Below, in pieces: positions 1 to 64,000 of a DNA stretch of 64,000 nucleotides. Source of the stretch: Aquabacterium soli. GTDB taxonomy: Bacteria; Pseudomonadota; Gammaproteobacteria; Burkholderiales; Burkholderiaceae_C. The first letter of the stretch is position 1; each line of letters starts with the position of its first letter. The stretch spans positions 186,001-250,000 of the forward strand of contig NZ_RSED01000004.1 in assembly GCF_003933735.1 (NCBI RefSeq), read 5' to 3'. The notes under the pieces are model-generated. The model ran no database searches, was not told the DNA's origin, and saw nothing but the letters and a program-made list of their open reading frames with translations. The translations under genes and the position numbers were made by a program.

Positions 1-298
1 GGCGGATCTGCACGTGGGCCATGCGGCCAGCCACCTCCTCGATCGACTGGTCTTCGAAGCACCACTGCACGTTCTGGCTCATCACGTCGAACACCTTGGT
101 GTCATCCAGGGAGCAACCCTGGGCGACTGCCCGGGTCACGATGTCCCGGTCGGTAAGGATGCCCATGAGATTCGAGCCGTCGCAGACGGGCAGTGAGCCA
201 ATGTTGAGTTCGTCCATGGCCTGAGCAGCCAGCACGAGCGAATCGGAGGGAGAAATGGTGCGCACGCCGCGCGTCATGGCTTGGGATACGGGTGTCAT
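1..298 (-). CDS. CBS-domain protein (3' part outside window)
   Basis: The reverse strand reads MTPVSQAMTRGVRTISPSDS and continues through a CBS motif with the GSLPVCDG and GILTDRDIVTRAV signatures, then starts a second CBS repeat (VFDVMSQNVQWCFED). CBS pairs bind adenine nucleotides and act as energy or stress sensors, usually in the cytoplasm. The start at 298 is preceded by an AGGAG Shine-Dalgarno. The coding frame is open to base 1, so the C-terminus is missing. The gene is divergent from the small exported protein at 523, and both carry near-perfect sigma-54 promoter matches. Stand-alone two-CBS proteins of this type are usually about 140-150 aa. Confidence 0.85.
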   Translation of the reverse strand, partial: MTPVSQAMTRGVRTISPSDSLVLAAQAMDELNIGSLPVCDGSNLMGILTDRDIVTRAVAQGCSLDDTKVFDVMSQNVQWCFEDQSIEEVAGRMAHVQIR

Positions 299-356
299 GG
301 CGTTCTCCTGTTGGGGTGGTTGGCAGATTGGTCGTTGGCGGTGACGACCTGGAGCG

Positions 357-370
357 GCAATCGCCGTGCC
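357..370 (-). promoter_or_regulatory. sigma-54 (-24/-12) promoter for the CBS-domain gene
   Basis: Reading the minus strand, GGCACGGCGATTGC matches the sigma-54 consensus GGCACG-N4-TTGC at every defined position. The -24 GG is at 370-369 and the -12 GC at 358-357. The predicted transcription start lies near 346, about 48 bases before the ATG at 298. Confidence 0.65.
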
Positions 371-435
371 CTGGGTGCGCAAGGCCATGGCGTCAGGGTG
401 GTTGAGCACCCCTCTTCAACTTCTTCTCAGAGGAA

Positions 436-449
436 GGCACGCCACTTGC
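436..449 (+). promoter_or_regulatory. sigma-54 (-24/-12) promoter for the exported protein at 523
   Basis: GGCACGCCACTTGC matches GGCACG-N4-TTGC at every defined position, with -24 GG at 436-437 and -12 GC at 448-449. The predicted start is near 461, giving a leader of about 60 bases to the ATG at 523. It faces away from the sigma-54 site at 357-370, so an activator could bind in the roughly 65 bases between them. Confidence 0.65.
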
Positions 450-522
450 CCACCCCCTGGCAGGCAGCGTCTGGCGCTGTCCACTGACAGCCTTTCCTTC
501 AACACACACTGAGGACACTCCC

Positions 523-918
523 ATGAACAAGCACCTACTGAAGCGCATCTCCCTGGTTGCCACGGCAGCCCTGGTCGCCAGCGGCGCGGCCATGGCCCAA
601 AGCCAGGGCTCCACCGTCAACGGTGGCGGCACCTCCAACGCGGCCGGCGCCATCAACGGTTCGGCTGGCACCTCGGGCGCCACGCCCCCGGCCTTGCCGC
701 CCAGCGACATGAATGGCGCACCCGCGGCCCCGTCGGTCGACTACAACCGCGTCGACCCGACAGCCGCTGGGGTGGACAGCGGTGCCAGCAAGCCCCACAA
801 GGCCCGCCATACCGGCAGCAAGAAGGGCAAGCATGCCCGTGACGCAGCCAGCGCTCCCAGCGTGCTGGACGACCCGAACCGCGCCGGTGGCGGCAGCGGC
901 AACAGCAACGTGCGTTGA
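523..918 (+). CDS. small exported low-complexity protein
   Basis: This 131-aa protein has a clear Sec signal peptide: a basic N-terminus (MNKHLLKRISL), a hydrophobic Ala/Val core and a likely cleavage after AMA, before QSQGS. The mature part is rich in Gly, Ser, Ala, Asn and Pro, with a central basic patch (KPHKARHTGSKKGKHAR), and looks disordered. I do not recognise the family and assign no function. A near-perfect sigma-54 promoter lies upstream and a strong hairpin follows the stop, so it looks like a single-gene transcript. Stress-induced periplasmic proteins of this character are common in betaproteobacteria, but that link is inference. Confidence 0.75.
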   Translation: MNKHLLKRISLVATAALVASGAAMAQSQGSTVNGGGTSNAAGAINGSAGTSGATPPALPPSDMNGAPAAPSVDYNRVDPTAAGVDSGASKPHKARHTGSKKGKHARDAASAPSVLDDPNRAGGGSGNSNVR

Positions 919-944
919 AGCACCCACGGATCCACTGCGTCGAG

Positions 945-976
945 AAAGGACCTGCGCAGATCGCGCAGGTCTTTCC
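945..976 (+). terminator. rho-independent terminator after the exported protein
   Basis: GACCTGCGC (949-957) pairs with GCGCAGGTC (963-971), flanked by AAAG and CTTT that extend the stem around one bulge. The T-run is short, so strength is uncertain. Confidence 0.6.
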
Positions 977-1011
977 ATGCAAATCAAGCGACCCGATGAG
1001 AGAAGAAGAAC

Positions 1012-1590
1012 ATGAGCACCACTTCGCTGAGCACACCGGACAGCCTGAATCTTCGCAGCGTGGGCGTTGCAACGCTTTTGCTGGGCGCGGCCACCTGCTG
1101 GGCCCTGACCCAGGCGGCGGGAGACAAGGTTGCCTACGAGCAGTCCCGGGCCGAGGCTGCACAGCAGTTCAAGACCGCCCTGGCGCAATGCGGCCAACAA
1201 TCGGTCCGCGACAAGGATGTTTGCCAAGCCACAGCCAAGGCCGAACGGACCAAGCGAGAGCAGCGCGCAGAAGCCCTTTACAAGGGGACGCCCGAAGCCG
1301 CACACAAGGCCCGTTTGGCGATCGCGCAGGCGGACCTTCAGGCAAGCCTGCGTGTGTGCGATCAGCGCGCTGGCGCCACGGCACGGACCTGCAAGCTGGA
1401 GGCACGCAAGCAATTCGACCAGGCCAAAGCAGAGGCCGACCAGGCATCCAGGAACCGCCTGCCCATCGACAAGAGCCTGGGCGAGACCGGACGAGTCCAT
1501 GCGAACGATCCGCGCGCCTGCGACACGCTGGAAGGCGGCGCCAAACATGCATGCCTTGGCCGTGCAGCACAGGCGGCCTCATCTCCCTGA
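1012..1590 (+). CDS. membrane-anchored or periplasmic Cys-containing alpha-helical protein
   Basis: The 192-aa product has an N-terminal hydrophobic segment (residues about 18-35, VGVATLLLGAATCWALTQA), then a charged Ala/Lys/Glu/Gln-rich helical region. Cysteines recur in short contexts (LAQCGQQ, KDVCQATAKAE, LRVCDQRAG, ARTCKLEARK, PRACDTLEG, HACLGR), which could form periplasmic disulfides. The spacing resembles a betaproteobacterial family of stress proteins with repeated C-x(n)-C-x(2)-EAKA units, often loosely labelled TolA-like; that comparison is from memory. The start follows a purine-rich GAGAAGAAGAAC. It is convergent with topoisomerase IB, with 9 bases between the stops. Confidence 0.7.
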   Translation: MSTTSLSTPDSLNLRSVGVATLLLGAATCWALTQAAGDKVAYEQSRAEAAQQFKTALAQCGQQSVRDKDVCQATAKAERTKREQRAEALYKGTPEAAHKARLAIAQADLQASLRVCDQRAGATARTCKLEARKQFDQAKAEADQASRNRLPIDKSLGETGRVHANDPRACDTLEGGAKHACLGRAAQAASSP

Positions 1591-1599
1591 CCAATTGCG

Positions 1600-2634
1600 T
1601 CAGCTCGTGCGGCACTGCAGGAAGGCCAGCAGACGCCTTTCCTGCGCATTGAGACCGCGGCTCGGTACTGAGGAGGGCTCAACGCCTGCTTCATCTGGCC
1701 ACTCATCCTGTAGCGCACACACCAGCACGTGAGGGTGGACGTAAGACTTTCGGCAAACCGCCACCGTGTTGCCCAGCCGCGAGGCCACTTCCTTCAGGGC
1801 TTCATTGACCATGCGCCGCCGTGCGGCCGCACTCTCCGAACAGGGGGCCTCCCCGCCATCACGGGCCGCCTTGGCATCCGGCGCAAGCTGCGCCCACGCG
1901 TGCACCGTGGCATGCCATGTTCGGAAATCCTTGGCGGTGAACTCGTCTCCGCACAGGCTGCGGATGTAGTCGTTCACATCCGCTGAATCCACCACATGTG
2001 TCGCGCCGCTGTCATCGGTGTACTGAAAAAGCTCCTGGCCGGGCAGCTCCTGACATCGGCGCACCACCCCGGCCACACGGGCGTCGTCCAGCAGCACTTC
2101 GTGCTGGACGCCGCTCTTGCCTCGAAACCGCAGCATCAGGCGACTGCCCGAGACCTGCGCATGGCGATTGCGAAGCGTGGTGAGCCCGTAGGACCGGTTG
2201 GTCCGGGCGTACTCCTCGTTGCCGACCCGGATGAGTGTGGTGTCCAGGAGCCTCACCACCGCGGCCAGCACCACATCCCGGTCAAGATGTGGCTGGCCTG
2301 CTGAAGCGGCCAAGGTCTGGGCGACGCGACGCCGCAGCCGTGGCAGAGCCAGGCCAAAGGCGTGCATTCGCTCAAACTTGTCGTCATCACGCCGTGCGCG
2401 CCACAAGGCGTGGTAGCGGTATTGCTTGCGGCCCCGCGCATCGCGGGCAGTGGCCTGCACGTGCCCCGCATCCAGGGGGCAGATCCAGACTTCTTCGTAG
2501 GCTGGCGGGATGGCCAGCGCACGGATGCGCTGCAGATGCAGCCGATCGACCTCATCACCGGCCCGCAGCCAGTGTCCATCCGCAGCTTGGTAGGCGAAGC
2601 CAGTGCCCCGCCGCACCCGGCGAATGCCGGGCAT
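1600..2634 (-). CDS. DNA topoisomerase IB (poxvirus/bacterial type)
   Basis: This 344-aa enzyme relaxes supercoils through a 3'-phosphotyrosyl intermediate. Family signatures visible: N-terminal MPGIRRVRRGTGFAYQ, AIPPAYEEVWICP, the core DARGRKQYRYHALW, the Lys-containing FRGKSG, FRTWHATV carrying an active-site Arg, and the catalytic Tyr in VAVCRKSYVHP. Bacterial members are usually about 330-370 aa. The first ATG is at 2634, but the 15 codons between it and the upstream in-frame TGA encode SRLKLRYVTDE, which resembles the usual family N-terminus. Translation may therefore start at a non-canonical CTG (2661 or 2655). It is the third gene of a hemerythrin-DUF4142-topoisomerase operon. Confidence 0.9.
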   Translation of the reverse strand: MPGIRRVRRGTGFAYQAADGHWLRAGDEVDRLHLQRIRALAIPPAYEEVWICPLDAGHVQATARDARGRKQYRYHALWRARRDDDKFERMHAFGLALPRLRRRVAQTLAASAGQPHLDRDVVLAAVVRLLDTTLIRVGNEEYARTNRSYGLTTLRNRHAQVSGSRLMLRFRGKSGVQHEVLLDDARVAGVVRRCQELPGQELFQYTDDSGATHVVDSADVNDYIRSLCGDEFTAKDFRTWHATVHAWAQLAPDAKAARDGGEAPCSESAAARRRMVNEALKEVASRLGNTVAVCRKSYVHPHVLVCALQDEWPDEAGVEPSSVPSRGLNAQERRLLAFLQCRTS

Positions 2635-2685
2635 CTCATCAGTGACATACCGCAGCTTCAGACGCGAACCCCCGTCAACCCGGTG

Positions 2686-3489
2686 TCATCCCCTGGTCTG
2701 CAGCTTGCGCGCTGCATCCAGATGGGACTTGAGCGTGGGCAGCGTGGACTGCACGTAGTCTTTCAAGGCCGGATTCTGCGCATCGGCGCCGACCTTTTCA
2801 TAGGTGGCGATGATCTTCTCGTGTTCTGTCACCCCCACTGTCTGTAGATACTGCTTGTCAAAAGCCGCCCCTGAGGCATTTTGCAGTGCTGACAAGGTTT
2901 TCTGATCCTGCGCGCTGAGCGTCTGGGACAGGTTCACACCATGGCCAGCTGCCAGGCGCTTGGCCTCTTCGCTGACACCCTTGTGGTCGGCCGCAACCAT
3001 GGCCGCATACGATTTCAACGCCGGATCCGACGCCTTCTCAGCCGCCAGCTCTGACACGCGGATCTCGAACAGGCTCTTGGCTCCGGTCTGGGCGATGAAG
3101 TCTCGCTCCATGCTGCTGAGGGTGCCTGACGCCGAGGCCGTGGCGGGTGTCGCAGCCTGCTGGCTGGTAGGGACCCCCGCCCCCGTGGGCTCGGAACGGG
3201 TCATGGCATCGAAAGCGGAACCGTCGGCAGAGGCTTGTCCCATGGTCAGGCCAGGACCATCTGACCGTCCGATGGGCGCCGTCGGCACGGACATCTGCTC
3301 TGAGGTGCCATTCATGCCCGATCCCATCGGTGTGCCCGTGTCGGCCTGGGCCATGGGGGTGGAGGTCGACAGCGACGAGTCAGCGCTGCTCATTTTCGGA
3401 GTGGGTTCGCGGTCACATCCCACCAGGGCCATGCACGCGATCAATGTCGCGGCGCCCATGGGAGCTAGAGTGCGTGCGGGGGTGCTCAT
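2686..3489 (-). CDS. DUF4142 lipoprotein
   Basis: The 267-aa product begins MSTPARTLAPMGAATLIACM with a lipobox-like LVGC (Cys about 25), predicting a lipid-anchored periplasmic protein. A Ser/Thr/Met-rich linker follows, then the ferritin-like DUF4142 helical domain from about residue 125 (RDFIAQTGAKSLFEIRVSEL, SYAAMVAADHKGVSEEAKRL, VGVTEHEKIIATYEKVG). The start at 3489 is chosen because AAGGAGA precedes it. The gene follows the hemerythrin by 29 bases and shares its reading frame with topoisomerase IB downstream. DUF4142 proteins are often stress- or metal-associated; the exact role is unknown. Confidence 0.85.
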   Translation of the reverse strand: MSTPARTLAPMGAATLIACMALVGCDREPTPKMSSADSSLSTSTPMAQADTGTPMGSGMNGTSEQMSVPTAPIGRSDGPGLTMGQASADGSAFDAMTRSEPTGAGVPTSQQAATPATASASGTLSSMERDFIAQTGAKSLFEIRVSELAAEKASDPALKSYAAMVAADHKGVSEEAKRLAAGHGVNLSQTLSAQDQKTLSALQNASGAAFDKQYLQTVGVTEHEKIIATYEKVGADAQNPALKDYVQSTLPTLKSHLDAARKLQTRG

Positions 3490-3518
3490 GGTGTTTCTCC
3501 TTTGCCGCATCGGTGATC

Positions 3519-4136
3519 TCAGGAATGCCGGCCAGGGCGCAGCCCATGGTCATTCAACCCCTGGCGCAAGCCAAGGGCGCTGCCCTGCCGATAGAAAGTA
3601 CCTTCGTGGTCTTCTACTTCATTGGTGAGCAGGGCCCTGCGTTCCTGCATGTCCTCCAGCAGTCGCTGCCAATCCAGCTTGGCATGCGACAACTGCCGGA
3701 ACATCTCGCCCTCTTCTTCCTTCACGTGGTGCCGGATGTACTCGCCCAACACCCGGAAGGAGGCCGACTGGCGAGGATCACCCATGGCAGCAGCACGCAC
3801 CTGACCCAGCAGCATGTTCATGGTCTGGTGTTCCACCTCTGCGTCGTCGATCAACACACGTGTGGACAGGGCGGCGCGCACCGCCGGGTAGAACACCTCT
3901 TCTTCCAGCCGGGTGTGGATCTCCAGATCCATGCAGGTCTGGCGGATGAGGTTCTCGCAGGCCTCCGCATCGTCCATCGAATCAAGACGATCGAACTCAC
4001 GAAAGGCCGATTTGACCGTGCGGTGATCATCCCTGAGCATGCGCAACACCTCGGAGCGTGCATGTGTATTGGCACGGGGTCCCCGGCTTTCGCCGCGCGG
4101 CGGCATGAAGTCATGTGACATGGCGTGGCTGCTCAT
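3519..4136 (-). CDS. hemerythrin HHE-domain protein
   Basis: The 205-aa product contains a hemerythrin/HHE four-helix bundle. Candidate diiron ligands are His in LRDDHRTVKSAF, the HTRLEEEVFYPAV motif, His in VEHQTMNML, and the C-terminal HHVKEEEGEMF motif. Such proteins bind oxygen or respond to NO or oxidative stress in the cytoplasm. The start at 4136 has GGAGA just upstream; the open frame extends further but without family similarity. It heads an operon with the DUF4142 lipoprotein and topoisomerase IB and is divergent from rpoN. A moderate sigma-54 promoter match lies 51-64 bases upstream. Confidence 0.85.
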   Translation of the reverse strand: MSSHAMSHDFMPPRGESRGPRANTHARSEVLRMLRDDHRTVKSAFREFDRLDSMDDAEACENLIRQTCMDLEIHTRLEEEVFYPAVRAALSTRVLIDDAEVEHQTMNMLLGQVRAAAMGDPRQSASFRVLGEYIRHHVKEEEGEMFRQLSHAKLDWQRLLEDMQERRALLTNEVEDHEGTFYRQGSALGLRQGLNDHGLRPGRHS

Positions 4137-4186
4137 GGTCTCTCCAGTCGAAGGGCCGACACGGAATGCGCCAGCGCAGAGGCGGG

Positions 4187-4200
4187 GCAAACGGCATTCC
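4187..4200 (-). promoter_or_regulatory. candidate sigma-54 promoter for the hemerythrin operon
   Basis: On the minus strand GGAATGCCGTTTGC keeps the obligatory GG-N10-GC and the TTGC -12 block; two of six -24 bases differ from GGCACG. The predicted start is near 4176, about 40 bases before the ATG. Confidence 0.4.
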
Positions 4201-4485
4201 CGGAGACAAAGGCTCCGACCGCTCATTTCGGCAACTTTTACGGCAAGGCATGCCTCGCTGCGGTCATGGCGCCATTTTTTCCTGCGCGCTCGGTATGGCC
4301 CCCGGGCGGGGAACTGGATCAATTTGTAAGTGGGCGTGACGCACCCAGGGCAAAAAATGCAGGCTCTGCAAACGGGTGGGCCCAGCGCCACACCGGATCG
4401 TCATTCATCTTCGGTCAACTTGCCAGACGCGCCTGGCAGCAATGACACGAGCGGCGTAACAGGCCCGTCAAAAGCAACGGATTTC

Positions 4486-4499
4486 GGCATGGTTGTTGC
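4486..4499 (+). promoter_or_regulatory. candidate sigma-54 promoter upstream of rpoN
   Basis: GGCATGGTTGTTGC matches GGCACG-N4-TTGC with a single mismatch. The predicted start is near 4511, about 29 bases before the rpoN ATG at 4540. If used, sigma-54 would transcribe its own gene. Confidence 0.5.
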
Positions 4500-4539
4500 G
4501 GCACAAGCCCCTGTGTATCCACAACGCTGAGACAACGCC

Positions 4540-6009
4540 ATGACCATCAATGCCCCTGCCATCCGCCTGGAACACAGACAGCATCAGACCTTGACGCCGC
4601 GTTTGCAGCAAGCGGTGCGCCTGCTGCAGTTGTCATCGCTGGATTTCGCCCAGGAGGTTCGCGATGCCCTGGACAAGAACCCCTTCCTGGAAGGGGAAGA
4701 TGTGGGGGACGAACAGCATGAAACACCCGACGGGGCCACGCCTCAGCAGGCCCATGACGCCTCGTTGGCCGACACGGCCACCCTCACTTCGCCGACACCT
4801 GAGCCCTCGCCGGAGCCAGCGGCCGACATCGAATGGGATCCCTCTCCCTGGGCGGCCACCCCTGGATCGTCTGGTTCACGCGGCAGTGGAGATGGCGAGT
4901 TCAGTGCCATCGACCTGATGGCGGCCGACGAAGGCCTGCGTCCCACCCTGCTTCGTCAGATCAATACGCGTTCACTGTCCGAGCGCGACCGCGCACTGGT
5001 GGGCTGCGTGATCGAATCACTCGATGACGATGGCTATCTGCGCACGGAATTGAGCGAACTGGTCAACCTGCTGGAACTGGAGCCAGCCGTGGAGTTGAGC
5101 GAGATGAGCATGGCCTTGAAACTGGTGCAGGCGCTGGAGCCCGCGGGTGTAGGGGCGCGCAACGTGGCGGAGTGCCTGACCCTGCAATTGCCGGAGATCC
5201 AGGATGAGGAACTTCGGGCGCTGGCCGGCCGCATCATCAATGAGCAGATGGACAAGCTGGCACAACACGACATTGCCGCCCTGTCCCGTCGCCTGGGACA
5301 CTCCCCCTCAGAGATCGAAGCGGCCTGCGATCGCATCCGCCACATGGACCCACGCCCTGGCTGGAAGCTGAGCGCCGCGGATGTCCGCTACATCACGCCG
5401 GATGTGATCGCCCGCAAGGTGAAGGACGAGTGGGTGGCGGTGCTGAACCCCGCCATCGTGCCACGCGTCAAGCTCAACCAACGCTACGCCGAACTGTTCC
5501 GGCGCCACCGCGATGGCCGCCACGCCGAACTGGCCGCCCATCTCCAGGAAGCGCGCTGGACCGTGCGCAATGTGGAGCAGCGCTTCTCCACCATCTTGTC
5601 GGTGGCGCAGGCCATTCTCAAGCGGCAGAAACAGTTCCTGGAGCATGGCTCTTTGGCCATGAAGCCGATGGCTCTGAAGGAGATCGCCGAAGAAGTGGGA
5701 CTGCATGAATCCACCGTGTCTCGCGTGACGAACAACAAGTACATGGCGACACCCGCCGGCGTGTTCGAGCTCAAGTACTTCTTCTCCCGTCCCATGCCGA
5801 CGGCCAATGGCGGCGCATGTTCGGCAACGGCCATCCGGGGGGTCATCAAGGACATGCTCGACGCAGAAGATCCGGTGAATCCCCTGTCCGACGCGGAGAT
5901 TGCGCGCCGGCTGGCACGTCAGGGTCTGACGGTGGCACGACGCACGGTCACCAAATACCGTCAGCTGATGAAGGTGGCTGCGGTGGAGCAACGCCGCCGT
6001 GTGGCTTGA
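4540..6009 (+). CDS. rpoN: RNA polymerase sigma-54 factor RpoN
   Basis: The 489-aa protein shows all three RpoN regions. The Gln/Leu-rich activator-interacting region I is RQHQTLTPRLQQAVRLLQLS. An acidic region II spans about residues 50-125. The core-binding domain follows, and the DNA-binding helix-turn-helix is LHESTVSRVTNNKYMATPAG with ELKYFFSR. The C-terminal RpoN box is ARRTVTKYRQ (about residues 470-480), which contacts the -24 element. RpoN directs core polymerase to -24/-12 promoters and needs an AAA+ activator; one such activator is encoded 0.5 kb downstream. In many proteobacteria rpoN sits between lptB and hpf/ptsN genes. Here it stands alone, which suggests a second, specialised copy rather than the housekeeping one. 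Confidence 0.95.
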   Translation: MTINAPAIRLEHRQHQTLTPRLQQAVRLLQLSSLDFAQEVRDALDKNPFLEGEDVGDEQHETPDGATPQQAHDASLADTATLTSPTPEPSPEPAADIEWDPSPWAATPGSSGSRGSGDGEFSAIDLMAADEGLRPTLLRQINTRSLSERDRALVGCVIESLDDDGYLRTELSELVNLLELEPAVELSEMSMALKLVQALEPAGVGARNVAECLTLQLPEIQDEELRALAGRIINEQMDKLAQHDIAALSRRLGHSPSEIEAACDRIRHMDPRPGWKLSAADVRYITPDVIARKVKDEWVAVLNPAIVPRVKLNQRYAELFRRHRDGRHAELAAHLQEARWTVRNVEQRFSTILSVAQAILKRQKQFLEHGSLAMKPMALKEIAEEVGLHESTVSRVTNNKYMATPAGVFELKYFFSRPMPTANGGACSATAIRGVIKDMLDAEDPVNPLSDAEIARRLARQGLTVARRTVTKYRQLMKVAAVEQRRRVA

Positions 6010-6021
6010 CCGGGTATGCAA

Positions 6022-6039
6022 GGCGGGCCCTTGCCCGCC
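6022..6039. terminator. hairpin between convergent rpoN and the small acidic protein
   Basis: GGCGGGC (6022-6028) and GCCCGCC (6033-6039) form a perfect stem with a four-base loop just after the rpoN stop. There is no clear T-run, so termination is only probable. Confidence 0.45.
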
Positions 6040-6048
6040 CATCCCTCA

Positions 6049-6405
6049 CTATTTACGCTTGGCAGGCGCTGTGGGGCGCTTGTCGCCGCCGCCGTACCAG
6101 TAGCCACCCTGGTGATCCTGGATCTCGCCATAGTCACCATAGGGCCCCGTCTCACCGGCGATGACGCCGCCCCGCTTGTCTTTGCTGGGATCACGCTGCC
6201 AGGCCTCGTGTTCAAGGCGCTGCTCGGAAGCACCCTCCTCATGCGCTTCGGTATCGCCGTAGACGCTGCCTTGCGTCCCCCCAGCGCCCCCGAAGCCTCC
6301 ATGAGGCCCAGATGGATCGAAACTGTCACGCTGCTCATCGGGCGCCGCGCCCTGTGGCGACTGGGCGGCAGGCTGAGGCCGTGGGGTTGAGCGTTCTTGG
6401 GTCAT
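6049..6405 (-). CDS. small hydrophilic Gly-rich protein, unknown function
   Basis: The 118-aa product lacks a signal peptide or membrane segment and is dominated by Gly, Asp, Glu, Gln and Pro (for example [17 protein letters not shown] and [20 protein letters not shown]), ending in a basic [10 protein letters not shown] tail. It looks disordered and soluble. I do not recognise the family. GGAAAGGACC precedes the ATG at 6405. A sigma-54-like -24/-12 element and a perfect 29-base palindrome occupy the gap to the upstream activator gene, and rpoN is convergent. The context suggests a stress-induced protein under sigma-54 control, as inference. Confidence 0.7.
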
Positions 6406-6428
6406 GTCGGGTCCTTTCCATGCACATA

Positions 6429-6457
6429 CAGCGATTGCCCTGTCAGGGCAATCGCTG
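6429..6457. promoter_or_regulatory. perfect 14-bp-arm palindrome
   Basis: CAGCGATTGCCCTG and CAGGGCAATCGCTG flank a single T. It lies between the activator stop (6493) and the small protein start (6405). It may be a terminator hairpin for the activator gene or an operator; there is no T-run, and it overlaps the candidate sigma-54 site at 6448-6461. Confidence 0.55.
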
Positions 6458-6461
6458 TTCC
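6448..6461 (-). promoter_or_regulatory. candidate sigma-54 promoter for the small Gly-rich protein
   Basis: On the minus strand GGAACAGCGATTGC has GG-N10-GC, with two mismatches in the -24 block and an intact TTGC. The predicted start near 6437 is about 32 bases before the ATG at 6405. Confidence 0.4.
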
Positions 6462-6492
6462 CGATGTCCGAACCCGCAGGGGCGGCGTCTTC

Positions 6493-7914
6493 TCAGACGT
6501 GATCCGATGCCACTGAGGAAGGAGGCGGGGCTTCGTTGCCTTCTCCATCCACGCGCGACGGAACCGTGGCGTAGTCCTTGAGCCGGTTGTAGAGGGTCTT
6601 GAGGCTGACGCCCAGGGTGGCCGCGGTGCGCTCCTTGTGACGGCCGCAGTACTCCAGCGTGGCCAGGGTGACCTGGCGCTCCACATCGGCCAGGGGCGTG
6701 CCCACGCGGATCTGCAGCAGCGGCGCCCCATCCATGCTGGTTGCCGGCGAATCACCATCCGTCTCGGGCAGGCATTCATCGACGATGATGGAGTCAGGCG
6801 CCATCACATACGCACGGTGCACGATGTTGCGCAGCTCGCGCACATTGCCTGGCCAGCGGTAGTCTCCCAGCCGCTGCAGGGCCTGCGGGGCAAAGCGCTT
6901 GACCTGGCCTTCACGCCGCGAGATCTCGTCGAGGAAATGTTCGGCGATCAGCGGCACGTCCTCCAGCCGGTCACGCAAAGGAGGCAGGTGCACCGGAAAC
7001 ACATTGAGGCGGTAGAGCAGGTCTTCGCGCAGCTTGCCGGCGCGCACGGCCTCCTGGGGAGACCGGTTGGTGGCCGCGATGATGCGCACATCGGTCTCCT
7101 GGATCTGGGTGGAGCCCACGCGCATGTAGGTGCCGCTTTCGAGCACACGCAAGAGCTTGACCTGCAGATCAAGCGGCATCTCGGTGATCTCGTCAAGGAA
7201 CAGCGTGCCACCGCAGGCCCGCTCGAAGAAGCCCTGGTGCTGGCGATCCGCCCCGGTGAAGCTGCCCTTCTCATGACCGAAGATCTCGCTCTCCATCAGG
7301 TGCGGCGAAATGGCACCGCAGTTGACGGCCAGGAAAGGCCGGTTGCGGCGGCGGCTGAGGTCATGCACCGTGCTGGCCACGACCTCCTTGCCGCAACCGC
7401 TCTCACCGGTGATGAACACGGTGACACCCGTGCCGGACACGCGCAGGATCTGCTCGTACACCTTTCGCATCGCAGGTGAGCGGCCCCAGAGCTGCCCGAA
7501 GTGACCGTCACGTTCCAGCTCAAGCATCAAGTCGCTGGCTTCGGCCTGCAGGGCTGATGGCTTGATCAGCCGCGAGAGGATCCCGCTCAACTGCTTCATG
7601 TTCACCGGCTTGACCAAATAGTCCGCAGCCCCCAGGCGAAGGGCCTGGATGGACGTGTCCAGGCTGGCATGGCCGGTGATCAGCACCACCTCGGTATTGC
7701 CCAAGGCCTTGGCATCCTCTACCAGCTGCATGCCGCTGCCATCGGGCAGCACCAGGTCCAGCAGGACCACATCCGGCTCCTGGAGCGCCAACTGGCGCCG
7801 GGCGTCCTTCAAGGACCCGGCGGTCGCCACGGTGAACCCTTTTGTCGCGATGAGCGCGGCCATCATCTCAGCCGCGTCTGCCTCGTCATCAACCACCAAT
7901 GCATGCGCCATCAC
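6493..7914 (-). CDS. NtrC-family sigma-54-dependent response regulator
   Basis: The 473-aa protein has three domains. Residues 1-120 are a receiver ([14 protein letters not shown], phospho-acceptor Asp in [14 protein letters not shown], Lys in DYLVKPVN). Residues about 145-385 are the AAA+ activator, with Walker [13 protein letters not shown], the sigma-54-contacting loop GSFTGA (a Ser variant of GAFTGA), and Walker [14 protein letters not shown]. The C-terminal Fis-type helix-turn-helix is [21 protein letters not shown]. It should remodel sigma-54 holoenzyme at distal sites when phosphorylated. No sensor kinase is adjacent. A GTG at 7914 directly precedes an ATG at 7911; either may be the start. 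It is the obvious activator for the nearby sigma-54 promoters. Confidence 0.92.
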
Positions 7915-8112
7915 TGACCTTTCGACTGTTCAACAGGGCTCGATGCGGTGGCGAAAAAGAGAGCCACCGGCGGCCCATGCGTCAGATCTTTGCAGGTCAG
8001 CGGAAATGCTGCAGCCGCAGCCCCCACCTGGAGTGAGGCCTTGGCCAAGGCTGAGATTCAGCGCTTGCGGCGGTGATAGGCAAACGTCGTGCCCATCAAG
8101 ATCACCTCAATA

Positions 8113-8427
8113 TCAGTGAACCTCGAAACATTTCCCTGTCAAGGACATGGGTGGCGGCATGTAAGGAGGTTCATGCACCGGCACCGGGTTCTCTGCAGGG
8201 GGTGGGTCGTCAATCTCCGGCGGCGGCGGATCAGGTTGCGGCAAAGGCTCTGGAGGCCGCGCGGGCTCTGGGATGGGAGGGCTTGGAGGCATGGGCGCAG
8301 GGGCTGGTCCGGCGCGCCATTCCTCCAGGTTGGGTGCTGAAAAAAGCAGCGGTGGCAAGTGCATCAGCGCGCCCAAAACAGCGGCATGCTTTTGCATCTC
8401 GGCAGATTCATTTGCAAATGGTTTCAT
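8113..8427 (-). CDS. proline-rich small protein, unknown
   Basis: The likely product (about 104 aa from MKPFANESAEMQKH) has a short hydrophobic stretch (AAVLGALMHLPPLLF) and then a Pro/Glu-rich region with repeated PEP, PPP and EPP motifs, ending SLTGKCFEVH. The frame stays open to 8601 but the extra part looks non-coding. No convincing Shine-Dalgarno was found, so the start is uncertain and MQKH at 8397 is an alternative. A good sigma-54 promoter match 81-94 bases upstream supports expression. Low-complexity composition means it could also be a spurious frame. Confidence 0.4.
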   Translation of the reverse strand: MKPFANESAEMQKHAAVLGALMHLPPLLFSAPNLEEWRAGPAPAPMPPSPPIPEPARPPEPLPQPDPPPPEIDDPPPAENPVPVHEPPYMPPPMSLTGKCFEVH

Positions 8428-8507
8428 GAAAATCAAGGCAGAAAGGGCTGAAAAATGGATTCGAACCATGGGTCGGCGATGCGCGATCAAGGTGTCCATT
8501 GCTCTGG

Positions 8508-8521
8508 GCAAATGGCGGGCC
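8508..8521 (-). promoter_or_regulatory. candidate sigma-54 promoter for the proline-rich protein
   Basis: GGCCCGCCATTTGC on the minus strand matches GGCACG-N4-TTGC with one mismatch. The predicted start is near 8497. Confidence 0.4.
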
Positions 8522-8669
8522 CGGGGGCCTTCCAAGCGCTGAAGCCCGTGCTTCCCGGGCCTTGTCAGCCCCTTCACCTGTTCAAAACAGCCAGCACCCA
8601 CGCAGCCACCTCTGACTGCCTGACAGGCACCCTTCCCGGATGCCTACAAACACACTTACACCTGGCGGC

Positions 8670-11600
8670 TCAACCCGGCCGGGAGGCCATGCGAAAGGTA
8701 TTGCGTCCGGCTGCCTTGGCTTCATAGAGGGCTTCGTCGGCGCGCGCCAGCAGACGCGCCGCGCTCATCTCGCCGCCCTCGTACAGGGCCACCCCCAGGC
8801 TGGTGGACACCCCCAACTGCCGCCCCATCACCTCGAACGAGGCGCCGATGGTGGCGATGATCTTGCGAGCCACGAACTGAGGCTCCTCGATGGAGTTGAG
8901 TCCTTCCAGGATCACCACGAACTCATCACCGGCCAGCCGGGCCACGGTGTCGGTCTTTCGCACGCAGGTCACCAGGCGGTGCCCAAACTCCTTGAGCACC
9001 TCGTCACCCGCCGAATGGCCCAAGGTGTCGTTGATGGTCTTGAACTTGTCGACGTCGAGGAACATCAGCGCCATCGGGCGGCGGTTTCGAGCACAACGGG
9101 CCATGGCTTCCGGCAGCTTTTCTTCAAACTGCAGGCGGTTGGGCAGACCCGTGAGGGCGTCGTTACGGGCCAGCTGGCGCATCTGCTGTTCGGCGCTCTT
9201 GAGGACCGTCACGTCGGTGCTGAGCGTGTAGATGCCAGGCACGCTGCCATCGGGCTGCCGGTCAGGCAGGTAAGAGGTCTGCAAATGCCTCAGCACGCCC
9301 TGCGTGACGGACTGCATCTCGAAGTCGACTCGCTCGCCGGACAGCGCCCGCTCGATCTGCACGCGGCGTTCTTCATACAGGGCAGGCCCCGCCACATCTC
9401 GGACGTGTTGCCCCACCACGGATGAAGGCTCGACCGCCAGCCAATCGCGGAAGGTGCCATTGGCAAACTGGAACCTGTGCTCGCGATCGATGTAGGCGAT
9501 CAGCACCGGCAGGTTGTCGGTGATGGTGCGCAGCCGGTCTTCCCCGGCCGCCAGGGCGTTCTGGTACTCCTTGAGCGGCGTGACATCGAAGGTCATCAGG
9601 TAGAAGCCGCGCACCCGGCCTGTACTGTCGCGGTCAGGCACCATGTGCGCCTGAAAGTACACCCGCTGGCCCTTGAATCGGGATTCTCCCTCTACCGAGG
9701 CGTGGCGGCCAGCCAGGACTTCACGAACCCCCGGTTCGTGCTGGCGGTAGTTGTCCTCGCCCAAGGCCTCGCGAAGGGTGATGCCCGGAACTTGGTCGGG
9801 CCGCACACCCAAACCCTTGAGACCGCGGTCATTGGCAAAGGTGCAGACCTCGTTGACATCGAAATGGCCCACCATGGCCGGGATGTTGTTGGTCACATCG
9901 CGCAGGCGCTTTTCCTTGTCGGCCAGGAGGGCCTGGTCGGCCAGACGATCGGAGATGTCGTGCATGAAGGCCGCGAAACTGTGCGAATCCCGATCGCCCG
10001 TGCGGCTGATGCTGATCTCGATCGGAAACTCGTGGCCATCGCGGTGCATGGCGGTGAGCTCCATGCGCCGATTGACGGCAGGTGCCTCGCCCGAGCCCCT
10101 GCCCATGAAGTGCTCCATGCCGCCATCGGCGCGCAGGCGCTGCGGAATGATCAACGACTGCAGGGGCCGCCCCAAGGTCTCTTCTCGCGTCCAGCCGAAT
10201 GTCCGCTCGGCTTCGGCATTCCACTCGGACACCATGCCTCGGCCGTCCACGGCCACGAAGGCCTCGTGCGAGGTGGCGAGCACGGCCCGCATGCGCCGCT
10301 GGTCGGCCACCACCCGCTCCGTCAGCGGATGCACGCGCGAGCGCAGCAGCCAGGTGCCCAGCACCACGAACATCACCACCACGCCGAACACGATGTTCAA
10401 GCGTGCCTTGAGCGGGGCATACAACTCGCTGATGTCGGTCTTGGCCTCCATGCCCAGGTTGAAGGTCCCCAGCTGCGCAAAGCCTGATTGCACCCTCACG
10501 CCCCGCAGGTCCTTGCCCACGGCACTGCCCGCTTCGCCCATCAGGGCGCGTGCAATGGGCTGTTGGGCCTGGCCGTTCTGGAACATGTCGATGTGGGTGT
10601 TGGCCGCATGGAAGCGCGAAGGCATGCAGGCAGCCCGCTGGCCGACACGGCTGCACAGCAGCAGGTCACCGCTTTCGCCGTCCTGCTGCAGTTCCTGCAT
10701 CAGCTCGGTCAGGGTGTTGAGCCGCATTTCGCTGACCAGCACACCCACCGTGCGCCCCTGGTGGACCACCTCGGTGCGGGTGCGCAGCAGCAGGCCGTTG
10801 TCCCACAGCAGCCAGGTGAACTCGCCCTCGATGGGCAGGCGTGCATCGGCCTGTCCCATGCGCAGATCGCCCACCTCCATCAAGGAATAGCCATTGCTCA
10901 GGTAGACGGCCACGGCGCTGAAGTCGTAGACGCTGAAGCTCTCGACCACTTCGCGCAGTTCGGTCAGCGCTGCAGCATCGTGCGGGTGAGCTTCGAGGCG
11001 CGCCAGCAACTTGCGCAGGTCCAGTTGACGCGCCACATCCTGCGCCGATTCGATGTCCTGCTCCAGGCTGTGTTCGAAGGCGATGGCCTGGCCCCGCGCC
11101 TTGTCGCGGGCCTCCTGGGCGACCGATTCCTTGAAACCATCCTGCAGCACCGCGAACGTGGTCATGCCGGAGAGCACAGCCACCACACTCAGCACGGCCA
11201 CGGCGGTGGCCGTGATGCGATTTTCCTGCAGCTCGAAGCGCCGGGGCCGCTCACGCTGCACCATGGACACCCACAAGGCCACGCCCACGGTGATCAGCAC
11301 TACGGAGGTGATGATGGACATCTTGTTGTAGTCCATCACGCGGTACAAGGCTTCCAGATCCAGCAGGTAACCCGCAAGGCCGGACAGCCCCAGCAGCAAG
11401 CCGCCGATCAGCAGCAACACGATGAGGGCACGCACCCAGCGAACTGGCGGGCGGTCGTGCAAGAGGGCCACCGCAGCACCGTAGCAAATGAAGGCTGCGC
11501 AGGTGTTGGGCGCCATCCGGCCCCGGTTGGCGATGTCGCCAAAGGCCTGGTGCATCCAGGACCAGTCGATGCCCAGGTCCACGCCGAACACCGTCTGCGA

Positions 11601-11939
11601 CAGCACTGCCGCAGGCACCACCACCAGCGCCAACGCGGCCAGCCGTGTCGTCAGATTGGGTTGGCGGTGCGCATCCCAGACCAGTCGGGCACTGAGCAGG
11701 AACATCAGCCCCCCGTTGAAGACGGGCGGCGATGAACTGGGCAGCACGCGCAACCATCCCTGGTGCCCCGAGAGCACGAACCCCATCACCAGGAGCCCCA
11801 CCAGCGCGCACAGAAAGGCGGCCAGTTGGCGTCCGGAGATCTGAAAGCTTCTCATCGGCAAGCTGGATACGAAGGACCCGCCGGGGACCAGCAGAGGCGC
11901 GGGCTGTTGTTTTGAATGGGCCGTCCGCTGCGACGACAT
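8670..11939 (-). CDS. membrane PAS-GGDEF diguanylate cyclase
   Basis: The 1089-aa protein probably makes cyclic di-GMP. It starts with about seven hydrophobic segments (residues about 30-225), then a further membrane segment near 250. An extracytoplasmic sensor region (about 270-510) follows, and a final membrane segment (LNIVFGVVVMFVVLGTWLL). Three PAS domains come next (ATSHEAFVAVDGRGMVSEWN; NIPAMVGHFDVNEVCTFAND; NLPVLIAYIDREHRFQFANG). The C-terminal GGDEF domain has NDALTGLPNR, LFLDVDKFKTINDTLGH, the signature AGDEF and an intact RxxD inhibitory site (RKTD) five residues before it. No EAL domain follows. It appears monocistronic. Confidence 0.93.
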   Translation of the reverse strand: MSSQRTAHSKQQPAPLLVPGGSFVSSLPMRSFQISGRQLAAFLCALVGLLVMGFVLSGHQGWLRVLPSSSPPVFNGGLMFLLSARLVWDAHRQPNLTTRLAALALVVVPAAVLSQTVFGVDLGIDWSWMHQAFGDIANRGRMAPNTCAAFICYGAAVALLHDRPPVRWVRALIVLLLIGGLLLGLSGLAGYLLDLEALYRVMDYNKMSIITSVVLITVGVALWVSMVQRERPRRFELQENRITATAVAVLSVVAVLSGMTTFAVLQDGFKESVAQEARDKARGQAIAFEHSLEQDIESAQDVARQLDLRKLLARLEAHPHDAAALTELREVVESFSVYDFSAVAVYLSNGYSLMEVGDLRMGQADARLPIEGEFTWLLWDNGLLLRTRTEVVHQGRTVGVLVSEMRLNTLTELMQELQQDGESGDLLLCSRVGQRAACMPSRFHAANTHIDMFQNGQAQQPIARALMGEAGSAVGKDLRGVRVQSGFAQLGTFNLGMEAKTDISELYAPLKARLNIVFGVVVMFVVLGTWLLRSRVHPLTERVVADQRRMRAVLATSHEAFVAVDGRGMVSEWNAEAERTFGWTREETLGRPLQSLIIPQRLRADGGMEHFMGRGSGEAPAVNRRMELTAMHRDGHEFPIEISISRTGDRDSHSFAAFMHDISDRLADQALLADKEKRLRDVTNNIPAMVGHFDVNEVCTFANDRGLKGLGVRPDQVPGITLREALGEDNYRQHEPGVREVLAGRHASVEGESRFKGQRVYFQAHMVPDRDSTGRVRGFYLMTFDVTPLKEYQNALAAGEDRLRTITDNLPVLIAYIDREHRFQFANGTFRDWLAVEPSSVVGQHVRDVAGPALYEERRVQIERALSGERVDFEMQSVTQGVLRHLQTSYLPDRQPDGSVPGIYTLSTDVTVLKSAEQQMRQLARNDALTGLPNRLQFEEKLPEAMARCARNRRPMALMFLDVDKFKTINDTLGHSAGDEVLKEFGHRLVTCVRKTDTVARLAGDEFVVILEGLNSIEEPQFVARKIIATIGASFEVMGRQLGVSTSLGVALYEGGEMSAARLLARADEALYEAKAAGRNTFRMASRPG

Positions 11940-12039
11940 GCCGCAGCGTACCCGGTCCCCCCTGATTCAGCCACAGGCAGACCCCATGCAAAGCAGGAAA
12001 AACCGGGCAGAACAGACGCCAGCCCTGCGCAAGGCCGGG

Positions 12040-13248
12040 TCAGGTGGGCACGACGCCATCCTGCTTGAACATGGCCTTGATGCCCCGCACGGCCTGCCGG
12101 ATGCGGGACTCGTTCTCGATCAGGGCAAATCGGACATGGTCATCGCCGTGGTCGCCGAAGCCGATGCCCGGCGACACGCAGACCTTGGCCTTGTCCAGCA
12201 ACTGCCGGGCGAACTCGAGCGAACCCAGCGCCGCATAAGCCGGCGGGATCCTGGCCCAGATGTACATCGAGGCCTTGGGGCACTCCACGGCCCAGCCCGC
12301 CTCGCGCAGGCCCTTGACGAGCACGTCGCGGCGGGCCTGGTACTTGGCCGCGATGTCGCGCACGCATTGCTGGTCGCCTTCCAGCGCCGCAATGGCCGCC
12401 ACCTGCAAAGGTGTGAAGGTGCCGTAGTCGTGGTAACTCTTGATGCGGGCCAGTGCGGCTACCAGGTCCGGGTTGCCGACCATGAAGCCCACGCGCCAGC
12501 CGGCCATGTTGTAGCTCTTGCTGAGCGTGAAGAACTCCACCGCGATGTCCTTGGCACCGGGCACCTGCATGATCGAGGGCGCCTTCCAGCCATCGAACAC
12601 GATGTCGGCATAGGCCAGGTCGTGCACCACGAAGATGTCGTGCTTGCGCGCCAGCGCCACGACCCGCTCGAAAAAGTCCAGCTCCACGCACTGGGCCGTC
12701 GGGTTGCTGGGAAAGCCCAGCACCATCATCTTGGGCTTGGGGTAGCTGCCGCGGATGGCCTTCTCCAGCTCGGCGAAGAAGTCCACCCCAGGCACCAGCG
12801 GCACGGAGCGGATATCGGCCCCGGCGATCACGGCGCCATAGATGTGGATGGGGTAGCTGGGGTCGGGCACCAGCACCGTATCGCCACGGTCCAGGGTGGC
12901 CAGCATCAGGTGGGCCAGGCCCTCTTTGGAACCGATCGTGACGATGGCCTCCTTGTCGGCGTCGATGTCGACGTCGTAGCGGGCCTTGTACCAGTGCGAG
13001 ATGGCGCGCCTCAGCCGCGGGATGCCCTTGGAGGCCGAGTAGCCGTGGGTGTCCGGGCGCTGGGCCACTTCGGTGAGCTTGGCGACGATGTGCGGCGGCG
13101 TGGCCCCATCGGGGTTGCCCATGCTCATGTCGATGATGTCTTCACCGCGTCGGCGGGCGGCCAGCTTGAGTTCGGCCGTGATGTTGAAGACGTAGGGCGG
13201 CAGGCGATCAATGCGCGCAAAGCGGCGCTTGCCTGGGGATGCAGACAT
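12040..13248 (-). CDS. alaC: alanine transaminase AlaC
   Basis: This fold-type I PLP aminotransferase (402 aa from [10 protein letters not shown]) interconverts pyruvate and alanine with glutamate/2-oxoglutarate. It matches AlaC throughout: [45 protein letters not shown], the PLP lysine in [19 protein letters not shown], and [20 protein letters not shown]. The start at 13248 is preferred because GGAAA precedes it; an in-frame ATG lies five codons upstream at 13263. A 24-base near-palindrome lies in the leader. The MocR gene upstream is on the same strand but ends 112 bases earlier, so alaC probably has its own promoter. Confidence 0.92.
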
Positions 13249-13294
13249 GTGGTTTCCAATCAACGTGAGCGCCCGGAACCGTCCGAGCGACGCT

Positions 13295-13318
13295 GGCGGC
13301 GACAGATCTGACGCCGCC
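13295..13318. promoter_or_regulatory. near-palindrome in the alaC leader
   Basis: GGCGGCG and CGCCGCC enclose ACAGATCTGA, itself centred on the palindrome CAGATCTG. It sits 47-70 bases upstream of the alaC start and could be an operator, a leader hairpin, or the terminator of the MocR operon. Confidence 0.45.
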
Positions 13319-13359
13319 TCCTTTCACTATAACAATCCCAGCGGAGCTGGCGTGAGAAT

Positions 13360-14664
13360 TCAGACGCTGATTCGTCCGATGCCGCGCATCGACATCACCA
13401 GGTCGTCGGCCAGGGCCTCAGCCTGTCCGCGCCGCAAGTTGCCCACGCTGATGCGGATGGCCGGCGCACTGCGCAAGCGGAACGCACGGCCTGGCTGCAC
13501 GGCCCAGCCCTTGGCCGCCAGGCCCTGCACCACCGCCGCCTCATCGGCCACCGGGATCCACAGGTGCAGGCCATCGTGCGCCGGCAACCCGCTCAGGCCC
13601 CGAGCCTTCAAGGCCATGGCCAGTTCGTCGCGCCGGTGGGCATAGTCGCGGCCGGCGCGCTCGATCAGGCCACCGGCCTGGGCCTGGCGCCACAGGCTCA
13701 CGGCCAGGCGCTGCAGCAGCAGGCTCACCCAGCGTGGGCCCAGCGTCTGCTGCTCCTGCATGCCCTTGAGGGGCTGCGGGCCGCCAGCCGCCAGCGCGAT
13801 GCGCAGGTCAGGCCCCAGGAACTTGCTGAGCGACAGCACATACACCTGCAGCGCGGCGTGTGGCAGGCTGGCGCCGCCATCGGGCCGGGCCATCGGGCCC
13901 CAGTGATCGTCGAGCACCAGCATGCAATCGGGGCGACCAGCCAGGAAGGCGCTCCAGGCAGCAGCGCGCTGCGGCGACATGGACACCCCCGTCGGGTTGT
14001 GAGCCCTAGGGGTCAGGATCACGGCCGAGGCCTTGTCCTCCTCGGGGGGCAGCACGCAGCCCTGTGAGTCCACCAGCAGCGGCATGGCCTTGAGCCGCAG
14101 GTGGGCCAGCAACGCCAGCATGGGTGGCCAGCACGGATCTTCAACCCAGGCGCGCGAGCCGGGCGACACATGCACACGCAAGGCGCGCTCGATCGCATCG
14201 AGCGCGCCGGAGAACACGCCCAGGCAAGGTGACAGCACGCCCTGGGAGTCCATCCACTGACGGCCCATCTGGAGCAGTTCAGGTTCGTCGCTGTCGGCGT
14301 CATAGCCCGTCATGGGCCGGGTGTGCGTTGACAGCCAATCGGACTGCGGGCAAGGCAGCAGGGCTGCATCCACATTGCCCTGCGCCAGGTCGATCAGGCC
14401 ATCGGGCACCTGGGCGCCTGTCTCGATGCGCGAGGGCGGTTCGGCCACGCGCGTGCCGCGCCGCCCGTCGGAGATGACCAGCCCCGCGTCCCGCAGCCGG
14501 GCATAGGCCGAGGCCACGGTGTTGGGGTTGACCCCCAGCTGCTGCGCCAGCTGGCGAACGGTGGGCAGGGCTTCGCCGGCCACCATCGCACCGGAACGGA
14601 TGGCGGCCACGAACTGTTCGGCGATCTCCACCGAATTGCTGCCGACGATGTGCAAAGCGCTCAT
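13360..14664 (-). CDS. MocR/PtsJ-type GntR-family regulator with aminotransferase domain
   Basis: The 434-aa protein joins an N-terminal GntR winged helix (EQFVAAIRSGAMVAGEALPT, then LAQQLGVNPNTVASAYARLRDAGLV) to a fold-type I aminotransferase domain with the PLP lysine in YVLSLSKFLGPDLRIALA. MocR proteins sense PLP-linked amino-acid or amine ligands and usually control adjacent aminotransferase or amine genes. The start at 14664 begins MSALHIVGSNSVEIA. It is the last gene of the MOSC-AurF operon, 37 bases after the amidotransferase. That position makes it the natural regulator of the cluster, possibly through the 36-bp palindrome at 18889-18924. Confidence 0.88.
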   Translation of the reverse strand: MSALHIVGSNSVEIAEQFVAAIRSGAMVAGEALPTVRQLAQQLGVNPNTVASAYARLRDAGLVISDGRRGTRVAEPPSRIETGAQVPDGLIDLAQGNVDAALLPCPQSDWLSTHTRPMTGYDADSDEPELLQMGRQWMDSQGVLSPCLGVFSGALDAIERALRVHVSPGSRAWVEDPCWPPMLALLAHLRLKAMPLLVDSQGCVLPPEEDKASAVILTPRAHNPTGVSMSPQRAAAWSAFLAGRPDCMLVLDDHWGPMARPDGGASLPHAALQVYVLSLSKFLGPDLRIALAAGGPQPLKGMQEQQTLGPRWVSLLLQRLAVSLWRQAQAGGLIERAGRDYAHRRDELAMALKARGLSGLPAHDGLHLWIPVADEAAVVQGLAAKGWAVQPGRAFRLRSAPAIRISVGNLRRGQAEALADDLVMSMRGIGRISV

Positions 14665-14701
14665 AGGGCCCCCATTGTGGGCCAGGCGGGCGGCCTCGCC
14701 C

Positions 14702-15433
14702 TCATTGCCAGCGCACGCCGTCCAGCCAGTCGGACAGCATGCGCTTGCCGGCCTGCTCCAGGGCACGGCCGTGGCGCAGGTTGTCGGCCCGCAGCGCAGG
14801 GATGTCGATGCCCGCCTTGCCCAGCTCACAGGTGTGGCCAATCAGCCAGCGCTCGAAGCGGGCGGTTTCTGCTTCCGGGTGGAACTGCAGCGCCAGCACA
14901 TTGCTGCCCACCGAGAACGCCTGGTTCGGGTAAAGATCCGTCGAGGCCAGCAGGGCCGCCCCCGCAGGCAGGTCGAAGGTGTCGCCATGCCAGTGCAGCA
15001 CCGGCGTGTGGGCCAGTTGCCGCAGTGGCGACTGCACACCGGCACCGGTCAGGGTCAGCTCGCCCCAGCCAATCTCCTTGTGGGCACCGGGGTAGACACG
15101 CGCATCCAGGGCCTTCGCGATCAACTGGGCTCCCAGGCAAACGCCCAGCGTAGGCGCGTCCCGCTGCAGGCGCCCTTTGAGCGCGGCCAACTCGTCGGTC
15201 AGGAAGGGATAGGCCAGGTCTTCGTAGACGCCGATCGGCCCGCCGAGCACGATCAGCAGGTCGGCTGTGGCGATGTCACGGTCCAGGATGTCCACGCCAG
15301 CCTGCCGATAGTGGACATGCGCGCCCATCAGATCCAGCAGGGAAGCGAACGAGCCCAGGTCCTCGAAGGCCAGGTGCTGGACAACCACCACGTGCTTGCC
15401 TTCCAGCAGGCGGGATGAAGTCTGTGCAGTCAT
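14702..15433 (-). CDS. class I glutamine amidotransferase
   Basis: The 243-aa protein is a stand-alone class I (triad) amidotransferase of the GMP-synthase-like group. The nucleophile Cys99 lies in TLGVCLGAQLIAKA, and the catalytic His185 and Glu187 lie in LQFHPEAE. The HWHGDTFDLP motif is typical of this subgroup. It should release ammonia from glutamine or hydrolyse a gamma-glutamyl bond. The start at 15433 follows GAGGA. It lies 65 bases after the AurF-like gene and 37 bases before the MocR gene. In this operon it could supply ammonia or remove a gamma-glutamyl group from an amine; that is inference. Confidence 0.88.
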   Translation of the reverse strand: MTAQTSSRLLEGKHVVVVQHLAFEDLGSFASLLDLMGAHVHYRQAGVDILDRDIATADLLIVLGGPIGVYEDLAYPFLTDELAALKGRLQRDAPTLGVCLGAQLIAKALDARVYPGAHKEIGWGELTLTGAGVQSPLRQLAHTPVLHWHGDTFDLPAGAALLASTDLYPNQAFSVGSNVLALQFHPEAETARFERWLIGHTCELGKAGIDIPALRADNLRHGRALEQAGKRMLSDWLDGVRWQ

Positions 15434-15498
15434 TGAAACGGTCCTCAAAAAAAAGCAAACACCAAACCGGGGCCGGTCGGGATGCCGGCCCCGCCACA

Positions 15499-16512
15499 TC
15501 AGATCAGCCTGGCGTTGCGGAAAGCCGCATGGCCCTCGGCAGAATCCAGGATGCCCACCTCCGACGCCAGCTTGACCACGCCGGAGTAATCAAGCCGGTC
15601 CAGCGCCACGCGGTTGAGTTCACGGCACTCTTCGACCATGGCCTGGGCGCCGGGCACCCCCAACTGCTGCAGCACGTCCAGCCACAGGTCGAGCTCCTGG
15701 TCGGCGAACCAGTGGATCGACTTGGGCAGCATCGAGGCGAAGAAGCCCTTCTGGGTGCTGCCCAGCGCATGGTAGAAATTGCGCGTGAGCTCAGAGAAGA
15801 TCTTCGAATGCGCCAGTTCGTCATGGCGGTGCGCGGCTACTGTGGCGCGGTTGAGCGGCTGGATCGAGGTCTCTTCCGAGAGCTGGTGTAGGTAGTCGCT
15901 GATGAAGATCTCGGAGACGACCGCCGTGCTCAGGCGCACGAGCAGACCGGCCCATGAGGGCATGTGGCGATCCTGCTCCTCGCGCATCTGGCGAACCAGA
16001 GCGAACTGCGGGATGCGGATGTGCTCGAGCTGCCGCCGCTGCCGCGTGATGCGGTTGGCGTTCTTGACCAGCAGCAGGTGGTAGGCCTCATCCACCAGGG
16101 TCTCGCAGACGATCTCTTTGGACAGCTCGTTGTCGAGCCCGGGCACGTTGTCGTAGAGGATGTCCTGGCAGACAGGGCTGACGATGTCGAGCTCGATGGC
16201 CACGGTCTTCTCGTTGTAGATGATCCAGCCGCACGACAGGATGCGCATCTTGGTGTCCGTGTCCAGCGCCTGGTAGCGTGGGTGCTCATGGAACGGCAAC
16301 AGGTGTTCCAGGAACTCGGGCAGGTCGGTGCCTGCGTCGATCAAGGTGTCCGGCTCATTCTTCTTGACCTGGGCGCGGTGGCTCCAACTGCGTGCGATGC
16401 GGTTGAGAAGGTCCACTGACCGGCTCGGCGCATGTGGCGCATGCGGCGTACCCGCAAGGGAATGAAAGAGGGGCTGTCCGGGATGTTCGATCACTGCCTC
16501 AGCTGCTTGCAT
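15499..16512 (-). CDS. AurF-family diiron oxygenase (probable N-oxygenase)
   Basis: The 337-aa protein matches p-aminobenzoate N-oxygenase AurF in length and ligand spacing. The seven diiron ligands of AurF have clear equivalents: Glu101 (NEKTVAIE), Glu142 and His145 (LVDEAYH), Glu201 (TAVVSEIF), then His228, Glu232 and His235 (AAHRHDELAHSKIF). AurF enzymes oxidise amines to hydroxylamines and nitro compounds. GGAGA precedes the ATG at 16512. It follows a class III aminotransferase (115-base gap) and precedes an amidotransferase in one operon with a MOSC protein. The substrate cannot be read from sequence. No NRPS or PKS genes are nearby, unlike most characterised AurF clusters. Confidence 0.85.
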   Translation of the reverse strand: MQAAEAVIEHPGQPLFHSLAGTPHAPHAPSRSVDLLNRIARSWSHRAQVKKNEPDTLIDAGTDLPEFLEHLLPFHEHPRYQALDTDTKMRILSCGWIIYNEKTVAIELDIVSPVCQDILYDNVPGLDNELSKEIVCETLVDEAYHLLLVKNANRITRQRRQLEHIRIPQFALVRQMREEQDRHMPSWAGLLVRLSTAVVSEIFISDYLHQLSEETSIQPLNRATVAAHRHDELAHSKIFSELTRNFYHALGSTQKGFFASMLPKSIHWFADQELDLWLDVLQQLGVPGAQAMVEECRELNRVALDRLDYSGVVKLASEVGILDSAEGHAAFRNARLI

Positions 16513-16627
16513 GGTGTTTTCTCCGTCGTTTATGGTGTGTGTTGTGGTGCTGCCTACGGGGCAACGCCAAGCCGTCAGGGTTCAACGAGGTCGTTCAAGC
16601 ATCGTCTGCTCCTTTTGAATGGAAGGT

Positions 16628-17836
16628 CTACGCGACCTGGCGTGCCTGCGATGTGCGCACGAGCCGCACGACCGCCTCGGCGGTCCGATCGATGTCGTCG
16701 ATGGAGCTGGTCAGGGGCGGCAGCAGGCGCACGGTGGTGTCGCGGGTCACGTTGATCAGCAGGGCCTCCTCATGCAGGGCCCGCTGCACCAGGTGGCCAC
16801 AGGGCCACGCCAGTTCGATGCCCACCAGGAGGCCGCTGCCCCGGATGTCCAGCACATCGTGGTGCCCCGCGAGGCCGGCGTCGAGCTGGTGCAGCAGCCG
16901 CAGGCCCAGTTCGGCCGCACGCCGGGGCAGGCTCGCGCCTTCGATGGTGTCGAGCACGGTGCAGGCCGTGCGGCAGGCCAGCGGGTTGCCACCGAAGGTC
17001 GAACCGTGCTGCCCAGGCCCGAACAGTTGCGAGGCGCGCGCACCAGCCAGGCAGGCGCCGATGGGCACGCCATTGCCCAGGGCTTTGGCAAGGGTCATCA
17101 CGTCGGGACGGATGCCGCTGGGCTGGAAGGCGAACCAGTGGCCGGTGCGACCCAGGCCGGTCTGCACCTCGTCGAGCATGAGCAGCCAGCCCTCTTCATC
17201 GCACACATCCCGCAACTGCCGCAGATAGCCGGGCGGCGGTAGGCGGACCCCGCTTTCACCCTGCACCGGCTCGAGCAAGACCGCCACGATGCCCGGCTGT
17301 TGCCGCGCCAGGGCTCGCACGGCGCCCGCATCGCCAAACGGTACGCGCACGAAGCCCTCCACCAGTGGCCCGAAGCCCGCCTGCGCCTTGGGACTGTCGC
17401 TGGCCGACAGTGTGGCCAGGGTGCGACCATGAAAAGCGCCCTGCATCACCACGATCAGTGGCCGCTCGATGCCCTGGCGGTGCCCGTGCAGACGCGCCAG
17501 CTTGATCGCCGCCTCGTTGGCCTCGCAACCGGAGTTGCAGAAGAAGGCACGCTCCAGGCCGGACAGTCGAGCCAGGCGTTCGCCCAATCGCGCCTGCCAT
17601 TCGATGCCCCACAAGTTGGACGTGTGCACCAGCAGATGCGCCTGCTCGGCCAGCACCTCGGCCACGGCAGGATGCGCATGCCCCAATCCCGCCACGGCCA
17701 CGCCGGCCGTGGCGTCAAGGTACTCGCGGCCGGCGGCGTCCCAAAGCCGGCTGCCCTGCCCGCGCACGAAGGAGACGGGCAAGCGGGCGTAGGTGTTCAT
17801 CAGATGGGGTGTGCCCATCGGGGCCTCGCTGCTCAT
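16628..17836 (-). CDS. class III PLP aminotransferase (ArgD-like)
   Basis: The 402-aa enzyme resembles acetylornithine/succinylornithine aminotransferases. Visible motifs: RLPVSFVRGQGSRLWDAAGR, FFCNSGCEANEAAIKLAR, GAFHGRTLATLS, MLDEVQTGLGRTG, and the PLP lysine Lys251 in MTLAKALGNGVPIGA. The start at 17836 is fixed by an ATGA overlap with the stop of the 76-aa gene upstream, implying translational coupling. The family transfers amino groups from omega-amines such as ornithine derivatives or GABA. Next to an AurF N-oxygenase it may make or degrade the amine substrate. It may instead be a duplicated argD; its location in a dedicated operon argues against plain arginine synthesis. Confidence 0.87.
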   Translation of the reverse strand: MSSEAPMGTPHLMNTYARLPVSFVRGQGSRLWDAAGREYLDATAGVAVAGLGHAHPAVAEVLAEQAHLLVHTSNLWGIEWQARLGERLARLSGLERAFFCNSGCEANEAAIKLARLHGHRQGIERPLIVVMQGAFHGRTLATLSASDSPKAQAGFGPLVEGFVRVPFGDAGAVRALARQQPGIVAVLLEPVQGESGVRLPPPGYLRQLRDVCDEEGWLLMLDEVQTGLGRTGHWFAFQPSGIRPDVMTLAKALGNGVPIGACLAGARASQLFGPGQHGSTFGGNPLACRTACTVLDTIEGASLPRRAAELGLRLLHQLDAGLAGHHDVLDIRGSGLLVGIELAWPCGHLVQRALHEEALLINVTRDTTVRLLPPLTSSIDDIDRTAEAVVRLVRTSQARQVA

Positions 17837-18063
17837 GTCGCCGCCTGGTAGAGGGGTTCGCGCGAGAGCAATCTCATGCCATCCGGGCCGCTCTCGACGA
17901 TGCGGCGCTCCTGGGTTGCCACGAAACTGTCGATTCGGTAGCCCTCGCTGGCCGGAAAGCGCTGGACCACGTCCTGCGCGACCTCCGGCGCCCAGGGCGA
18001 TTCGACATCGATCCGGCACCAAAGACGGCCTTGCCGCCACACGATGAATCGGTATTGCTGCAT
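17833..18063 (-). CDS. 76-aa protein of unknown function in the AurF operon
   Basis: The product (MQQYRFIVWRQGRLWCRID...) is soluble, mixed alpha/beta in character, and lacks a signal peptide or recognisable motif. Its frame is supported by a GGAG about eight bases before the ATG at 18063, a 27-base gap from the MOSC gene, and a 4-base ATGA overlap with the aminotransferase start. The tight coupling suggests a partner or accessory subunit of the aminotransferase or oxygenase. I do not recognise the family. Confidence 0.7.
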   Translation of the reverse strand: MQQYRFIVWRQGRLWCRIDVESPWAPEVAQDVVQRFPASEGYRIDSFVATQERRIVESGPDGMRLLSREPLYQAAT

Positions 18064-18090
18064 GGAGGGATCTCCTGGAGGGTTGGTTGT

Positions 18091-18798
18091 TCAAGCCGTG
18101 GTCTGAGGGCCGTCGAATCGTGGCGCCCAGGCTTCGACCTCGCCACGAGCCAGGCGCCGTTCCACCAGGGCGCGCCAGGATGGTGTGAGCGGCAAGGCGA
18201 GGGCGAGGGCGAGCTGGTCGAGATCCAGCGTGCGCACGTACAGCAATTCGAGCAGGCGAGCCAACGACCAGGCCGGATGTGGCCGGTTCACCAACTCGAT
18301 GGCATCGCCCACCTGCAGCACGCCAGGCTCGAGCACGCGGTAGTACCAGCCAGTGCGCATGGAGTCCTGCACCCTGCGCGCCATGCCGTTCCAGCCGAAG
18401 CGGTCGTTGAGCTTCCAGCAGGGCTGGCGCGCCTGAGACACTTCCACCAGCACGGAGCCGATGCGCAGCCGATCACCCATGCACAAGGTGGATTCCGTGA
18501 TCCCGTGCGAGCTGAGGTTCTCGCCGAAGGCCCCCGGCCGCGCCAGCATCGGATGCTGTCGCCCGAGCTCGCCTCGCCACGCCTCGTAGTGATCGAAAGC
18601 GTAGTGGTGCAAGGCCTTGTCGGGCCCACCATGGAAACGCCGATCGGCCTGCTCGTCGCCTTCCAGGCCCAGAAAGCCCACCGACGCCGGCCCCTGCACA
18701 GCCTGCTTGGCGATCGCACTGGTCGTGCCCTGCCGCGTGTACGGCACGGCCCTGCCCGTCAGCACTGTGTCCACCCTGCCCAACCTGCCCATCGTCAT
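18091..18798 (-). CDS. YiiM-like MOSC-domain protein
   Basis: The 235-aa product has a MOSC domain with the conserved molybdenum-binding Cys in SQARQPCWKLNDRFG, plus GLEGDEQADRRFHGGPDKALHHY and GAFGENLSSHGI. A C-terminal three-helix extension typical of YiiM follows. E. coli YiiM is a molybdenum-cofactor enzyme that reduces N-hydroxylated purines, so a role in reducing N-hydroxy compounds fits its AurF neighbour. The first ATG (18798) and a second at 18792 are both possible; GAGGGG is better spaced for 18792. It is the first gene of the operon, about 90 bases downstream of the palindromic operator candidate. Confidence 0.88.
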   Translation of the reverse strand: MTMGRLGRVDTVLTGRAVPYTRQGTTSAIAKQAVQGPASVGFLGLEGDEQADRRFHGGPDKALHHYAFDHYEAWRGELGRQHPMLARPGAFGENLSSHGITESTLCMGDRLRIGSVLVEVSQARQPCWKLNDRFGWNGMARRVQDSMRTGWYYRVLEPGVLQVGDAIELVNRPHPAWSLARLLELLYVRTLDLDQLALALALPLTPSWRALVERRLARGEVEAWAPRFDGPQTTA

Positions 18799-18888
18799 CC
18801 CCTCGCCTTAGAGGTGCGCCCGTCATCCGGCATCTGCCGGACAGCGACTCGATCTGGTCCTCCCCGGGTTTATGATCCGGGAACATTT

Positions 18889-18924
18889 ATGTATTAGTAC
18901 AATATGTTTATTGTATTGGTACAT
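18889..18924. promoter_or_regulatory. 36-bp palindromic operator candidate upstream of the MOSC-AurF operon
   Basis: Arms of 16 bases (ATGTATTAGTACAATA and TATTGTATTGGTACAT) around TGTT match at 13 of 16 positions. Each arm also contains TGTATTRGTACA, so the site is at once an inverted and a 22-bp-period direct repeat. The local AT-richness contrasts with the surrounding GC-rich DNA. It lies 90-126 bases before the first gene. The MocR regulator at the end of the operon is the most likely binder. Confidence 0.6.
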
Positions 18925-19044
18925 TCTAGAAGGGCGGACCAAGGCATGTCGAGCCCCTGACCAAAGATTCAGTCGGGCTTTGTCGGGTTTAACAACACTG
19001 TCATGTGAGCGGCGGTGAACAGCGCACCGTGCCGCCTGACCGCG

Positions 19045-19953
19045 CTAAACGCGTCGCAAACCGGGTGTCTTTTCGAAGAACTCGGCCATCCACTCGACGA
19101 AGGCCTGCACCTTGGTGGACAGGTGCCGATTCGAGGGGAACAGCACATGCACCGGCAGTGGATCGGTGGTCCAGTCCGGCAGCACGGCCACCAGCTCTCC
19201 TGCCCTGCACGCGCACTCGAAGGTGAAACTGGGCAATTGGCCGATGCCCAGGCCCGCCAGCACGGCGTCTTCATAGACATTCGAATCGTTGACGGACAGC
19301 CCGCCCTCGGGCTGCAGTTCGATCCGCTCGCCGTCCTTGGCGAAATCCCACGTGGCCGCCCCGCGCCCCGGCAGGAAATAGTTGACCCACCGATGCGCAC
19401 GCAGCTCGTCCGGGTGCGTCGGCACGCCATGGGCCGCCACGTAGGACTTTGCGGCGCAAGTCTTGAACTGCATGGATCCAATGCGGCGGGCAACCAGCGT
19501 CGGATCGCTGACATCACCGACACGGATCACGCAGTCAACCCCTTCGCTGACCATGTTCACCACCCGGTCGCTGCAGCCCATCTCCAGGCTGATGTCCGGG
19601 TAGCGGGTCAGGAAATCGTTCAGGCCTGTGAACATCAGGAAGCTCGCCATGCTGGTGGGCACGTCCACGCGCAGGCGGCCGCTGGGCAGGCCCTGGCGGG
19701 GGGAAACGGATTCGTCTGCTTCACGCATGTCGTCCAGGATGCGGCGACAGCGCTCGTAGTAGGCCGCGCCGTCGGCCGTCACGCTCACCTTGCGCGTGGT
19801 GCGGTGCAGCAACCGGACACCCAACTGCGTCTCCAGTTCCTGGACAAGGGTGGAAATGGTGGCTTTCGGCGTGTTGAGCAATTCTGAAGCACGGGTAAAC
19901 CCACCCGTGTCGACCACCCCCACGAAGGCTTCGAGCGCTTTCAGCTTGTCCAT
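19045..19953 (-). CDS. LysR-family transcriptional regulator
   Basis: The 302-aa protein has an N-terminal winged helix (MDKLKALEAFVGVVDTGGFT, then SELLNTPKATISTLVQELE, LHRTTRKVSVTADG) and a LysR substrate-binding domain. The sequence belongs to the CrgA-like branch, not the MexT branch. It is divergent from the alpha/beta-hydrolase-like gene and the efflux operon, with a 100-base shared control region holding a TGTTC-N8-GAACA inverted repeat. By the usual LysR arrangement it should control itself and the divergent operon. The operon to its left is separated by 246 bases. Confidence 0.9.
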   Translation of the reverse strand: MDKLKALEAFVGVVDTGGFTRASELLNTPKATISTLVQELETQLGVRLLHRTTRKVSVTADGAAYYERCRRILDDMREADESVSPRQGLPSGRLRVDVPTSMASFLMFTGLNDFLTRYPDISLEMGCSDRVVNMVSEGVDCVIRVGDVSDPTLVARRIGSMQFKTCAAKSYVAAHGVPTHPDELRAHRWVNYFLPGRGAATWDFAKDGERIELQPEGGLSVNDSNVYEDAVLAGLGIGQLPSFTFECACRAGELVAVLPDWTTDPLPVHVLFPSNRHLSTKVQAFVEWMAEFFEKTPGLRRV

Positions 19954-19971
19954 TGTTCGGATTCCTGAACA
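19954..19971. promoter_or_regulatory. LysR operator candidate
   Basis: TGTTC-N8-GAACA is a perfect inverted repeat abutting the LysR start codon, in the divergent control region of the efflux operon. It is a good autoregulatory site candidate; binding is inferred. Confidence 0.4.
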
Positions 19972-20053
19972 GTCAATTCCGTGGAAGGTAGTTTATTAGG
20001 AACAACTCAATCAATACAGTCACGACCATTGAATACCTCTGGTTTTTCCCACC

Positions 20054-20878
20054 ATGTCCGATCTTCCTGATGCATCCGGCGCCGACGAATCGTTCGACTG
20101 GCTCGGTCACGCCGGCCAGGTGCACGTGCGCCTGTTCCGGGGAGCGCCCAGCAGGAAGGCAAACGACACGCTGCTGGTGTTCTTCCACCCGGGCGGCTTC
20201 GTGGTGGACGACACCGAGGCCTCCGATCCTTGCCTGCGCGTGCTGGCCGATGCGTGCGAGGTGAACATCCTGGCCCCCTGCTACACCCTGGCACCAGAGC
20301 GCCCCTTCCCCGCCGCGGTCGAGGACGCCCACGCGGTGCTGACCCAGGCGGTGCGCCAGCGCACCAAGCTGGGCTGGAAGGGCACGCACCTGTTCGTGGG
20401 CGGCGTGGAGGCCGGGGGCAACCTGGCAGCCGTGTCGGCCCTCGTGTGCCGTGATCGCCAGGGGCCCGATCTCGCCGGCCAGATCCTGGTCATGCCGATG
20501 GTGGATGCGAGTCTGCACTGCGCCTCCATGCGCTGCGCCGCCGACGAAGACGCCACCCGCAAGCTGGCCCGCGATGTGGAGCGCAGCTACCGCCTGTACC
20601 TGCCGAACCCGGCCGACCGCCTGCACCCTTACGCCAGCCCCCTGCATGCCAGCCGCCTGGGCAATTTGCCCCCGGCCCTGATCGTGCATACCGAGGGCGA
20701 TCCCTTGTCCGATGAGGGCCACGCGTACGCAGACAAGCTGCGCCAGGCCGGCAACGAGGTGGCGCAGATCACCCTTCCCCCACCCGACGACATCCTCGAC
20801 AACAAGGAGCGATGTTCGCTCACCGCTGACGACCCCTGTGTCACGGCGATGAGGCAGTTTCTCATCGACAACCGGTGA
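20054..20878 (+). CDS. alpha/beta-hydrolase-like protein, catalytic residues lost
   Basis: The 274-aa product follows the hormone-sensitive-lipase fold (VFFHPGGFVVDD as the HGG oxyanion loop, LAPERPFPAAVEDA, PPALIVHTEGDPLSDEG with a retained Asp). The nucleophile elbow, normally GDSAGG, reads GVEAGG, so Ser is replaced by Glu. The C-terminal His region (PPPDD) also lacks an evident catalytic His. It is therefore probably a non-catalytic relative, perhaps a ligand-binding or scaffold protein. It is the first gene rightward from the LysR regulator and leads into the efflux operon 148 bases downstream. Confidence 0.8.
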   Translation: MSDLPDASGADESFDWLGHAGQVHVRLFRGAPSRKANDTLLVFFHPGGFVVDDTEASDPCLRVLADACEVNILAPCYTLAPERPFPAAVEDAHAVLTQAVRQRTKLGWKGTHLFVGGVEAGGNLAAVSALVCRDRQGPDLAGQILVMPMVDASLHCASMRCAADEDATRKLARDVERSYRLYLPNPADRLHPYASPLHASRLGNLPPALIVHTEGDPLSDEGHAYADKLRQAGNEVAQITLPPPDDILDNKERCSLTADDPCVTAMRQFLIDNR

Positions 20879-21026
20879 GCTGAGCGAACCCACTCTCCAG
20901 CCTCCACAAGAAGAAGCGCGCACAACAAGAACGACCGCCATGACAACAAGCCTCGACAACAACCACATGCAGCACCCTCGTCTTCACACCTTCGTCCAAT
21001 CCCTTTCGACCCCGGGAGCGATCTCC

Positions 21027-22205
21027 ATGAAATCCGTCCAACCCCGTTTCGTCCTGAGCGCCCTGGCTGCCGCGCTCACCATCGGCGCCCTCACCGGTTG
21101 CGGTGAAGAGCAGAGCGCCCAGGCCGCCCCCGGTGGCGCACCGCCTGCCGCGCCCGTGTCTGTCGCTGAAGTGATCACCCGCCAGGTGTCCGAGCAGCGC
21201 GAGTTCTCCGGCCTGGTCGAAGCCATCGACCGCGCACAGCTGCGCCCCCGCGTGTCCGGCTACATCGAGCGCGTGCAGCTCAAGCCCGGCGCACTGGTCA
21301 AGAAGGGCGATGTGCTGTTCGTGATCGACCAGCGCCCCTACCAGGCCGAGGTGGCGCGCGCTGAAGCCGCCGCGGCCAACTCACAGGCCAAGGTGGACCT
21401 GGCCCGCACCGAGCAGGCCCGGTCCAAGCGCCTGCTGGCCGAGAACGCCATCGCCCAGCGCGACTTCGACGAGCGCACCTCCAACGTGAGCCAGCTTGAA
21501 GCCGGCGCCCGCGCCGACCTGGCCGCGCTGCAGACCGCCCGCCTGAACCTGGAATGGACCACCGTCCGCGCGCCCTTCGATGGCCGCGTCGGCAAGGCCG
21601 AGGTGACCGCGGGCAACCTGGTGGACGGCAACACCGTGCTGACCTCGCTGGTGTCCGCCAACCCGATGTACGTGAGCTTCAACGGTGACGAAGCCACCTA
21701 CCTGCAGGTGGGCAAGCTGGCCCGCAGCAACCCGGCCGCCTTGAAGGTGCGCATTGGCCTGGCCAACGAGCAGGGCGTGCCGCACGAAGGGCGCCTGGAG
21801 TTCGTGGACAACCAGATCGACCCGCAGGCCGGCAGCGTGCGCATGCGCGCCGTGATCGACAACAAGGACGGGCTGCTGACCCCGGGGCTGTTCGCCAAGG
21901 TGCAGGTGGGTTCGGACGCGTCGACCGGCGCGGCCTCGACCCTGGTGGCCGAGCGTGCCATCGGCACCGACCAGAACCGCAAGTTCGTCTACGTGGTGGC
22001 CGCCAACAACATCCCGGAGTACCGCCCCGTGCAACTGGGCACCACCGTGGGCCCGCTGCGCGTGGTCTCGTCGGGCCTGAAGGCCGGCGAGCGTGTGGTG
22101 GTCGATGGCCTGCAGCGTGTGCGTCCCGGCGCACCGGTGGCGCCACAGGTCGTGCCGATGGAAGCGCCGCAAGGTGGCGCCTCGGCAGCTGCCGCCAAGC
22201 AATAA
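21027..22205 (+). CDS. RND efflux periplasmic adaptor (MexE-like)
   Basis: The 392-aa lipoprotein adaptor starts MKSVQPRFVLSALAAALTIG with lipobox LTGC, then the biotinyl-lipoyl and hairpin region (GYIERVQLKPGALVKKGDVLF, NAIAQRDFDERTSNV) and the beta-barrel (TTVRAPFDGRVGKAEVTAGN). It links the inner-membrane pump to the outer-membrane channel. The ATG at 21027 is chosen because GGGAG and a lipoprotein signal follow the longer frame's poorly coding first 29 codons. The permease begins 18 bases downstream. Drug or solvent efflux is the family role; substrates are unknown. Confidence 0.92.
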   Translation: MKSVQPRFVLSALAAALTIGALTGCGEEQSAQAAPGGAPPAAPVSVAEVITRQVSEQREFSGLVEAIDRAQLRPRVSGYIERVQLKPGALVKKGDVLFVIDQRPYQAEVARAEAAAANSQAKVDLARTEQARSKRLLAENAIAQRDFDERTSNVSQLEAGARADLAALQTARLNLEWTTVRAPFDGRVGKAEVTAGNLVDGNTVLTSLVSANPMYVSFNGDEATYLQVGKLARSNPAALKVRIGLANEQGVPHEGRLEFVDNQIDPQAGSVRMRAVIDNKDGLLTPGLFAKVQVGSDASTGAASTLVAERAIGTDQNRKFVYVVAANNIPEYRPVQLGTTVGPLRVVSSGLKAGERVVVDGLQRVRPGAPVAPQVVPMEAPQGGASAAAAKQ

Positions 22206-22223
22206 ACCAGCGAGGACTCTCCC

Positions 22224-25200
22224 ATGAACATTTCACGATTCTTCGTGGACAGGCCGATCTTTGCGGCCGTGCTGTCCATCCTGGTCTTCATCGCGGGTGC
22301 GATCTCCATCTTCAAGCTGCCCATCTCGGAATACCCCGAGGTGGTGCCGCCGTCGGTGGTGGTGCGTGCCCAGTTCCCCGGCGCCAACCCCACGGTGATC
22401 GCCGAAACCGTCGCGGCCCCGCTGGAAGAGCAGATCAACGGCGTCGAGAACATGCTGTACATGTCCTCGCAGGCCACGACCGACGGCGTGCTCACGCTGA
22501 CCGTCACGTTCAAGATCGGCACCAACGTCGAGCAGGCCGAAACCCAGGTGCAGAACCGCGTGCAGCGTGCCCTGCCCCGCCTGCCAGAAGAGGTGCGCCA
22601 GTTCGGCGTGACGACCGTCAAGGCCTCGCCCAACCTGACGCTGGTGGTCCACCTGCTGTCGCCCAAGGGCAGCTATGACGACGTCTACCTGCGCAACTAC
22701 GCCACGCTCAACATCAAGGACCGCCTGGCCCGCCTGAACGGCATGGGCGACGTGCAGATCTTCGGTGCCGGCGACTACGCCATGCGCGTGTGGCTCGATC
22801 CCCAGAAGGTCGCGCAGCGCGGCATGACGGCCGCCGACGTGGTGGCCGCCATCCGCGAGCAGAACGTGCAGGTGGCCGCTGGCGTGGTGGGCGCACCGCC
22901 CGATACCAAGGCCCCCTTCCAGCTGTCGGTCAATGCTTCCGGGCGCCTGAGCACGGAAGAAGAGTTCGGCAAGATCATCGTCAAGACCAACCCCGATGGC
23001 GGCATCACGCACCTGCGTGACGTGGCCCGCATCGAACTGGGCTCCAACGGCTATGCGCTGCGCTCGCTGCTCAACAACAAGCCGGCGGTCGGCATGGGCA
23101 TCTTCGAGGCGCCCAATGCCAACGCGCTGCAGTTGTCGACCGACGTGCGCGCCGCGATGGACGAGCTCAAGAAGGACTTCCCCGCCGACGTCGACTACGC
23201 CATCGTCTACGACCCCACGCAGTTCGTGCGCGACTCCATCAAGGCCGTGATCGTCACGCTGCTGGAGGCCGTGGCCCTGGTGGTGCTGGTGGTGATCGTG
23301 TTCCTGCAGACCTGGCGCGCGTCCATCATCCCGCTGCTGGCCGTGCCCGTGTCCATCGTGGGTACGTTCGCGGTGCTGCTGGGCTTCGGCTTCTCGATCA
23401 ACACGCTGTCGCTGTTCGGCCTGGTGCTGGCCATCGGCATCGTGGTGGACGATGCCATCGTGGTGGTCGAGAACGTGGAGCGCAACATCGCCAACGGCTT
23501 GAACCCGCGGGCGGCCACCATCCAGGCCATGAAGGAGGTCTCCGGGCCCATCATCGCCATCGCCCTGGTGCTGTGCGCGGTGTTCATCCCCATCGCCTAT
23601 GTGGCCGGCCTCACGGGCCAGTTCTACAAGCAGTTCGCGCTGACCATCGCCATCTCGACGGTGATCTCCGCCTTCAACTCGCTGACCTTGTCGCCTGCCC
23701 TGGCCGCCGTGCTGCTCAAGCCGCACGACGCCCCCAAGGACCGGTTCGCACGTGGCATGGACTGGGCGCTGGGCGGCTTCTTCAAGCGCTTCAACCGCGT
23801 GTTCGACCGCGCCTCGCACCGCTACCAGGGCGGCGTGCAGGGCACCCTGAACCACAAGGCCGTCACCATGGGCGTGTACCTGGTGCTGTGCGTGGCCGCG
23901 TTCTTCGTGTTCAAGGCCGTGCCCGCTGGCTTCGTGCCGGCGCAGGACAAGCAGTACCTGGTGGGCTTCGCCCAGTTGCCTGACGCCGCCTCGCTGGAGC
24001 GCACGGACGCCGTGATCCGCCGCATGTCGGACATCGCCAGCCAGGTGCCCGGCGTGGCCGAATCGGTGGCCTTCCCCGGCCTGTCGATCAACGGCTTCAC
24101 CAACGCGCCCAACGCCGGCATCGTGTTCTACACGCTGGACGACTTCCACAAGCGCAAGGGCGATCCGTCGCTCACCGGCGATGCCATCGCAGCCGAGGTC
24201 AACAAGCGCCTGGGTGCCATCCAGGACGCCTTCATCATGGTGTTCCCGCCCCCGGCGGTGAACGGCATGGGCGCCATCGGCGGCTTCAAGCTGTTCATCG
24301 AAGACCGCGGCAACGTGGGCTACGACGAGCTGTACAAGGCCACCATGGCCCTGCAGATGAAGGCCTGGCAGACGCCTCAGCTGGCCGGCGTGTTCTCGAG
24401 CTACCAGATCAACGTGCCGCAACTGTTCGCCGATGTCGACCGCGTCAAGGCCAAGCAGATGGGCGTGCCGCTGGGCAGCATCTTCGACACGCTGCAGATC
24501 AACCTGGGATCGCTGTACGTCAACGACTTCAACAAGTTCGGCCGCACCTTCCAGGTGATGGCCCAGGCCGACGCGCCCTTCCGCAGCAACCCCGAGTCGA
24601 TCTCTCAGCTCAAGGTGCGCAGCAACAGCGGCGAGATGGTGCCGCTGGGCAGCCTGCTGAAGATCTCGGACAGCTACGGCCCGGACCGCGTGCAGCGCTA
24701 CAACGCCTATGTGGCAGCCGACATCAACGGCGGCGCCGCACCGGGCGTGTCATCGGGCCAGGCCAAGGAGATCATGGAGAAGATCGCCGCCGAGACACTG
24801 CCCAAGGGCGTGAGCTACGAGTGGACCGACCTGACCTACCAGGAGATCCTGGCCGGCAACACCATGATCTACGTGTTCCCGCTGTGCGTGCTGCTGGTGT
24901 TCCTGGTGCTGGCCGCCCAGTACGAGAGCTGGACACTGCCGCTGGCCGTGATCCTGATCGTGCCGATGTCGATGCTGTGCGCGTTGGCCGGGGTGTACCT
25001 CACCAAGGGCGACAACAACATCTTCACGCAGATCGCGCTGTTCGTGCTGGTGGGACTGTCGGCCAAGAACGCCATCCTGATCGTGGAGTTCGCCCGTGAG
25101 CTGGAGCACCATGGCCGCACCATCGTCGAGGCCGCGCTGGAGGCCAGCCGCCTGCGTCTGCGCCCCATCCTGATGACGTCGATCGCCTTCATCATGGGGG

Positions 25201-25415
25201 TGGTGCCCCTGGTCTTCTCCAGCGGCGCCGGATCGGAAATGCGCCATGCCATGGGCGTGGCCGTGTTCGCCGGCATGCTGGGCGTGACCCTGTTCGGCCT
25301 GTTCCTCACGCCGGTGTTCTACGTGCTGCTGCGCTTCCTGGCCGTGCGCCTGGAAGGCCGCCGCACCGACGAGCCGCTCGTGCCCTCCCAAGACCCCGTC
25401 ATCCAGGAGGCTTGA
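22224..25415 (+). CDS. RND multidrug efflux permease (MexF-like, HAE1)
   Basis: The 1063-aa protein is a complete HAE1-type proton-driven RND pump with twelve membrane segments and two large periplasmic loops. It reads very much like MexF: RPIFAAVLSILVFIAGAISI, PISEYPEVVPPSVVVRAQFP, LVLAIGIVVDDAIVVVENVE (proton-relay Asp pair), and GLTGQFYKQFALTIAISTVI. It should form a trimer with the adaptor upstream and the channel encoded 3 bases downstream. MexF-type pumps export chloramphenicol, quinolones and signalling precursors in Pseudomonas; substrates here are unproven. Confidence 0.95.
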   Translation: MNISRFFVDRPIFAAVLSILVFIAGAISIFKLPISEYPEVVPPSVVVRAQFPGANPTVIAETVAAPLEEQINGVENMLYMSSQATTDGVLTLTVTFKIGTNVEQAETQVQNRVQRALPRLPEEVRQFGVTTVKASPNLTLVVHLLSPKGSYDDVYLRNYATLNIKDRLARLNGMGDVQIFGAGDYAMRVWLDPQKVAQRGMTAADVVAAIREQNVQVAAGVVGAPPDTKAPFQLSVNASGRLSTEEEFGKIIVKTNPDGGITHLRDVARIELGSNGYALRSLLNNKPAVGMGIFEAPNANALQLSTDVRAAMDELKKDFPADVDYAIVYDPTQFVRDSIKAVIVTLLEAVALVVLVVIVFLQTWRASIIPLLAVPVSIVGTFAVLLGFGFSINTLSLFGLVLAIGIVVDDAIVVVENVERNIANGLNPRAATIQAMKEVSGPIIAIALVLCAVFIPIAYVAGLTGQFYKQFALTIAISTVISAFNSLTLSPALAAVLLKPHDAPKDRFARGMDWALGGFFKRFNRVFDRASHRYQGGVQGTLNHKAVTMGVYLVLCVAAFFVFKAVPAGFVPAQDKQYLVGFAQLPDAASLERTDAVIRRMSDIASQVPGVAESVAFPGLSINGFTNAPNAGIVFYTLDDFHKRKGDPSLTGDAIAAEVNKRLGAIQDAFIMVFPPPAVNGMGAIGGFKLFIEDRGNVGYDELYKATMALQMKAWQTPQLAGVFSSYQINVPQLFADVDRVKAKQMGVPLGSIFDTLQINLGSLYVNDFNKFGRTFQVMAQADAPFRSNPESISQLKVRSNSGEMVPLGSLLKISDSYGPDRVQRYNAYVAADINGGAAPGVSSGQAKEIMEKIAAETLPKGVSYEWTDLTYQEILAGNTMIYVFPLCVLLVFLVLAAQYESWTLPLAVILIVPMSMLCALAGVYLTKGDNNIFTQIALFVLVGLSAKNAILIVEFARELEHHGRTIVEAALEASRLRLRPILMTSIAFIMGVVPLVFSSGAGSEMRHAMGVAVFAGMLGVTLFGLFLTPVFYVLLRFLAVRLEGRRTDEPLVPSQDPVIQEA

Positions 25416-25418
25416 ACC

Positions 25419-26930
25419 ATGACCACCTTTCGAACCACCTTCACCCCGCTGATGCTGGCGCTGGTGCTGGCCGGGTGCGCCACCGCACCCGAGCCACGCG
25501 ATGCCCAGCTCAGCGTACCGGCCGGCTTCAAGGAAGCCCAGGCCTCCAGCGACATCAGCGCGGCCCAGCAAGGCCAGTGGAAAACCGCTCAGCCATCGGA
25601 GGCCGCGCCACGCGGCGCCTGGTGGCTGGCCTTCGACGACGCCGCGCTCAACGAACTGCAACAGCAGGCCGAAGCCGCCAACCCCAGCCTTGCGGTCGCC
25701 GCGGCCCGGGTCAAGGCCGCCCGTGCCTCGCTGGGCAGTGCCCAGGCCGACCGGCTGCCCCAGGTGGGCATCAATGCCGGCGTGGCACGCCAGAAGTTTT
25801 CGCCCGCCCAGCAAGGCGTGGCTGAAGGCACCAACCTTCCGCCGGGCACGGTGTGGAGCGCGGGCCTGACCGCCAGCTACGAGGTCGACCTGTTCAGCCG
25901 CGTGGCCAACAGCGTGAACGCCGCCCAGGCCGATGCGCAGGCCAGCGAAGCCACCTACCGCTCGGTGCTGCTGGCCCTGCAGGCCGACGTGGCCCAGGCC
26001 TACTTCCAGCTGCGCACGCTGGACGCGGACGTGGCCGTGCTGGAAAGCACGCTGGGGCTGCGCCAGCAGACCTCGGACCTGATCGGCAAGCGCCGCGATG
26101 CGGGCGACGTGTCCGAGCTGGACGTGGCCCGCTCACGCACCGAACTGGCCACCACGCGTGCCGAACTGCAAGGCGTGCGCGGCCAGCGTGCCCAGGTGGA
26201 GCATGCCCTGGCCTTGCTGCTGGGCAAGGCCCCGGCCAACTTCGACCTGCCGTCCAAGCCTCTGGCGGTGGACACCAAGGTGCCGTTGGTGCCGGCAGGC
26301 CTGCCTTCGGCCCTGCTGGAGCGGCGCCCTGACGTGGCCGCTGCGCAGGCGCAGCTGATGGCCGCCACCGCACGCGTGGGCCAGGCCCGATCGGCCGTGT
26401 TCCCGGCGCTGATGCTGACGGCCAATGGTGGCAATGCTTCGTACGAGCTGCGCGATCTGTTCGACTGGAGCGCGCGGGCCTGGCTGGTCAACGCGGTGCT
26501 GTCCATGCCCTTGTTCGATGGTGGCCGCAACAAGGCCAACATCACGCGGGCCGAGGCCGTGCTGGACGAGTCGGTGGCCAGTTATCGGCAGACGGTGCTG
26601 GCTGCCTTCGGTGATGTGGAGGACAAGCTCTCGGGCCTGGCCGCCGTGCGCGGGCAGACCGAGTCGCTGGACGAGGCCGTGGTGGCCGCACGCCGCTCGG
26701 CCGATCTGGCCGACAAGCGCTACCGCGCTGGCGAGGACAGCTTCCTAACCCTGATCGACACGCAGCGCAGCCTGCTGGCGATCGAACGCCAGGCGGTGCA
26801 GGTGCGGGGCGCTTGGGCGTCCAACACCGTGGGGCTGATCCGGGCGTTGGGGGGCAGCTGGGGTGAGGCTGTATCGCCTCAGGCGGCTGCATCCGTGCAA
26901 ACGGGGTCTGGTGCTGCCAAGCCGCTTTGA
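25419..26930 (+). CDS. outer-membrane efflux channel, NodT/OprN-like lipoprotein
   Basis: The 503-aa protein begins MTTFRTTFTPLMLALVLAGC, a lipoprotein signal, and then has the duplicated TolC/NodT helical-barrel domains (ASYEVDLFSRVANSVNAAQA, RDAGDVSELDVARSRTELA, LLERRPDVAAAQAQLMAATA, VLSMPLFDGGRNKANI, RYRAGEDSFLTLIDTQRSLL). It completes the tripartite pump. The start lies 3 bases after the permease stop. A strong terminator 20 bases past its stop ends the operon. Confidence 0.93.
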   Translation: MTTFRTTFTPLMLALVLAGCATAPEPRDAQLSVPAGFKEAQASSDISAAQQGQWKTAQPSEAAPRGAWWLAFDDAALNELQQQAEAANPSLAVAAARVKAARASLGSAQADRLPQVGINAGVARQKFSPAQQGVAEGTNLPPGTVWSAGLTASYEVDLFSRVANSVNAAQADAQASEATYRSVLLALQADVAQAYFQLRTLDADVAVLESTLGLRQQTSDLIGKRRDAGDVSELDVARSRTELATTRAELQGVRGQRAQVEHALALLLGKAPANFDLPSKPLAVDTKVPLVPAGLPSALLERRPDVAAAQAQLMAATARVGQARSAVFPALMLTANGGNASYELRDLFDWSARAWLVNAVLSMPLFDGGRNKANITRAEAVLDESVASYRQTVLAAFGDVEDKLSGLAAVRGQTESLDEAVVAARRSADLADKRYRAGEDSFLTLIDTQRSLLAIERQAVQVRGAWASNTVGLIRALGGSWGEAVSPQAAASVQTGSGAAKPL

Positions 26931-26950
26931 TATGTCAGTCGCTTGATTGA

Positions 26951-26979
26951 AAAGGGCCGCGATGTTCGCGGCCCTTTTT
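26951..26979 (+). terminator. rho-independent terminator of the efflux operon
   Basis: A perfect 12-bp stem, AAAGGGCCGCGA and TCGCGGCCCTTT, with a three-base loop, followed by TTTTT. Confidence 0.9.
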
Positions 26980-27005
26980 CTTGTCCTCTTCCTGCGGTGG
27001 TTCTG

Positions 27006-27393
27006 GCGTCTTGTCGTGGCAGCGCGGGGCGGGGCCGAGCCGGCATCCGTCCGGGCTTCAATGTTGGCGGTCCCACCTTCGGAGTGACTGCTCTCCGCGT
27101 GCTCGTCCAGGGCAGGTGGCTGCGCAACTCGGCCCTTCGGGCCTCAAACATGCTCGCCATCCCCTGGCCTGCGGCCAGGGGCAGACCTGCCCCTCCCTGC
27201 GCGCCTCCGACGCCAACAAGGCGCCCGGCCGGATACCGGCTCAGCCCTTTGGGCCCCGCTGTCCTCATGCGAAGGGTGTTGTCCTTTGCCAGCGCGGGCT
27301 GACGTATCGGCACGTGCCCTCTACGCACGCCACCAGCGGGGCGAAGAAGGGATGCCCACACATCCCGCGCCCCGCGCTGCCACGACAAAACGC
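27006..27393. repeat. structured intergenic repeat, copy A
   Basis: This non-coding stretch of about 390 bp is bounded by a 26-bp terminal inverted repeat with one mismatch (27006-27031 and 27368-27393; core TTGTCGTGGCAGCGCGGGG). The inner core (about 27092-27205) aligns with the copies at 49.6 and 50.0 kb. It holds GGTGGCTGCGCAACTC, hairpin GGCCC-TTC-GGGCC, CTCGCCATCCCCTG, and hairpin CCCCTGGCC-TGC-GGCCAGGGG. It sits between the efflux operon terminator and a convergent gene. Short frames here are not credible genes. Confidence 0.75.
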
Positions 27394-27416
27394 TCAACAA
27401 CCAGCGCGAAGAGCGC

Positions 27417-28166
27417 TCAGGGCTTCACCGTCCACCCAAAATCTGCCATCGGCATCTGCAACCGCGCATGCACGATGTCCACACCAAAAGGCTCGACAGG
27501 CGACAGCAACGAGAAGTCAGTCCGGCTGGTCACGTGAGCCCGCACATTGGCCCGTAGCAAGACCTGCGTGTCCAGCACCGTCTTGACAGGCACCCGCAGC
27601 GGCCCGGACAACTCACCGGCCACCTCCAGGTTCAAGGCCAGCGGTATCTGCACCGACACCGGCACAGACACCTTCACAGGCACCACCACCTTTACCGGGA
27701 TCGTCACCGGAAAGCTCGGCCACCACGACACCACCGGCACCTCCGACACCACCGTGGTGTCCACCGGGATGTCGCCCTCGAAATTCACCACCGTGTTCAC
27801 CGGCACCACCGTGTTGACCACGGCATGCGCCTTCAGGTTGTTCTGCACCTGCACGCGCACCTCCTGGTCCAGCGGCAGCTTCAGGCGCTGCACCGAATCC
27901 AGCCGGGTGTGCACCGGCACGGCCACTTCGGCCTGAGCGGCCAGGCCAACGGGCAGGCGCAGTTGCAACGGCTGGTCCCGCATCTCCAGCACCGACACCC
28001 ACTCCCGGCGCACGTAAAGGAAGCCCGTCACCACCATCGCCAGCCACAGCAGCACCGTGGCCAGGCTCACGAGCAGCAGCATGCGGCGTGTCACCGGGCG
28101 GCGCCAGCCGCGCAGCGGTGGTGTGGCCGGCGGATCTGCCGAAGGGGCCGCAGGCGCCGTGCTCAT
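27417..28166 (-). CDS. membrane-anchored (V/I)PV-hexad protein, second of a pair
   Basis: The 249-aa product has a short cytoplasmic Pro-rich N-terminus, one membrane segment (MLLLVSLATVLLWLAMVVTG), then a periplasmic domain of beta-prone sequence. Within it a hexad with Pro at position two repeats: VTIPVK, VVVPVK, VSVPVS, VQIPLA. It is a diverged paralogue of the upstream gene and its start overlaps that gene's stop by ATGA at 28163-28166, so they are translationally coupled. I do not recognise a characterised family; a role as a periplasmic bridge or scaffold is speculation. Confidence 0.78.
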   Translation of the reverse strand: MSTAPAAPSADPPATPPLRGWRRPVTRRMLLLVSLATVLLWLAMVVTGFLYVRREWVSVLEMRDQPLQLRLPVGLAAQAEVAVPVHTRLDSVQRLKLPLDQEVRVQVQNNLKAHAVVNTVVPVNTVVNFEGDIPVDTTVVSEVPVVSWWPSFPVTIPVKVVVPVKVSVPVSVQIPLALNLEVAGELSGPLRVPVKTVLDTQVLLRANVRAHVTSRTDFSLLSPVEPFGVDIVHARLQMPMADFGWTVKP

Positions 28167-29041
28167 GGGCCTCGCAGCTTGAGGCCTTCGCCGCCCACCG
28201 GCGCGTTGGACGATGGCGGCGACGACGCCGCGGGAGGCGCCAGCACGGAATCCGCCGCGCTGCCCGCCCCCGCCGCACCGCTGGCCGCGACGGGCCAGCC
28301 GGCCGGCCACCAGCGCGGCGCTTCGCGCGGCAGCACGCGGATCGCATCGAAGGGCAGGTCCAGACGCACCAGTTGCAGGCCGGCCTCGACCACCTGCCCC
28401 GGGAAGGTCAGCGTGGCATCGACCGGTGCCGTCACCGGCAGGCTCAGGGACTGCTTGATGGGGATGGTGGTCTCGAACACCGTGTCCACCTGGGCACGCA
28501 GCGGCTCGGGCAGACGCACCACGGCCGGCATGTTCAAGGACACGGGGATCTGCTTGCGCACGGGGATCACCAGGTCCACCGGCACATCAGCGCGCAAGGG
28601 CACACGCCCTTTGATCGGCAGGGTCACGTTGAAACCCAGCACCCGTGTCTGCACCTTGGCGTCCAGGTCCACGAACTGGTCCACCCTCAGCACATGCTTG
28701 ACCGGCACTTCCAGATCGATGGGCACGGTGGTGTCCACCGCCACGTTGATGGGGATGGGCTCGGTGATGGGAATGCTCAGCGCCTGCGAGATGGGCACGC
28801 GCACAGGCAGGCGCTCATCGATCTGCACCTGCACGCGGTTGCTCACGGCCGCACGCACGGCCAGTTGCTCGGGCAGCTTGATGAGGGCCTTCTGCTCTTT
28901 CAGGGCCACCTGGGCGACCAGGTGGTTCCAGGCCCACCAGCCGGCGCCCGCGGCCAGGCCCGTCATCATTAACAGCAGCAGGGCCGCCGTGAGGATGAGG
29001 GTGCGCCATGAGACGGTTTTGGAAGGGGGCAGAACAGCCAT
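28163..29041 (-). CDS. membrane-anchored (V/I)PV-hexad protein, first of a pair
   Basis: The 292-aa product has one N-terminal membrane segment (LILTAALLLLMMTGLAAGAG) and a periplasmic domain with the same hexad: VPLRAD, VPVDLV, IPVRKQ, IPVSLN, preceded by IPITEPIPINVAV and VPIDLEVPV. The final 60 residues are Ala/Pro/Ser-rich and probably disordered. The pattern predicts a run of short beta strands each starting at a Val/Ile-Pro. It forms a two-gene operon with its paralogue and is divergent from the small oxidoreductase-like gene. No function can be assigned. Confidence 0.78.
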   Translation of the reverse strand: MAVLPPSKTVSWRTLILTAALLLLMMTGLAAGAGWWAWNHLVAQVALKEQKALIKLPEQLAVRAAVSNRVQVQIDERLPVRVPISQALSIPITEPIPINVAVDTTVPIDLEVPVKHVLRVDQFVDLDAKVQTRVLGFNVTLPIKGRVPLRADVPVDLVIPVRKQIPVSLNMPAVVRLPEPLRAQVDTVFETTIPIKQSLSLPVTAPVDATLTFPGQVVEAGLQLVRLDLPFDAIRVLPREAPRWWPAGWPVAASGAAGAGSAADSVLAPPAASSPPSSNAPVGGEGLKLRGP

Positions 29042-29156
29042 CGTGGAGCCACTCTAACCCACCACCCGGCAGGTCGATATCATGGCAACCCTGTCGCGTC
29101 CGGCCGATGCGCCGCCGCGACACCGCTGCCCACACGTTCTTCCCCAGACATTGCCC

Positions 29157-29366
29157 ATGACAGCCCCGTTGATCGACCTGGACACGGCGCGTGCCGCCTT
29201 TGCGGCCCTGCACGACCAGGCCGCCCGCCAAGGCATCGAACTGCGCCAGCCGCCGCCCGAGCCCACCACCTGCTGCGGGCGCGGCTGCAACGGCTGCGTG
29301 TGGGAGGGCTTCTATGCCGCCGCCAACTACTGGCGCGACGAGGCACTGCTGATCCTGGAGGAGTGA
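29157..29366 (+). CDS. oxidoreductase-like domain protein (Cys-rich)
   Basis: The 69-aa product (MTAPLIDLDTARAAFAALHD...) contains PEPTTCCGRGCNGCVWEGFY, the hallmark of the small oxidoreductase-like domain family (PF09791), whose clustered Cys may bind a metal. The frame is open from an ATG at 29082, but the extra 25 residues look like leader sequence. Neither start has a strong Shine-Dalgarno. Its 3' end overlaps the convergent AraC-family gene by 40 bases. Confidence 0.75.
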   Translation: MTAPLIDLDTARAAFAALHDQAARQGIELRQPPPEPTTCCGRGCNGCVWEGFYAAANYWRDEALLILEE

Positions 29367-30394
29367 AGCGCTGCAGTCCTCGCCCAAGCCTGCCCTCCCC
29401 GCGAAGCGCTCGGCGCATGCCCGATGATGCGTTTGAACGCCCGGCTGAACGAGGCCTCCGAGTCGTAGCCCAGCCGATCGGCCGCCACGGCGATGCGCAT
29501 GCCGTCGTCGGCGATCCAGCGACGGGCCTGGAACATCTTGATCTTGGCCACGTACTTGGCAGGGCTCTCGCCCATGGTGCGCGTGAATGCCTCGGCAAAA
29601 CGTGAGCGCGACGCGCCCATCAGGTCGGCCAGCATGGGCACCGTCCAGTCGCGTTCGGGATCGGCATGGATGGCGGCGATCACCTTGCCGATCCTGGGGC
29701 AGCGCACGGCCGCCACCCAGCCGCTGGACGTGCTGCAGCCACACTCCACCCAGGCGCGGATGATGCTGGCCGCCAGCACATCGGCCAGGCGCGCCATGAT
29801 GCCGCAGGCACCGATGCGGTCGAGCGAGACCTCGCGTTCCATGGCCTCGAGCAAGGCAGGCACGGTCGGGTCGCGCTGCGCCAGCTCACCGGCCAGCATC
29901 ACCTCCGGCATCATCGCGATCAAGGGGTGCAGCGGGTCGAGGTTGAAGCGCATCGTGCCGCAGAACATCACGTCCGACGGCGTGGCGACATCGAGCGCTG
30001 CCACCGCCTGCGTGCCACGCGCACCATGCCCATCGACCAGGTAGATGTTGTCCGACACGGGCACGCGCCCCAGCAGGGCGATGTCCACCGCAGGCACCTC
30101 CGGCGCGCTGGCCAGGGTGTGGGCGCTGCCACGAGGCACCAGCACCGCGTCGCCCGGGTTCAACCTCACCCAATCGCGTGACGGCGTGCGCAGCCAGCAG
30201 CCCCCGCTGGCCACGAAATGAAAGCGCGCCGAGCGTTGCGCCGGAAAGTCGATGGCCCAGGGCGCCTGCATCACGCAGCGGCCGTACTCCACGCCATCGA
30301 GGCGCAGCCCCAGCAGGATCTCGGTCAGCAGATCACGCGGCCCCTTCTCGTCACCCGCAACTGGGCGGGGCGTGGTGGACAAAAGGTCAAGCAT
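29327..30394 (-). CDS. AraC-family regulator with cupin sensor domain
   Basis: The 355-aa protein has an N-terminal cupin-like ligand domain (about 1-190, with FVASGGCWLRTPSRDWVRLN and PGDAVLVPRGSAHTL) and a C-terminal AraC helix-turn-helix pair (VPMLADLMGASRSRFAEAFT, VAADRLGYDSEASFSRAFKR). It is divergent from an MFS exporter with 76 bases between starts, the usual layout for a dedicated activator. The last 40 bases overlap the 3' end of the convergent gene at 29157-29366. Confidence 0.9.
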   Translation of the reverse strand: MLDLLSTTPRPVAGDEKGPRDLLTEILLGLRLDGVEYGRCVMQAPWAIDFPAQRSARFHFVASGGCWLRTPSRDWVRLNPGDAVLVPRGSAHTLASAPEVPAVDIALLGRVPVSDNIYLVDGHGARGTQAVAALDVATPSDVMFCGTMRFNLDPLHPLIAMMPEVMLAGELAQRDPTVPALLEAMEREVSLDRIGACGIMARLADVLAASIIRAWVECGCSTSSGWVAAVRCPRIGKVIAAIHADPERDWTVPMLADLMGASRSRFAEAFTRTMGESPAKYVAKIKMFQARRWIADDGMRIAVAADRLGYDSEASFSRAFKRIIGHAPSASRGGQAWARTAALHSSRISSASSRQ

Positions 30395-30470
30395 TCAGGC
30401 TCTTTCGGCATTCAAACGCCCAAAGCTTATCCATAAGCTGAGCTACCCATCATCACCAAGGCCATTGCCC

Positions 30471-31712
30471 ATGACTTCATCGACCTGCCCCGAATGCCTT
30501 GAGGCAGACGGCCGCATTGACGCCGCACCACCTTTGACGAACGCCGACACGGGTGCGCCGAATGAAGCCTTGTGGCCTGCCGTCACCTCTCTGGCACTGG
30601 GCGTGTTCGGTCTGGTCACGGCCGAGTTCCTGCCCGCCAGCCTGCTGACCGCCATGGCCACGGACTTGCATGTCAGCGTGGGCGCGGCCGGCCAGGCCGT
30701 CACGGCCACGGCGCTGGTGGGTGCGGTGGCCGCTCCGTCCATCCCGCTGCTCACGCGCCGCTTCGACCGCAAGCTGGTGATGCTCATGCTGACGGTGCTG
30801 TTGGTGGTCTCCAACGCGCTGGCCGCCACGGCCACCAGCCTACCGGTGCTGCTGGTGGCGCGCGTGCTGCTGGGCATCGCGCTGGGTGGCTTCTGGTCCA
30901 TGTCGGCCGCGCTGGCCATGCGCCTGGTGCCCGATGCGCTCTTCGCCAGGGCCATGTCCTTCATCCTCACCGGCGTGTCGGTGGCCACGGTGTGCGCGGC
31001 CCCGATCGGCGCGTGGATGGGCGACACCTGGGGCTGGCGCAGTGCCTTCATCGCGGCCGGCGTGGTCAGCGTGTTCACGCTGGCCGTGCAGTTGATCACC
31101 TTGCCGCCCCTGCCCCCGCGCGACAACCCCAACCTGCGCGTGCTGGGCGAACTGCTCACACGCCCCAGCGTGCGCGTGGCCCTGCTGGCCGTGCTGCTGG
31201 TGATCTCGGGACACTTCGCGGGCTTCACCTACATCCGCCCGCTGATGGAGCAGATCACGCAGATGTCGGTCGGCACCATCACGGCGGTGCTGCTGGGCTA
31301 TGGCGTCGGGGGCTTCTTCGGCAACTTCGCGGGCGGCTGGCTGGCCGGTCGCAGCGAGCGGCTGGCCATCGTGTGCGGCGGCGGCGTGGTCGCGCTGCTG
31401 GCGGCCATCCTGCTGGTGGGGGCCCACTCGGTCTTCGTCACGGCCCTGGCCATCACCTTGTGGGGCTTCGCCTTCGGCGCCTTCCCGGTGGGCTTCCAGA
31501 CCTGGATCGTGCGGGCCGCGCCAGACCAGGCCGAAGGCGCCGGCGGCCTGCTGGTGGCGGCCTTCCAGATCGCCATCGCCAGCGGTGCCATCGGCGGGGG
31601 CCTGCTGGTGGACCACATCGGCGCACTGGGCGGCCCCGCCTTCGCGGTGGCCGCGGTCTCATTGGGCACGCTGCTCACCTTGCGCCATGGGCCTCGTCCT
31701 GCGCTCCCCTGA
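30471..31712 (+). CDS. MFS transporter, NepI/AraJ-like exporter
   Basis: The 413-aa protein has twelve predicted membrane segments. It carries DHA1-family signatures: GVFGLVTAEFLPASLLTAMA in helix 1, LTRRFDRKLVMLML as the motif A-like loop, ARVLLGIALGGFWSMSAALA, and GIALGGFW preceding the periplasmic loop. It resembles purine-nucleoside or arabinose exporters (NepI/AraJ). The start MTSSTCPECLEA at 30471 is chosen because the longer frame upstream overlaps the divergent promoter region. It pairs with the AraC-family gene. Confidence 0.88.
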   Translation: MTSSTCPECLEADGRIDAAPPLTNADTGAPNEALWPAVTSLALGVFGLVTAEFLPASLLTAMATDLHVSVGAAGQAVTATALVGAVAAPSIPLLTRRFDRKLVMLMLTVLLVVSNALAATATSLPVLLVARVLLGIALGGFWSMSAALAMRLVPDALFARAMSFILTGVSVATVCAAPIGAWMGDTWGWRSAFIAAGVVSVFTLAVQLITLPPLPPRDNPNLRVLGELLTRPSVRVALLAVLLVISGHFAGFTYIRPLMEQITQMSVGTITAVLLGYGVGGFFGNFAGGWLAGRSERLAIVCGGGVVALLAAILLVGAHSVFVTALAITLWGFAFGAFPVGFQTWIVRAAPDQAEGAGGLLVAAFQIAIASGAIGGGLLVDHIGALGGPAFAVAAVSLGTLLTLRHGPRPALP

Positions 31713-31790
31713 TCCTCGCGTTGAGCGAGGCGCAATACGGTACTGCGCTCAGTGTTCTTTCATATGCGCATTGCTTCGTTCTGGCGCCCT

Positions 31791-31810
31791 GGGGCAACTC
31801 CTAGGATGGC
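31791..31810 (+). promoter_or_regulatory. motif shared with the second PEP-CTERM gene
   Basis: GGGGCAACTCCTAGGATGGC lies 56-76 bases before the PEP-CTERM gene start. Nearly the same sequence precedes the other PEP-CTERM gene at 43953-43972 on its coding strand. GCGCCCT precedes both. Confidence 0.5.
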
Positions 31811-31866
31811 TGTGCAGGTCGCCCATCGGCGCCTGCGCTCAACCAAACAGCCTGAGGATCTGAACC

Positions 31867-32721
31867 ATGCAAATGTCCGCCCTTGTCAGCCGTCTCGCCC
31901 CTGTGGCCCTGGCCGCCGCCGCACTGGCCTCGGTGTGCGCGCCCGCCCAGGCCGCCGTGGGTTTCACTGCCTTCGCGTTCGAGTCGGCCGTGTCCACCAG
32001 CGGCGCCTTCGGTGGCGTCAACGGCATCTATGGCAACGGCGATGTGCGCCTGGACAGTGTCAGCTTCAACGGCCTGACGCTGAACCAGTCCGGCCTGCAG
32101 ACCACGGCCAGCACCAGCATCGTGCTGGACGACGGCATCGACGTGACCCGTGGCGGGCACAACCTGGCGGCAGGCCGCGGCATCAACAGCGCTGCCGACA
32201 GCTGGGTGAACGAAGGGCCCGCCACCATCACGCCCACCGGCGCCGACCTGCAGGGCGCGCTGGCCAACTACAACCTCAGCAGCATCATCGTCACGCGGGA
32301 GGCCCCCGGCCTGGCCATCGTGGACGTGAGCTTCGCCAACCCGACCAACACCTTCTTCCTGTGGGAGCGCGGCGCGAACAGCGACCTGCTGGTGCAGGCC
32401 CTGGACGACAACGGCGGCGTGATCGGCAGCTACACCGTGCTGCGCCAGACCTATGCCAACACCGGGATCGTCATCACCACCGACAACGGCAGCTTCCTGA
32501 ACAACGGCCAGGCGCTGGGTTCCATCGGCTTTCAGACGGACACCGCTGTGAGTCGACTGCGCCTGGCCAGTTTCAGCACCGACACGCTGAACTACAACGG
32601 TCCGGACTACAAGATCCTGGCCACAGCGCAACCGGTGCCCGAGCCAACGACCTGGGCCTTGCTGCTGGGCGGCCTGGGCGTGGTGGGCCTGCTGGGCAAG
32701 CGGCGCCGAGTGCTGGGCTGA
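31867..32721 (+). CDS. PEP-CTERM sorting-domain exported protein
   Basis: The 284-aa protein has a Sec signal peptide (cleavage after AQA, about residue 29) and a beta-rich body. It ends in a C-terminal PEP-CTERM signal: VPEPTTWALLLGGLGVVGLL, then a basic GKRRR tail. PEP-CTERM proteins are cut by exosortase and released or attached outside the cell, often with exopolysaccharide. No exosortase is in the window. GAGGATC precedes the ATG. It shares an upstream motif with the second PEP-CTERM gene in the window. Confidence 0.9.
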   Translation: MQMSALVSRLAPVALAAAALASVCAPAQAAVGFTAFAFESAVSTSGAFGGVNGIYGNGDVRLDSVSFNGLTLNQSGLQTTASTSIVLDDGIDVTRGGHNLAAGRGINSAADSWVNEGPATITPTGADLQGALANYNLSSIIVTREAPGLAIVDVSFANPTNTFFLWERGANSDLLVQALDDNGGVIGSYTVLRQTYANTGIVITTDNGSFLNNGQALGSIGFQTDTAVSRLRLASFSTDTLNYNGPDYKILATAQPVPEPTTWALLLGGLGVVGLLGKRRRVLG

Positions 32722-32783
32722 CCCACAGCCCGGGCTGGTCGCACCGCACACCTTGCGGGGCGGCAAGCCGCGACAATGGCGCC

Positions 32784-33200
32784 ATGGACACACTGAAGTT
32801 CGTGGCGCTTTCCTGTCTGGCCTGGGCCTGCGGGAGCAGCGCTGTGGCCGCCCCCCAGGGCGACGCAGAAGCAGGCAGGGTGGCGTTCGCCGCGGCCTGC
32901 GCCCGATGCCACCAGGTCGGCCCCTCCGCGCGCGCCGGCTTCGGGCCTCAGCTCAACGGCATCGTGGGGCGGCGTGCCGGTGCCACAACCGACCACCGCT
33001 ACTCTGCCGCGCTGAAGAACTCGAAGATCGTCTGGACAGAGCAGTCCCTTTCCAGGTTCATCAAGGACCCCGAAGGCACCGTACCGGGCACAAGCATGCG
33101 TTTTTTCGGCCTGGGCTATACCGACCGCAAGGTGACGGATCTGGTGGCCTACCTGCGGACCTACCCGCCCCTTCAAGGCCGGGCGAAGCAGCAGCCCTGA
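32784..33200 (+). CDS. cytochrome c2-like class I cytochrome c
   Basis: The 138-aa product has a signal peptide (cleavage near AVA-APQGD), then a class I c-type domain. The haem-binding motif is CARCH, GFGPQLNGIVGRRAG follows, and the axial Met lies in PGTSMRFFG, matching cytochrome c2/c550 proteins. It should be a soluble periplasmic electron carrier. It begins 62 bases after the PEP-CTERM gene. The true start at 32784 is well inside a longer spurious frame. Confidence 0.9.
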   Translation: MDTLKFVALSCLAWACGSSAVAAPQGDAEAGRVAFAAACARCHQVGPSARAGFGPQLNGIVGRRAGATTDHRYSAALKNSKIVWTEQSLSRFIKDPEGTVPGTSMRFFGLGYTDRKVTDLVAYLRTYPPLQGRAKQQP

Positions 33201-33225
33201 GGCTTTCGGCCACCGACAGACAGGA

Positions 33226-33825
33226 TCAGGCCAGGGCGGCCACGTTCTGACACCAGGTGTGTGAGTTGGACACCTCGATGCCCACCATGGCGTCATGCCA
33301 CTGCTCGCGCTGCACGGTGTGCCATGCGCGGCCCAGGCGCACCGGGCCCTGGCCATCCATCAGCACCACCATCGAGCCGTCGATCAAGGGTGCGGTCAGT
33401 GCCTGGAACCCCTGCGTCCGGATCAGCCCGGCCACCTGGTTTTGGTCCAGCCCCGCCAGCATGTCCCGCAGCATCCGCGCCAGCTCGGCCGTGTCGCTGA
33501 TGGCGGTGTTGTGCGGTGCCAGGTGGGCGATGCTGCCGTTGTGCATCAACAGCAGCCCCGGGTGGACCACGAAAGGATGGGCCATGTCGTGGTTGACATC
33601 CCCGTGGGTGGCCCGGCGCAGGTGCAGGTAGACCTCGGTGTCCAGCGGCAAGCGGGCGTTGTGGTCCAGCATGTCCTGCAGGCGCAGCCCACGCTCCCAA
33701 ACCACCCTGCCCTGGGCCTTGTCCTGGTAGAACCAACCCCAGCCGTGGTGGTTGTGCTGCCAGGCGTTCTCCAGAAAGTCAGCCGCGATGCGGCGTCCGG
33801 GTGGCTTCTTGATGATCAAACACAT
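33226..33825 (-). CDS. class II glutamine amidotransferase-like protein
   Basis: The 199-aa protein begins MCLIIKKPPG, so Cys2 becomes the N-terminal nucleophile after Met removal, as in Ntn-type amidotransferases. Further support comes from HNHHGWGWFYQ, HLRRATHGDVN and LLMHNGSIAHLAPH, which form the glutamine pocket in this family. No synthase domain is fused, so the acceptor is unknown. It is convergent with the cytochrome gene and divergent from gshA. Confidence 0.8.
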   Translation of the reverse strand: MCLIIKKPPGRRIAADFLENAWQHNHHGWGWFYQDKAQGRVVWERGLRLQDMLDHNARLPLDTEVYLHLRRATHGDVNHDMAHPFVVHPGLLLMHNGSIAHLAPHNTAISDTAELARMLRDMLAGLDQNQVAGLIRTQGFQALTAPLIDGSMVVLMDGQGPVRLGRAWHTVQREQWHDAMVGIEVSNSHTWCQNVAALA

Positions 33826-34024
33826 GGGTTGAGTTTGGCGGACAACGGGTGAGGGCCATATCGGCCTGAACTGAACCAAACCTTAGTCTGTTTGCCGTTT
33901 ATCGCAAGAAACATTCCATCAGACGGATATGCGACACCCGCATGTCGACCCCGCCTTCTGCAAACTTGTCGCATCTCTGATATGTTCGCGCCTCCACACC
34001 GAAGAGGCTCCGAGGAGAGCGCAC

Positions 34025-35545
34025 TTGACCAGCTTGAACGAACGATTGCGCGCCCTGTCGGCCCAGCAGATCCAGGGCATGCGCCGCGGGATCGAAAAAG
34101 AAAGCCTGCGCACCACGGCTGGCGGTGAGCTGGCCCTGACGCCCCATCCCCGTGCGCTGGGCTCGGCCCTCGCCAACCCGCACATCACGACCGACTTCAG
34201 CGAATCGCAGGTGGAACTGGTCACCGGCGTGCACGCCAACGTGCAGGATTGCCTGGACGAACTGACCCGGATCCACCAGTTCGTCTACCGCGCCATCGGT
34301 GATGAGCAACTGTGGGTCAGCAGCATGCCGTGCGATCTGCCGGATGACGCGCAGATCCCGATCGGGCAGTACGGCACCTCCAACGTCGGCCAGGCCAAGC
34401 GCGTCTACCGCATGGGGCTGGCCAACCGCTATGGCCCGCGCATGCAGACCATCTCGGGCATCCACTACAACTGGTCCATGCCGGGCTTGTCCAACGACGA
34501 CTACTTCGGCTTGATCCGCAACTTCCGGCGCCAGTCTTTCGTGCTGCTGCTGCTGTTCGGGGCATCGCCTGCCGTCACGTCCGATTTTGTCAAGGGCCAA
34601 CCGCACGGCTTGCAGCCCCTGGGCGAGCACACCCTGTACCTGCCGCATGCCACCTCGCTGCGCATGGGCAGACTGGGCTACCAGAGCGATGCGCAGAGTG
34701 CGCTGGCCGTGAGCTACAACAGCCTCAAGGGCTATGCCGCCTCGCTGCAGGACGCCCTGACACGCCCGTACCCGGCCTACGAGGCCATGGGCGTGCACGA
34801 CGCACAAGGCGGCTACAAACAGCTGTCGACATCGCTGCTTCAGATCGAGAACGAGTTCTACAGCACCATCCGCCCCAAACGGGTGATCTTCCCGGGCGAG
34901 CGCCCGCTGCATGCCCTGCGCGAGCGCGGCGTGGAGTACGTCGAGGTTCGCTGCATGGACCTCAACCCCTTCCTGCCCGTGGGCATCGACGCATCCACGG
35001 CGCGGATGCTGGACATCTTCCTGCTGCACTGCCTGCTGTCGGACAGTCCGCCAGACACGCCGCAGGAGATCGCGGCCCTGGCAGTCAACCAGCAACGCAC
35101 GGCGGCGAAAGGCCGCGAGCCCGGCCTACACCTCGAGCGCGACGGGCAACCCGTGCTGCTGATGGACTGGGCCCGGGAGGTGCTGAACGCCTGCGGCACG
35201 ATCGCGGACAGGCTGGACGCCGAACTGGGCGGCCATGAACACCGCACGGCCTGGCAGGCGGCCCTGGCCGCCCTGAACGATCCGTCAACCCTGCCCTCGG
35301 CTGCCGTGGTCGAAGCGATGTCGACCGATGCGGCCGATGGCGGGCACGCCCGCTTCGGCCTCCAACGGTCGGCCCAGGCGCGCGAAGCCCTGCTGGCGCT
35401 TGAGATGCCAGACGATGTGCAGCGTGGGTTCGAGCAGCAGGCGGCCCAATCGATGGACGAGCAGTCGGCCATCGAGTCCGCCGACGTGCTGGCGTTCGAG
35501 GCCTTCCGCCAGGATTACATGGCGGCGTCGCACCTGGTGGTGTGA
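34025..35545 (+). CDS. gshA: glutamate-cysteine ligase GshA
   Basis: The 506-aa enzyme joins glutamate and cysteine, the first step of glutathione synthesis. It matches the gammaproteobacterial-type family: RRGIEKESLRTT, TTDFSESQVELVTG, SSMPCDLPDD, ISGIHYNWSMPG, KLSTSLLQIENEFYS-like QLSTSLLQIENEFYS, and VEYVEVRCMDLNPF. Length is close to the 518 aa of E. coli GshA. The start is a TTG at 34025 with AGGAG eight bases upstream (34013-34017). An in-frame ATG at 33929 would add 32 residues unlike the family. No other glutathione gene is adjacent. Confidence 0.92.
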   Translation: MTSLNERLRALSAQQIQGMRRGIEKESLRTTAGGELALTPHPRALGSALANPHITTDFSESQVELVTGVHANVQDCLDELTRIHQFVYRAIGDEQLWVSSMPCDLPDDAQIPIGQYGTSNVGQAKRVYRMGLANRYGPRMQTISGIHYNWSMPGLSNDDYFGLIRNFRRQSFVLLLLFGASPAVTSDFVKGQPHGLQPLGEHTLYLPHATSLRMGRLGYQSDAQSALAVSYNSLKGYAASLQDALTRPYPAYEAMGVHDAQGGYKQLSTSLLQIENEFYSTIRPKRVIFPGERPLHALRERGVEYVEVRCMDLNPFLPVGIDASTARMLDIFLLHCLLSDSPPDTPQEIAALAVNQQRTAAKGREPGLHLERDGQPVLLMDWAREVLNACGTIADRLDAELGGHEHRTAWQAALAALNDPSTLPSAAVVEAMSTDAADGGHARFGLQRSAQAREALLALEMPDDVQRGFEQQAAQSMDEQSAIESADVLAFEAFRQDYMAASHLVV

Positions 35546-35550
35546 TGGCC

Positions 35551-35784
35551 TCAGCAGCGGCCTGAGCGGCGGCTGCGCGGCTGCGACTTGTCCAGCTCGG
35601 TCAACTGCTGCTTGAGCAGGATGAGCAGCGTGCGCGCATCGTCCACCGGGATGGACAGGCTGCTGGTGGGCTGCTCGTCGCGGGCTGACCTGGGCTGCAC
35701 CAGGATGTCGACACCGATCTCGATCAAGCCCCTGTCGTGCTTCACCGACTTCAGGCGCTGCAGTTCGATGTCATAGGTCTTCAT
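35551..35784 (-). CDS. 77-aa protein of unknown function downstream of eutC
   Basis: The product ([20 protein letters not shown]...) is a small soluble protein with a basic C-terminal tail ([12 protein letters not shown]). GGAG precedes the ATG at 35784. It overlaps the end of eutC by 14 bases, so it is probably translated from the eutBC transcript. I do not recognise the family. Confidence 0.65.
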
Positions 35785-36715
35785 TCGTGGTCTCCGGCGG
35801 AAAGTCAATGCCGGATTGTCGGTCGGAATGAGGTTCGCACTCACCCGGCAGCACGGGCAGCAAGAAAGACGACGCGCCTCCACCCACCTGCGCCGCAGCG
35901 GGCACGGCCTCGTCCTTCAAGGCCACACCACTCAGCTCCAGCCGCCGGGCCTGCTCCATCAACCAGCACAGCTTGTCCGCGGCATCGGCCAGGCCCAGCC
36001 CCGCCGGCCGCACATTGGAGATGCAGTTGCGGCCGGCATCGCTCAAGCCCACGCGGGGCATCCAGGTCAGGTACAGGCCCATGCTGTCGGGCGAACTCAA
36101 GCCCGGCCGTTCGCCGATCATGATGACCACCAGACGCGCGCCCAGCAGTTCGCCGACCTCATCGGCCACGGCCACACGGCCTTGCTCCACCAGGGTCAAG
36201 GGGGCCAGGCGCCAGCCCCCGGCCTCAAGGCGGGGCAGGACGGCCTGCAGGAACGGTAGCGCATGGCTGCCAATGGCCAGGGCCGACAGCCCATCGGCCA
36301 CCACGAAGGCCACGTCATGCGGCCGGCCATCCCGCCCAGACTGGCGCTGCAGCAGGGCTTCGCGCGAGGCCGCATCCAGGCGGCGCCCCAGGTCGGGCCG
36401 CTGCAGGTAGGTGTCGCGGTCGGGTGCGGCGCTGTGCAGGCGCATACACCCCAGGCCCAGCGTCTGCAGGGCGGCCTGGAGGGCCTGGGCATCGAGGGCC
36501 AGGTGCACGGCATCGCGCGCCTGCGCATGCGCCAGTTGGAAGGCCAGCTGCGGCTGCGTGGGCTGGCTCACACCCGCCCGACCCAGCGCAATGCGCGCGC
36601 CGGTGAAGCGCCGCAGCAGTGTCCAGGGGTTGGACACGACACCCCCCGCATCCGATGCACCCACCGCAGGCTCGGCGGGCTCGGCAGGCTCGGCTTCAGG
36701 CAGGCAATCGCTCAT
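35771..36715 (-). CDS. eutC: ethanolamine ammonia-lyase small subunit EutC
   Basis: The 314-aa protein is the small subunit of the adenosylcobalamin-dependent ammonia-lyase that turns ethanolamine into acetaldehyde and ammonia. Motifs: [68 protein letters not shown], and [20 protein letters not shown]. The N-terminal 25 residues are Glu/Pro/Ala-rich. It starts 3 bases after eutB, a standard arrangement. No microcompartment shell genes are present. Confidence 0.94.
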
Positions 36716-36718
36716 CGC

Positions 36719-38116
36719 TCACACCCCGGCCAGCGCCGGCCTGAACAGCGGCGGCAGCCCGTCATGCAGCGCGAAGCCCTCGGCCCTGTGGCTGGCAATC
36801 TGTGCCTGCGCCAGCCAGGCTTCGAACTCCGGCGCAGGCCGCAGGCCCAGCACACGGCGCACATACAGCGCGTCGTGGAACGAGGTGGTCTGGTAGTTCA
36901 GCATGATGTCGTCGGCACCCGGCACGCCCATCACGAAGGTGCAGCCGGCCGTGCCCAGCAAGGTCAGCAGCGTGTCCATGTCGTTCTGGTCGGCTTCGGC
37001 GTGGTTGGTGTAGCAGACATCGCAGCCCATGGGCAAGCCCATCAGCTTGGCGCAGAAGTGATCTTCCAGGCCCGCGCGGATGATCTGCTTGCCGTCGTAC
37101 AGGTACTCCGGCCCGATGAAGCCCACCACCGAGTTCACCAGCAGCGGCTTGAAGGCGCGGGCCACGGCGTAGGCGCGCGCCTCGCAGGTCTGCTGGTCGA
37201 CGCCGTGGTGGCCATTGGCCGACAGCGCGCTGCCCTGCCCTGTCTCGAAATACATCACGTTGCCGCCCACCGTGCCGCGCTGGAGCGACAGCGCTGCCTC
37301 GCGCGCTTCGGCCAGCAGCGCCAGGCTGATGCCGAAGCTCTGGTTGGTGGCCTCGGTGCCGCCGATGGACTGGAACACCAGGTCGATCGGGGCGCCACGC
37401 TCGATGGCCGCCAGCGTGTTGGTCACGTGGGTGAGCACGCACGATTGCGTGGGGATGGCGTAGCGCTCGATCACCTCGGCCAGCATGCCCACCAGCCGGA
37501 TCACCTGCGGCACGTTGTCCGTGGCCGGGTTGATGCCGATCACGGCGTCGCCACTGCCGTAGAGCAGCCCGTCGAGCAGGCTGGCGGCGATGCCGCTGGC
37601 GTCGTCGGTCGGGTGGTTGGGCTGCAGGCGCGTCGACAAGCGACCCGGCAGGCCGATGGTGTTGCGAAAGGCCGACCGCACCTCGCACTTGCGGGCCACC
37701 AGGATCAGGTCCTGATGCCGCATCAGCTTGCTCACCGCAGCGGCCATCTCGGGCGTGATGCCCGGTGCCACGGCGGTCAGCCTGGTCGCGTCGGTGTCGT
37801 CGGCCAGCAGCCAGTTGCGGAAATCGCCCACGGTGAGGTGCGCGATCGGCGCGAAGGCCTGGGCATCGTGCGTGTCGATGATCAGGCGCGTGACCTCGTC
37901 CTCTTCGTAGGGGATCAGGGCCTCGTTCAAGAACGTGCGCAGCGGCAGCTCGGCCAGGGCCATCTGCGCCACCACGCGCTCCTGTGCCGTGTGCGCCGCA
38001 AGGCCGGCCAGTGCGTCACCCGAGCGCGCGGGCGTGGCCTTGGCCATCAGGTCCTTCAGGTCGCGAAAGCTGTGCGTGTGCACGCCGGCGCGGTGGGTGT
38101 ATGCGGGCTGGGTCAT
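36719..38116 (-). CDS. eutB: ethanolamine ammonia-lyase large subunit EutB
   Basis: The 465-aa catalytic subunit begins MTQPAYTHRAGVHTHSFRDL. Recognisable stretches include LSTRLQPNHPTDDASGIAAS, GDAVIGINPATDNV, FQSIGGTEATNQSFGI, MYFETGQGSALSANGHHGVD, and VVGFIGPEYLYDGKQIIRAG, which surround the cobalamin and substrate site. The start at 38116 was chosen because upstream residues to 38239 do not resemble the family. With EutC it forms a minimal catabolic unit. No eutR, permease or aldehyde dehydrogenase is adjacent. Confidence 0.94.
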   Translation of the reverse strand: MTQPAYTHRAGVHTHSFRDLKDLMAKATPARSGDALAGLAAHTAQERVVAQMALAELPLRTFLNEALIPYEEDEVTRLIIDTHDAQAFAPIAHLTVGDFRNWLLADDTDATRLTAVAPGITPEMAAAVSKLMRHQDLILVARKCEVRSAFRNTIGLPGRLSTRLQPNHPTDDASGIAASLLDGLLYGSGDAVIGINPATDNVPQVIRLVGMLAEVIERYAIPTQSCVLTHVTNTLAAIERGAPIDLVFQSIGGTEATNQSFGISLALLAEAREAALSLQRGTVGGNVMYFETGQGSALSANGHHGVDQQTCEARAYAVARAFKPLLVNSVVGFIGPEYLYDGKQIIRAGLEDHFCAKLMGLPMGCDVCYTNHAEADQNDMDTLLTLLGTAGCTFVMGVPGADDIMLNYQTTSFHDALYVRRVLGLRPAPEFEAWLAQAQIASHRAEGFALHDGLPPLFRPALAGV

Positions 38117-38270
38117 GGGCGGTCGAGCGGGCACCTCATCAGATTCGGCCAGGCAGCAGAGAAAACGTCCCCAGCCTGCCACTGACTTGCGGCGCCTGCA
38201 AGCAATGAGGATGCCCGGGCCGCGGGCAAGGCTTCGCACTCAGCGCACCACTCACCCAACCAGCCCGGGC

Positions 38271-39671
38271 TCAGCCCTCGTCTACATCGTCTGCTGGGGG
38301 CGCCTGTCCGCCACCGCGCAACTGCGCCAGACGCTCGCCGATCCTGATCTCCAGCCCACGCGGCACCGGCTTGTAGAAGGCCTGCGGCTGCATGCCGTCC
38401 GGAAAGTACTGCTCGCCCTTGGCCACCGCGCCAGGCTCGTCATGCGCATAGCGGTAGTTGGCGCCGTGGCCCAGCTCCTTCATCAGCTTGGTGGGTGCAT
38501 TGCGCAGGTGCATGGGCACCGGGCGGCTCTGGTCCTTGGCCACCCAGGCGCGCGCGGCCTTGTAGGCCACGTAGGCTGCATTGCTCTTGGGCGCCATGGC
38601 CAGGTAGATCACGCACTGGGCCAGCGTCAGCTCGCCCTCGGGGCTGCCCAGGCGCTCGTAGGTGTCAGCGGCATCGAGCGCCATGCGCAGAGCACGAGGG
38701 TCGGCCAGGCCGATGTCTTCGCTGGCCATGCGCACCAGGCGCCGCACGATGTAGCGCGGGTCCACGCCGCCATCGAGCATGCGCACGAACCAGTACAGGG
38801 CTGCATCCGGATCCGAGCCGCGCACGGATTTGTGCAGGGCCGAGATGGTGTCGTAGAACTGGTCGCCGCCCTTGTCGTAGCGGCGCAGCTGCTCGCCCAG
38901 CGAACGCTCCAGCGCGGTCTCGTCGATCTCGGCCGTGCCGCGCAGCAGCCCGGCCAGCGTCTCGTAGGTGTTGAGCAGGCGTCGCGCATCGCCATCGGCA
39001 TAGGCGATCAGGCGTTCGGCCGCGGCCTTCGTGAGCGCAGGGCCTTGCAGTGCGGCCTGTCCGCGCTGCAGCAACTCGCGCATGGCGGCCTCGTCCATCG
39101 AGCGCAGCACGTGCACGGTGGCCCGCGACAGCAGTGCCGCATTCACCTCGAACGACGGGTTCTCAGTGGTGGCGCCGATGAAGGTGAACAGGCCCGATTC
39201 CACGTGCGGCAGGAAGGCATCCTGCTGGCCCTTGTTGAAGCGGTGCACCTCGTCGACGAACACGATGGTTCGGCGGCCACGCTGCTGTGCCATCTGCGCC
39301 AGATCCACCGCCTCGCGGATGTCCTTCACGCCGCCCAGCACCGCCGAGATGGTGACAAACTCGGCATCCACCGCGCCGGCCATCAGCCGCGCCAGCGTGG
39401 TCTTGCCCACGCCAGGCGGCCCCCACAGGATCATGGAATGCGGCTGGCCGGAACCGAAGGCCACGCGCAAGGACTGGCCTGCCCCGAGCAGATGCTCCTG
39501 CCCGACGACCTCGTCCAGCGTCTGCGGCCTCAGGCGCTCGGCCAGCGGTGCATGGGCGGCCGGGGCCTTGCGGCTGGCGCGTTTGGGCAAATCGCCCGCG
39601 TTGCCGGCATGGCGGGGTGCGCCCCCCTCGTCACCTGGGGGATCCAGGGGCAAATCTAGGCTTTCCTGCAT
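38271..39671 (-). CDS. rarA: replication-associated recombination protein RarA
   Basis: The 466-aa AAA+ ATPase (MgsA/RarA) acts at stalled forks. Walker A is GPPGVGKTTLARL, Walker B is TIVFVDEVHRFNKGQQDAFL, sensor I is FIGATTENPSFEVNAALLSR, and the C-terminal tetramerisation domain contains GSDPDAALYWFVRMLDGG. In many proteobacteria the order is ftsK-lolA-rarA on one strand. Here lolA is 2.8 kb upstream on the same strand, and a DEAD-box helicase and a microprotein on the opposite strand intervene. Confidence 0.94.
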   Translation of the reverse strand: MQESLDLPLDPPGDEGGAPRHAGNAGDLPKRASRKAPAAHAPLAERLRPQTLDEVVGQEHLLGAGQSLRVAFGSGQPHSMILWGPPGVGKTTLARLMAGAVDAEFVTISAVLGGVKDIREAVDLAQMAQQRGRRTIVFVDEVHRFNKGQQDAFLPHVESGLFTFIGATTENPSFEVNAALLSRATVHVLRSMDEAAMRELLQRGQAALQGPALTKAAAERLIAYADGDARRLLNTYETLAGLLRGTAEIDETALERSLGEQLRRYDKGGDQFYDTISALHKSVRGSDPDAALYWFVRMLDGGVDPRYIVRRLVRMASEDIGLADPRALRMALDAADTYERLGSPEGELTLAQCVIYLAMAPKSNAAYVAYKAARAWVAKDQSRPVPMHLRNAPTKLMKELGHGANYRYAHDEPGAVAKGEQYFPDGMQPQAFYKPVPRGLEIRIGERLAQLRGGGQAPPADDVDEG

Positions 39672-39820
39672 ACCCTCATTGTCGCAGCCCTCTCATGCCC
39701 CCAGACAAACCCTTGGATACCCCCCGCCCGCCGTCCAGTTCATCACGTTTACCCCCTATTGCACACGATTTGATCGGCGCATGCTGAACGCTTCTTCCAC
39801 CCCTGCACAGAGGTTTCGTC

Positions 39821-39928
39821 ATGCTGACCATTGGTATCCTTTGCCTTGTCGCCGTGCCCGCTCTGCTGTTCCTTGGCGTTCGCGGCCTCCGCACAGCCAA
39901 CGATGTGTCGATGAAGCGGTCTGAATGA
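39821..39928 (+). CDS. 35-aa single-pass membrane microprotein
   Basis: The short frame encodes a 35-residue peptide beginning MLTIGILCLVAVPALLFLGV followed by RGLRTANDVSMKRSE: one hydrophobic helix and a basic tail. AGAGG lies seven bases before the ATG, and a perfect 8-bp hairpin (39933-39951) follows the stop. This pattern of Shine-Dalgarno, membrane helix and hairpin supports a real small gene. Function is unknown. Confidence 0.55.
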   Translation: MLTIGILCLVAVPALLFLGVRGLRTANDVSMKRSE

Positions 39929-39932
39929 ATGA

Positions 39933-39951
39933 GCGAGGGGCCGCCCCTCGC
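39933..39951 (+). terminator. hairpin after the microprotein
   Basis: GCGAGGGG and CCCCTCGC form a perfect stem around CCG five bases after the stop; there is no T-run. Confidence 0.45.
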
Positions 39952-39980
39952 CTCCCAAAGGGCTGTGAACCCTGAGGGGG

Positions 39981-40009
39981 TGGACAACTCCGTGAAAACC
40001 CGCCATAAT
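39981..40009 (+). promoter_or_regulatory. sigma-70 promoter of the DEAD-box helicase gene
   Basis: TGGACA (39981-39986) and CATAAT (40004-40009) are separated by exactly 17 bases, each one mismatch from consensus. The predicted start near 40016 leaves a leader of about 310 bases. Confidence 0.65.
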
Positions 40010-40015
40010 GGCGTT

Positions 40016-40328
40016 CTTCGCTTGTTATGAAGCGGATGCAAGTTCATCCCCTCTGACCTTTTTCAAGCCGGGTTGCACCGTCGGGTGCCAACCAACTAAC
40101 GTGTCTTGAGTTCCGGTTGGCGGCGATGCCGTCGCTCTAACCGACTCACCGTGGCCCCTCAGCGCCGAGCGCGCCTGTCACGAAGTACGGACACGATCCC
40201 ACAGCGACTTTACCTGGGCCTTGTGCTGGCAACGAGCCACACCGGGCTCTGCGGCTTTGGCCTTTTCGCGATGCCCACCGAGGCGTCGACAGGCCTGCGC
40301 CGCGCTTTGCCTTGGCTTGAAAGAATCC
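40016..40328 (+). promoter_or_regulatory. long structured 5' leader of the DEAD-box helicase mRNA
   Basis: No gene is seen here. Two hairpins are evident: GGTTGCACC with GGTGCCAACC (40071-40093, one bulge) and CGGTT...AACCG enclosing GGCGGC-GAT-GCCGTC (40114-40143). Long structured leaders are common on cold-shock and RNA-helicase mRNAs and can mediate autoregulation. Confidence 0.45.
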
Positions 40329-42419
40329 ATGAACAACGATCACGACAACATCGACAACACCACGCCGGCGCCCGACGCTGCGCCCGTCATCGACGAGCAC
40401 ACCGCATCGCAGCTCGACGCCCTGAGCCGCCGCCTGGAAGCTGAAGCCCGTGCCGATGCCGCCTTCGACGGCGACGACCAGCTGGACGACGAAGAAGCAG
40501 CGCCCGCAGTCATTGATGACGGCGGCGCCCGCTTCGCCGACCTGGGCCTGAGCCCCATGCTGGTCCAGGCCCTGACCGACTCCGGCTACACCAGCCCCAC
40601 CGACGTGCAAGTGCGCGCCATCCCGGCCGCCCTGGAAGGCAAGGACCTGCGCGTCGCCTCCAACACCGGCAGCGGCAAGACCGCCGCTTTCATGTTGCCC
40701 GCCCTGGAGCGCATCGTCGCTGCCCGTGGCGACAGCAACCGCCGCGAAAAGGGCAAGGTGCATGGTCCCCGCGTGCTGGTGCTGGCCCCGACCCGTGAGC
40801 TGGCCCTGCAAGTGGCCAAGGCTGCATCCACCTATGGCCGCCACATGCAAGGCCTGCGCGTGGCCACCGTGGTGGGCGGCGTGCCTTACGGCTACCAGCT
40901 CAAGGCCCTGCGCGGCCCGCTGGATGTGCTGATCGCCACCCCCGGCCGCCTGCTGGACCACCTCAACAGCGGCGCTGCCGTGCTGAGCAACCTTGAAACG
41001 CTGGTGCTCGACGAAGCCGACCGCATGCTGGACATGGGCTTCATCGAAGACATCGAGACCATCGCCCAGCACACCCCCGAGAACCGCCAGACGCTGATGT
41101 TCAGCGCCACCTTCGCGGGCCACGTGGGCAAGCTGGCCGAGCGCCTGACGCGCAACGCGCTGAACATCGAAGTGGCATCGCACACCGACAGCCACGACAA
41201 CATCGAGCAGCGCCTGCACCTGGCCGACACGCTGGCCCACAAGAACGACCTGCTGGACCACCTGCTGACCACGAAGGAAGTGGACCAGGCCGTGGTGTTC
41301 ACCAGCACCCAGCGCGACGCCGACATCCTGGCCGACCGCCTGGCCGACATGGGCCACGCCGTGGCCGCGCTGCACGGCGGCATGCCGCAAGGCCGCCGCA
41401 ACCGCGTGCTGCAAGGTCTGCGCATGGGCGAGCTGCGCGTGCTGGTGGCCACCGACGTGGCCGCCCGCGGCATCGACGTGCCCACGATCACCCACGTGAT
41501 CAACTACGGCATGCCCATGAAGCCGGAAGACTACGTTCACCGCATCGGCCGCACGGGCCGTGCCGGTCGCAGTGGCCTGGCCGTGACGCTGGCCGAGCGC
41601 CGCGACATCCCGATGGTGCGCCGCATCGAGCGCTTCACCACGCAACGCATCCCTGAAGCCGTGATCGCGGGCCTGGAGCCCAAGACCAAGATGCAGGCCG
41701 ATCATCGCGGCGCGCCCCCGCGCGGCGGCAAGAAGCCCATGCCCGGTCAACGCCACCGCGATGACCGCGGCTTCGGCGGCGCTCCGCGCGGCGGCTATGG
41801 TGACCGTGGCGGCTTCGGCGGCGGCAACGACCGTGGTTTCCAGGACCGCGGTGAGCGCGGCTTCCAGGACCGTGGCGACCGCGGTGGTTTCGGTGGCGGC
41901 CCGCGTGCCGGTGGTTTCGGCAAGCCCGACCACCATGACCCACGCTTCCGCCCCGGCGAAGGTGGTGATCGTCCGCAAGGCGAGCGCTCCTTTGGTGACC
42001 GTCCTTTCGGCGACCGCCCGCAGCGTGACAACCGCGAAGCCCGTCCGTTCGGCGACAAGCCCTTCGGTGACCGCAAGCCCTTCGGCGACAAGCCGTTTGG
42101 CGGCAAGCCGGCAGGTGCCGGCAAGCCCTACGCCGGCAAGTCCTTCAGCGGCGACCGCAAGCCCTTCGGCGACAAGCCGTTTGGCGGCAAGCCGGCAGGT
42201 GCCGGCAAGCCCTACGCCGGCAAGTCCTTCAGCGGCGACCGCAAGCCCTTCGGCGACAAGCCGTTTGGCGGCAAGCCGGCAGGTGCCGGCAAGCCCTACG
42301 CCGGCAAGTCCTTCAGCGGCGACCGCAAGCCCTTCGGCGACAAGCCCGGCTTCAAGTCGGGTGGCCCGAAGCCCGGCTTCGGCGGCAAGCGCCCCGGCTT
42401 CGGCAAGCGCGAAGGCTGA
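40329..42419 (+). CDS. DEAD-box ATP-dependent RNA helicase with Gly-rich repeat tail
   Basis: The 696-aa helicase has an acidic N-terminus (about 1-65), the RecA-like core and a long basic tail. Motifs: Q-motif region FADLGLSPMLVQALTDSGYT, motif I SNTGSGKT, Ia APTRELALQ, II DEAD in VLDEADRMLDMGF, III SAT, and VI HRIGRTGRAGR. It resembles RhlE-type helicases that remodel structured RNA in ribosome assembly and cold adaptation. The tail (about 460-696) is rich in Gly, Arg, Phe and Lys-Pro-Phe-Gly, and includes three perfect 28-residue repeats (DNA 42075-42326). The ATG at 40329 was preferred over the longer frame. Confidence 0.93.
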   Translation: MNNDHDNIDNTTPAPDAAPVIDEHTASQLDALSRRLEAEARADAAFDGDDQLDDEEAAPAVIDDGGARFADLGLSPMLVQALTDSGYTSPTDVQVRAIPAALEGKDLRVASNTGSGKTAAFMLPALERIVAARGDSNRREKGKVHGPRVLVLAPTRELALQVAKAASTYGRHMQGLRVATVVGGVPYGYQLKALRGPLDVLIATPGRLLDHLNSGAAVLSNLETLVLDEADRMLDMGFIEDIETIAQHTPENRQTLMFSATFAGHVGKLAERLTRNALNIEVASHTDSHDNIEQRLHLADTLAHKNDLLDHLLTTKEVDQAVVFTSTQRDADILADRLADMGHAVAALHGGMPQGRRNRVLQGLRMGELRVLVATDVAARGIDVPTITHVINYGMPMKPEDYVHRIGRTGRAGRSGLAVTLAERRDIPMVRRIERFTTQRIPEAVIAGLEPKTKMQADHRGAPPRGGKKPMPGQRHRDDRGFGGAPRGGYGDRGGFGGGNDRGFQDRGERGFQDRGDRGGFGGGPRAGGFGKPDHHDPRFRPGEGGDRPQGERSFGDRPFGDRPQRDNREARPFGDKPFGDRKPFGDKPFGGKPAGAGKPYAGKSFSGDRKPFGDKPFGGKPAGAGKPYAGKSFSGDRKPFGDKPFGGKPAGAGKPYAGKSFSGDRKPFGDKPGFKSGGPKPGFGGKRPGFGKREG
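42075..42326 (+). repeat. three perfect 84-bp tandem repeats inside the helicase gene
   Basis: Copies at 42075-42158, 42159-42242 and 42243-42326 are identical at DNA level, and a fourth begins for 18 bases. Each adds 28 residues starting KPFGDKPFGGKPAGAGKPYA. Frame is preserved, so copy number can change without breaking the protein. Confidence 0.95.
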
Positions 42420-42436
42420 TTGATCGCCTGATGGTT

Positions 42437-42472
42437 CAGGCGCCGGGCCGGGAGCAACCCGGCTGGCGCCTG
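42437..42472. terminator. strong bidirectional hairpin between helicase and lolA
   Basis: CAGGCGCC pairs with GGCGCCTG and an inner CCGGG with CCCGG. It lies between the convergent stops of the helicase and lolA. A T-run is lacking on both sides. Confidence 0.6.
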
Positions 42473-42500
42473 CTTCAAGCCAGCCCGCAGTCCGAGCGAC

Positions 42501-43217
42501 TCAAGGCTGCTTGAGCACATCCGCCCCTGCCGGGGGCGTGAACTGAAAGCGCGAAGGGGGCAAGGCCGCCTTCGTGTCGAAACGGGTGAAGTCCAGTCGC
42601 GACTTCTGCCCGAAGCTGTCGAGCACTTCCAGGGCCACCAAGGTGCCCCCTGTGAAGCCGACACGCACCGATTGGAACTGCCCCTCCTTGACGCGGGGCA
42701 AGGCTTCGGCCCATTCGATCAAACCTGCCGCCTGCGTTGTCGCCGGGGTCGCGGACGCCGCACCCTGTGATCCCGTGGGTGGCACGGCTTTGAGCACGAA
42801 ATCCTTTTCCAGAGACGATCCTGACAGCAGGGCCGCCGGCGTGGCGCCCAGGGCCTGGCTCATGGGCCGCTCCGTCACCTGGTTCAGGTCGGCGTCGTAC
42901 AGCCACACCTTCTGGCCATCGCCCACGATCAACTGCTCCATGGGCTTGTCGTAAGCAAAGCGGAAACGGTTGGGACGCTGGAATTCGAGCGTGCCGGTCG
43001 AGGTACGCGCCTTCTTGCCATCGGGCGAGGTGACCGTCTGCTTGAAGCTGGCCTGGCCGCTCTGCACGTCTTTCACGAAGGCACGCAAGGAGGCCACGGC
43101 ATCGGCCTGCGCGGGTGAAGCCCACAAGGCAGACATGCAAGCGGCCAGCAAGGCCGCTCGTGGCAAGGTGGACAGCGTCGTCGTGACGGCGGGAACGGTG
43201 TGCCTGGACTGCGTCAT
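42501..43217 (-). CDS. lolA: outer-membrane lipoprotein carrier protein LolA
   Basis: The 238-aa periplasmic chaperone carries lipoproteins from LolCDE to the outer membrane. A signal peptide ends near SPAQA-DAVAS (about residue 38). The mature protein shows LolA features: LRAFVKDVQSGQASFKQTVT, RPNRFRFAYDKPMEQLIVGD, GQKVWLYDADLNQVTERP, and FTPPAGADVL at the C-terminus. It lies downstream of ftsK on the same strand, as in many proteobacteria, but a PEP-CTERM gene is inserted between them. Confidence 0.92.
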   Translation of the reverse strand: MTQSRHTVPAVTTTLSTLPRAALLAACMSALWASPAQADAVASLRAFVKDVQSGQASFKQTVTSPDGKKARTSTGTLEFQRPNRFRFAYDKPMEQLIVGDGQKVWLYDADLNQVTERPMSQALGATPAALLSGSSLEKDFVLKAVPPTGSQGAASATPATTQAAGLIEWAEALPRVKEGQFQSVRVGFTGGTLVALEVLDSFGQKSRLDFTRFDTKAALPPSRFQFTPPAGADVLKQP

Positions 43218-43326
43218 CGGATCAGGGTCTCCTGAGGGAATGGAGATCCGATTGTTCCATGGGTTCCCGGGCCCGCTGGCGGCTCAGGGCTGCATGACCC
43301 TGCCGCCTTGTCATGGCCCCGCCGCG

Positions 43327-43926
43327 TCAGGCCTTGCGACGGCGGGACGCCGATCCACCCGCCACGGCCAGGCCCGCCAGTGCCAGGGCGAAGGCGCCTG
43401 GCTCGGGCACGGCGGTCACCAGCACGCTCGCCGGCACGATGGACCAGTCTGCATCGCCCGGCTTCTTCCATTGGAAGATGATGCCGTCGTAGGTGTAGTT
43501 CTCATAGAAACGCACATCGAGCGCATGCGCTCCTGCCGTGAGCGTGGCGCTGCCCAGGCCTTCGCCGTACCACTGGACACCAGGGTTGTTGACCACCGAC
43601 AGGCCGTCGATGAACACCTGCACACCGTCATCCGACACTGTGCGGAACTGGTAAGTGCCAGCCTCGGGTGCCAGCAGGTAGCCGGCCCAGGTCACTGTGT
43701 AGAGCTCATCGACGCCCAGCGGGTTCCAGCGGTACCCGAGCGTGCCGTCCCAGTGATCGATCTGTGGGTCGATGAAGCTGCCCACATGCGTCAGGCCTGA
43801 GGTGGAGATATTGCCGCTGCCGTCCAGTTGCCAGCTGTTGTAGACGTCGGCCTGAAGATCGGCCCAGGCGCTGCCACCCACCATCGATACCGTCAGGCCA
43901 AGCGCGGCCAGCCAGGATGCTTTCAT
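43327..43926 (-). CDS. PA14-like PEP-CTERM exported protein
   Basis: The 199-aa protein starts MKASWLAALGLTVSMVGGSA (signal peptide, cleavage after AWA). It carries a PA14-like beta domain (YLLAPEAGTYQFRTVSDDGV, VFIDGLSVVNN, GAHALDVRFYENYTYDGI) and ends with the PEP-CTERM signal VPEPGAFALALAGLAVAGGS plus RRRKA. PA14 domains often bind carbohydrate. AAGGAGA precedes the ATG at 43926. It sits between ftsK and lolA and shares an upstream motif with the PEP-CTERM gene at 31867. Confidence 0.87.
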   Translation of the reverse strand: MKASWLAALGLTVSMVGGSAWADLQADVYNSWQLDGSGNISTSGLTHVGSFIDPQIDHWDGTLGYRWNPLGVDELYTVTWAGYLLAPEAGTYQFRTVSDDGVQVFIDGLSVVNNPGVQWYGEGLGSATLTAGAHALDVRFYENYTYDGIIFQWKKPGDADWSIVPASVLVTAVPEPGAFALALAGLAVAGGSASRRRKA

Positions 43927-43952
43927 GCCCGTTCTCCTTGTTTGGACTTGAC

Positions 43953-43972
43953 GGCATCCTAGGGTTGCCCCC
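43953..43972 (-). promoter_or_regulatory. motif shared with the first PEP-CTERM gene
   Basis: On the minus strand GGGGGCAACCCTAGGATGCC matches GGGGCAACTCCTAGGATGGC at 31791-31810 with a single gap and few changes. It ends 26 bases before the ATG. Confidence 0.5.
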
Positions 43973-44025
43973 GAGGGCGCGGCCATCCCTAAGAACGCAA
44001 ACGCCGCCCCTTGTTCTAGGTGGGG

Positions 44026-46545
44026 TCAGGCGTCCCAGGGCGCGGCCGTGGCACCGCCCTCGCCGCCGCGGTTGGGCGTGACGATCTCGCGGTTGCCATT
44101 GGTGGACATGCTCGACACCAGCCCGGACTTTTCCATCTGCTCCAGCAGACGCGCCGCACGGTTGTAGCCGATGCGCAGGTGGCGCTGCACCAGCGAGATC
44201 GAGGCCTTGCGGTGCTGCAGCACGATGGCCACCGCCTGGTCGTACATCGGATCGGACTCGCCATCGCCGCCACCGGCCGGCGAGCCATCGAGGTTGCTGC
44301 CCTCGTCGCCCAGCGAGCCGCCTTCGAGGATGCCCTCGATGTAGTTGGGCTCGCCCTGCGTCTTGAGGTACTCGACCACGCGGTGCACTTCGTCGTCGCT
44401 CACGAAGGCGCCGTGCACGCGCACGGGCAGGCCAGTGCCCGGCGCCAGGTAGAGCATGTCGCCTTGCCCCAGCAGCGCCTCGGCGCCCATCTGGTCGAGG
44501 ATGGTGCGGCTGTCGATCTTGCTGCTCACCTGGAACGAGATCCGCGTCGGGATGTTGGCCTTGATCAGGCCCGTGATCACGTCCACGCTGGGACGCTGCG
44601 TGGCCAGGATCAGGTGCACGCCGGCCGCACGGGCCTTCTGCGCCAGGCGGGCGATCAGCTCTTCGATCTTCTTGCCCACCACCATCATCAGGTCGGCCAG
44701 CTCATCGATCACGATCACGACGAAAGGCAGGCGCTCCAGCGGCTCGGGCTCTTCGGGCGTGAGGCTGAAGGGGTTGGGGATGAACTCGCCGCGTGCCTTG
44801 GCCTCGTCGATCTTCTTGTTGAAGCCAGCCAGGTTGCGCACGCCCATCTTGCTCATGAGCTTGTAGCGGCGCTCCATTTCGCCCACCGCCCAGTTCAGCG
44901 CGTTGCCGGCCTGCTTCATGTCGGTCACGACCGGGCACAGCAGGTGGGGGATGCCTTCGTAGACGCTCATTTCGAGCATCTTCGGATCGATCAGGATCAG
45001 GCGCACATCGCGCGCCTCGGCCTTGTAGAGCAGGCTCAGGATGGTGGCGTTGATGCCCACCGATTTGCCGGAACCGGTGGTGCCGGCCACCAGGCAGTGC
45101 GGCATCTTGGCCAGGTCCACCACCACAGGGGCGCCGATGATGTCCTTGCCCAGCCCGATGGTCAGCATCGATTGCGCATCGTTGTAGACCTGCGATCCGA
45201 GGATCTCGGTCAGGCGGATCATCTGGCGCTTGGCGTTGGGCAGCTCCAGCGCCATCAGGTTCTTGCCGGGAATCGTTTCAACGACGCGGATGGACACCAG
45301 CGACAGCGAGCGCGCCAGGTCTTTCGCCAGGTTGACGATCTGCGAACCCTTCACGCCCGTGGCCGGTTCGATCTCATAGCGCGTGATGACGGGGCCTGGC
45401 GAGGCCGCCACCACCCGCACCTCGACGCCGAAGTCCTTGAGCTTCTTCTCGATCATGCGGGAGGTCATCTCCAGCGAATCGGCCGTGATGGTCTCCATGC
45501 GGCCCACGGCGGTGTCCAACAGATCGATCTGCGGCAGCTTGGTGTCGGCCATCTCGCTGAACAGCGGCTTCTGCTTCTCCTTGATGATGCGGTCGGACTT
45601 GGGCACCTCGGTCATCGGGGTTTCGATGACCAGCGGGATGGGGGCCGGAGGAGCCACGTAGGCCGGGGCGGCCACCTGGCCCGGCTCAAGATCCAGATCC
45701 ACGTCCACATCGGCCGGCGGCGCATGGCGCACCACCTCGACCTCGCGCTCGTGATCGCGCTCGATCACGGCCTTCTGGCCCAGCACCTGGTCGAGGTGCG
45801 CCTCACGCTGGGCCTCGCGCCGCTCCTTGAGCAGATCGCCCACCGAGCCGATGCGCTCGGCCACGTCCAACCACGAGAAACGCAGCGCCATGGCCATGCC
45901 CGTGACCAGCATCGCGATCCACAGCACGCCGGAGCCGTTGAAGCCCAGCCACTTGGTGCTGAGCGGGCCCAGCAGCAAGCCCAGGATGCCGCCAGCGTGC
46001 TCACCCGCAATCTGCGATTCGAGGCGGTACAGGCGGGTCCATTCCAGCGAGCAACTGGCGGCCAGCAACAGCGCCACTCCCAGCCAGAAACGCCAGCGCG
46101 GGTAGGACACGGCCGGTGCGTGGTGCGACATGTGGGCCAGGGCCGGATCGCGCCGCAGCCAGCGGGCGAAGGCGCTGAGCCACACGCGCCCGCCGATGAT
46201 CAATGTCCACCAGCCCGAAAACCCCAGCACGGTGTACAGCAGGTCGGATGCCAGGGCGCCCAGATGGCCCACCCAGTTGACCGCCTCGCGGTTCAGGCCG
46301 GAGGTGGTGAAGGCGGCATCGAGCCGGTTGTGGCTGACCATGGCCAGCAGCATCAGGATCCAGGCCAGCGCCCCGACCAGCAGCAGGGCCTGGAAACGGA
46401 AGGTGGTCTCAACGGGCGCGGAAGGCGCGATGACGGTTGAAGCCGGCTGGCGGTGCAGGCGCCCGGTCAGGCGCAGGGAGGTGGCAGGATCGTGGCGGCG
46501 GTCGTCGCCGCCGTCCGCGTTCAGGGAGCCCAGGGGATAGGTCAT
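44026..46545 (-). CDS. ftsK: DNA translocase FtsK
   Basis: The 839-aa septal protein moves chromosome dimers for resolution at dif. Four to five N-terminal membrane segments (about residues 50-215) anchor it at the septum. A short charged linker follows, shorter than in E. coli. The motor has Walker [21 protein letters not shown], Walker [15 protein letters not shown] and [20 protein letters not shown]. The C-terminal gamma winged helix ([20 protein letters not shown]) reads KOPS. It is downstream of the Crp-like gene and upstream of a PEP-CTERM gene and lolA. Confidence 0.95.
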
Positions 46546-46729
46546 GGCCCGATTGTGCGGGAGATTGCGCGTGAAAACGCAGAGGAAAGGCCCTCTGCCA
46601 GGGCGCCGGCCTGGGCCCTTCGGTCAAGGCTGAAACCAAACGCAAATGGCCGCCACGCGGGCGACCCACGGTGGCGGCGTCTGGCGCCGGAGCGTCAAGA
46701 CTGAATCCAATCGATGAAAGCTGGGAGCA

Positions 46730-46800
46730 CAAGGCAACGCCGGGCCGCCCCAAGTTGCCTTGTCCCCCTCGGGGGGCTGGGCGCAGCCCGGCCCTGGGGC
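46730..46800. repeat. structured intergenic element between crp-like gene and ftsK
   Basis: Three stems lie in tandem: CAAGGCAAC with GTTGCCTTG (46730-46762), CCCCC-TC-GGGGG (46764-46775), and GGGC-GCA-GCCC (46779-46789). The GGGCCGCCCCAAG...CCCCCTCGGGGGGC pattern resembles palindromic intergenic repeats I recall from Comamonadaceae genomes. No coding potential is seen. Confidence 0.4.
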
Positions 46801-46804
46801 ACTG

Positions 46805-47476
46805 TCAGGCCGTGGCGACCAGGCGCTCCTTGAGCACCACGCTGCCGGTGTCCTGCGTCTCGATCAGGCCGCGCTCTTCCAGGTCCTTCATCACGCGGCT
46901 GACCATCTCGCGAGAGGCGCCCACGTGCTTGGCCAGATCCTGGCGCGACACCTTGCCGCGGATGACCTTGGCGCCATGGTCCTCGTCGGCCATGTCGAGC
47001 AGGGCACGGGCCACGCGGCCGTACACATCGAGCAGGGCCAGGGATTCGATCTGGCGGTCGGCATTGCGCAGGCGCTGCACCAGGCCACGCAAGATGGCAT
47101 AGGACAGCGATGAATTCTCGGGCAGGCAGCGGGCGAACTCCTGGCGGCCCAGCACCAGCACATCGGTCTGCACCTCGGCGCGCACGGTGGCCGAATGCGG
47201 TTCGTTGTCGATCAGGCTCATCTCGCCGATGTAGTCGCCGGCTTCCAGCACGGCCAGGATCACTTCGCGGCCCCGCTCGTCGGCGGCGACCACGCGGGCA
47301 CGGCCCGTGAGCAGGATGAACAGGGAGTTCGTCTTGCGGCCGCGTTCGACGATCAGCTCGCCCCGGCGGTAACGACGCTTCACCACGCTCTCAGCGATGG
47401 ACTCGGCCTGCGCTTGCGTGAGCATGGAGAACAGCGGTACACGCCTGATCAGATCGAGGTTGGACAACATGGCCAT
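46805..47476 (-). CDS. Crp/Fnr-family transcriptional regulator
   Basis: The 223-aa protein has a cyclic-nucleotide-binding fold (LFILLTGRARVVAADERGRE, LEAGDYIGEMSLIDNEPHSA) and a C-terminal winged helix (VSRQDLAKHVGASREMVSRV). The Fnr cysteine cluster is absent, so it is not an oxygen-sensing Fnr. The start at 47476 is preferred because GAGGAG lies six bases upstream. The divergent neighbour is trxB, and a palindrome overlapping its leader may be its own operator. Confidence 0.9.
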   Translation of the reverse strand: MAMLSNLDLIRRVPLFSMLTQAQAESIAESVVKRRYRRGELIVERGRKTNSLFILLTGRARVVAADERGREVILAVLEAGDYIGEMSLIDNEPHSATVRAEVQTDVLVLGRQEFARCLPENSSLSYAILRGLVQRLRNADRQIESLALLDVYGRVARALLDMADEDHGAKVIRGKVSRQDLAKHVGASREMVSRVMKDLEERGLIETQDTGSVVLKERLVATA

Positions 47477-47499
47477 GGCAGCTCCTCTTTGGTGCCTTG

Positions 47500-47518
47500 C
47501 GATTGCAGCTTGCAATCG
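47500..47518. promoter_or_regulatory. palindrome in the crp-like leader
   Basis: CGATTGCA-GCT-TGCAATCG is a perfect inverted repeat 24-42 bases upstream of the regulator's start, in the region shared with trxB. It differs from canonical Crp and Fnr boxes. Confidence 0.4.
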
Positions 47519-47760
47519 GATTTTCCGGTGGGTTCAACCTGCGGCCACGCGGCCAAACAGGCCCGAGCGACGTGCAGTCCGTCACCAGTCCCTACAATTT
47601 TCGGCACCAGTGGCGGGATTTTTAGACATTTTTTCGTTTTGCGTGTGAAGACCATGCCTGAAGGTGCACCGCCAAAGAAGGCCATTAAAAGAATTGATGC
47701 CCTCATCCCCCTTGCAAATCGCGAGGCTGGCGCACAATTCAGCCCGAAAGGCTCCTCTAG

Positions 47761-48720
<960 letters not shown>

Positions 48721-48786
48721 CGCCCAGTGAGATAGCCTGGGATGAGCCGTCCGGCGCAGGCCGGCGGCGCTCGATTGGCGTTGAAG

Positions 48787-48815
48787 TTGGCGAATGCGCC
48801 TTTTCTGGCTATAAT
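48787..48815 (+). promoter_or_regulatory. sigma-70 promoter of rpmB-rpmG
   Basis: TTGGCG (48787-48792) and a perfect TATAAT (48810-48815) are 17 bases apart. The leader to rpmB at 48996 is about 175 bases; no gene is seen in it. Confidence 0.75.
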
Positions 48816-48995
48816 CTCGGTTTTCCCAAATTCGTCCCGGCTTTTGGGGCGGCTACTTTGGCTCTGTCTTTCATGGATGGTCCCGAAGGCGCTGCGGAAA
48901 GCCGGAAGGGTGAGCACCAAGCACAGGTTTTGGCCTGTCCTTGCTCTGCCCACCGATCCGCAACATAACGCCTAATCAGCGAACGGAGAAGCGTC

Positions 48996-49229
48996 ATGGC
49001 ACGCGTCTGTCAAGTCACGGGCAAGGGCCCGATGGTGGGGAACAATGTTTCCCACGCCAACAACAAGACCAAGCGTCGTTTTCTGCCCAACCTGCAGTAC
49101 CGCCGTTTCTGGGTCGAGAGCGAAAACCGTTGGGTGCGCCTGCGCATCAGCACGGCCGCTCTGCGTTTGATCGACAAGGTGGGTATCGACCAGGTCCTGA
49201 CGGATCTGCGTGCCCGCGGCGAACTGTGA
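48996..49229 (+). CDS. rpmB: 50S ribosomal protein L28
   Basis: The 77-aa product begins [20 protein letters not shown] and continues [20 protein letters not shown], the full L28 signature. A GGAGAAGC Shine-Dalgarno precedes it. It is co-transcribed with rpmG 12 bases downstream, the standard pairing. Confidence 0.97.
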
Positions 49230-49241
49230 TTGGAGTGAACC

Positions 49242-49412
49242 ATGGCTGCTAAAGGCGGACGCGAAAAGATCAAGCTGGAATCCACTGCGGGTACCGGCCA
49301 CTTCTACACCACCACCAAGAACAAGAAGACCACGCCTGAAAAGCTGGAATTCAACAAGTTCGACCCCAAGGCTCGCAAGCATGTGGCCTACAAAGAAGTG
49401 AAGCTGAAGTAA
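49242..49412 (+). CDS. rpmG: 50S ribosomal protein L33
   Basis: The 56-aa product reads [20 protein letters not shown] and then [20 protein letters not shown]. It contains no zinc-binding cysteine pairs, so it is the C-minus (zinc-independent) form. TTGGAG precedes the ATG. A strong terminator starts 20 bases past the stop. Confidence 0.97.
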
Positions 49413-49431
49413 TCCTTCTGCTGCCTCTCTG

Positions 49432-49466
49432 AAAAACCGCCCTGGCGTTTGCCTTGGCGGTTTTTT
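49432..49466. terminator. terminator after rpmG
   Basis: AAAAACCGCC and GGCGGTTTTTT form the stem, with an inner GGC/GCC pairing. A/T tracts on both sides make it potentially bidirectional. Confidence 0.9.
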
Positions 49467-49516
49467 GTTTTTCCAGGTTCTGTTTTGGGCTCGCTCTGTT
49501 TGCGGTTGATGCGCGT

Positions 49517-49741
49517 GGCGAAGGGTGAGCGGGGCGGCGGGGGCGGTTCACAGGGGCGGTCTGACCTTTGGTCAGACTCCCTTGCGGTGCTCGGTCGGGT
49601 CAGGTGGCTGCGGAACTCGGGCCTTGCAGGCCCTCAGACAGTCCTCGCCATCCCCTGTCCTTCGGCAGGGGCAACCTGCCCCGCCCTGCGCTCCTCAGCG
49701 CCCCTGAGGCCCTTCCCCGCCCGCCCCGCACACCCTTCGCC
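49517..49741. repeat. structured intergenic repeat, copy B
   Basis: The element is closed by a 21-bp terminal inverted repeat with one mismatch (49517-49537 and 49721-49741; GGCGAAGGGTGAGCGGGGCGG). Inside are hairpins GTCTGACC-TTT-GGTCAGAC, GGGCCT-TGC-AGGCCC, and CCCCTG with CAGGGG, and the core GGTGGCTGCGGAACTC and CTCGCCATCCCCTG shared with copies A and C. No coding potential is credible. Confidence 0.75.
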
Positions 49742-49868
49742 CGACAAACCGCGGCACGCCACTCGGGTGGTGTGTTGGCACGGTTTGATCGCACGACTCC
49801 ATCACCGTACTGGCACGGCTGATGCTCGGTGATGGCATGCCACGGCCTTCGCATGCCGCCACACCGGA

Positions 49869-50084
49869 GGGGCGAGGCGGTGCTGGGCAGGGCGACTGGG
49901 TGGCGTCGAGGAGCGCAGGTTCGGGCAGGTTGCCCCTGGCCTTTGGCCAGGGGATGGCGAGGATGTCTGAGGGCCCAAGGGGCCCGAGTTCCGCAGCCAC
50001 CTGCCCGAACCGAGCACCGCAGAGCAGTCCTGCGCTTGCGCAGGACCGACACCCTTGGAGCCCTGCCCAGCGCCGCCTCGCCCC
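49869..50084. repeat. structured intergenic repeat, copy C (inverted relative to B)
   Basis: It is closed by a 25-bp terminal inverted repeat (49869-49893 and 50060-50084), differing at one position that would be a U-G wobble. Read on the minus strand it shows hairpins TCCTGCGC-AAG-CGCAGGA, GGGCCC-CTT-GGGCCC, and CCCCTGGCC-AAA-GGCCAGGGG with the same core as A and B. It lies between rpmG and the convergent desaturase gene, 127 bases from copy B. Confidence 0.75.
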
Positions 50085-50112
50085 GAAGCCCCCACCAGGC
50101 ATGCCCGAATAC

Positions 50113-50143
50113 AAAAAAGCCCCGCTCAAAAAAGCGAGGCTCT
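50113..50143 (-). terminator. terminator of the desaturase gene
   Basis: On the minus strand AGCCTCGCT pairs with AGCGGGGCT (one G-T) and is followed by TTTTTTG. Confidence 0.85.
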
Positions 50144-50171
50144 TTCAAAAGGATTCCAGGGAATCTAGATG

Positions 50172-51398
50172 TCAGGCATGCGCCGCACGCAGCTTCAGAG
50201 AGAACTCCTGCAGCGCCTTGATCCCGCTGCCCTCGGCCCGCTGGCACCAGCCCTGAAGATCAGCGACCAGCTGCTCTCCCGACACATTCGTGCGGGTCCA
50301 CACCAGCCGCAGCTCTTCACGCATGGTCAACAGCTTGTCCAGGCTGGGATGCTCGGCCCGCGCCTTCTCGATGTCCACGCGCAGCGAATGAGGCACCTTC
50401 TCGACATCACGGTGCATCCAGTGACGCACCTTCTGCAGCTTGGCAGCCGCCGACTGCTGGCCGCTGGACTTCAGGCGCGACAGCTCGGCCGCGCAGGCGG
50501 CACGCACCTCACGGGCATACGAGGCCATCAGCTCATAGCGGTGGGCGGCCAGGGCCTCCAGCGTCTTGGCATCGGCCACAGGTTTGATCTCGCCCAGCGT
50601 CAGGCGCGGCGGCACCTTGCGGACCTTGGCCAGGCCCACCATCTCCAGGCCACGGATGTAGGTCCAGCCGATGTCGAACTCATACGACTTGACGGACAGC
50701 TTGGCCGAGGTCGGGTAGGTGTGGTGGTTGTTGTGCAGCTCTTCACCACCGATCAGGATGCCCCAGGGGCTGATGTTGGTGGAGGCATCGGCTGCCTCGA
50801 AGTTGCGGTAACCCCACCAGTGGCCCAGGCCGTTGATGATGCCGGCGGCGGTGATCGGGATCCACAGCATCTGCACGGCCCAAACGGTGATGCCGATGGC
50901 GCCGAACAGGGCGATGTCGATCAGGAGCATCAGGAGCACGCCCTTGGCCGAGAAGCGCGTGTAGATGTTGCGCTCAAGCCAGTCGTTGGGGGTGTTGTGG
51001 CCGTACTTGGCCAAGGTTTCTTTCTTGGCAGCCTCAACGGCATACAACTCGCGACCTTGCAGCAGCACGGTCTTGATGCCATGGGCCACGGGGCTGTGAG
51101 GGTCTTCCTCGGTCTCGCACTTGGCGTGGTGCTTGCGGTGCACGGCCACCCATTCCTTGGTCACCGTGGCCGTGGTCAACCACAGCCAGAACCGGAAGAA
51201 ATGCGAGGCGATGGGGTGCAGGTCCAGCGAGCGGTGAGCCTGGCTGCGGTGCAGGAAAATCGTCACCGACGCGATGGTGATGTGCGTCAGCACCAGGGTG
51301 TAGAGCACCACCTGCCACCAGGCAGCGTCCAGCAACCCGTCGGACAGCCAGCTGACCATGGAATCCAGCAGAGCCGACGACGACAGCAAATCAAGCAT
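50172..51398 (-). CDS. fatty acid (delta-9 type) desaturase
   Basis: The 408-aa membrane diiron desaturase introduces double bonds into acyl chains. The three histidine boxes are HRSQAH, HRKHH and HNNHH, at about residues 50, 88 and 220. Hydrophobic segments flank them (VVLYTLVLTHITIASVTIFL, LLMLLIDIALFGAIGITVWA). A C-terminal extension of about 130 residues is helical and charged, longer than in minimal desaturases. It is a single gene with its own terminator. Confidence 0.9.
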   Translation of the reverse strand: MLDLLSSSALLDSMVSWLSDGLLDAAWWQVVLYTLVLTHITIASVTIFLHRSQAHRSLDLHPIASHFFRFWLWLTTATVTKEWVAVHRKHHAKCETEEDPHSPVAHGIKTVLLQGRELYAVEAAKKETLAKYGHNTPNDWLERNIYTRFSAKGVLLMLLIDIALFGAIGITVWAVQMLWIPITAAGIINGLGHWWGYRNFEAADASTNISPWGILIGGEELHNNHHTYPTSAKLSVKSYEFDIGWTYIRGLEMVGLAKVRKVPPRLTLGEIKPVADAKTLEALAAHRYELMASYAREVRAACAAELSRLKSSGQQSAAAKLQKVRHWMHRDVEKVPHSLRVDIEKARAEHPSLDKLLTMREELRLVWTRTNVSGEQLVADLQGWCQRAEGSGIKALQEFSLKLRAAHA

Positions 51399-51621
51399 TG
51401 AAAAGACCTCTCAGAGAACGCGAGATTGTAAGAGAGCCCCGGCATCCTTTTACTTGCCGAAACGCAAGATCACCTCAAAGGGGTGGGGCACGCCGCGCCT
51501 TGCCACCAGTGTGGCGCGACAGCCGTCCCCGAGGTGTGCGGGTAAGGCCCATCAAATGCGCGGTATTCACGAGACTGTCCGCTTTTCGCAGACAGCACAT
51601 CGGGTAGACCCCAGATGGCCC

Positions 51622-52425
51622 CTAATGTTCCGAGGACAAGGCCTGGGCGATCTCGTCGTGCAGGCGCGTCGCCAATGCACGGCGATCGGCATGGTCCACA
51701 CGCTGGGGCGGCATCACGGTCACATGAACGGTGAGCTGGTCCGCGCAGGCGATCCACCAGAGCGACTCGACCACGGACGTGTCGCCCACGAACGCGGCCG
51801 ACGGGCTGATGGCGTGATCGGCATCGCTGTAGCGGATGGCCACGGGCTGCACCGGCACATCGGCGTCGATGGCCGACTGGAGCAGGTTGGCATGGAAATG
51901 CAGCAGTTGGTGCCCATCGCCGGTGGTGCCTTCCGGGAACACGGCGGCGGTGTGGCCATCACGCAGGCTCTGGGTGAGCAGGCCCAGCACGCGCATGGCG
52001 TCGCGGCGGCGGGCACGCTCCAGGTAGAGCGTGCCCGCCAGGGTGACCATGCGCCCGACGATCGGCCACTGCGCCACCTCGGCCTTGGACACGAAGCGGC
52101 TGGGGGCCACGACGTTGATGGACATGATGTCCATCCAGGAGACATGGTTGCCCACGACCAGCTTGGGCCCCGGGTGAGGCGCCAGGCCCCGCACGACCAG
52201 TTTCACGCCCAGGCAACGGAAGACGCCGGCGGACCAGGCTTGCATGCGGGCCAGTTGGGTGCGCTGGTCCATCGCCTCGAAACGCCAACGCATCCACAGC
52301 GAGATGAAGCACAAGTAGGCCGCCATGTGCCCCAGGCGGGCCACGGCGCGCAGGCGCCGCAGCAGGCCGATGTCGGCATCGGGACGCTTCAAGGACGGGG
52401 CGCCAGCGGTGGAAGGGTCGGACAT
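51622..52425 (-). CDS. 1-acyl-glycerol-3-phosphate acyltransferase (PlsC family)
   Basis: The 267-aa enzyme transfers a fatty acyl chain to lysophosphatidate. It has one N-terminal membrane segment (HMAAYLCFISLWM), the HX4D catalytic motif in GNHVSWMD, the FPEGTTGDG glycerophosphate-binding motif and a VPVQPVAIRY block. The start MSDPSTAGAPSL at 52425 was chosen over a longer frame overlapping pyrX. It follows pyrX by 34 bases on the same strand, ending the pyr operon. Confidence 0.87.
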   Translation of the reverse strand: MSDPSTAGAPSLKRPDADIGLLRRLRAVARLGHMAAYLCFISLWMRWRFEAMDQRTQLARMQAWSAGVFRCLGVKLVVRGLAPHPGPKLVVGNHVSWMDIMSINVVAPSRFVSKAEVAQWPIVGRMVTLAGTLYLERARRRDAMRVLGLLTQSLRDGHTAAVFPEGTTGDGHQLLHFHANLLQSAIDADVPVQPVAIRYSDADHAISPSAAFVGDTSVVESLWWIACADQLTVHVTVMPPQRVDHADRRALATRLHDEIAQALSSEH

Positions 52426-52459
52426 CGGATCAGTGCACTGCAACGACGGACGGACAGGC

Positions 52460-53806
52460 TCAGGCCTGTACAGACTGCGGTGCCTCGTGGGCCAACTGCC
52501 CTGCCACGAGGGTGGCACGCACACGACCTGGCAGCTCAAAGCCGGTGGACTCGTACGCGAAAGGCGTGTGGCAACCCTGGCTGACCAGTTCGCTGCCCTC
52601 GACCTTCCAGCTCACGGCCGGGTCGAACACGCAGACATCGGCCACACCGCCCTGCACCAGGCGGCCGGCGCTGGAGGCCAGCGAGCCGATGGCCTCGCCC
52701 AGCACCTTGACCGGGCCGCTGGTGACGGTGGCCAGGGCCGCGGCCAGACGCTTGCCGTCGAGCGAGGCGGCGGGCCCGGCCTCCAGCCCCGCGCCCTTGA
52801 GCGCCAGGCTGAGCAGCAGTTCCAGGCCGGTGGCGCCGGGCTCGGCCTCGCCGAAGGGCAGCATCTTCTCGTCTTCGCTCACCGGGGTGTGGTCGGAGAC
52901 GAGGGCATCGAGCGTGCCGTCCTTGAGCGCGGCCTGCAGGGCATCGCGGTCGCGGCCCTGGCGCAGCGGCGGCACCACGCGCATGGCCGGGTTGAAGAAG
53001 CCGATGTCCATGTCGGTCAGCATCAGGGAATTGATGCTCACGTCGGCGGTGATGGGCAGGCCCTCGGCCTTGGCGCGGCGCACGATGTCGACGCCGGCGG
53101 CGCTGGACAGGCGGCACAGGTGCACGCGCGCACCGGTGACACGCACCAGCTCGATGATGGTGTGCAGGGCGATGGTCTCGGCGGCCACGGGCACGCCCGA
53201 CAGGCCCAGGCGCGTGGCGATGGGGCCGCTGGCGGCCACGCCCTTGCCCAGCCAGGCATCCTGCGGGCGCAGCCACACGGTGTAGCCGAAGGTGGCAGCG
53301 TACTGCAGCGCGCGTTGCAGCACCTGGGTATCACGCACGGGCACCTCGGCCTGCGAGTACCCCACGCAACCGGCCTCGTGCAGTTCGGCCATCTCGGTGA
53401 GCGTTTCACCCTTGAGGCCGCGCGTGAGCGCGCCCAGCGGAAACAGGCGGCATCGGCTGAGCTTGCGGGCACGCAGCTTGAGCATCTCGACCAGGCCTGG
53501 CTCATCCAGCGTGGGGTCGGTGTCGGGCAGGCAGACCACGCTGGTCACACCGCCCGCGGCGGCCGCGGCCAGTTCGGATTCCAGCATGCCTTCGTGCTCA
53601 TGGCCCGGCTCGCGCAGGCGCACGGCCAGGTCCACCAGGCCGGGGGCGACGATGCAGCCGGTGGCATCGATCACGCGGTCGGCGTCGAAATCGGCATTGA
53701 CCTGGCCGATGCTGACGATGCGGCCGGTGGCCAGGGCCAGGTCACCGAGGGTGTCCAGGCCGCTGACGGGGTCGATCAGGCGACCGTTCTTGATCAGGAC
53801 TTTCAT
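52460..53806 (-). CDS. pyrX: non-catalytic dihydroorotase homologue (PyrX/PyrC')
   Basis: The 448-aa protein has the class I dihydroorotase fold, but the metal-binding D-x-H-x-H reads [10 protein letters not shown], losing both His. Other ligand sites are also altered ([17 protein letters not shown]). The late [11 protein letters not shown] Asp remains. In Pseudomonas an inactive homologue, PyrX/PyrC', is required for assembly of aspartate carbamoyltransferase, and the same role is likely here. Its start overlaps the pyrB stop by ATGA. A separate active pyrC must exist elsewhere. Confidence 0.88.
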
Positions 53807-54765
53807 GCGTCGTTACCCGAGATGATGGACATGACCGCCATGCGCACGGCGATGCCGAAGGTGACCTGCGGCAGGATCACGCTCTGCTTGCCATCGGCCA
53901 CGGCCGAGTCGATCTCGACGCCGCGGTTGATGGGGCCGGGGTGCATGACGATGGCGTCGGGCTTGGCCAGCGCCAGCTTCTCGGGCGTGAGGCCGAACTC
54001 CTTGAAGAACTCGCCGGCGCTGGGCAGCATGCCGCCGGACATGCGCTCGTTCTGCAGGCGCAGCATGATGATCACGTCGGCGTCGCGGATGCCTTCGGCC
54101 ATGTCGTGGCACACGCGCACGCCCATCTCGCGCAGGTCGCCGGGCACCAGGGTGCGCGGGCCGACCACGCGCACCTCGGGCACGCCCAGGGTGGTCAGCG
54201 CGTGGATGTTGGAGCGGGCCACGCGCGAATGCACGATGTCGCCCACGATGGCCACGGTCAGGTTGCTGAAATCCTTCTTGTAGTGCCGGATGGTGAACAT
54301 GTCCAGCAGGGCCTGCGTGGGATGCGCATGGCGGCCATCACCGGCATTGACGACGTGCACATGCGGCGCCACGTGCTGGGCGATCAGGTAGGGCGCACCC
54401 GATTCGGCGTGGCGCACCACGAACATGTCGGCGTGCATCGCGCTGAGGTTGGCGATGGTGTCCAGCAGGCTTTCGCCCTTGGAGGCCGACGAGCGCGCGA
54501 TGTCCAGGTTGATCACGTCGGCGGACAGGCGCTTGGCCGCGATCTCGAAGGTGGTGCGCGTGCGCGTGCTGTTCTCGAAGAACAGGTTGAACACGCTCTT
54601 GCCGCGCAGCAGCGGGATCTTCTTGACCTCGCGGTCGTTGACGCTGACGAAGGTGCCGGCCGTGTCCAGGATCTGGTGGATCACGTCGCGGGGCAGGCCC
54701 TCGGTGCTCAGCAGGTGGATCAGCTCGCCGTTCTTGTTGAGCTGGGGGTTGCGTCGTTGCATCAA
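53803..54765 (-). CDS. pyrB: aspartate carbamoyltransferase PyrB
   Basis: The 320-aa enzyme condenses carbamoyl phosphate and aspartate in pyrimidine synthesis. Motifs: [19 protein letters not shown] (carbamoyl phosphate), [34 protein letters not shown], and [14 protein letters not shown]. Its start overlaps the pyrR stop by ATGA and its stop overlaps the pyrX start. Confidence 0.96.
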
Positions 54766-55274
54766 ACCCTCTCGAATTGGAATGTGAACTGGCCGGTGTC
54801 GTCGCGCCCGAGGGACACGCGCTCTTCGGCCGGCAGGGTGATGCGCGCGGCCGAGAAGACCGGCTCGATGGGCAGCTCGCGCCCGCCGCGGTCGACCAGC
54901 ACCACCAGCGTGACGCTGGCCGGGCGGCCAAAATCGAACAGCTCGTTGATCACGGCGCGCGTGGTGCGGCCGGTGTAGAGCACGTCGTCGATCAGCAGGA
55001 TGTGGCGGCCCTCGATCTCGAAAGGCAGCTGGGTGGCATCACGCGAGACGGCCATGCCGCGGCGGCTGAAATCGTCGCGGTGCAGGGCCGACGAGATGGT
55101 GCCGTGGGCCTCGGTGCGGCCGAGGTCCTTGCTGAGCCGCTCGGCCAGCCAGGCACCGCCGGACCACACGCCGACCAGCGCCGTGTCCGGGTCCAGGAAC
55201 TTGCGCACGCCCTTGAGCAGGACGTCATACAACTGTTCGGCGTCGAGCCGCAGCGAGGGCTGGGAGGTGCTCAT
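54762..55274 (-). CDS. pyrR: PyrR-type pyrimidine regulator / uracil phosphoribosyltransferase
   Basis: The 170-aa protein has the PRPP-binding motif [17 protein letters not shown] and the family [10 protein letters not shown] and [12 protein letters not shown] segments. In Gram-positive bacteria PyrR attenuates pyr operons; in proteobacteria uracil phosphoribosyltransferase activity is the safer role. It is coupled by ATGA overlaps to ruvX upstream and pyrB downstream. Confidence 0.92.
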
Positions 55275-55702
55275 GGGGCGGGATCCTCCGATGAAGGTGA
55301 TGGGGAAGCGGCGGTGCGCACGGCAGTCTCGTCGAAATACTGTTGCAGGATGATGGCGGCCGAGGCCGAATCCAGGTCATCCGGGTCATCGCGCTCGGCC
55401 TCGACGCTGGAGTAGCGCTCGTCGACCTCGTGCACGGGCAGGTGGAAGCGGCCGTTGAGCTGGCGGGCGAAGCGCCGTGCGCGCTGCGTGATCTCGTGCT
55501 CGGCGCCATCGGGGTGGAAGGGCACGCCCACCACCAGCGCGTCGGGGCGCCACTCGTCGATCAGCTTCTTGATCTGGTTGAAGCGCGCATCGCCCTCGGC
55601 CGCGATGGTGCGCAGCGCCTGGGCCTGGCGCATCAGGCCATTGCCGCAGGCCACGCCCACGCGCTTGAGGCCGTAGTCGAAGGCCAGGAAAGTACTGGTC
55701 AT
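55271..55702 (-). CDS. ruvX: Holliday junction resolvase-like RuvX (YqgF)
   Basis: The 143-aa RNase H-fold protein carries the metal-binding Asp in [16 protein letters not shown], the [13 protein letters not shown] segment, and [11 protein letters not shown] with conserved Asp/Glu. It acts in pre-16S rRNA end processing and was first described as a Holliday junction resolvase. Its start overlaps the yqgE stop. Confidence 0.93.
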
Positions 55703-56280
55703 GCGTGACCCGCCTCGGACGACAGGAAACCCCTGTCGATGCCCAGCAGGGACAAGGCACGGTCGTAACGCTCTTCCACGGGTGTGTCGAAGATGATGGC
55801 GCGGTCGGCCGCCACGCTGAGCCAGCCGTTGCGGCTGAGCTCTTCTTCGAGCTGGCCAGCGCTCCAGCCGGCATAGCCCAGGGTGATCAGCACCTTGCGC
55901 GGGCCGGCACCATTGGCCATGGCTTCCAGCACATCGCGCGAGGTGGTCATCTCCAGGCCCCCGTCGATCTTGAGGGTGGAGCTGTAGTGGCCGCCTTCTT
56001 CGTCGAGCTGCTCGTGCAGCACGAAGCCGCGCTCGGTCTGCACCGGGCCGCCCAGGTAGACGGGGGTGGACAGCAGGTCGTCGCGCTCGAGCACCAGATC
56101 GACCTTTTCAAAGAGCTGCTGCACGCCGATCTCGATGGGCCGGTTGATGATCAACCCCAGCGCTCCGCGTTCGGTATGCTCGCACATGTACACCACCGCG
56201 CCTGCGAAATTGCCATCGGTCATCCCCGGCATGGCAATCAGGAACTGGTTGGTGAGGTTGATCGGGGGGCTGTCGGACAT
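55699..56280 (-). CDS. YqgE/AlgH family protein
   Basis: The 193-aa product has the family signatures [57 protein letters not shown] and [20 protein letters not shown]. The family is widespread and usually next to ruvX; its biochemical function is not settled. It is the first gene of the yqgE-ruvX-pyrR-pyrB-pyrX-plsC operon and is divergent from phrB, with 50 bases between starts. Confidence 0.93.
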
Positions 56281-56330
56281 GAGCGGGATTTTAAGTCCTG
56301 CGCGATCCCCTCCGCTGACGATGGAACACG

Positions 56331-57791
56331 ATGAGTGAACAGATCGACGCCGCCCTGGTTTGGTTTCGCCGGGATCTGCGGCACACGGACCACGCGGCGC
56401 TGTACCACGCCCTGAAAAACGCCCGCCGGGTGTGGTGCGCCTTCGTGCTGGACACCGACATCCTGGACGCCCTGCCCCGCCAGGACCGGCGCGTGCCCTT
56501 CATCCTGGACAGCCTGGCCGAGCTGGACACCGCCCTGGGCGGCCTCAAGCACGGTGCCGGGCTGATCGTGCGCCACGGCAGCGCGCTCAAGGAGCTGCCG
56601 CGCCTGGCCGCCGAGCTGGGCGTGCAGGCGGTGTACGCCAACCACGACGACGACCCGGCGGCCCTGGCCCGCGATGCCGCCGTGCGGGGCAAGCTGAGCG
56701 ACCTGGGCGCGGCCCTGTACACCACCAAGGATTGCGTGATCTTCGAACGCAACGAGGTGCTGACCGGCAACGACACGCCTTATGGCGTCTTCACTCCTTA
56801 CAAGAACGCCTGGCTGCGCAAGCTGGATCCGTTCTACGTGAAGCCCTACCCCGTGTCACGCCACGCCGAGCATCTGGCGGCCATCCCGGCCAAGGTGGCT
56901 GCATCACCCCGCGTGCCCGCCCTGCAGGACATCGGGTTCGAGCCCTGCGGCGAGCTGAAGGTGCCGGCCGGCATGAGCGGGGCCGAGGCCCTGCTGGATG
57001 ATTTCCTGCCCCGGCTGGACCGCTACGACAAGACCCGCGACTTCCCCGGCGTGAAAGGCCCGAGCTACCTCTCGACCCACCTGCGCTTCGGCACCGTGAG
57101 CATCCGCCACCTGGCCGGCCTGGCCTGGGAGCACGCCCAGAAGGGCTCGCGCGGGGCCCAGGTGTGGCTGTCGGAACTGATCTGGCGGGATTTCTACCAC
57201 CAGGTGCTGTTCCACCACCCCCATGTGGTCGGCCATGCCTACAAGCGTGAGTACGACCGCATCAAATGGCGCCGCGGCAAGGAAGCAGAGGCCGATTTCA
57301 AGGCCTGGTGCGAAGGCCGCACCGGCTACCCGCTGGTGGATGCGGCCATGCGCCAGATCAACCAGACCGGCTACATGCACAACCGGCTGCGCATGGTGGT
57401 GGCCAGCTTCCTGGTGAAGGATCTGGGCATCGACTGGCGGCGTGGCGAGGCCTATTTCGCAGAACAGTTGCTGGACTTTGACCTGGCGGCCAACAACGGA
57501 GGCTGGCAGTGGGCGGCCTCCACTGGCTGCGATGCACAGCCCTACTTCCGCATCTTCAACCCGGTGAGCCAGAGCGAGAAATTCGACACCCAAGGCAAGT
57601 TCATCCGCCGCTACGTGCCCGAACTGGCCGCCCTGCCCGACCGCGCACTGCACGCGCCATGGCAGGCCAGGCCGGCCGAACTGCCCGAGGGCTTCGTGCT
57701 GGGGCGCGACTACCCCAAGCCCATCGTGGCCCACGACGAGGCACGCGCGCAGACGCTCGAACGCTATGCCGTGGTCAAGACCCCGACGTAG
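56331..57791 (+). CDS. phrB: deoxyribodipyrimidine photo-lyase
   Basis: The 486-aa flavoenzyme repairs cyclobutane pyrimidine dimers with blue light. The N-terminal antenna domain (VWFRRDLRHTDHAAL) and the FAD domain (VWLSELIWRDFYHQVLFHHP, GRTGYPLVDAAMRQINQTGY, MHNRLRMVVASFLVKDL, DLAANNGGWQWAASTGCDAQ) are intact and typical of class I CPD photolyases. It is divergent from the yqgE operon and convergent with the diguanylate cyclase gene, with 6 bases between stops. Confidence 0.95.
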   Translation: MSEQIDAALVWFRRDLRHTDHAALYHALKNARRVWCAFVLDTDILDALPRQDRRVPFILDSLAELDTALGGLKHGAGLIVRHGSALKELPRLAAELGVQAVYANHDDDPAALARDAAVRGKLSDLGAALYTTKDCVIFERNEVLTGNDTPYGVFTPYKNAWLRKLDPFYVKPYPVSRHAEHLAAIPAKVAASPRVPALQDIGFEPCGELKVPAGMSGAEALLDDFLPRLDRYDKTRDFPGVKGPSYLSTHLRFGTVSIRHLAGLAWEHAQKGSRGAQVWLSELIWRDFYHQVLFHHPHVVGHAYKREYDRIKWRRGKEAEADFKAWCEGRTGYPLVDAAMRQINQTGYMHNRLRMVVASFLVKDLGIDWRRGEAYFAEQLLDFDLAANNGGWQWAASTGCDAQPYFRIFNPVSQSEKFDTQGKFIRRYVPELAALPDRALHAPWQARPAELPEGFVLGRDYPKPIVAHDEARAQTLERYAVVKTPT

Positions 57792-57797
57792 GCAAGC

Positions 57798-58838
57798 TCA
57801 GAACAGCTCGACATCCCCTTCGTGGCGCGTCTCTTCCACCGCGCCTTGCGCCACCAGCGCCTCGTGGTTGAGCACGCGGTTGCGGCCCTGGCGCTTGGCC
57901 TCGTAGACGGCGTCGTCGGCGCGTGAGAAAGCCGCGCTGGGCGTGTCCGAGCCCAGCACCTGCGTCACGCCGATGCTGATGGTCACCTGCCCCACCTGTG
58001 GAAACGCGTAGTGCGCCATGTTGTGCCGCATGCGCTCGAATGCGGCCATGGCGCCCTCGCCTTCGGTGCAGCGCAGCATCACCACGAACTCTTCGCCCCC
58101 GAAACGAAACAGGCGGTCATAGTGGCGGAAGGTCTGGCGCATGATGCGCGCCACCAGCACCAGCACCTCGTCGCCGATCAGGTGGCCAAAGCGGTCGTTG
58201 ACCTGCTTGAAGTGGTCGATGTCGATCACGCCCAGCCACCAGGTGTCGCCCACCAGGCGGCGGCGGTCTTCGTGCTCTTCGGAGATGCCCACCGTGCGCG
58301 GCAGCGAGGCGGCCATGAAGGTGGTGTCGAAGGTCTGGCGGTTGAGCAGGCCGGTGAGCGCATCACGCTGGCTGGAATCGAGCAGGCGCTGGAAGTTGTC
58401 AAACACCTTCAGCAGGGTCTCGATCTGGCGGATCTCCGCGGGCGTGAGCGCCTGCGCCGTCTCGATTTCGATGACGCCGGGCTGGTGTGAGTCGCCCATC
58501 AGAGGCAGCAAGGTCAGCCAGCCGTCGAGCTGGGGCGGCTGGGTGGACACCTGAAGGACGGCCTGCAGCTCCAGCGCCTCCTGGCGCAGCGGAAAGGTAT
58601 CCAGCTCGGGCAGTTCGTCCGGATCGATCCAGCTGGGATCGGCTGCCAGCAAGGTGTCGGGGCGAGACAACCCACAGGACAGCCACCGCGCCACCGATGC
58701 CTTGTCCAGCACGACCCGGTAGACGCCAGCAGAACGCGCCTGCATCATCGATCCCAGGGCTTGCGCCAGGGACAGGTCGAGTTGCTCGCGGTCACGCAAC
58801 GCGGTCAGGGAGACCAGATGCTCTATCGCGCCGTTCAT
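57798..58838 (-). CDS. diguanylate cyclase with GAF-like N-terminus
   Basis: The 346-aa soluble protein has an N-terminal sensor-like region (about 1-165) and a C-terminal GGDEF domain: RDALTGLLNR, IDIDHFKQVNDRFGHLIGD, intact GGEEF in FRFGGEEFVVML, and an RxxD inhibitory site (RHYD) five residues before it. It should synthesise cyclic di-GMP. It lies 56 bases downstream of the ChpA-type kinase gene, suggesting a link between cyclic di-GMP and surface motility. Confidence 0.92.
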   Translation of the reverse strand: MNGAIEHLVSLTALRDREQLDLSLAQALGSMMQARSAGVYRVVLDKASVARWLSCGLSRPDTLLAADPSWIDPDELPELDTFPLRQEALELQAVLQVSTQPPQLDGWLTLLPLMGDSHQPGVIEIETAQALTPAEIRQIETLLKVFDNFQRLLDSSQRDALTGLLNRQTFDTTFMAASLPRTVGISEEHEDRRRLVGDTWWLGVIDIDHFKQVNDRFGHLIGDEVLVLVARIMRQTFRHYDRLFRFGGEEFVVMLRCTEGEGAMAAFERMRHNMAHYAFPQVGQVTISIGVTQVLGSDTPSAAFSRADDAVYEAKRQGRNRVLNHEALVAQGAVEETRHEGDVELF

Positions 58839-58894
58839 ACCACTCCATCAGGGCCCAGGGCTGCCCTGCGCTCTAGGCATCCATGGATTGCTGT

Positions 58895-61800
58895 TCAGCC
58901 TTCGGCGTCTTGCTGCGACAAGGCCGCATGGGTGTAACGCGCCACCAGGCTCACCAATTCTTCCTCACTGTACGGCTTGCCCAGGTAATGGTTCACACCC
59001 AGCTCGGCTGCGTAATCGCGATGTTTCTGGGCGATCCGTGACGTAATCATCACGATCGGCACGTTCTTCCAGCGTTCATCGCCACGCAGATTCCGGGCCA
59101 GGTCGAAGCCGTCCATCCGCGGCATCTCGATGTCGGACAAGACGACCAGCGGGATTTCCTCGGCCATCTTCTCCAGGGCCTCCAGGCCGTCTTTGGCCAG
59201 CGTGACGCGGTAGCCCTCACGCGTCAACAGACGCTGAGTAACACGACGCACGGTGAGGGAATCGTCCACCACCAGCACCAGTGGTGCGGCGGGCGCCTCC
59301 AGCGCGGCAGGGCTGCGCGCAGCATCGACCTGATCGGCAGGCGCACCGGCCTCCGCCACGCGCGCCTGGCGGGACCAGGTCTGCGCCTGCGCGCCGTACA
59401 CCGTGGCCAGGGCCACGGGGTTGTAGATCAGGGCCACGGCCCCGGAGGCCAGCAGGGTCATGCCGGCCAGGCCGGGCACCCGCGAGAGCTGTGGGCCCAG
59501 GTTCTTGACGACCACGTCCTGGTTGCCCAGCACTTCATCGACGTGCAGGGCTACGCGTTGCTGCGCCGAGCGCACCACCACCACAGGCAGCGAACGCCCC
59601 TCGGCGAGGCCTCGCGGGCTGTGCTGCAGCAAGGCCCCGAACCAGAAGAACGGCAGCGTCAGGTCGGCGTAGGGCAAGGTGCCGCTGGCGTAGGCATGTT
59701 CGATTTCTTCGGCGCGCGCGCGGCGCACCAGCTCGACCAGGTTGGTCGGGATGGAGACCACCAGGTCACCGCAGCGCACCATCACCACCTTGGTCACGGC
59801 GGTGGTCAGCGGCAGGATCAGCTTGAAGCTGGTGCCCTGCCCGGCTGCCGTGGCCGTCTCGATGCGGCCACCCATGGCGTTGACCTCGGCACGGACCACG
59901 TCCATGCCGATGCCGCGGCCCGCCAGTTCGGTGACGGACTCGGCCGTGGAGAAGCCGGGGGTGAAGATCAGCTGGGCCAGATCGGCCTCGGACGCCTCGG
60001 CGCCAGGGACCAGCAGTTGCTGTGCCTCGGCCTTGCGGCGGATGCGTTCCAGATCCAGGCCGGCGCCATCGTCACGGAACTCGATGGCCACCTCGTTGCC
60101 TTCCTGGTGCACGGCCACGATGATGGTGCCCATGGGCTCCTTGCCCTGGGCCTGGCGCGAGGCGGGGGCTTCAATGCCGTGCGTGACGCTGTTGCGCAGC
60201 AGGTGCTCGAACGCGCCGGCCATGCGATCCAGCACGCCACGATCGACCTCGGTATGGCCACCCACCAGGTCCAGGCGCACCTGCTTGCCGGTCTCCTTGG
60301 CGGCCTGGCGCACCACACGGTACAGGCGGTCGGACAGGCCTTCAAACTCGACCATGCGCGTGCGCAGCAGGTCGTCCTGCAGATCGCGCGTCAGGCGGGA
60401 CTGGGCGGCCAACTGGTCTTCGGCCGATTCGAGGTTGCGCACCAGGCCGCGCTGCACGGTGGCCACGTCGTTCACCGACTCGGCCATCATGCGGGTGAGC
60501 TCCTGGAAGCGCGTGTAGCGGTCGAACTCCAGCGGATCGAAGTTCTGCTGGGAGGCACGGGCGGCCTCCATGCGGGTGCTGAGCTGTGTCTCGGCCTGCA
60601 GTTCGATGTCTCGCAGTTGCTGGCGCAGGCGATCGAGGTTCTCGGTCAGGTCGCCGACCGAGCCGCGCATCTGCTGCATCTGCGCCGACAGGCGGGTGCG
60701 CGCAATGCTGACCTCGCCGGCATGGTTGACCAGGCGGTCGAGCAGGCGGGGACGCACACGCACGGCAGCAATGCTGGAGGCCGCGACCGCATCGGCACCG
60801 GCCTGGGCCCCCGGCTGGAAGTCGGTGCGCACGCTGGACCAGTCGATGGGCACCGCGCTCAAGGCCTGGCCATCCTGCGCTTGAGTCGAGGCCGGGCCCA
60901 CCTGGGCGGACGGCAGGTCGGCCAATGCGCTGTCGCCAGCGTCACGCACCAGCCCATCGTAGGCCGGCGCCATGTCGCCCGTGCCCGGCGCCACCAGCGA
61001 AGCCGGCAACTGGGCCAGGTCCTGCTGAACGCTCAGGTCTCGGCGCTGCAGTGATTCGAACACCTCGGCCAGCACGTCGCTGCGGGCCTGCAGGGCTTCC
61101 AGATCAGCGGGGTCGGCTTGGTCACCGGCGATGAGCCGCTCGATGGCCGACTCCATTCGGTGGGCCAGTTCGCCCAGGCGCATGGCACCCGCCAGACGTG
61201 CCCCACCCTTGAAGGTGTGCAGCGTGCGCATGCAGGCGGTGGCCAGGTCTTGCCGCTCGGGATGCTGGACCCACTGGCGCATGTCGCCGGCGAGTTGCGG
61301 CAGCAACTCGAGCGCTTCTTCTTCGAAGATCGGAAAGAGATCGGCGTCGATGGCGTCCACCGACTCAATGTCTGCATCGGGGCCGAGGTCGACGTCGGTT
61401 CCGACGGCGCGCACCAGGTGCTCGCTGGCGGGCTCTTCGGGCAGGGGCTCGAAGGGCTTGATTTCCGGCAGGCCCAGCGACACGGTCTGCTGGGGCAGGC
61501 TGTCCAACGGGACATCCACGACCTCGGACTGGGCGTCATCGGGCGGCACGGACGCCTGCGGCACAGGCTCGTCCGGTGCCTGCACCTCAGGTGCCTGCTC
61601 GAACGGGGGCTCGGCAGGATCGTCAGACAAGGCCGGCTCGCCCGCGTCAGCCGCGTCCACGTCCAGGGCCTCGTCGCCATCGGTGCGCACCAGGCGCAGG
61701 TGCTGGCGGTTGGCCACGTCGGCGCGCAGGGCCTCGGACGGCTCGTAGTGCTCGAGGCGCTGCAGCAGATCCTCGGGCGGTGACTTCAGGAAGCCAGCGG

Positions 61801-64000
61801 CGAACTGGTGCAGCAGGCGCCGGATTTCTTCGGCCGCGTCGCTGAACAGGGTGGCCGAGGCTTCGTCGCCGCGGCCGGAACTTTGGGAGCGCGCCAGGGC
61901 ATGCTCCAGCGCCCGCGCCAGGCGCGACAACTCGGTGTAGCCCACCGTGCCGGAGTTGCCGGCCAGCGAGTGCGCCAGGGCGATGGTCTCGTCGCCGATC
62001 GAGCGGTGGTGCCACTCGAGCGCCCACTCTCCCAGCTGCATGCTCAGGCGGCGCGACTGTTCATCGGCCTCGTTGAGGTAGATGTTGAACAGCGGGATGC
62101 TGATGCGCAAGGGGCCGATCACCTTGACCTGTTCATCGTCGCTGAGCCCGCCTTCAACCAGCGGTTCTGGCGCCGTGTCAAGCGCTGGCTCAGGCTCGGA
62201 AAGGTCGAGGCTGATGGTTTCCGCAGCGGGCTCATCGGGCAGATCGAGGGCGAAGTCCGGCTCGGCAAGGTCCAGGCCACCGGTGACATCCGCGGTGTCG
62301 GCAGGATCGGCCGGCATCTCGATGGCCTCACCGATGTCGATCATCTCGATCTGGTCGGTCGGCAGGGGCTCGTCGGACAAGGCCTCAGGCAGGGCGACAT
62401 CCAGAGGCGGCCCCTCTTCGTACGTCAGCGTGTCGGAGAACACGGGCGGCGCGGTGTCCTCGAAGGCTGGCGTCTGCTCCGCAGGCGTGGTTTCAGAGAC
62501 CGCATCGCGTGAGGCCTCATCTTCACGGAGGTTGAGGACCAGGCGGTCCACTGCCTCCTCCAGCAGAGGCGGTGCCTCCACCGGATCGCCCGCATGGGCC
62601 GGCGGTTCGACCTCGGGCGGCGAGAACACATCGGCCACCGTGTCCGTCAGGGGCGGCGTGTCGTTGGCGGCCGCGGTCGCAGCCAGGGCCTGCGCCTCGG
62701 CTTCACGCGCCACGGCGTCGTCGTCCACCAGCGAGACTTCGATCAGCTCGATCTCGGGAGGCAACTCGGGCAGTTCGACGAGCGGCTCCGCGTGCTCTGG
62801 CAGCACGAGCTCAACGGGCTCGGGCAACTCGGCCGGCAGGTCAGCGGGCGCGTCGGCAGGCAACGCAGCCTCAGCGACCGAAGGCACATCGGGGGCCACG
62901 ATGGTCTCGCGGCGGCCGTCCTGGCGCAGGGCCTCGGCGGCGCGCACCAAGCCAGCGGGCGACCAGCCGCGGTCCTGCCGGGCGGTGATGGCATCCACCC
63001 AGCGCTCCAGGTGCGTCAGCGCCTCGATGCTCAGGCCCATCAGTTCATCACTGGCAGGCACCTGCGATGCAAGCCAGGTGTTGTAGAGCTGTTCGTAGGC
63101 CCAGGCGGCCTCGCCGAAATCACCCAGCCCGACCATGCGCGAGCTGCCCTTGAGCGTGTGGAAGGCGCGGCGCACCGTGGTCAGCAGTCCCACGTCGTCG
63201 GGTGTGCGAGACAGGCCGGCCACGGCCGTGCGGGCATCGCCGATCACCTCGCGCGCTTCTTCGATGAAGATGTCGCGCATCTCATCGTCTTCTTCCAGGC
63301 CGGTCGCCTCCGGGGCCGCGGGCCTCTCGGGCACCAGCGGCGCCTGCGGCAAGGGCTCTGGCAAGACGTCGATCGGCGTGTCGACGCCCACCGGCTCGGT
63401 CACGGATTGCACGAAATCGTTCAGCGCGGCCACGGCCTCGTCACGGGCCTGCTGCTGCTCGACCTGGTCGTCGGTGGCGGCCGCACGGTCAAGCGCGGCC
63501 TGGGCGTTGGCCAGGCTGGCAGCCAGCGAAGGCTGGTCCTGCACCAGGGGCGTGTCCGCCAGGTGCTGCAGTTCGTCGGACAGGTCGGCCAGCGGCACAT
63601 CGGCACGCACCACGGATTCGGCCAGCGTTTCTGCGACCTCCTGCGAGTGCACACGCTCGACTTGTTCCGCCGGACGCGCCATCACCTCGATGGGGTCGAT
63701 GTCGGGCTGGGGCTGCGGGGCGCGGCCCATGATGGGCGAGAGCAGGCCCGTGTCGGCGTTGAAGACGAACAGGTGCTTGGCCAGGCCAGGCTGCACGGCC
63801 AGCATGTCCACCAGGAAGCCCACAGCCCCCAGGTTGGACGCCAGCCGGTCGTGCACGCCGCTGTTCGCCGCCTGCAGCAGATCGGCCCCCGGGGCCAGCA
63901 GCGCTTCGACATCGGCGCGCATGCGCGAGACCGCGTGCGCCGCAGCATCCAGGCCCAGCACGGCCAGCACGCCCTTCATGGACTGCAGCTGCGAAGGCAC
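58895..64000 (-). CDS. chpA: ChpA/PilL-type CheA hybrid kinase (N-terminus outside window)
   Basis: At least 1701 residues are present and the 5' end is cut. Domains in order: at least three phosphotransfer (Hpt) modules (AFHTLKGSSRMVG near visible residue 281; ALAHSLAGNSGTVG, divergent; TLHTFKGGARLAG), separated by very acidic Ala/Pro/Glu linkers. Then come the CheA dimerisation and ATPase core (LLRNSVTHGIEAPASRQAQG, LAGRGIGMDVVRAEVNAMGG), a CheW-like domain and a C-terminal receiver (LVVDDSLTVRRVTQRLL, Asp in VVLSDIEMPRMDG). This is the layout of Pseudomonas ChpA/PilL, which controls type IV pilus twitching and cAMP. The pil-chp partners would lie beyond the right edge. Confidence 0.9.
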   Translation of the reverse strand: MPSQLQSMKGVLAVLGLDAAAHAVSRMRADVEALLAPGADLLQAANSGVHDRLASNLGAVGFLVDMLAVQPGLAKHLFVFNADTGLLSPIMGRAPQPQPDIDPIEVMARPAEQVERVHSQEVAETLAESVVRADVPLADLSDELQHLADTPLVQDQPSLAASLANAQAALDRAAATDDQVEQQQARDEAVAALNDFVQSVTEPVGVDTPIDVLPEPLPQAPLVPERPAAPEATGLEEDDEMRDIFIEEAREVIGDARTAVAGLSRTPDDVGLLTTVRRAFHTLKGSSRMVGLGDFGEAAWAYEQLYNTWLASQVPASDELMGLSIEALTHLERWVDAITARQDRGWSPAGLVRAAEALRQDGRRETIVAPDVPSVAEAALPADAPADLPAELPEPVELVLPEHAEPLVELPELPPEIELIEVSLVDDDAVAREAEAQALAATAAANDTPPLTDTVADVFSPPEVEPPAHAGDPVEAPPLLEEAVDRLVLNLREDEASRDAVSETTPAEQTPAFEDTAPPVFSDTLTYEEGPPLDVALPEALSDEPLPTDQIEMIDIGEAIEMPADPADTADVTGGLDLAEPDFALDLPDEPAAETISLDLSEPEPALDTAPEPLVEGGLSDDEQVKVIGPLRISIPLFNIYLNEADEQSRRLSMQLGEWALEWHHRSIGDETIALAHSLAGNSGTVGYTELSRLARALEHALARSQSSGRGDEASATLFSDAAEEIRRLLHQFAAGFLKSPPEDLLQRLEHYEPSEALRADVANRQHLRLVRTDGDEALDVDAADAGEPALSDDPAEPPFEQAPEVQAPDEPVPQASVPPDDAQSEVVDVPLDSLPQQTVSLGLPEIKPFEPLPEEPASEHLVRAVGTDVDLGPDADIESVDAIDADLFPIFEEEALELLPQLAGDMRQWVQHPERQDLATACMRTLHTFKGGARLAGAMRLGELAHRMESAIERLIAGDQADPADLEALQARSDVLAEVFESLQRRDLSVQQDLAQLPASLVAPGTGDMAPAYDGLVRDAGDSALADLPSAQVGPASTQAQDGQALSAVPIDWSSVRTDFQPGAQAGADAVAASSIAAVRVRPRLLDRLVNHAGEVSIARTRLSAQMQQMRGSVGDLTENLDRLRQQLRDIELQAETQLSTRMEAARASQQNFDPLEFDRYTRFQELTRMMAESVNDVATVQRGLVRNLESAEDQLAAQSRLTRDLQDDLLRTRMVEFEGLSDRLYRVVRQAAKETGKQVRLDLVGGHTEVDRGVLDRMAGAFEHLLRNSVTHGIEAPASRQAQGKEPMGTIIVAVHQEGNEVAIEFRDDGAGLDLERIRRKAEAQQLLVPGAEASEADLAQLIFTPGFSTAESVTELAGRGIGMDVVRAEVNAMGGRIETATAAGQGTSFKLILPLTTAVTKVVMVRCGDLVVSIPTNLVELVRRARAEEIEHAYASGTLPYADLTLPFFWFGALLQHSPRGLAEGRSLPVVVVRSAQQRVALHVDEVLGNQDVVVKNLGPQLSRVPGLAGMTLLASGAVALIYNPVALATVYGAQAQTWSRQARVAEAGAPADQVDAARSPAALEAPAAPLVLVVDDSLTVRRVTQRLLTREGYRVTLAKDGLEALEKMAEEIPLVVLSDIEMPRMDGFDLARNLRGDERWKNVPIVMITSRIAQKHRDYAAELGVNHYLGKPYSEEELVSLVARYTHAALSQQDAEG

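Follow-up and report, generated by a model that had tools for sequence, protein, structure and literature searches.

The attC sites of integrons keep conserved extrahelical bases while the sequence of their stems is free but self-complementary, and genomes with REP/BIME repeats typically contain a RAYT (Y1_Tnp) gene flanked by the repeat. REPs are described as intergenic palindromes of 20–40 bp, often arranged as inverted dimers; they lie mostly downstream of genes and where ORFs converge or run in one direction, and most of the families described carry GTAG or CGTC at an end (PMC3733652). The same source records that GT pairing is often observed in GTAG repeats, that REP sub-families have alternative complementary stem residues, and that REPs have been suggested to act as RNA. 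Template switching makes multi-base compensatory changes that keep stems paired, and is described for RNA genes (PMC8794818). Here we analyze a repeat family of Aquabacterium soli, starting from three copies in one stretch of 64,000 nucleotides (contig NZ_RSED01000004.1, positions 186,001 to 250,000), called the window throughout.

Two inverted units between convergent genes

Units B and C form an inverted tail-to-tail pair between two convergent genes of the window, and copy A is a third unit. From its translation, we take the left gene to be rpmG, for a ribosomal protein L33-like protein. The conserved core was searched with R1, a covariance model built from 29 copies. In the following list, the two terminator-like hairpins and the spacer were called by reading the sequence.

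27006..27030, plus strand: outer end motif, GCGCTTTGTCGTGGCAGCGCGGGGC-like, left of unit A (2 mismatches, 0 expected)
27055..27223, plus strand: conserved core of unit A (R1 match, 163.5 bits)
27369..27393, minus strand: outer end motif, inverted, right of the apparently deleted second unit of the copy-A pair (1 mismatch)
49432..49465, plus strand: left-gene hairpin, intrinsic-terminator-like (inverted repeat I7 with a T run)
49517–49741: unit B, whole
49517..49543, plus strand: unit B, 5′ arm of outer stem P1 (I3, 27 nt, 89% complementary to 49715–49741)
49544..49711, plus strand: unit B, conserved branched core, P2 to P7 (R1 match, 142.9 bits)
49619..49633, plus strand: unit B, apical hairpin P6, GGGCC...GGCCC, between the conserved AACTC and TCAGACA
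49715..49741, plus strand: unit B, 3′ arm of P1
49742..49868: spacer between the tail-to-tail units, with GGCATGCC palindromes
49869–50084: unit C, whole, inverted
49869..49893, minus strand: unit C, 3′ arm of P1 in element orientation (I5, 25 nt, 96% complementary to 50060–50084)
49893..50061, minus strand: unit C, conserved branched core (R1 match, 167.9 bits; ortholog in the close relative G022)
50060..50084, minus strand: unit C, 5′ arm of P1 in element orientation
50112..50141, minus strand: right-gene hairpin, intrinsic-terminator-like
50172–51398, minus strand: right gene, fatty-acid desaturase (PF00487)

The initial annotation of the window had described B and C as each closed by an inverted repeat of its own, as differing in their internal hairpins, and as sharing a core with copy A. 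The arms bear this out (27 nt at 89% for B, 25 nt at 96% for C), a sequence check found the internal hairpins as first described, and R1 matched the window strongly at three places (167.9, 163.5, and 142.9 bits), the fourth match reaching only 15.7 bits. The initial annotation did not mention that C is inverted relative to B, which shows as a 66-nt inverted-repeat match between 49575–49640 and 49964–50029. This region of the window is G+C-rich; as single-stranded DNA, B and C fold better than 200 of 200 dinucleotide shuffles (z of −5.76 and −8.20).

Each unit of ~210 nt is predicted to form a branched hairpin. It comprises the stems P1 (outer), P2 (inner), and P4, the side hairpin P3, and an apical junction of P5, P6, and P7. 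Within this junction, AACTC and TCA(A/G)ACA stay unpaired and hardly vary. P1 is the copy-specific stem outside the core. Three kinds of apex stand on one base, all with AACTC...TCA(A/G)ACA, and A, B, and C are of type 1. Two units are often arranged tail to tail, and a conserved outer end motif is present at most host loci (20 of 24, absent at the other 4), where conservation reaches ~40 nt beyond AGCGCGGGGC and no further. The motif occurs on both sides of copy A (2 found, 0 expected), and to the right of this copy the outer end alone remains of what looks like a second unit. At the B–C pair, the consensus outer end was not found with up to 3 mismatches.

Two further observations concern the window. 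The C-terminal part of the desaturase (50172–51398, minus strand) scores above the Pfam cut-off for DDE_Tnp_ISL3 (27.3 bits vs 23), a match that is probably spurious, and positions 42065–42346 hold a period-84 tandem repeat of three copies that are 99% alike.

Copies in the host, the genus, and other phyla

A DNA search of the host genome with B returned 19 matches, several of them partial or self-matches. The initial annotation had proposed a covariance model and a search of related genomes, and had named the lack of any further copies as contrary to its claim; many were found. R1 matched the host genome 42 times at E up to 1 (40 of these at E ≤ 0.01) and G022, the closest relative found, 19 times. 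Throughout the genus Aquabacterium, 26 of 42 genomes (host included) were matched at E up to 0.01, as many as 43 times in a single genome, in a search whose strict filters may have missed weak ones. Between the host (G000) and G022, unit content differs by type, truncation, or absence at six loci where both flanks are shared, and the B unit is absent from G022. By eye, the rpmG–desaturase locus of the relatives at L055, L060, L061, and L064 showed a gap of 176–253 nt and no element. At two host loci, L167 and L184, partial unit duplications adjoin single N letters and look like assembly artefacts.

Of inverted pairs no more than 600 bp apart, the host has 15 and G022 has 5. All 20 are convergent and none is divergent; one same-direction pair (C28) adjoins an N. 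By crude, GC3-based gene calls, the element lies between convergent genes at 20 of the 24 scored host loci (the exceptions being L168, L176, L179, and L180) and at 7 of the 11 scored in G022, with L190 (E 0.002), L198, L199, and L204 (G022) left out of the scoring. As background, 9 of the 46 adjacent gene pairs in the window are convergent; the neighbors of copy A count as tandem in this background scoring and as convergent in the locus scoring.

A strict pattern for the apex, searched in a collection of 84,980 species genomes, was found in 61 stretches, 20 from Aquabacterium and 41 from elsewhere. The latter comprise 16 stretches from Omnitrophota, 9 from Moraxellaceae (one MAG), 4 from Elusimicrobia, 3 from Saccharibacteria, and single ones from Auribacterota, Aminicenantes, Nitrospira, Atopobiaceae, Thiobacillus, Dechloromonas, Rhodocyclaceae, and two further bacteria; most come from MAGs, and contamination may explain some of these placements. 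A shorter pattern occurred 1–18 times in each of twelve genomes, where the reversed control occurred in 0 of 12, with 18 copies in a Nitrospira genome and 13 in a Moraxellaceae genome. Close convergent pairs were also present in L214, L226 (two), L244, and L254. By eye, the composites in L254, L214, L236, and L226 are framed by an extra palindrome of the CTTTCTTTTG...CAAAAGAAAG type, often followed by an AAAGAAA-like run. In a Saccharibacteria MAG (L230:5250–5800), the apical motif apparently lies, again by eye, inside a recJ-like reading frame, which may reflect an insertion in frame or coincidence.

A RAYT/Y1 transposase was considered as the mobilizer and set aside. A search for PF01797 (Y1_Tnp) with E up to 0.001 found nothing in the host (G000) or in G022, the genomes G015 and G017, which carry the element as well, had no match either, and 30 Y1 loci of relatives gave three regular-expression hits (L097, L102, and L108, of which L102 and L108 share motif letters) that we judged by eye to be chance. 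The strict apical pattern was not found in viral_contigs, one unit tried against phages had no match, and three units tried against plasmids had no element-length match, with one 48-base fragment in a Comamonas plasmid. Rfam at gathering scores gave no match for the window or for 10 loci of other taxa, and permissive Rfam searches gave sub-threshold matches only. No description of the element was found in the open-licence PMC literature, where the match of one sequence string in a lily paper was taken as chance.

An autonomous copy, with an ORF between its units, was sought in three loci (L241, L256, and L226), and none was recognized. In an Aquabacterium MAG (L241:2790–4031), a gene for an IS110-family transposase (PF02371, PF01548) lies between two element motifs 1.8 kb apart. 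IS110/IS1111 elements insert into REPs, and this gene may be an insertion into the repeat, possibly into its spacer palindromes. In a Moraxellaceae MAG (L256:1364–2785), the gene of a DUF2971 protein lies between two convergent motifs 1.9 kb apart, and it may be cargo or chance; in L226, ORFs occupy the stretch that separates two pairs. Among partial empty sites, no target-site duplication was established.

Covariation and the manner of stem change

The initial annotation had seen changes on both sides of each stem, with pairing retained, and had taken them as the signature of selection on folding. Such changes recur in many more copies. When 29 copies were aligned with MAFFT and no structure (A2, our independent count), 91.9% of the cells paired, vs 80.5% in shuffles, and double changes occurred in 25 of 53 pairs, amounting to 156 cells vs 46 when shuffled and 13–25 with slid partners. 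When 64 distinct copies were fitted to the model (A3), pairing was 91.8%, with double changes in 31 of 53 pairs and 411 double-change cells vs 135 shuffled, counts that lean towards the structure to which the copies were aligned. All these cell counts follow copies, not events, and are inflated by sub-family ancestry.

For P1, the outer stem, 61 units were taken from 66 matches. Those left out were L270, which is a duplicate, one type-2 unit of L167, two matches close to contig ends (L276 and L293), and L291, whose arms repeat those of another row. Own arms paired at a mean of −50.7 kcal/mol, vs −36.3 kcal/mol with the arms of other copies, and their sum of −3090.7 was reached by 0 of 10,000 permutations (the best being −2427.7); the own arm was the best in its row for 21 of the 61 units and among the best three for 35. 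The arms do not drift independently, the outcome that the initial annotation had named as contrary to its claim. In 38 out-of-genus copies, self-pairing of the flanking stem was −37.8 vs −28.2 with others, and again 0 of 10,000 permutations reached the observed sum, though the own arm was best in only 5 of 38 rows. P6 in the out-of-genus copies was 74% complementary within a copy vs 50% across copies.

As controls for a selected RNA, we used RNase P in two sets of 29 sequences, one from the genus (identity 0.93) and one from the class (identity 0.73). Each set represents 29 of 30 loci with DNA, one search having given 42 matches in 40 genomes and the other matches in 32. The pair metrics of this comparison cover pairs with a paired fraction of 70% or more, which in the element are 46 of 53. 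Across four identity bins (0.7–0.8, 0.8–0.88, 0.88–0.94, and 0.94–0.995), the ratio of double to single changes was 12.0, 14.5, 1.8, and 0.85 for the element. In like bins, RNase P gave 2.5 and 1.4 (class set) and 0.69 and 0.37 (genus set), and the genus set gave 1.14 in the 0.8–0.88 bin (5 sequence pairs).

Wobble pairs also set the two apart. In the element, G.U made up 1.5% of the standard pairs once a constant column was set aside and 3.7% when it was counted, vs 8.6–9.9% in RNase P. The ratio of G.U to A.C was 41:32 in the element core, the constant U.G column aside, vs 213:10 in the class and 277:5 in the genus RNase P; with poorly paired positions and the constant column counted as well, the full 53 core pairs gave 106 G.U and 117 A.C. 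Flips or transversions beyond the reach of a single G.U intermediate accounted for 245 of 354 double-change cells in the element and for 149 of 403 in class RNase P. Counted as pair types, the element had 9 G.U and 39 Watson-Crick doubles, and genus RNase P 22 and 26. The arms of P1 differ by type, with A.C at 57 and G.U at 11 in type 1 and at 6 and 8 in type 2; in other phyla the counts were 23 and 13. The type-1 arms (57:11) hinted that an asymmetry of wobbles might reveal an RNA strand, but neither the type-2 arms nor other phyla support this.

This covariation looks unlike that of an RNA under ordinary selection on one strand. The near equality of G.U and A.C in the core, together with double changes far above single ones, speaks against RNA selection on the modelled strand. 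Copying between arms in DNA, or a need to fold on both strands, accounts for this pattern better than stepwise compensation within one RNA. Selection acts too, however, since the paired columns of C change less than the unpaired ones. The C ortholog in G022 differs in 23 columns, of which 17 fall among the 70 unpaired and 6 among the 166 paired ones, and the paired differences are exactly three double changes, including one from G-C to T-A, with no single change; the paired part of unit C is thus conserved as well as compensated. Of the earlier claim of selection on folding, the covariation is confirmed, and its structured-RNA sense is weakened by the balance of G.U and A.C and by the excess of double changes.

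Readings of the element and its relation to known systems

The explanation we prefer, and would place about evenly between right and wrong, is a BIME-like family of DNA hairpins in which the arms serve as templates for each other and selection preserves them. B and C would be two units of one composite repeat, in a chromosomal intergenic palindromic family comparable to REP/BIME dimers with much larger units. Pairing would be kept mainly by the copying of one arm onto the other in DNA, through template switching at a hairpin or cruciform, and selection would remove broken hairpins. The scarce and balanced core mismatches, the flips, and the paired double changes fit template-switch arm copying plus selection for intact hairpins. 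The constancy of the junction suggests that a protein reads it; this could be the site at which a putative trans-acting protein recognizes the element and spreads or maintains it. As for the location between gene ends, insertion there may be harmless, or the element may usefully block convergent read-through. Against this explanation, no mobilizing protein was found, the consensus outer end was not found at B–C, and the strand skew of the type-1 P1 arms (A.C 57, G.U 11) is unpredicted by a symmetry at the DNA level. The initial annotation had offered a structured RNA or a single-strand hairpin element; the former is weakened, and the latter may hold.

A specific form of this explanation, overlapping with it, is that the element is a folded ssDNA substrate of a dedicated hairpin recombinase, attC- or REP/RAYT-like, and spreads horizontally between phyla. 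The conserved bases of the apical junction beside stems of free sequence are consistent with such an enzyme, as are the apex motif in 41 stretches outside the genus and the 18 Nitrospira and 13 Moraxellaceae copies found with a pattern whose reverse is in 0 of 12 genomes. We regard it as possible but doubtful, with no enzyme found, no PF01797 match in the host, no pattern in viral_contigs, and no element-length match in plasmids (three units) or match in phages (one unit).

RNA folding on two strands is the main rival to arm copying in DNA. The units would form a bidirectional device, a two-way terminator or 3′-end insulator that folds transcripts running past the end of either convergent gene. 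Selection on both transcripts would remove G.U on one strand, which is A.C on the other, and leave mainly Watson-Crick double changes. The scarcity and near equality of G.U and A.C in the core agree with this, as do the 20 of 24 host loci between convergent genes and the invariably convergent orientation of paired units; REPs, the closest known kind, share the location and are suggested to act as RNA (PMC3733652). At the window locus, however, both genes already have terminator-like hairpins outside the element, no U run was noticed at the unit ends, and 245 of 354 double-change cells are beyond a single G.U intermediate (149 of 403 in class RNase P). On balance, we find the device rather unlikely.

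A strand-specific structured RNA, perhaps on the strand opposite to the model and with protein-bound internal loops, is still less probable. It would account for the conserved unpaired AACTC and TCA(A/G)ACA with the other junction letters, and for the type-1 P1 arms, in which A.C at 57 vs G.U at 11 amounts to a wobble excess on the opposite strand. Unlike RNase P, though, the element shows no wobble excess in the core (41:32), the type-2 arms, or other phyla; Rfam has no match at gathering scores, and 15 host loci hold units in opposite orientations. Chance, or G+C-rich palindromes without common origin, can practically be dismissed despite the G+C-rich region, as the shuffle and permutation controls are all exceeded, the outer-end motif was found twice with 0 expected, and the reversed pattern is in 0 of 12 genomes.

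We tentatively raise the wider idea of an undescribed, cross-phylum class of mobile or maintained DNA hairpins, in which a putative protein would read the apical junction and arm copying would keep the stems paired. The apical motif, for which Rfam searches gave no match, occurs in Proteobacteria, Omnitrophota, Elusimicrobia, Saccharibacteria, and others. Although covariation is widely accepted as proving a functional RNA structure, this family, if the idea is true, would pass standard covariation tests without being RNA. The element is a natural test case for telling DNA arm copying from two-strand selection.

Among known systems, REP/BIME repeats share most with the element, which is likewise intergenic, forms inverted dimers, and favors the 3′ ends of genes (20 of 20 close pairs convergent); as in REP sub-families, its stems differ between copies yet stay complementary. 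It departs from them in its branched units of ~210 nt, where REPs measure 20–40 bp, in its tags (GTAG or CTAC in 2 of 61 arm pairs, CGTC/GACG in 13 of 61), in a host without a Y1 transposase match, and in the scarcity of G.U, in contrast to the GT pairing often observed in GTAG repeats. The element resembles MITEs in that it is short, dispersed, and without an evident gene, has inverted outer ends at most host loci (not found at B–C), and is present or absent between close relatives; unlike a MITE, it consists of two self-folding units with unit-specific arms, and no transposase with matching ends was found. With the attC sites of integrons, the element shares conserved unpaired bases and free yet self-complementary stems, but it stands single or paired between genes, without cassette arrays, and has a conserved center and variable ends. 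Finally, its multi-base compensatory changes are like those of template-switch (quasipalindrome) hairpins, which are described for RNA genes and which we infer here for a bacterial repeat family.
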